Positions 1 to 21,379 of a stretch of DNA of 21,379 nucleotides are shown here, one piece after another. Each line of letters begins with the position of its first letter. Within the stretch, counting starts at the first letter, position 1. The DNA is taken from positions 1-21,379 of the IMG/VR virus record IMGVR_UViG_3300037487_002134; one strand, written 5' to 3'. The notes below the pieces were generated by a model. The model did no database searches and was not told where the DNA came from. It saw only the letters and a list, made by a program, of their open reading frames with translations. This DNA comes from a virus. The position numbers were made by a program, and so were the translations under genes.

Positions 1-14
1 GCGAGCAAATAAAA

Positions 15-485
15 ATGGCATATCGTATTTCGAGAAATACAGAAGCTTCGTTAATTGACCGAATAACAACAGACCTAACAGCTTCGGGTTGGACTGGAAT
101 CCGTGTAGAAAAATCCTTTGTGGAAGTATACAAAGGGGCTCTTCCGTGTATTTTAATAAACACATTAGAAATAAGGCCGCAAAAACTTGAAATAGGGGCA
201 AAAACTAATCTAAAATATTTTACTGTTAATATTCGTATCTTTGCTGTAAATGATGGGCAGCGTCTAGATTTATCTGATTGGCTTTTAGATAAATTAGAAG
301 ATGATACCGATTATTATTCTTATACAATAACTGGAGGTGTTGTTTCTGCAAAAATTTTAACAGGAAGAATAGTTTTAACTAAATGGATAGATAATAGAAA
401 AGAACTAACGAATACTGAAAATCTCGAAAAAGAAGACCGATATAGGCATTTATTAAGTTTTGAGTGTTTAGTTGCCCAAAATTAA
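15..485 (+). CDS. Probable tail terminator / tail completion protein
   Basis: A 156-aa soluble alpha/beta protein with no membrane segment. It would cap the tail tube at the head-proximal end and take part in head-tail joining. What is seen is the size, an N-terminal helical segment (residues 5-25) followed by alternating strands, and the position just upstream of the major tail tube gene, which is the usual place for tail terminators in siphophages. The assignment rests mainly on this synteny, because the sequence carries no diagnostic motif. The start is the ATG at 15. The frame stays open to the window edge, but a different frame ends in TAA at 10-12, probably the end of the preceding gene, so the two genes would nearly touch. 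No strong Shine-Dalgarno is visible in the 14 bases available. It could instead be another minor tail or neck protein. Confidence 0.5.
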   Translation: MAYRISRNTEASLIDRITTDLTASGWTGIRVEKSFVEVYKGALPCILINTLEIRPQKLEIGAKTNLKYFTVNIRIFAVNDGQRLDLSDWLLDKLEDDTDYYSYTITGGVVSAKILTGRIVLTKWIDNRKELTNTENLEKEDRYRHLLSFECLVAQN

Positions 486-496
486 GGAGATACATA

Positions 497-712
497 ATGG
501 ATATACAATCGATATGGATTAGTTTTTCGATAGGAGTAACATTATTTAATGGTCTTATTTTTGTATTAATAAAATTTAACGACCTAAAACATCTTGACGA
601 AAATATGAAATTAATGTTAAATAAAGTTTCTGAATTATCAGAAAGAATATCCTGCATGGAAGGGATATGTTCCGTGTGTGCCAAAAAAGCGAGAATTTCT
701 CGTAAAAGATAA
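497..712 (+). CDS. Small single-pass membrane protein with coiled coil and Cys cluster
   Basis: A 71-aa protein. Residues 5-26 are a hydrophobic membrane-spanning segment, residues 28-52 are a charged amphipathic helix (LDENMKLMLNKVSELSERI) likely to form a coiled coil, and a cysteine cluster follows (Cys53, Cys58, Cys61) before a strongly basic tail. The ATG at 497 is chosen because AGGAG lies at 485-489 at good spacing; an upstream in-frame start at 464 would lie inside the preceding gene and has no ribosome site. The general plan, one helix followed by a coiled coil, resembles small phage membrane proteins that partner holins or act in host takeover, but I do not recognise the family. Position between the tail terminator and tail tube genes suggests late expression. 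Confidence 0.6.
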   Translation: MDIQSIWISFSIGVTLFNGLIFVLIKFNDLKHLDENMKLMLNKVSELSERISCMEGICSVCAKKARISRKR

Positions 713-753
713 GTTATTGTATGAGAAATAATATAAGTAAGTTGAGTAATAAA

Positions 754-773
754 ATTCTGTAAGAAGACAGAAT
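754..773 (+). other. Small hairpin in the leader of the tail tube gene
   Basis: ATTCTGT at 754-760 is perfectly complementary to ACAGAAT at 767-773, with a 6-base loop (AAGAAG). It lies in the 98-base gap before the major tail tube gene, 37 bases upstream of its ATG, and is not followed by a T run, so it is not an ordinary terminator. It could be an mRNA processing or stability element for the most highly expressed tail gene. Confidence 0.35.
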
Positions 774-810
774 GAAGCCAAGTCATTAAAAATCAAAGGA
801 GGATTAAAAG

Positions 811-2010
811 ATGATTCACGCCAAGTACGTAAAGCCAAGAATTTTCCCCTGGAATAGTGCAAGGGTCCCCGAACAAATTGATAGGTCTCAGGATATTGGA
901 GGAGACTTAACTCTTAATAGAGAAAAAGTTTACGAAATAGGTAGAGATGGTCTTTTAGGATATCGTCAAAAAACTCCGTCATTCACATATTCAATGACAC
1001 AATTTGAATATGGTTCGATGGCTTTTTGGTATGATTTAGCAAATAAAGTAACTCCAGTTGGAATTCCTTATTATGTAACTTTAGAAGATTTAAAAGAAAC
1101 ACAATTTGACATCGTAGCATTTTTAACAGATGATAATACTACATTTAGGGGGTCTATTTGGTTTCCTAAATTAAGGGTTAATGGTTTTTCTTTAAATATA
1201 GCGGACCCAGATGCTATTATAGAAAGAAAATTTGACCTTATTGGTGAAGATTATAAAATGTTAGATGGTAAATATTTTGCTTATAATACTCACGTCGCAT
1301 CGGGAGCAACAGAAGTAATTACATTAACTCCAGCAGCAGTAGAATGGGCTTCTGGTGATTATGTATTTAGAGTATTAAGAGTTAGAAGCGGTGTTGTTTC
1401 TGAACTCACAGAAGGCGTAGGGGACGACCAATGGTCTTATGCAGCAGGAGACGTAACAGTTACTACTTGTGTTGTGGCTGATATAATTAAAATTTATTAT
1501 GAATCTGCTACAGCATACACAACTACATGGGCAAATAATGATGTTGACCCTGATTTACTTCTTGCCGAATATGCAGAAATTTATATGAAAGTCGGCACAG
1601 GTACTAGAATTTATCGTTTACAGACAGTTGGTATCGATGTTAAGTTTGACAGAGCAGATTATAAAGAAATTGGTAATAGTGAAGTTGTGCAGACTGGAGT
1701 TAAAAATAAGACAGTTACAATTTCATTAAATAGATATTCTACAGATTTTTCTTTAGAAGATATTCTTGCATCAGATACTACATACCCTTATATTGACCCA
1801 CTTAATTTTGCAGAGAATATTCAATTAATGGTTAAAATTTTTAAAGAAAAATCACATACTAATTTTAAAATTGGTTATTTGATGAATAATATTTCTCCTA
1901 CAACTTTAGGAACTAAGCAAGCAATTGAAGATTACAATCAAAGAACTAACGCATTAGAGGCAGACAATCTTAAGATTAGCTCTGAGGAAAGCGAAATTGT
2001 CTTCGCTTAA
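811..2010 (+). CDS. Probable major tail (tube) protein
   Basis: A 399-aa beta-rich protein with no signal peptide or membrane segment. It is predicted to polymerise into the tail tube around the tape measure protein. Support: the length is in the range of larger siphophage tube proteins; a very strong Shine-Dalgarno (AAAGGAGG, about 798-805) fits a major structural protein; and it follows the probable tail terminator in conserved order. Residues ~150-250 (rich in T, V, A and Y) look like an inserted beta-sandwich decoration domain between two halves of the tube fold. The C-terminal part (residues ~290-350, with KNKTVTISLNRYSTDF) is typical of tube-strand sequence. Two small inverted repeats lie at and just after the stop codon. 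A tail sheath is a less likely reading, since no other contractile-tail gene is visible. Confidence 0.6.
   Translation: MIHAKYVKPRIFPWNSARVPEQIDRSQDIGGDLTLNREKVYEIGRDGLLGYRQKTPSFTYSMTQFEYGSMAFWYDLANKVTPVGIPYYVTLEDLKETQFDIVAFLTDDNTTFRGSIWFPKLRVNGFSLNIADPDAIIERKFDLIGEDYKMLDGKYFAYNTHVASGATEVITLTPAAVEWASGDYVFRVLRVRSGVVSELTEGVGDDQWSYAAGDVTVTTCVVADIIKIYYESATAYTTTWANNDVDPDLLLAEYAEIYMKVGTGTRIYRLQTVGIDVKFDRADYKEIGNSEVVQTGVKNKTVTISLNRYSTDFSLEDILASDTTYPYIDPLNFAENIQLMVKIFKEKSHTNFKIGYLMNNISPTTLGTKQAIEDYNQRTNALEADNLKISSEESEIVFA
1989..2008 (+). other. Hairpin overlapping the end of the tail tube gene
   Basis: AAGCGAA (1989-1995) pairs with TTCGCTT (2002-2008) around a 6-base loop. It overlaps the last codons of the tail tube gene and is followed by an A/T-rich stretch without a clean T run. 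Together with the hairpin at 2023-2044 it makes a tandem stem-loop at the 3' end of this gene, which could stabilise the message or attenuate read-through into the downstream HNH gene. Confidence 0.35.
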
Positions 2011-2022
2011 AATTTAAAATAC

Positions 2023-2044
2023 GGGGAGGATTAACTTCCTCCCC
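2023..2044 (+). other. GC-rich hairpin between tail tube and HNH gene
   Basis: GGGGAGGA (2023-2030) is perfectly complementary to TCCTCCCC (2037-2044), with a TTAACT loop. An 8-bp stem this GC-rich stands out in such AT-rich DNA. The left arm contains a full anti-16S sequence (GGGGAGGA) locked in the stem, 24 bases ahead of the HNH start codon. The element is followed by C's, not T's, so classical termination is unlikely. A 3'-end stabiliser or a device that keeps HNH translation low is possible. Confidence 0.55.
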
Positions 2045-2053
2045 CCAACGAAT

Positions 2054-2635
2054 ATGAAAAACTTGGGTATTTGTAAAATCTGTGATAAAAAATTAAGTAA
2101 GAAAAAATATTTCTATTGTAGAAGTTGCCGTACAAAAATACAATGGAAATATGGAATTAGAAAAACTAAAGGTATACATTTTTCTCATTGTATAGATTGT
2201 AATAAAGAATTAAAAAGTTATAAATCTAAAAGATGTAAAAAATGTTGGTATAAATTTCATCAAGGTATAAATCATAAATTATGGATTGAAGACCTTTTTT
2301 GTATTGATTGTAAAAGAAAAATATATAAATATGATAACGGAATTAGATGTAGAACTTGTAATAATAAGTTTCAATCTAACGATAAAAATGGTCGTTGGAT
2401 AGATGGTAGAAGTTATGAACACTATCCCAAAGATTTTACCCTTAAATTACGTGAAAGAATTAGAGTAAGAGATAACAATAAGTGTGTTATTTGTGGAATG
2501 ACTAAAAAAGAACATTTTAAGAAATATAATAGAAATTTAGAAGTACACCACAAAGACCATAATAAACAAAACTGTAATGAAAATAATTTAGAAACTAGGT
2601 GCAAAAGATGTAATATAATTGATAATTTTGCATAA
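2054..2635 (+). CDS. Free-standing HNH endonuclease with tandem zinc ribbons
   Basis: A 193-aa basic protein built from repeated Cys pairs and a C-terminal HNH nuclease. Three zinc-ribbon-like units are visible: Cys7/10/22/25, Cys46/49/61/64 and Cys83/86/99/102. They are followed by a basic helix and the HNH domain (about residues 125-193), with structural Cys144/147 and Cys183/186, catalytic His165-His166 and Asn178. HNH proteins of this type nick or cut DNA site-specifically and typically behave as homing endonucleases that spread by copying themselves into intein- or intron-free or gene-free alleles. It sits between the tail tube gene and a tRNA gene, flanked by hairpins at 2023-2044 and 2646-2679, and lacks a well-placed Shine-Dalgarno (the only strong one is inside the upstream stem), so expression is probably weak. 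It does not visibly interrupt any gene. Confidence 0.85.
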   Translation: MKNLGICKICDKKLSKKKYFYCRSCRTKIQWKYGIRKTKGIHFSHCIDCNKELKSYKSKRCKKCWYKFHQGINHKLWIEDLFCIDCKRKIYKYDNGIRCRTCNNKFQSNDKNGRWIDGRSYEHYPKDFTLKLRERIRVRDNNKCVICGMTKKEHFKKYNRNLEVHHKDHNKQNCNENNLETRCKRCNIIDNFA

Positions 2636-2645
2636 TTGAATAAAA

Positions 2646-2679
2646 GAGGGAATATCAGGAAATAAATCTGAGTTCCCTC
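2646..2679 (+). other. Hairpin between HNH gene and tRNA
   Basis: GAGGGAA (2646-2652) pairs with TTCCCTC (2673-2679). An inner stem TCAG (2655-2658) / CTGA (2668-2671) can extend it across a small internal loop. It ends three bases before the tRNA 5' end and has no following T run. It may help separate the tRNA from the upstream message or serve as a processing signal. Confidence 0.45.
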
Positions 2680-2682
2680 CCA

Positions 2683-2758
2683 GCCTGGGTAGCTCAGTTG
2701 GTAGAGCGGCTGTTTTGTAAACAGCGGGTCGGAGGTTCGAGTCCTCTCCTCGGCTCCA
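2683..2758 (+). tRNA. tRNA-Thr (anticodon UGU)
   Basis: A complete 76-base cloverleaf with encoded CCA. Acceptor arms are 2683-2689 and 2748-2754, D arm is GCTC/GAGC with an AGTTGGTA loop, anticodon stem is GCTGT/ACAGC with loop TTTGTAA (anticodon TGT at 2716-2718), variable loop is GGGTC, T stem is GGAGG/CCTCT around TTCGAGT, discriminator is T and CCA is at 2756-2758. It reads ACA and probably other Thr codons, which suits an AT-rich phage. The acceptor stem has one T-C mismatch (positions 4-69) next to a G-T wobble, which may lower its stability. An intrinsic terminator follows about 70 bases downstream. Confidence 0.93.
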
Positions 2759-2827
2759 AAGTAATAAAAGTACGAGATACTTATTAAGTAACAACTGTAA
2801 GGTATGGGAATTGATAATAGATGAGCT

Positions 2828-2867
2828 AAAAGCCAAACCCTATCTTACTAAGGTGTTTGGCTTTTTT
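2828..2867 (+). terminator. Intrinsic terminator after the tRNA
   Basis: AAAAGCCAAAC (2828-2838) is perfectly complementary to GTTTGGCTTTT (2855-2865), and six T's run from 2862 to 2867. The 16-base loop can form a further CCT/AGG pairing. This is a canonical rho-independent terminator placed after the tRNA. An ATG at 2857 lies inside its right arm and is not a credible start for the next gene. The terminator splits the structural module, so genes from 2884 on need either read-through, anti-termination or a promoter I cannot identify. Confidence 0.85.
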
Positions 2868-2883
2868 GCTAATAGAGGATAAT

Positions 2884-3114
2884 ATGGATACAAAAATAAA
2901 AATTGAAGAAAATCTACTAAGACAAATTTTTGACCAAGAAGCTAAAAAAATAGTGGGAATCTGTATGAAGCGTTTTGAAATTCACAGCAATCCAGAAGAC
3001 CAGAAAAAAGCAATAAAAGAAGCACTATATGAAAATTTAAGGAATATCTTAGATATTTTAATAATAAATGGTAAAGAATCAATATATTTAACTAAGAATA
3101 AAAATGATAACTAA
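2884..3114 (+). CDS. Small conserved-type protein preceding terminase
   Basis: A 76-aa, mostly helical, charged protein (helices about residues 6-30 and 40-62). I do not recognise the family. The ATG at 2884 is chosen because AGAGGA lies just upstream; the earlier in-frame ATG at 2857 falls inside the terminator stem. Its end overlaps the start of terminase large subunit by 11 bases, so translation of terminase is probably coupled to it. A small terminase subunit normally occupies this position, but at 76 aa with no evident helix-turn-helix this would be an unusually short one, so that role is only a suggestion. Confidence 0.6.
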   Translation: MDTKIKIEENLLRQIFDQEAKKIVGICMKRFEIHSNPEDQKKAIKEALYENLRNILDILIINGKESIYLTKNKNDN

Positions 3115-5839
3115 AATTTCTGAAGAAGATTTACTATTTTTTCAAACATTATCGCACCCTATCAACTGTGGAGAAATTTTATTTCACGATTTTGATTCTT
3201 TAGGTTCATGGGATAAAGAAAAATTTGGCAAAATAAGAGTATATCAATATCCTATGATAGCATTTGACAGTTTATTTTTAGAAGACCCAAAGTTATCGAT
3301 GCAAGAAAATTTTAATATAAAAAATGGAATGGCCGAGAGTTATAATTTAGGTGGAAGGCTTACAGGAAAAACTGCCATTTCTATCATCATAGATGGTTTG
3401 GTGGCTATTTTTAACAAAACATTTAAATGGGGAGTAATTAGTGCTTATGATAAATTACATGTTCAAGAAGCATTTGAAAAAATGATTACTTCTTTAGAAA
3501 ATCATCCAATAATGAGAATGTTGAACGCTCATATCTTAAGAAGTCCAACTTATAAAATTACTGCCGATAATGGTTGTTTATTAGAAAGTGTTAATATGAA
3601 TATTATGGGGAAGGCCCCCGGAGCACAATTTTTCGGCAAGCACATCGATAAACACTGGATGGAGGAATCGTCTTTTATTACACAATCTGTATCTAATAAA
3701 TTATTAATGGCACAATCAGAATTGGGATGTATTAATCGTTTTTCTGGAATGACTACATTTAGTAAACATGCACCAATGGGTAAGATTTTTTTAGACTTGA
3801 AGAATAATACCAGGATTACCAATCTTCCTTCTTATGTTAATCCTACATGGAATTCAAAGAAAGAGGAAGATTCTATTCTTGAATTTGGCGGAAAAGAATG
3901 TTTTGATGATAAGACAGAAATATTAACCGATTCTGGATGGAAGAATATAGATACCATCGCATTAACAGATAGGACTGTAAGTTGGGATGTTGATGGTTCT
4001 GGAATCTCCGAATACGCACCAATAAACAATATTTTTAAGCACGAATATGATGGAAAATTATATGGATATAATACTCAGCATGTTAATTTTTTAGTTACAA
4101 ATAATCACAAACTTCCATTAAAAACATTAAAAAAGAAATATAGACTGATTTCTTTACAAACGATTTTAGATAATAAACCAATTAAAGAATCTTATATTTT
4201 AGATAGTACAGAAACCTGTTTACAATGTGGCAAAAAACTCGACAAATCTTATTTAAAAAAGCAAAAATATTTTTGCTCCGTTGGATGTAAAAATAAATAT
4301 ACTTCTCGGTATATATACTATCCAGTAAAGGAGCTACATTTAAAACAGAACATGGCTTGGTCGGGGCAGGAAATTAAAAACATAAAAGTAGGAAAGAGAT
4401 ATTTTGATACAGACACTTTTTTGATTTTTTTAGGCTGGTTTGTAAGTGAAGGCTGTGTTTGCGAAATTAAAGAAAAAAGGGGGTTATTTGAATGGACACA
4501 TTGGAGAATTCAAATATCCCAAACGAAATCAATAGAATATATTGCCGAGATTAAAAATACATTACATTCTCTAGGATTAAATGACCACTATTCTTGCGGT
4601 AATTTTGTAATTACAGACAAAGTTTTGGCGAAATATCTTTTAGAAAATTGCGGTAAATATGCTATAAATAAAAAAGTTCCAGAATTTTTAAGACATCTAT
4701 CTTGTCGACAGATTAATATATTCTTAGATGCTTTTAATAAAGGAGATGGCGATGGTAAAAGAACAGAATATTATACAACATCTTCTAGATTATCCAATGA
4801 ATTGCAGGAGCTTATAATTAAGTCTGGAGGTTACGCTTCTATTTGTATTGCAAAAAAAGCATCGGACAAAACTAACATTCTTTATTTAATTAGCGAAAGA
4901 ACAAAAGTTAGAGAATCTAGTTTATACACAGATAAGATTATCCCAGAAAATTATCGAGGTAAGATTTGGTGTGTTGAAACAAATCCATATCATACAGTGT
5001 ATATAAGAAGAGATGGAAAATGCTCTTGGTCTGGTAACAGTATAGGTTACAAAGTTCAAATTGAAGGAAAGGTTGTAGAAGATTCTGATTCAGTGTACGA
5101 TATTGAAAGAATAAGAGAGTCATATAATAAAAAAGTAGATATAAAAACATTTGAAATTACTAAAGATAATTTTTTTAGATTTAAAGAAATTTTAGTTATG
5201 GAAAAATTAGTAAATTCAGATTTTGGTTATTTATGTTCTGATATTGGAGAAGGAGCTGCACCAACCGAAATAATTATTATTTTTAAAGTAAAAGATAAAT
5301 ATAAATATACCTACAATATCACAGCCACAAGATTATCGGGAGATGAACAATATAGTTTATTTAAATTTGTTATTGATTTAATTAAACCAAATGTAGTCGG
5401 TCTGGATACCACATCGGGAATGGGAAAAGCATTAGCGTCTAGATTAACAAAAGATTATCCAGAAAATATAATTTGGGTTTCATTTAATGAAAAAATTAGA
5501 ATAGATTTTGAAAAAGATGATAAAGGAAATTTTGTTATAGATTCCAAAGGTCAATATCAATATAAAGAAGAATATATAACCGATTGGTCAATACAAAGAT
5601 TAAAGCATCTTTTTTATAATAATAAAATGGAATGTTTAACAGATTATAAGTTAGATGTACAATTTGGCGGTATTGTAGCAACTCGAAGTGGATTAAGAAC
5701 CGTATATGCAAGCAAAACAGCGAACCATTTACATCAGGCTTTCCAGGTATTTAGCATCGTTGAATGGCAAGCAGAATTTAGCACATTAAAACCAACACAT
5801 AGAAGAAAATTAAGTATGGGAGTATTTGGTAATCATTAA
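3104..5839 (+). CDS. terL: Terminase large subunit with in-frame intein
   Basis: A 911-aa precursor; removing a 380-aa intein (residues 266-645) leaves a 531-aa DNA-packaging motor of normal terminase size. The N-terminal ATPase shows Walker A GGRLTGKT at 83-90, a Walker B-like acidic segment DKHWMEE (about 182-188) and a coupling-motif-like SGMTT (214-218). The C-terminal RNase H-like nuclease, which cuts the concatemer, shows Asp713 in SDIGEGAAPT and Asp768 in VVGLDTTSGMGK. The third metal ligand, usually Asp near the C-terminus, is not obvious: the matching region reads ANHLHQAF (873-880). The start has no strong ribosome site and overlaps the previous gene, suggesting coupling. The location between tail tube and tape measure genes, away from any head genes seen here, is unusual. 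Confidence 0.9.
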   Translation: MITKISEEDLLFFQTLSHPINCGEILFHDFDSLGSWDKEKFGKIRVYQYPMIAFDSLFLEDPKLSMQENFNIKNGMAESYNLGGRLTGKTAISIIIDGLVAIFNKTFKWGVISAYDKLHVQEAFEKMITSLENHPIMRMLNAHILRSPTYKITADNGCLLESVNMNIMGKAPGAQFFGKHIDKHWMEESSFITQSVSNKLLMAQSELGCINRFSGMTTFSKHAPMGKIFLDLKNNTRITNLPSYVNPTWNSKKEEDSILEFGGKECFDDKTEILTDSGWKNIDTIALTDRTVSWDVDGSGISEYAPINNIFKHEYDGKLYGYNTQHVNFLVTNNHKLPLKTLKKKYRLISLQTILDNKPIKESYILDSTETCLQCGKKLDKSYLKKQKYFCSVGCKNKYTSRYIYYPVKELHLKQNMAWSGQEIKNIKVGKRYFDTDTFLIFLGWFVSEGCVCEIKEKRGLFEWTHWRIQISQTKSIEYIAEIKNTLHSLGLNDHYSCGNFVITDKVLAKYLLENCGKYAINKKVPEFLRHLSCRQINIFLDAFNKGDGDGKRTEYYTTSSRLSNELQELIIKSGGYASICIAKKASDKTNILYLISERTKVRESSLYTDKIIPENYRGKIWCVETNPYHTVYIRRDGKCSWSGNSIGYKVQIEGKVVEDSDSVYDIERIRESYNKKVDIKTFEITKDNFFRFKEILVMEKLVNSDFGYLCSDIGEGAAPTEIIIIFKVKDKYKYTYNITATRLSGDEQYSLFKFVIDLIKPNVVGLDTTSGMGKALASRLTKDYPENIIWVSFNEKIRIDFEKDDKGNFVIDSKGQYQYKEEYITDWSIQRLKHLFYNNKMECLTDYKLDVQFGGIVATRSGLRTVYASKTANHLHQAFQVFSIVEWQAEFSTLKPTHRRKLSMGVFGNH
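3899..5038 (+). mobile_element. Intein with LAGLIDADG homing endonuclease in terminase
   Basis: A 380-aa protein-splicing element from Cys266 to Asn645 of the precursor, followed by Ser646 (+1). Splicing block A starts at CFDDKTEIL, block B has Thr332 and His335 (VTNNH), block F is VETNPYHTVYIRRDGK, and block G ends SGN before Ser. The penultimate residue is Gly, not the usual His, a variant seen in many phage inteins. The inserted endonuclease has two LAGLIDADG helices, FLGWFVSEG (442-450, acidic Glu449) and FLDAFNKGDG (540-549, acidic Asp548), so it may be active. An extra zinc-ribbon-like unit (Cys372, Cys375, Cys391, Cys395) lies between block B and the first helix. Insertion is in the linker between ATPase and nuclease domains (FGGKE before it, SIGYKV after it). 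The frame is intact throughout. Confidence 0.93.
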
Positions 5840-5851
5840 AGGAGAAAAAGT

Positions 5852-6499
5852 ATGGAAAACAGACTAGAAGAAGCTCAAAAAATAGTAAAAGAAATGGACG
5901 AAGATATCAATTTAAAACGGGTAGAAGAATTTATCAAAGATAATAAGATTACTTTTGATTATCTTGATAGTCAATATCGGGTTAAGATGTTAAATCTTTC
6001 AAAAAAAGAAGAACTCGATATGCTTCGTAGAAAAAAATTTAGCCAATTATTACAAGAAAAAGATGACAAAGGTAACTTCGTTTATTTATTAGAAAAAGAC
6101 CTGATAAAAGTGTTAAAAGAAAGAGGATTAGATATAGAAGAAATTAATGAAGATATTAAAAAATTAGATTCTCAATTTATGACAATTCAGATGCAGCTGG
6201 GAGAATCTTTATCAAAAAACGAAGGCGAATCCATTTTAAAATCTTATGAAGATAGTATTAAAGATATATTTTTACAAAAACAAGTATTATCCACACAAAA
6301 GAATTTATTGTTAACCTATTCTTTAGAGAATTGTTTAGAAAGTTATGTTTATCAGGCTATAACATTTTTATCATTAGAAAAATTAGAAAATGAAGTATGG
6401 GTAGAAGCTTTTGATAGTTTAGAAGACTTTCAAAATTGTGAAGATGAAAAATTAATAACAAAAGCTGGACAGTTTGCAATTTTATTACAGACTAATTAA
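5852..6499 (+). CDS. Probable tail assembly chaperone (G-like)
   Basis: A 215-aa acidic, almost entirely helical protein with two long coiled-coil-prone stretches (about residues 1-25 and 85-150). It would bind the tape measure protein and recruit tube subunits during tail assembly, without ending up in the virion. Support is positional: it lies directly between terminase and the tape measure gene and overlaps a second reading frame (6501-6851), the layout of the classic G/GT pair. A good ribosome site (AAAGGAG) precedes the ATG. The last 41 bases (6459-6499) are also open in the +1 frame that continues into the next gene, so a fusion by ribosomal frameshifting is possible but not shown. Confidence 0.55.
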   Translation: MENRLEEAQKIVKEMDEDINLKRVEEFIKDNKITFDYLDSQYRVKMLNLSKKEELDMLRRKKFSQLLQEKDDKGNFVYLLEKDLIKVLKERGLDIEEINEDIKKLDSQFMTIQMQLGESLSKNEGESILKSYEDSIKDIFLQKQVLSTQKNLLLTYSLENCLESYVYQAITFLSLEKLENEVWVEAFDSLEDFQNCEDEKLITKAGQFAILLQTN

Positions 6500-6500
6500 T

Positions 6501-6851
6501 ATGACTAATCATTGGGTTTATTTACGTAAATTAGCCAAATCAACTCGCTATCAAAACATTTTTCTTGCTACAAGAGAGCAAAGTGGTATACAGTTATTTA
6601 AAAATATAAGCGAATTTACGGAAATTCAAGAAATTTTTTTATCTCTATTATATATATACGACTTAATCAATAAGGATATAACAATAGATAACATTTCAAA
6701 AAAAACAATAGAAAATGACCTATATACCGACGCTTATATGATTTGGAGAAATAAGAATAAAAATAAAAAAGAAACCAAAGATACAGTAGACAGTGCAAAA
6801 GGTGTAAAACTAACAAAAGGAAATTCAATTAAATTTCCAAAGAGGATATAA
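6501..6851 (+). CDS. Second chaperone-like ORF, possibly made as a frameshift fusion
   Basis: From the ATG at 6501 this encodes 116 aa; the frame is open back to 6459, and a TTG at 6474 would give 125 aa. Residues ~1-60 form a helical domain with a conserved-looking core (QNIFLATREQSGIQLF, then a run ending IYDLI), and the tail is basic and disordered (KNKNKKETKD). Position just before the tape measure gene and overlap with the preceding frame match the T-domain partner of tail assembly chaperone G. There is no Shine-Dalgarno in front of 6501, and the upstream gene's stop is one base before the ATG, so translation is either coupled by termination-reinitiation or reached by a +1 (or -2) frameshift within 6459-6499. 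Function is inferred from place and layout. Confidence 0.55.
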   Translation: MTNHWVYLRKLAKSTRYQNIFLATREQSGIQLFKNISEFTEIQEIFLSLLYIYDLINKDITIDNISKKTIENDLYTDAYMIWRNKNKNKKETKDTVDSAKGVKLTKGNSIKFPKRI

Positions 6852-6853
6852 AA

Positions 6854-8968
6854 ATGGGCGATTCTTCTGCACAATTTTTAGCAAAAATAAAATTAGCACT
6901 TGAAGGAAAGGATGCAGTAGTTAGTGGACTACAGCAAACCCAGCAAGCTGCTCAAAAACTTTCTGGTACAAAAATTATCACTACTTATGATAAAGAAGGT
7001 TTAGTTACTGGCAAGCAACTAGAAGAAAATTTTAAAGCCATAAAACCAGCGGTAGATAAGGCTAAGGTGGGCATGAATGATTTTATTAATTCTATGCGAA
7101 GAGCTCTTATAGTAGCTCCCGTGTGGATGGCTCTGCGAGCTGGTATGCAATTTTTTATTACGGGAATTAAAGAAGGTATGGAATACATGCTAGCTTTTGA
7201 TAAACAAATGATATTAGTTAATCAAACTATAAGAGCTTTTGGTGCAAGTTCTGCTGATATAAATCTATTAAAAGAAAGTTTTGTTTCTTTATCTAGAGAA
7301 ACAGGTAATTCTACAGCAAAAATAGCAAAAACTTATTTAGAAATAGTAAAGGCCAGCGGGTCTTATGCAGAAGCTTCAGAAACAGTTAAAACCGCTATTT
7401 TAGCACAAGAAGTTGCTCAAAGCGATTCTTTAGACATTACAAAAGCATTGGCTTTAGCTATAAAATTACAAGGAGATTCATTTAGTAAAACAGCAACTCA
7501 ACAAGAAAAATATAAAGAAGTTGCTTCAACTTTATATGTACTATCTTCAAAAAATTTAGTATCATTTGAAGATTTAGCAAAAGAGTATACTAGCTTTGTT
7601 CCAGCAGGACAAGCGGCTAATTTAACATTTCAAGAAACGGCAGCAATATTAGCCACATTAAATTCCGTTGGTATTTCAAATGTTCAAGGGTTAAAAACAG
7701 CGTTATTGAGGACATTAGCCGACAGTGAAAAAATTGGTAAAGAATTAGGAATTGCTATATCTCCAGATACCAAACCTATAGAATTATTTATGACTGTACT
7801 TTCTAAATTTAAAGAAGCAATGAAAGGCGGGGTAGATTTAAAAGCATACGGGGCATTGGGGGAATTATTTGGAAAGGGTGGTAGAGGAGGTTCAATTATC
7901 ATAAAAGCTTTATCCGACTCTATGGAACAATTAAATAAAAACTTAGCAGTTACAAAATTTCCAACCCAAAATGCAGAAGAGTTTAATAAATCTTTAAAAG
8001 AATTACAGACTTCTATACCTCGTCAAATAGAAGAGATGGGTAATTTAAAACAACAAATTTTTGAAGCGTTTGTTATAGGAGTTACTGGCGGTAAAGATTT
8101 TGCAGATGGATTAGGCAATGCAAATAAAGTATTAGAGGACACAATTATTGCAGCCGAAGCATTAGGAGTGGTCATTAATGCAATACCAAAAACTATTCCA
8201 GTTTTAGGTATGCTTGGTCTTATGATTAAAGCTGCTGAACTAGAAAAAGAAATGGCAGAAAATCAAATAGATTTGCATAATAAAATACAGAGTGCTTTGA
8301 GGGGAGAGTTTGATTTAAAAACTACAATTAAAATACTAGAGGAAACAAAAACCTCAAATTTAATTACTGATGAAAAATTAAGAAAATTGTCAGTAGATGC
8401 ACTAGAGGATGAAGTTAAAAAAATACACGAAGCGGCAACAGCAGAAGAAAGAAAAACAAAAGCTACCGAAAAAACACTTTTTATTAATCAAAAATTACAA
8501 AAAGAATTAGATAAACAAAAAACAAAATTAGAATCATTAGTTTTTCAATATGAAAAAGCCGGGGCCCTGGAAAAAGGAGACATTAGGCGACAAATGGAAT
8601 TGCAGACAAAGACTCCAGAAGAAGTAGTTAGAGCCTACGAAGAAAGTCCTTATGACAAAAATTTAATTTTAAAAAATCTTAGTAATTTTACCGACGAAAT
8701 TAGAGAGGCTCTGGCTAAATCTATAGGGCGCGAAAGAGGACTCGATGTTTATACAAATACGGTAACTCCAACGTTAGCACAACTATTACAAAATCCTATT
8801 TTAAATCAAACTGTTAATCTTGGCGGAATAGCATTAAGTATTCAACCAGATTCAATAAATAAATTAGCAGAACTGGCAGGAAAAGAATTAACAATTGCAA
8901 TGTTAGCAGACCCCTTAATACAACAAATGATTGCTAATATAGCATTGAATGTAAATCCTAAGAGGTAA
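6854..8968 (+). CDS. Tail tape measure protein
   Basis: A 704-aa helical protein that fixes tail length and occupies the tube lumen. The TP901-like tape measure core is recognisable at about residues 85-300: alternating helices with KQMILVNQTIRAF, KTYLEIVKASG, LVSFEDLAKEYTSFVP and ETAAILATLNSVGIS, the last being the most family-typical. A hydrophobic segment (about 436-461, with IPVLGMLGLMI) could enter the host membrane at DNA ejection, and a long charged coiled coil follows at about 505-580. By the rule of thumb of ~0.15 nm per residue the tail would be about 105 nm. Ribosome site AGAGGA precedes the ATG. Neighbours on either side (chaperones, distal tail) agree with this role. Confidence 0.9.
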   Translation: MGDSSAQFLAKIKLALEGKDAVVSGLQQTQQAAQKLSGTKIITTYDKEGLVTGKQLEENFKAIKPAVDKAKVGMNDFINSMRRALIVAPVWMALRAGMQFFITGIKEGMEYMLAFDKQMILVNQTIRAFGASSADINLLKESFVSLSRETGNSTAKIAKTYLEIVKASGSYAEASETVKTAILAQEVAQSDSLDITKALALAIKLQGDSFSKTATQQEKYKEVASTLYVLSSKNLVSFEDLAKEYTSFVPAGQAANLTFQETAAILATLNSVGISNVQGLKTALLRTLADSEKIGKELGIAISPDTKPIELFMTVLSKFKEAMKGGVDLKAYGALGELFGKGGRGGSIIIKALSDSMEQLNKNLAVTKFPTQNAEEFNKSLKELQTSIPRQIEEMGNLKQQIFEAFVIGVTGGKDFADGLGNANKVLEDTIIAAEALGVVINAIPKTIPVLGMLGLMIKAAELEKEMAENQIDLHNKIQSALRGEFDLKTTIKILEETKTSNLITDEKLRKLSVDALEDEVKKIHEAATAEERKTKATEKTLFINQKLQKELDKQKTKLESLVFQYEKAGALEKGDIRRQMELQTKTPEEVVRAYEESPYDKNLILKNLSNFTDEIREALAKSIGRERGLDVYTNTVTPTLAQLLQNPILNQTVNLGGIALSIQPDSINKLAELAGKELTIAMLADPLIQQMIANIALNVNPKR

Positions 8969-8981
8969 GGGAGGAATATAA

Positions 8982-9392
8982 ATGGGAAATTATACAGTAC
9001 GAACAATATTTTATGATGGAACTAATACTTATACTTTTCCTCTAGTTCAGTCTATTTCCGACCCTCAAGAAGGAATGAAGGCTACGGTTATACCAGGAAT
9101 AAGAGGAAACGGCAGTATTGTTATACCAGGAGGTAAAAAAAGTCAAGAGATAATTATCAAAGGTATTATCTTAGATAATGATGGTTATATTGACATTACT
9201 ACTGCAATGGATGACATGCGTTCAAAAGTAACAACAAATGCAGCTACACTCACTATTGAACATTGGACTGGCAGTACTTGGCAACCTGACAGAGTTTGGA
9301 ATATCAGAAGAATTAATGAAATTACTTTTGGAGATAGCATGAGGATATGCGATATCGAATATACAGTAAACTTTTTAGTTATTGCGTATTAA
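8982..9392 (+). CDS. Probable distal tail protein (Dit-like)
   Basis: A 136-aa beta-rich protein with no membrane segment. It opens with a strand pattern (YTVRTIFYDGTNTYTFP) and has a Gly-rich central hairpin (PGIRGNGSIVIPGGKK) followed by alternating strands, with CDIEYTVNFLV near the end. This suits the N-terminal ring-forming domain of distal tail proteins, which join the tube to the tip complex. It is the first gene after the tape measure, the standard Dit position, and is short because it would lack the carbohydrate-binding C-terminal domain. The assignment is from position and fold type, not from a diagnostic motif. Strong GGGAGG ribosome site. Confidence 0.55.
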   Translation: MGNYTVRTIFYDGTNTYTFPLVQSISDPQEGMKATVIPGIRGNGSIVIPGGKKSQEIIIKGIILDNDGYIDITTAMDDMRSKVTTNAATLTIEHWTGSTWQPDRVWNIRRINEITFGDSMRICDIEYTVNFLVIAY

Positions 9393-9406
9393 TAAGGAGG
9401 ATATAA

Positions 9407-10042
9407 ATGGCTACAGCATTATTAATAAGAACAAATATAGTTGATGCAGATATTGCTTATGTAACAACACCAGCAGATTATATTACAATGGATTTAACTA
9501 ATGATTATTTAATTTGGAGTAAAACCTTAGCAGATTGTATGACCCACGAACCAACAGCAGATGAATTAAATGCCGCTGCTGAAATAATTGACCCATCACT
9601 TGCAGTTACAGTTACTAAATGCTTATTGATGGATTATTCTCATGATGTTGGTGGTTCTTATTATACTCATTTAGTAAAAGGAATGGGAGATAATAAAAAA
9701 TTTGTATATTGTTTTTCTTTTGATGGAGCCACAGCAACTGAACCTCAATTAGAGGCTTGGGATAGTTCTGCACATTCTACTTGTGTTAAAAATGTTTTAG
9801 GTATCGGAGTTCCAGCTAACTCAATGTTAAAAGGAGTATGTACAACTACTACACTTCCAGGTACAGGTTGGGTAGGAACAGCGTTGGCCGGGGCCAGTAA
9901 TGTTCTTTTATTAAATGATGGACTCGGAGCAATATTACTTGCATCTGACCTTTATGCAAATTTAAAGATAGTAATTCCTGCTGCTTATACTACCCCGGCT
10001 GCTGAAACTTTTATTTTTTGTGTTCGTTATACTTATGTGTAA
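9407..10042 (+). CDS. Putative virion protein, unknown function
   Basis: A 211-aa neutral to acidic protein, rich in Ala, Thr, Val and Tyr, with few charged residues and no membrane segment, typical of phage structural proteins. It contains mixed helical and beta stretches and six Cys residues, which is a lot for a virion protein (Cys53, Cys72, Cys102 and others). It has a strong ribosome site (AAGGAGG, about 9394-9400) and sits between the distal-tail-like gene and a nuclease gene. I do not recognise the family. By expression strength and location it is probably a tail-tip or decoration component. Confidence 0.6.
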   Translation: MATALLIRTNIVDADIAYVTTPADYITMDLTNDYLIWSKTLADCMTHEPTADELNAAAEIIDPSLAVTVTKCLLMDYSHDVGGSYYTHLVKGMGDNKKFVYCFSFDGATATEPQLEAWDSSAHSTCVKNVLGIGVPANSMLKGVCTTTTLPGTGWVGTALAGASNVLLLNDGLGAILLASDLYANLKIVIPAAYTTPAAETFIFCVRYTYV

Positions 10043-10060
10043 TAATTTCAAGGACTTACA

Positions 10061-10810
10061 ATGAATAGAGATAAGTTAGGAAGATTTATTAAAGGAATTA
10101 ATTATTTTCCAGAGAACTCATTTAAAAAAGGTGAGCATCCCTGGAACTATAAAGGTTTGGATAAATTAAATTTTATTTGTAAAATTTGTGGATGTAAGAT
10201 AAGTAAAAAATCTTTTTTATATGGATTAAGAATGTGTAAATCTTGTTCCCATAAGAAAGAAAACGGATTTCAACCAAGAATATGGACTGATGAACATCGT
10301 AAAAATCTTAGTGAAGCATGTAAAGGAAGAGTTAGTAGTTTTAAAGGTCATCATCATACAGAAGAAGTTAAAAAATTAATGTCAAAAGAACGAATAGGAA
10401 TAAAGAGACCAGAATTTTGTGGTAATAATAATCCTGCAAAAAGACCAGAAGTACAAGAAAAAATGAGAAAACCGCATCCAAGTATTGCAGGTAAAAATCA
10501 TCCTTGTTTTGGTAAAACAATGAAACCACATTTTATTCAATATAAAAATATTTGGTTCCGTAGTAATTGGGAAGTAACTTTAGCTAAAGAATTAGATTCA
10601 AAAAGAATTAAATGGTTATACGAACCTAAAACTTTTGATTTAGGCAATACTACATATACACCAGATTTTTATTTAGCAAAAACTAAAGAATATATTGAAG
10701 TTAAAGGTTATAAATCTGAAGCATTTGAAAATAAATTTAAACTATTTAAAAAATTATATCCTAAAATTAAGATTAAAATTTTAGACGAAATTTATTTTAG
10801 AAAGGAATAA
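10061..10810 (+). CDS. Homing-type endonuclease: zinc ribbon, NUMOD3 repeats and PD-(D/E)XK domain
   Basis: A 249-aa basic protein. Residues 40-62 are a zinc-ribbon-like unit (Cys40, Cys43, Cys59, Cys62). About residues 74-145 hold two to three NUMOD3-type DNA-binding repeats (WTDEHRKNLSEACKGR, HHTEEVKKLMSKERIG, and a weaker KRPEVQEKMRKPH). Residues ~160-249 form a small nuclease with the signature Glu171 ... Pro201-Asp202 ... Glu213-Val-Lys215, i.e. PD-X10-EVK, as in PD-(D/E)XK or Vsr/TnsA-like nucleases. NUMOD3 modules normally accompany GIY-YIG or HNH homing nucleases, so this pairing is unusual. The gene lies in a tight gap between two structural genes and has its own AAGGA ribosome site. 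It would be expected to cut a phage locus lacking it and spread by repair. Confidence 0.82.
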   Translation: MNRDKLGRFIKGINYFPENSFKKGEHPWNYKGLDKLNFICKICGCKISKKSFLYGLRMCKSCSHKKENGFQPRIWTDEHRKNLSEACKGRVSSFKGHHHTEEVKKLMSKERIGIKRPEFCGNNNPAKRPEVQEKMRKPHPSIAGKNHPCFGKTMKPHFIQYKNIWFRSNWEVTLAKELDSKRIKWLYEPKTFDLGNTTYTPDFYLAKTKEYIEVKGYKSEAFENKFKLFKKLYPKIKIKILDEIYFRKE

Positions 10811-10812
10811 AA

Positions 10813-11178
10813 ATGAATAAACCCTTATTTCAAGTAGTGTTTGAAGATTCATCCACATTCGATGGAGGTACATATGAAAAAACTCTTTGGGTAGAAATAC
10901 CGAACAAAAAAATAAGGACATTATTCTATTTACTTCCTTCGGGTGATTATTTAGGTTTGGGTGGTTATGAACGATTTTATCATTTTGTTGAGTGCACAAC
11001 AGACATAACAGGAGATAAAGCTGGTATAAAAAATTTAGAATACGCTTATATAATTGGCCAAAAAAAAGATTATACAACTCTTTATCAAATAGATTTAAAA
11101 ATAGGATGTATTAATTTAAAAAATATTAAAAATGATGATAAATTTTTAGATACATTAAATCCATCTTTTTGGAGATAA
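10813..11178 (+). CDS. Small phage protein of unknown function
   Basis: A 121-aa protein, mixed alpha/beta, no membrane segment. It opens FQVVFEDSSTFDGG and has a Tyr/Gly-rich middle (SGDYLGLGGYERFYHFVE) then YIIGQKKDY. The beginning resembles the small phage proteins whose first strand is a W/F-x-(V/A)-x-F-x-D-(G/S) pattern; the gene at 12563 begins in a similar way (WMATFRDGSK), so the two could be distant paralogs, although they are not clearly alignable. It starts two bases after the preceding nuclease gene with an AAAGGA ribosome site. Function unknown. Confidence 0.5.
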   Translation: MNKPLFQVVFEDSSTFDGGTYEKTLWVEIPNKKIRTLFYLLPSGDYLGLGGYERFYHFVECTTDITGDKAGIKNLEYAYIIGQKKDYTTLYQIDLKIGCINLKNIKNDDKFLDTLNPSFWR

Positions 11179-11180
11179 AT

Positions 11181-11315
11181 ATGATAAAAAAACATGAATT
11201 TATAGACAGAACCCTTTATCTTATCAGAAAAAAATTGGAAGAGAATCTTCCAGATGAAGTTAGTTTAAATGAAATGATAGAAAGAGCAAAGATAGAAATT
11301 AGAAAAATATACTAA
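11181..11315 (+). CDS. 44-aa hypothetical protein
   Basis: A short helical, charged protein (MIKKHEFIDRTLYLIRKK, then an acidic turn and a second basic helix ending IRKIY). It is supported by a GGAGA ribosome site overlapping the end of the previous gene, starting two bases after its stop, and by the strong new ribosome site just after its own stop. Codon use looks like its neighbours. Two amphipathic helices could make a small dimer. No family recognised. Confidence 0.45.
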   Translation: MIKKHEFIDRTLYLIRKKLEENLPDEVSLNEMIERAKIEIRKIY

Positions 11316-11330
11316 AAAGGAGGAATAACT

Positions 11331-11810
11331 ATGGCAGCTACACATCAATTTTCAGAAAGTAATTTAGTAGGTGAAGTAGTTCAAGATGGGATAACAAATT
11401 TAAATCTGGGTTCTATTGATGACCACGAATTAAATACTACAACTTACCCGATTACTAGAGGTAACGCTTCTTTTGAAAAATACATTAGAGCTAAGTTTAG
11501 TAGTACTTTTACTGAAATTAGTAATATGAAGTTTTGGCGTTCTGATGTTTTAGGTTATAAAACTGGAGAAACGTTAAAAGCAGCCGCTAATGTTTCGTTT
11601 GCTACTCCCTCTGCTACAGCTAATGCTGATTCTGATATACCATTAACTGAAGGTGCACCAGCACTGGCAATTCAATCAGCAGCAGGAACTTCTACTATTA
11701 CCGCTCCTGGATACACAAAATATATAAGATTACAACTTCAGACAAGTGGAAGTACACCGAGTGGTGCAATGTTTCAAAAAACATTACTTTTCCAATACGA
11801 CGAAATTTAA
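11331..11810 (+). CDS. Putative virion protein, tail-associated
   Basis: A 159-aa protein rich in Ser, Thr, Ala and Gly, with low charge, no membrane segment and a beta-sandwich-like strand pattern (residues ~45-60 FEKYIRAKFSSTFTEI, C-terminal YTKYIRLQLQTSGST then LLFQYDEI). Terminal strands of this sort are common in phage decoration and tail-tip proteins. A strong AAGGAGG ribosome site suggests high expression. The region after it (11811-11895) is rich in inverted repeats and leads into an HNH gene. I do not recognise the family; a structural role is inferred from composition and position. Confidence 0.55.
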   Translation: MAATHQFSESNLVGEVVQDGITNLNLGSIDDHELNTTTYPITRGNASFEKYIRAKFSSTFTEISNMKFWRSDVLGYKTGETLKAAANVSFATPSATANADSDIPLTEGAPALAIQSAAGTSTITAPGYTKYIRLQLQTSGSTPSGAMFQKTLLFQYDEI

Positions 11811-11857
11811 CTTATTGTTAGACAATGACTTATAACAATTCAATGTTGTTTGAATTT

Positions 11858-11883
11858 AGCACGTTTAATACAATAATCGTGCT
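11858..11883 (+). other. Hairpin in leader of second HNH gene
   Basis: AGCACG (11858-11863) pairs with CGTGCT (11878-11883) around a 14-base loop, 12 bases ahead of the HNH start codon. Weaker inverted repeats precede it (ATTGT/ACAAT at 11814-11826). The gap is otherwise non-coding. It may control translation of the nuclease or mark the edge of the inserted segment. Confidence 0.35.
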
Positions 11884-11895
11884 CGGAATTATAAA

Positions 11896-12570
11896 ATGAA
11901 AACTAAAAAACAATTATTAGAATATAATAAGAAATATATAAAACTCTACCCCGATAAAAAAAGATTATGGGATAAAAAATATAAAGATTCTCATAAAAAA
12001 GAAGTTAAAGAGAGATTAAAAATTTATTATGAGAAAAATAAAGAGAAGTTATTAGAACAAATGAAATCATATAGAGAATTACATCAACAAGAAATAAAAA
12101 TATATCAAAAAAAATATAGAAAGAATCATAAAGAAAAAAATAATGAATATCAAAAATTTTATAGAATCGAGAATAAAAAACAATTAAGAATCAAAGATAA
12201 TATTTATCATAAATTAAATCGAAAACATTATAACAAATATCAGATTATTAAACGGAAAACAGATATAAACTATAGAATTAAGTATTATTTGAGAAATCGG
12301 GTGAGGATGGCTTTATATGGCAATCAAAAATTATCTACAACAATGAAGTTAGTAAGTTGTTCTATTGAAAAATTAAAACAACATTTAGAATCTCAGTTTC
12401 AGGTAGGTATGTCTTTTAGTAATTACGGAAATTGGCACATTGACCATATTAGACCTTGTGCTTTATTTGATTTAAGCAAACCAGAAGAACAGAAGAAATG
12501 TTTCCATTATACCAACCTCCAACCCTTGTGGGCAGTGGATAATCTAAGAAAAGGTAAAAAATATGAATAA
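11896..12570 (+). CDS. Free-standing HNH endonuclease with long basic helical N-terminus
   Basis: A 224-aa very basic protein. Residues 1-125 are almost wholly helical, with degenerate repeats of about 14-18 residues, each with a Tyr- and Lys-rich core (YNKKY, YEKNKEK, YQKKYRKNHKE, YQKFYR), probably a DNA-binding arm. The C-terminal HNH domain shows WHIDHIRP (His181, Asp183, His184), Asn207 in TNLQPLW and a final NLRKGKK, the usual phage HNH layout. No zinc Cys pairs are visible, which sets it apart from the HNH protein at 2054. Its 3' end overlaps the next gene by 8 bases. The ribosome site is weak and a hairpin lies just upstream, so translation is probably restrained. Likely a homing endonuclease. 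Confidence 0.85.
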   Translation: MKTKKQLLEYNKKYIKLYPDKKRLWDKKYKDSHKKEVKERLKIYYEKNKEKLLEQMKSYRELHQQEIKIYQKKYRKNHKEKNNEYQKFYRIENKKQLRIKDNIYHKLNRKHYNKYQIIKRKTDINYRIKYYLRNRVRMALYGNQKLSTTMKLVSCSIEKLKQHLESQFQVGMSFSNYGNWHIDHIRPCALFDLSKPEEQKKCFHYTNLQPLWAVDNLRKGKKYE

Positions 12571-12961
12571 TTTCGTTTGGATGGCAACATTTCGAGATGG
12601 TTCAAAAATACATCAATTTGATTTAGACGGTACAGAGAATAAATTTCAATTAGTTATAGATAGGTTTAATGATTTAAAATATTTTGATTTAACAAATAAT
12701 TTAGATAAAACATTTACAGTAGACATTAATTGTGGTTTAATATTTTTTAATAATTTTCAATCAATAGAAAATAAAGAAATAAAAAAGAATTGTAGATTAA
12801 TTCATTTTAGAAGACATCAAGTAGAAATGAACGAAAATTGTATTGAAAAATCTCATATTATAGAGTATCATTTAGGTTTCCAATACAATGATAAATTAGG
12901 AAATAATAGACAAATTGTCTTACAAATAGATTCTGAAGGTAATTGGATTTTAATAGAATAA
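12563..12961 (+). CDS. Small phage protein of unknown function
   Basis: A 132-aa protein with an all-beta look: MNNFVWMATFRDGSKIHQFD, then DRFNDLKYFDL, FTVDINCGLIFFNN, and a C-terminal strand ILQIDSEGNWILIE type pattern. Short proteins with this start (W-x-A-x-F-x-DGS-x-x-x-QFD) recur in phage genomes, often near tail genes, but I know of no assigned function. It begins 8 bases inside the end of the HNH gene, with AAAAGG as ribosome site, so the HNH gene may have been inserted just before it. It may be distantly related to the gene at 10813. Confidence 0.55.
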   Translation: MNNFVWMATFRDGSKIHQFDLDGTENKFQLVIDRFNDLKYFDLTNNLDKTFTVDINCGLIFFNNFQSIENKEIKKNCRLIHFRRHQVEMNENCIEKSHIIEYHLGFQYNDKLGNNRQIVLQIDSEGNWILIE

Positions 12962-12976
12962 AACAAGGAGAATAAA

Positions 12977-14008
12977 ATGGCTGAACAAAATATTATGAAT
13001 ATTGCCCAAGATTTTACGGTTAGTAAATATTGTACTTATCCGTGGATTTGCAGAGATGATTCAAATAATTACTGGGTGGTAATTAGGAATACTTCTGATA
13101 ATCTTGAAGTTTATAAAAGTATAGATGCTGGACTTAATTGGGTATTAAAAAAAACTATAGCCAATACGGATTTTCCTGTAGGCAATCCATTTCCTACAAA
13201 TAATTTTAAAATACTTAATTTACGAGGACAAGACAAGATATATGTATTTTGTACCCAGGGCAGCGATGTAAGTAAGATGTATGGGTGGATTTTTGAAGTT
13301 ACTGCCGATACAAATAAAATAGACCTGGATTCCGTTGATACATTTCAGGATTATGAACCGCACGTATGCTGGACAGGTTCACTAATGGCAGGAACTATAA
13401 GAAATTTTGCGAAAGGAGAATTTAGATGGTGGACTATTAACCTAAACGGAACCGCAACTTACGGGTCTTATTTATCAGATTACGGCCGTCCACTTAGTTT
13501 TTATGCTCATTCAGATGGAAGTGCATATTACTTAGGAGAATCATTAACCGATAATAATATGATATTAAGCAGAGCATGGGTAACAAGTTTATCAATTGCA
13601 TTAACTAAAACAAATTTAATTTTTGCCGATGTAGTTGCAGATTCTGCGGGACATCCAATTGTCGGATATTTATATTTAGTATCTGGAAGTTATTATTTTT
13701 ATATTACAAAAAGAAATAAGGATAGTTTAATAACCGAAATATTAAGTACCAATCATATTATAAGTCCCAGCGCAACTACAGTTCCCGATATTTGTCGAAT
13801 GACAGTAGACGGTAGTAATAATATCTACTTTTTTTATACAGACGGAGTTGATAAGGAAGCTTACTATATGAAATATGACGTAACCACATATAGTTGGGAT
13901 GCCGAAGTTAAAATTTCTTCAAACAATGATGGTAAATTAGTTATGCCAGAAATTAAACCACCGATAACAGATTCAAAAATTTTAACAACTTATCAAGCAA
14001 CAGTCTAA
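12977..14008 (+). CDS. Beta-propeller (Asp-box/BNR-like) tail-associated protein
   Basis: A 343-aa all-beta protein. A clear Asp-box appears at about residues 49-56 (SIDAGLNW, S-x-D-x-G-x-x-W), the hallmark of sialidase-type propellers; further blades are suggested by repeated patterns such as YVFCTQGSD, DSAGHPIVGYL and DGSNNIYFFY. No catalytic set of a sialidase can be identified, so a binding rather than enzymatic role is likely, for example recognition of a host glycan or a lateral tail component. There is no signal peptide. The ribosome site is strong (AAGGAG). The location upstream of the hub and tip proteins fits a tail-tip or side-fibre part. Confidence 0.7.
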   Translation: MAEQNIMNIAQDFTVSKYCTYPWICRDDSNNYWVVIRNTSDNLEVYKSIDAGLNWVLKKTIANTDFPVGNPFPTNNFKILNLRGQDKIYVFCTQGSDVSKMYGWIFEVTADTNKIDLDSVDTFQDYEPHVCWTGSLMAGTIRNFAKGEFRWWTINLNGTATYGSYLSDYGRPLSFYAHSDGSAYYLGESLTDNNMILSRAWVTSLSIALTKTNLIFADVVADSAGHPIVGYLYLVSGSYYFYITKRNKDSLITEILSTNHIISPSATTVPDICRMTVDGSNNIYFFYTDGVDKEAYYMKYDVTTYSWDAEVKISSNNDGKLVMPEIKPPITDSKILTTYQATV

Positions 14009-14025
14009 TATAGGAAATAAATATC

Positions 14026-16422
14026 ATGGCTACTCCCTATAGAAAATTTAATACAGTCCTAGCAAGCGTAGGAGCTACTTACAGAAAATTTAATAGTATT
14101 GTTATACCCAAAAAGAAGACTATTTTATCAGATACCAAGATAAAAACAATAGGGAATCAATCAACAATTCTTTCCGATTCAAAAGTAATTGATAGATACC
14201 AATCAAATTTAATATCAGATTCAATTATTAAAATATTTAATCAACAAAAAACTACACTTTCAGATACTAAAATTAAGTCCGTTAATAATCAAAATACTAT
14301 TACTTCAGATGCATTGGTTTTTTCCCTTGTTCAGAAAACTATAGATTCAGATACTAAAATTAAAGTATTTAATGAACAGAAAACTACACTTTCAGATACT
14401 AAAATTAAGTCGGTTAATAACCAAAATACAATTCTTTCCGATACATTAATTACTTCTACTGTTCAAAAAACTATTACTTCAGATACTTCAGTTAAAATAT
14501 TTAACGAACAAAAAAATATATTATCCGACACTATCGTTAGTATCCATCATCACGAAAATATTCTTTCAGATTCTAAAATTTTAGCTATCGGAATTCAAAA
14601 TACAATATTATCAAATGCAAAGGTAGTTATAACAGTACTAGTTGATGTTATAAATAAGATAAATATTATCGGGTGTATTTTATCCGATATTAATAATAAG
14701 GTTAATACTGCAATAAGAGTTTTATCGGATGTTAGTAATTTTGTTAATACATGCAAGCTAATAATATCTGATATAAATAATGATTTTAGAACTAAAAAAT
14801 TAACATTAAATAATGTAACAAATGATATAAGATTTTTATATAATTGGCAGAAAGCAGTAAATGGCAGTTTACAATCTTTAGGAAAAGAGTATATTAAAAT
14901 TTATATTGCTGGTGCAGAGCAAACAGATGTAGATAATGATTCTATTAATATTTCAAAAGGATTAGATAGTTCTCACACAGCATCCTTTAATTTAAGTAGA
15001 GCATATGATTCAACAAAACCAGTAATGGAATCAACGGTATTAATAAAATATAATAATTGGACTTTATTTTCTGGATATATTACTAATATTTCCCCCACCG
15101 CGGAACCAGAAAAAATGGCAATAAATTGCCAAAATGAATATTGGAAACAAAATAAATCTAACGTTTATTATCATGTTGGGCATAAACCAACCGATAATAA
15201 AGAACTTTATTATGAAACATTAATCTCGGCCCTAATTACGGAGCATAGTTGGACTCTTGGAATTGGAAATTTTGTACCCCAAGAAGTAAATAACTTTGCC
15301 GTTGGAAAATCAGAAGCCATAACCAATCTTATTAAAGAAATGGGTAATTATGGTTGGTTTTATGAAGTTGATGGAACAAAAAAACTATGGACTGCTGGAG
15401 AAGGTTCTATTATTAATATTAATAGACAGGTATTAGGTTCAAACATAAAACTTTATGATTTAATTCAACATTCTTTTTCAGAAAATGTAGAAAATTTAAC
15501 AAATAAATTTAGAGTACAAATGGGTGATAAAGTTAAGCGTAAATTTAATTCTACAGGTGGAAATCGACAATATGAAAGTTATAATTTTTCTACTTATCAA
15601 GGATTTTTAATTCCTGCGTGGGATAATTTTTATGAAAAAAGAGCAATTACCTCATTAGACGGATATGGATGGGATTATCCAGAACCAGGATACGAAAAAG
15701 AATACGGAGAAGTTTTTAAAAAATATACAATCCCCTATTTAAATTCGGAAGAATCTTCTTGGAGTGATAGATATCCTCCAGAAATATTAGTACACAACCC
15801 AGGAGAATATTATTTTTCTGCTTTTGAAAAAATTACAGAAGGATTTAGTATAGATTATGAAAACGCAACAATAACATTTAATCAACCGCAATTTTGTTGG
15901 AAATTAAATGACTATGGAGAGGTAATAGCTATACGGAGACCAGTACTTGAATTATGCCTTTGGAGAAAAAATTATTATACTGCCACCAATAATCCATCGG
16001 ATGACCCGGCAACGGATATATCTAATCCGCTAATGTTTTTTACTGATAAAATGGGATACTATCCAGAAACAATTATAAAAGATTTAAATCTTTCTAATTT
16101 ATCTATTCAAATAGGTCGAGGAATTGGAGGAAGTAATTATATACCATCGTGGGATGATACTAATTTTGCTAAAGATTATGCTAATTGGCAATTAAGTCAA
16201 AATTGTGATATAAAAATAAAGGGAGATATAGAATTAACATTAGATTGTGTATGTTTTTATGGAATAGATTTAACTAAAAGAATTTATATTACTGGAATTA
16301 CCGATGAACCAATGAATATTGTTTCTATGACTTATAATTTATCACAATTTACAGTAACATTAACATTAGAAAATAGTAGAACCTATCAAAGAACTGTTTC
16401 GTATCAAAGCCACGGAGAATAA
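14026..16422 (+). CDS. Tail hub / tip protein with tandem repeat N-terminus
   Basis: A 798-aa protein of two parts. Residues ~31-265 are about 16 tandem units of 14-16 residues with consensus T-I-L-S-D-T-K-I-x(4-6)-Q, within which a 44-residue super-repeat (three units) is nearly identical twice (residues ~75-118 and 119-162). From ~288 on the protein looks like a baseplate-hub or Tal N-terminal domain (KIYIAGAEQTDVD, a DxxxFNLSRA-like strand, VLIKYNNWTLFSGYI), then a large beta region with several aromatic loops. Hub proteins form the ring that closes the tube and carry receptor-binding or cell-wall parts. No peptidase or lysozyme motif is visible. The ribosome site (AGGAA) is moderate. A hub role comes from position after the tape measure and from fold-like pattern; the repeat role is unknown. 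Confidence 0.65.
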   Translation: MATPYRKFNTVLASVGATYRKFNSIVIPKKKTILSDTKIKTIGNQSTILSDSKVIDRYQSNLISDSIIKIFNQQKTTLSDTKIKSVNNQNTITSDALVFSLVQKTIDSDTKIKVFNEQKTTLSDTKIKSVNNQNTILSDTLITSTVQKTITSDTSVKIFNEQKNILSDTIVSIHHHENILSDSKILAIGIQNTILSNAKVVITVLVDVINKINIIGCILSDINNKVNTAIRVLSDVSNFVNTCKLIISDINNDFRTKKLTLNNVTNDIRFLYNWQKAVNGSLQSLGKEYIKIYIAGAEQTDVDNDSINISKGLDSSHTASFNLSRAYDSTKPVMESTVLIKYNNWTLFSGYITNISPTAEPEKMAINCQNEYWKQNKSNVYYHVGHKPTDNKELYYETLISALITEHSWTLGIGNFVPQEVNNFAVGKSEAITNLIKEMGNYGWFYEVDGTKKLWTAGEGSIININRQVLGSNIKLYDLIQHSFSENVENLTNKFRVQMGDKVKRKFNSTGGNRQYESYNFSTYQGFLIPAWDNFYEKRAITSLDGYGWDYPEPGYEKEYGEVFKKYTIPYLNSEESSWSDRYPPEILVHNPGEYYFSAFEKITEGFSIDYENATITFNQPQFCWKLNDYGEVIAIRRPVLELCLWRKNYYTATNNPSDDPATDISNPLMFFTDKMGYYPETIIKDLNLSNLSIQIGRGIGGSNYIPSWDDTNFAKDYANWQLSQNCDIKIKGDIELTLDCVCFYGIDLTKRIYITGITDEPMNIVSMTYNLSQFTVTLTLENSRTYQRTVSYQSHGE
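14251..14429 (+). repeat. 132-base direct repeat in the hub gene
   Basis: About 47 bases starting ACTACACTTTCAGATACTAA at 14251 recur at 14383 with two mismatches (14251-14297 and 14383-14429). The 132-base offset equals 44 codons, the length of the protein super-repeat. The near identity at DNA level shows a recent duplication, so this part of the gene can probably expand or contract by recombination or slippage. Confidence 0.85.
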
Positions 16423-16447
16423 ATAATTATAAAAGTAAGGAGATAAC

Positions 16448-17161
16448 ATGGCCACTCTTAATGAAAGATTAATACAATTAGAACAACAGATAGAAGCATT
16501 ACAGGAAAAAGTAATAGATTTGTCTGCTAACACAGAAGAAACATTAAAAAAACCATATGTTATTGCTGGTGGTAATAAAAGTAGCACATCAAACATGCCA
16601 ATCGATGCAAAGACAGGACTGGGCCCCTTACTGGCCAATCATGTAATTTGGAACGATTCTGAAAGATTTATACCCCCCCTAAATGCGGAACCTCCTAATC
16701 CAGGTAAAGGATATAATAAACACTCTCATTCTCGTTACTCTGGAGGGGCCCTAATAAAAGATAAATTAGAAATAGTAGAATATGAATGGGGGAGTATTGT
16801 TAATAAAGATAGCCAACAATTTTGGGTAAATCAGCCTTTAATTAAAACAGATAAAAATACTAAAGGAGAAACGGTTAATAAGATTGGGTTATTAGATTTA
16901 TTTTTTAATCCCGATACATTAACTTGGGGAGTTTCTTCTTATGAAATTGATATAAAAAAATGTTATTTAGTAGAAAGGGTAACAGTAATTGATATAAATA
17001 ATCCCACAATAGGTGCAATAAAAAAAGATTCAAAGTTACAAGAAATGAAAGCCCCCCTTTATAACACCGACCAAACTAAATCTTCTATTATTTGGGATGA
17101 AAGTGGTAAATGTTGGAGATTTTATGCTGTTTATAGTCCAGGAACACCAACAGGAGTATAA
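16448..17161 (+). CDS. Tail-tip adaptor with N-terminal coiled coil
   Basis: A 237-aa protein. Residues 3-38 are a heptad-patterned coiled coil (LNERLIQLEQQIEALQEKV), likely to trimerise. A Gly/Pro-rich linker (about 60-95) holds several aromatic residues, then HSHSRYSGG (about 97-105), a His-rich metal-binding-like motif often seen in trimeric phage fibres. The C-terminal part is beta-rich and contains KKCYLVERVTVIDI. The gene has a strong AAGGAG ribosome site and lies between the hub and the 690-aa tip protein, which it may attach. I infer an adaptor or short fibre; no enzymatic motif is visible. Confidence 0.55.
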   Translation: MATLNERLIQLEQQIEALQEKVIDLSANTEETLKKPYVIAGGNKSSTSNMPIDAKTGLGPLLANHVIWNDSERFIPPLNAEPPNPGKGYNKHSHSRYSGGALIKDKLEIVEYEWGSIVNKDSQQFWVNQPLIKTDKNTKGETVNKIGLLDLFFNPDTLTWGVSSYEIDIKKCYLVERVTVIDINNPTIGAIKKDSKLQEMKAPLYNTDQTKSSIIWDESGKCWRFYAVYSPGTPTGV

Positions 17162-17163
17162 TA

Positions 17164-19236
17164 ATGGACGTAAATAAATGCCCATATTGTTTTAGACCAT
17201 CTGGTACATGGAAAAAAGACCCTATTCTTTTACCTAACGGAAGTCCGCTGGTTTGGACTTCAGATACTGAACTTATTTTAGAACCCGATATAACAAAAAG
17301 AATTTATAAAGGAACTTATCAGGTTAGCGAGCCAGAAATACAAGAAATACGGGACAGTTTAAAAACGTTAGAGATAGAAGGAGGAATTATTCCTGCCACT
17401 ATATTTTCCCCTCTAAATACTTCTGGAAAATTTCAGATAACAGGTACTCATATTAAGGAAATGAGAGATTCTGTAGAAAAATTATTAACTGCCAGTGGAT
17501 TAACTAAAATAGATTATTTTAATTATGATGATAATGGAGTCCATATAACCACACCTACTGGGGATAAACTGGATTGGACCGACCCAATTACAGAAGCTAC
17601 CGATTTACAAAAATTTCAAATAAAATATATTCATATTGAAGAATTACGTCGAGTTGAATCGGGATTAAATAGATTATTTATAAAATTTTTAGAACCAGAA
17701 CGTTCAGCAGAAGTTCAGTATGAACATTGGTCCACTTTAAATTTTCCTTTTCAATCAGATACCAATATGATTGGAATAGACAATAAGTTTATAAATGGTA
17801 CTTCAAATTTTGATATTCCCAGTTCTCCTAGTTTTATAGGCATGTTAAATAATGAAGACTTATATGTATGCGACGAAAATTATATATATTCAACTAGTGC
17901 TGTCTATTGGGCAATAGATGGAGTTTTTGGTAGTTTATATAGAGTATACAAAACACCATTAAACGCCTGTAAACCCGAATATATAACGGATAGTTTACCC
18001 AAACCCCCAGAAAGTCCAGTAATCGACAGTTCTTATATAATTTTTGAATCTACCCCCCCATCTGAAGAAGACCCAAATCCCTGGTGGGGTAAAGATGGGC
18101 AAATAGCCACATTTACTGGTAGTGGATGGTCATATAGCCTTCCCCTAGAATATGATTTTATTTGGCAAATATCCGATAAAAAATATTATCGTTACTTATC
18201 GGGAATTTGGAGTATTGCTCCTAATCAAGATATACCACCAAATGAATGGACAAGACCTATTTATGTATGTTTTTTTAAATTTTTTCCAAATATTATCCCA
18301 TTAAAACAGGACAGCGTAGAAAGTAACTGTATTGCGGTAGATAACCTATATATATATCTTATTTCTTCTCACTGGGATTTTCCACTCTCAGCAGACGGAT
18401 TTAGAAATTATAAATTAAGAATTATTAAATTTGATAAAATTACAGGAATGTTAATTACAGATAGTGATTTAATTACTGGAATGTACAAATATTTTAGCAT
18501 GGGGCATGATAAGAATAATTTATATTTATGGTATGGTAAACAAACTTCTTATATCGCAAGTTGGTGGGGTACGCTTGGGGGTTGGGTTTATAAAACTGTT
18601 TATGTAACTACGGCGAGTCCTAATGGAGTTTATCAGGATGAATTTAATGGTGGGATTGGACACTGTAATAGATTTGTTACAGAAGCGGGTATTCAAGTAG
18701 TTAATAAAGAAACACTATCTTTGGATGCGAGCAAAATAATCTGGGAAGAAAATATAGATTATCCCCTCGAAGAGTTTGGCCCCGTTGCAAGTCCTAGAAT
18801 ATTACGTTATAGACAACAAAATGCTGTAGATGAAATTCCAGGTATAAACCTTTTATATATAATGCCAGATATAGCGACTTTTCATTATGTAGAAGGAGTT
18901 AGTTTTCCCCTGCCCCTTGAAAGACGAAGGCGGTTATTTAAAATTAATGGAGATACACTTTCTACCATTATTACTAACGATTTTGCGGGTGATACTTATA
19001 CTGGTTGGATTATACATAATGGTTATTTACTATATGTTTATTATCATTATATGCCGGGCGGAGTATATATTGATAACCACGCGGATTATTTAACTTATGA
19101 TTTAACAACTTTTAGTTTAATAACCACATACCCTCACTTAACCTATGGTTTAAATACGTATATTCGCACACTTCCCTCCGTTTTATTAACAACCGAAGAT
19201 TATATGTATTCTATTAGAGAACGTATAGAAATTTAG
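17164..19236 (+). CDS. Large multi-domain tail-tip protein (candidate receptor-binding protein)
   Basis: A 690-aa protein starting two bases after the preceding stop, with AGGAG upstream. Residues 6-9 are CPYC, a lone CxxC. Three similar helical units follow (about 48-70, 88-110 and 149-172), each with a pattern (K)-(F/Y)-Q-(I/V)-x-x-x-x-I-x-E-(I/M/L)-R, e.g. GKFQITGTHIKEMRDS and QKFQIKYIHIEELRRV; such I-x-E-x-R helices recur in phage structural proteins. Residues ~279-350 resemble the small DUF2793-type tail domain (SSYIIFE, WWGKDGQIATFTGSGWSY, YYRYLSGIW). Before and after it are strand repeats typical of a beta-propeller (DNLYIYLIS, NNLYLWYG). Role inferred: host recognition at the distal tip. 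It is the last gene of the tail module. Confidence 0.6.
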   Translation: MDVNKCPYCFRPSGTWKKDPILLPNGSPLVWTSDTELILEPDITKRIYKGTYQVSEPEIQEIRDSLKTLEIEGGIIPATIFSPLNTSGKFQITGTHIKEMRDSVEKLLTASGLTKIDYFNYDDNGVHITTPTGDKLDWTDPITEATDLQKFQIKYIHIEELRRVESGLNRLFIKFLEPERSAEVQYEHWSTLNFPFQSDTNMIGIDNKFINGTSNFDIPSSPSFIGMLNNEDLYVCDENYIYSTSAVYWAIDGVFGSLYRVYKTPLNACKPEYITDSLPKPPESPVIDSSYIIFESTPPSEEDPNPWWGKDGQIATFTGSGWSYSLPLEYDFIWQISDKKYYRYLSGIWSIAPNQDIPPNEWTRPIYVCFFKFFPNIIPLKQDSVESNCIAVDNLYIYLISSHWDFPLSADGFRNYKLRIIKFDKITGMLITDSDLITGMYKYFSMGHDKNNLYLWYGKQTSYIASWWGTLGGWVYKTVYVTTASPNGVYQDEFNGGIGHCNRFVTEAGIQVVNKETLSLDASKIIWEENIDYPLEEFGPVASPRILRYRQQNAVDEIPGINLLYIMPDIATFHYVEGVSFPLPLERRRRLFKINGDTLSTIITNDFAGDTYTGWIIHNGYLLYVYYHYMPGGVYIDNHADYLTYDLTTFSLITTYPHLTYGLNTYIRTLPSVLLTTEDYMYSIRERIEI

Positions 19237-19237
19237 G

Positions 19238-19918
19238 TTATTCTCTCTCTAAACAATCTTTTACAAAACAAAGTACCCAATAGATTACTTCCTTAATTTC
19301 TCTAAAATTAACAGTCCCCCCAAATAACCTAAACTCAATAGTTTGATAATCATTTTTTGGTAGATGCGAAACATTTAGACTATAATATTTTTCGTCTAAA
19401 TATCCATAAACCTGGAATGATGTTCTTAGATTATTCCTGAAGGCGTGTATTTCTTTTTCTGTTAGTTTATTTAACTTACTTTTGGGCAATAGTTTACAAG
19501 TTTCTTCTAGTCTTTCTTTAGAAACCTTAAATCTTTTAGCTACAAACCGTTGCTTATGGACCCACTCTTTTACTATAGTAAGAATTTGTTTATCAGATAA
19601 ATTTTTTACATTTATATGGATATGAAGTCCGCAGCTAGGAAGAGCCCGCCCCCTATAAACCCTAACTAAAGCTAATACCTCTTTAATCTGCATTAAAGAG
19701 TCCTGATTATAATAAAGATGATTAGAATTTTCTGGAGAAAGTTCAATACCATTAGTTAAAGAGCCATCTGCCTTTATTTCCCATCCCTTAAGGGTTTTAC
19801 CTCTATCAATAAGTTTGTCGGAATCCGTTTTTGCTGGCAGTTCAATTTCTAATTCTGGAGAATATCTTATTTTTTTTATATCAATAAGGATAATTTTATT
19901 TACTATTTTATTTTTCAT
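19238..19918 (-). CDS. Amidoligase (COOH-NH2 ligase superfamily)
   Basis: A 226-aa protein with the motif set of the Amidoligase_2 family (glutamine-synthetase-like/GCS fold): LEIELP (23-28), DGSL (51-54) then IELSP (58-62), GLHIHI (97-102), KYYSLN (177-182) and TIEFRLFGGT (193-202). These supply the ATP/metal and carboxylate-binding residues (Glu24/26, Asp51, Glu59, His99, His101, Asn182, Glu195, Arg197). Members join a carboxylate to an amine with ATP, forming an amide or isopeptide bond. All motifs are intact. Start: ATG with GAGGA upstream, overlapping the end of the 51-aa gene by 11 bases. It ends one base from the tail-tip gene's stop, in convergent orientation. The substrate is unknown; clustering with glycosyltransferase genes suggests modification of a glycan-linked amino sugar, cell-wall peptide or virion surface. 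Confidence 0.82.
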   Translation of the reverse strand: MKNKIVNKIILIDIKKIRYSPELEIELPAKTDSDKLIDRGKTLKGWEIKADGSLTNGIELSPENSNHLYYNQDSLMQIKEVLALVRVYRGRALPSCGLHIHINVKNLSDKQILTIVKEWVHKQRFVAKRFKVSKERLEETCKLLPKSKLNKLTEKEIHAFRNNLRTSFQVYGYLDEKYYSLNVSHLPKNDYQTIEFRLFGGTVNFREIKEVIYWVLCFVKDCLERE

Positions 19919-20063
19919 TTATTTTCCTCACTTCCCAAAACTTTCTTTTAACAATAGATTCGTCTTCTAATTTAATTTCTAAATCGTCTTGAAAAATACC
20001 GATAATAATTCCCTTAACTATTTTTGTTTCGTATTTTATTAGTACAAATTGAGTTATATACAT
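19908..20063 (-). CDS. 51-aa hypothetical protein in amidoligase cassette
   Basis: Encodes MYITQFVLIKYETKIVKGII followed by an alternating hydrophobic/acidic stretch and a basic end (KRKFWEVRKINEK), giving the look of a small beta-barrel. Support: an AAGGGG ribosome site just upstream, overlap of its start with the end of the GT2-like gene by 10 bases, and overlap of its end with the start of the amidoligase by 11 bases. Such interlocking makes chance unlikely. No family recognised. Confidence 0.65.
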   Translation of the reverse strand: MYITQFVLIKYETKIVKGIIIGIFQDDLEIKLEDESIVKRKFWEVRKINEK

Positions 20064-20689
20064 TTTCCCCTTACTTTTTGCCCCGATAATATTTGGTAGT
20101 TTTTTATTCTTTTGCGATAAATTTTATATTCTTCGCTTGTTTGTCCACCCACTCTTTTAAAATTATAATTTTTATTCCAAGAAATTCTATAGCCACATTT
20201 AATATATTTTAAAGAAGCCAACGAATATTCATAAAGTTTCATTTCTGAATCCCATAAATTAATTAAAGTATCAGTTTTTGCTATAAAAATATGTTTTAAT
20301 GCAGCAGGAGAAGTTTCTTTTATTTGAAAATTAATTAAAGTATTACGGTCTAATTGACAGAAAAGTGGTTCAAAATCATTTATTCCCGTAAATTGTATAG
20401 AATTGTACATAACCAAACAATATGGGATATTTATTTCGGATGCTTTTTGTACTAAAAAATTTCTTGCCACCGACAATCCAGAATCAAACGGAATTTGGTA
20501 ATAGTTTAAAGGAATTTGAGATTGATAATAGTCTATAGCAATAGTTTTATCGTCCGATTTATACCCCTGGTCTGCTATTAAAACCATAGAATCGATTGGT
20601 AAATTTTCTATAATACTTTGTATAGTTTTATACAATAAAGCGTCCCTCAAGAAAGTAGTAATTAATATTGCTATTTTATAATTATCCAT
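20054..20689 (-). CDS. Glycosyltransferase family 2-like protein lacking a clear DXD motif
   Basis: A 211-aa GT-A-type protein. It opens YKIAILITTFLRDALLYKTI (the usual nucleotide-binding first strand of family 2), has VLIADQG and YYQIPFDSGLSVARNF, which matches the GT2 segment before the metal site (GLSxARN). Where a DXD motif normally follows a hydrophobic strand, the sequence reads CLVMYNSIQF, with no Asp pair. The protein is also short for GT2, ending soon after the second half. It might be a non-catalytic partner, a metal-independent enzyme, or a decayed gene; the frame is intact. It follows the 48-aa gene by 4 bases with no strong ribosome site, so it is probably translationally coupled. 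Confidence 0.7.
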   Translation of the reverse strand: MDNYKIAILITTFLRDALLYKTIQSIIENLPIDSMVLIADQGYKSDDKTIAIDYYQSQIPLNYYQIPFDSGLSVARNFLVQKASEINIPYCLVMYNSIQFTGINDFEPLFCQLDRNTLINFQIKETSPAALKHIFIAKTDTLINLWDSEMKLYEYSLASLKYIKCGYRISWNKNYNFKRVGGQTSEEYKIYRKRIKNYQILSGQKVRGKCI

Positions 20690-20693
20690 ATTT

Positions 20694-20840
20694 TTATATT
20701 TCGTTATTAAAAATTAAATAGTATATCTGCTTTAAATTACTAAAGGTAACTTTTTCTTGTAAAAAATACCAAAGCATTATCGGAAATATAACAAAATAAA
20801 ATAATAGCCCAAAAATTAGCCCCAATAATATTTTAATCAT
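20694..20840 (-). CDS. 48-aa membrane peptide
   Basis: Encodes a very hydrophobic N-terminal helix (residues 3-27, IKILLGLIFGLLFYFV then PIMLWYF) followed by a short polar tail. The start codon overlaps the stop of the GT9-like gene (ATGATTAA) by 8 bases and the GT2-like gene starts 4 bases after its stop, so it belongs to the same transcript. A single membrane helix next to two glycosyltransferases could anchor the complex at the membrane, but I do not recognise it. Confidence 0.65.
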   Translation of the reverse strand: MIKILLGLIFGLLFYFVIFPIMLWYFLQEKVTFSNLKQIYYLIFNNEI

Positions 20841-21379
20841 CTAATGTTATTAATTTTGATATTTCCGTAAATACTCCATCCACTGTTATATTTAACATAC
20901 ATGGATGTAATGGATTGTCATAATTTTGCAATTTATCCAGGGGGCATTTACTATCTGGATTTAATGTTTTCCAGTCATATTGTTTATGACAGGGGGAGCA
21001 TACCAGCGGTTTCCACATATTTACATTATGCCCATACCCAAACTCAAGGGGGCTTGTAGAACCCCATAAAATAATACCTTGAGTATAAGGAAATAGGGCC
21101 GTTGCATGATTAGAAAAACTATCTACCCCTAGATGCAAATAAGCTGCTTTAATAAGCTGTACACTTTCTGCTATAGTAAGTTGGCCTACCGTACTAGTAA
21201 CCCCAGTTAGAATAGGGTCTCCTTTTGCCCCAATTTGTACTAAGGTAAACTTATCTAAATTAGTGAACCGATTTACTACTTCTTGCCAATTATTCATAGG
21301 CCAATTTTTATATGGAGACCATCCAGCAGTACAATGAAGAGTAATAATTTTCTTTTCAGACAATAATAATGAGTTAAGA
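20833..21379 (-). CDS. Glycosyltransferase family 9 (heptosyltransferase-like), C-terminal half, cut by window edge
   Basis: Partial gene. About 180 residues remain, and the frame is open to the window edge; an in-frame TTG at 21361-21363 is not a credible start. The visible part is the C-terminal Rossmann domain of a GT-B enzyme: KIITLHCTAGWSPYKNWPMN (first strand with the family's K-x-W-P), LTIAESVQLIKAAYLHLGVD (donor-binding helix), SNHATALF and ILWGSTSPLEF, then a Cys-rich end (CSPCHKQ ... CPLDKL ... HPCMLNIT) typical of GT9. The enzyme would transfer a sugar from a nucleotide-activated donor to a lipid- or protein-linked glycan. It is the first gene seen of the minus-strand cassette and overlaps the 48-aa gene. 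Confidence 0.8.
   Translation of the reverse strand, partial: LNSLLLSEKKIITLHCTAGWSPYKNWPMNNWQEVVNRFTNLDKFTLVQIGAKGDPILTGVTSTVGQLTIAESVQLIKAAYLHLGVDSFSNHATALFPYTQGIILWGSTSPLEFGYGHNVNMWKPLVCSPCHKQYDWKTLNPDSKCPLDKLQNYDNPLHPCMLNITVDGVFTEISKLITLDD

Follow-up and report, generated by a model that had tools for sequence, protein, structure and literature searches.

Do five genes that interlock at the end of a phage contig serve one pathway? The question is raised by a 21,379-base fragment, the entire IMG/VR record IMGVR_UViG_3300037487_002134 (analysed at full length and hereafter called the window), whose last 2.1 kb encodes two glycosyltransferase-like proteins, two tiny proteins and an amidoligase. 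A preliminary description had read these genes as one co-expressed system that makes an amide-linked glycan.

Gene content of the cassette

The five ORFs lie on the minus strand, overlap or almost touch (−8, +4, −10 and −11 bases from the GT9-like gene to the amidoligase gene, negative values denoting overlap) and converge with the tail module, whose last gene stops at 19236, 1 base from the amidoligase stop. The arrangement of five interlocked genes facing the tail module was thereby confirmed, with place and strand of all ORFs as first described. Homologs in other phages show four of the five ORFs to be real, the exception being that of the 48-aa peptide. Three of the five proteins (GT9, GT2 and Amidoligase_2) passed the curated Pfam cut-offs; in the same search of the window proteins no convincing family match was found for the 48-aa peptide and the 51-aa protein (p51), and none of the five matched PADLOC defence models at an E value of 0.01. 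A scan for promoters and terminators returned signal no better than that of shuffled sequences. Because the genes are tightly packed or overlapping, co-expression as originally suggested is favoured, and the five are probably transcribed together in the window phage.

The GT9-like glycosyltransferase gene (20833-21378, minus strand) has lost its 5′ part at the contig end: no start codon is present within the window, and the truncated protein scores 30.9 bits against PF01075 (cut-off 22). A complete homolog of 278 aa, 58-65% identical to the window protein, was found in L002, where it sits downstream of the amidoligase gene, unlike in the window; judged by it, the window gene appears to lack roughly its first 100-120 codons. 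This complete homolog scored below the thresholds of the heptosyltransferase equivalog models. The adjoining 48-aa predicted membrane peptide (20694-20840, minus strand; 8-base overlap with the GT9-like gene) is weakly similar to small membrane peptides encoded beside a metallophosphoesterase gene in G005, G002 and G001, the three similarity scores being reached by 8, 1 and 0 of 500 shuffles. The GT2-like protein (20054-20689, minus strand) is barely above the PF00535 cut-off (24.8 versus 23.3 bits), and its orthologs are 59% (G001), 57% (G007) and 40% (G003) identical. Its metal-binding motif reads MYNSIQF, as compared with MPDSIQF in the orthologs and VADDDVEL in a relative from G002, so that DxD is replaced by NSI in the window; because the motif is eroded, activity of this possibly inactive protein looks doubtful. 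The initial list of parts holds for the five ORFs and the intact amidoligase, and is corrected for the 5′-truncated GT9 and for the metal motif of the GT2. For p51 (19908-20063, minus strand), AlphaFold2 predicted a small five-stranded, SH3/Tudor-like β-barrel (pLDDT 78.8), with Tudor domains as the best shape matches (TM ~0.85; E value 0.024 at best, not significant).

Elsewhere in the window, the large terminase gene (3104-5839; 911 aa in all) carries an intein, and three homing-endonuclease-like ORFs (2054-2635, 10061-10810 and 11896-12570) with relatives throughout the group are found in the structural module. Against the phage collection, all terminase matches among those listed were through intein residues only, and for this reason the window lineage looks far from described phages.

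Conservation and genomic sites of the amidoligase

The short amidoligase (19238-19918, minus strand; 226 aa) scores 60.3 bits against PF12224 (cut-off 22; E value 3.5e-16; 59-70 bits in relatives) and keeps the Amidoligase_2 motifs ExxxE, DGSL...E, CGxHxH and EFR. Searching IMG/VR with it, as a single sequence and as an alignment, yielded 8 records from 6 further lineages; further surveys independent of the amidoligase sequence used the tail protein, p51 and an M14 hydrolase as queries. The short amidoligase was found in 11 lineages (G000, which is the window, G001, G002, G003, G004, G005/G006, G007, G009, G018, G022 and L088/L089). All relatives are metagenomic contigs, possibly incomplete and none rated at least 90% complete, and for G018 and L088/L089 the sequence was read around the amidoligase only. 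Universal retention of the enzyme was considered and dropped, as the records had been found with the amidoligase itself and the tail-protein survey revealed related records that lack it, for example G013 (69.6 kb) and fragments. Amidoligase and tail-protein queries against 84,980 species genomes, in which a host or prophage was sought, gave no match.

Among core relatives the amidoligase is 60-81% identical. Residues E21, E25, D50, E58, C95, G96, H98, H100, E194 and R196 are invariant in six short enzymes and in a canonical copy from G005. When seven phages with many genes in common were compared gene by gene, the amidoligase was the most or second most identical shared gene in 13 of the 21 pairs. 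Such strong conservation, together with the intact motifs, would indicate selection for enzyme function. An AlphaFold2 model built from three sequences (pLDDT 48) was too poor for use, and sequence searches found no related solved structure. The canonical G005 copy (499 aa; L025), which has cysteine-rich N-terminal repeats, is located apart from the short one and beside a class-II GATase; searches of the six remaining records did not return this GATase.

The location of the gene varies. In 5 of the 11 lineages (the window, G001, G002, G003 and G007) it occupies a tail-side site adjoining sugar genes, where the order is a BT1-type transporter, ClpP, metallophosphoesterase, often a small membrane peptide, sugar genes, p51 and the amidoligase, followed by the opposite-strand tail module. 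This layout recurs with local differences in G001, G002, G003 (where an unrelated 70-aa ORF takes the p51 position) and G007, and the window fits it as far as it extends. In the lineage represented by records G005 and G006, the transporter, ClpP, metallophosphoesterase, peptide and amidoligase are kept, with no sugar genes or p51 there. A second site, with the order ~83-aa membrane protein, amidoligase and M14/AstE-like zinc hydrolase, is used in G004, G009, G022 and L088/L089, and G018 has the gene at a third place. Each of the two main sites was also seen empty: in G003 the membrane protein and the M14 gene are adjacent with the amidoligase absent, and in G004, G009 and G022 p51 overlaps the next island gene at the tail side. 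At neither site is a GATase, COOH-NH2 ligase or ATP-grasp gene among the amidoligase neighbours. Its position at different sites in related viruses argues that the amidoligase may be a separate gene, under strong selection and relocating between sites; the forks of the amidoligase tree are mostly weak and leave the direction of movement unsettled. As a separate observation, six of the phages retain a ClpP-like gene next to the metallophosphoesterase, without an obvious reason, and G005 has two ClpP-like genes near its amidoligase locus (L017 4776-8033).

Homing endonucleases have perhaps helped this relocation. An HNH gene lies directly downstream of the amidoligase in four lineages (G001, G009, G018 and L088/L089), against a background of ~5.5% of genes (P value ~0.002, from a rough, post hoc pattern count among phages in which HNH genes are common), and an intein splits the G005/G006 amidoligase within its conserved motif, immediately behind CGLHIH (L017 8732-10396; same place in L018). 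Both features are compatible with the amidoligase being mainly passenger DNA that is spread by homing endonucleases and of little use to the phage. That reading is very unlikely, as the conservation and intact motifs speak for selection on enzyme function and the HNH count is crude.

In all four lineages with the second site, the amidoligase and M14-like genes are overlapping or adjacent, with an HNH gene placed between the two in G009 and L088/L089, and the pairing was recovered also by the M14-only search. The hydrolase residues H59, E62, H141 and E217 (HxxE, second His and catalytic Glu) are invariant in the four copies. The nearest NCBIfam model is N-acetyl-ornithine deacetylase, with a score under the model cut-off. 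This pairing is the most interesting lead of the analysis: the amidoligase might attach an amide-linked amino acid that the M14-type hydrolase of the relatives removes or trims, tail-side copies acting alone or with a host hydrolase. The conserved zinc and catalytic residues suit such a scheme; however, M14 was not found near the amidoligase in lineages other than those four, G003 and more distant phages have it without an amidoligase, and the Pfam M14 cut-off was exceeded in G022 only (53.4 bits), with G004 and G009 below. We therefore regard the scheme as quite unlikely. Doubtful to much the same degree is its extension to an undescribed system built on some conserved target of host or phage, to which a short, mobile amidoligase would couple an amino acid through an amide bond and from which the M14-type hydrolase would release it, glycan islands having captured the ligase in some lineages. 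In one of the more distant phages (L091 3280-4756), an M14-like gene follows a gene for a GNAT-like, amide-forming acetyltransferase, with no amidoligase near.

The glycan island and p51

The sugar genes of the tail-side site belong to an island whose gene content differs in every lineage. The G001 island encodes a GT2 with TPR, a hexapeptide transferase, a further GT2 and a GT9; that of G002 encodes IspD-SDR, GT2, LicD and Polysacc_synt_2 proteins; and that of G003 encodes LicD with GT2, a cytidylyltransferase-like protein, DUF2284, an SDR, more GT2 and a GT9, with a similar set in G007. An intein with a LAGLIDADG-type endonuclease is likewise present in a G002 island gene (L003 7271-9832). 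The G004 island encodes a GT4-type protein together with PIG-L-like, WbqC-like, radical-SAM-like and methyltransferase-like proteins, the latter four assigned by sequence reading only. G004 had at one stage been taken to be without sugar genes, as PF00535, PF01075 and PF04991 gave nothing, until reading of the island and PF00534 revealed these GT4-like and other genes. In G005/G006 a GT4-type gene is found among tail-fibre genes and not at the customary island position; in G005 (42121-43732; L045 2121-3732) PIG-L-like and GT4-type genes lie between tail-fibre-like genes. Since relatives hold larger sets of sugar-nucleotide, LicD and glycosyltransferase genes at the same spot, the glycan role first proposed for the glycosyltransferase genes of the window is supported. 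From its gene content, the island is likely to change the host surface, and the variation in sugar genes between lineages is as expected for surface-glycan diversification.

Homologs of p51, 38-54% identical, were found at island ends in G001, G002 and G007, and p51 is also present in G004, G009 and G022, where island and p51 are ~41, 44 and 39 kb from the amidoligase, respectively. Two roles for p51 were discarded: that of a constant amidoligase partner, as it stays with the island in the latter three lineages, and that of a Pup-like tag, as its C-terminus is not conserved and a barrel fold is predicted. From its positions, p51 goes with the 3′ boundary of the sugar island, which it appears to mark, and not with the amidoligase.

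These positions bear directly on the proposal that the five genes form one pathway, in which a glycan assembled by the glycosyltransferases would receive an amide-linked group from the amidoligase, on a uronic acid for instance, so that the host surface or the virion is changed. The genes overlap in the window, the modules are adjacent also in G001, G002, G003 and G007, and capsule enzymes of Campylobacter jejuni provide a precedent for a glycosyltransferase and an amide ligase acting on one glycan (PMC11800379). Yet the amidoligase is unlinked in G004, G009, G022 and L088/L089, it occurs without an island in G005/G006, the window GT2 has an eroded motif, the ligase is constant while the sugars vary, and the ligase of Campylobacter is of the ATP-grasp type and belongs to another family. 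Some glycosyltransferase is encoded in the genome of every lineage checked, and to that extent co-occurrence in relatives agrees with the preliminary description; its genetic link with the amidoligase is not a general feature. Near the amidoligases of five other annotated phage records, no annotated glycosyltransferase was found. We consider a single pathway unlikely, and the claim of one system making an amide-linked glycan is left unsupported by the lineages in which the ligase stands without the island or in the M14 operon.

Two proposed modules and their nearest known systems

The explanation that we somewhat favour sees in the five genes two modules and not one dedicated pathway: an amide ligase that is conserved and moves between sites, and a hypervariable glycan island beside which it has settled. 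The first module would comprise the GT9, the GT2, p51 and perhaps the 48-aa peptide, as the downstream end of an island that in relatives is placed between the ClpP/metallophosphoesterase pair and the tail module; enzymes of the first module would probably modify a host-surface glycan in infection, with the blocking of other phages as the most likely benefit. The second would be the short, strongly conserved Amidoligase_2 enzyme, moved between the tail-side site and the M14-paired operon. As known from its family, such an enzyme would use ATP to form an acyl phosphate from a carboxylate and then join it to an amine. Because the amidoligase is kept with or without an adjoining island, its substrate is probably not the variable glycan, and we infer a molecule that the hosts share, of amino-acid, peptide or peptidoglycan type. 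Against the two-module explanation, the modules are adjacent and overlapping in 5 of the 11 lineages, which is compatible with a shared role. The comparison separates two functions that a single genome makes look joined. It also offers a handle on the substrates of phage amidoligases, a widespread family: both sites occur with and without the gene, and a hydrolase recurs as its partner.

Among known enzymes, amidoligases of the phiEco32/LUZ24 type belong to the same family (PF12224) and have active-site positions in common with the window enzyme; a role in modifying the cell wall against competing phages has been proposed for them, as cited in two papers (PMC11318856, PMC10580990). They differ in having GATase, COOH-NH2 ligase and ATP-grasp partners, which are absent beside the window-type enzyme; the latter is short and adjoins a glycan island or an M14 hydrolase. 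The five annotated records of other phage amidoligases have GATase, COOH-NH2 ligase or ATP-grasp genes alongside, or none of these. In Campylobacter jejuni (Cj1438/Cj1435), an ATP-grasp domain that forms one protein with a glycosyltransferase serves as the ligase; it is encoded on a bacterial chromosome and unrelated to Amidoligase_2.

For the island, the licD/ispD insertion among syntenic genes of 'Flandersviridae' phages comes closest among published cases; its authors linked it to superinfection (PMC8008677). Both are sporadic insertions of sugar-modification genes in phages, and the pair of IspD-like and LicD proteins is found also in G002; however, no amidoligase or p51 is mentioned for 'Flandersviridae' (PMC8008677), and of the sugar genes only those for GT2 and GT9 are visible in the window. 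Capsular polysaccharide clusters of jumbo cyanophages harbour polymorphic glycosyltransferases, read as diversifying the outer polysaccharide to pre-empt other phages (PMC7824862). They belong to other phages with other gene sets, and no amidoligase is reported in them (PMC7824862), yet they vary between related phages, as do the islands described here, a further example of variable, phage-borne genes for surface modification.
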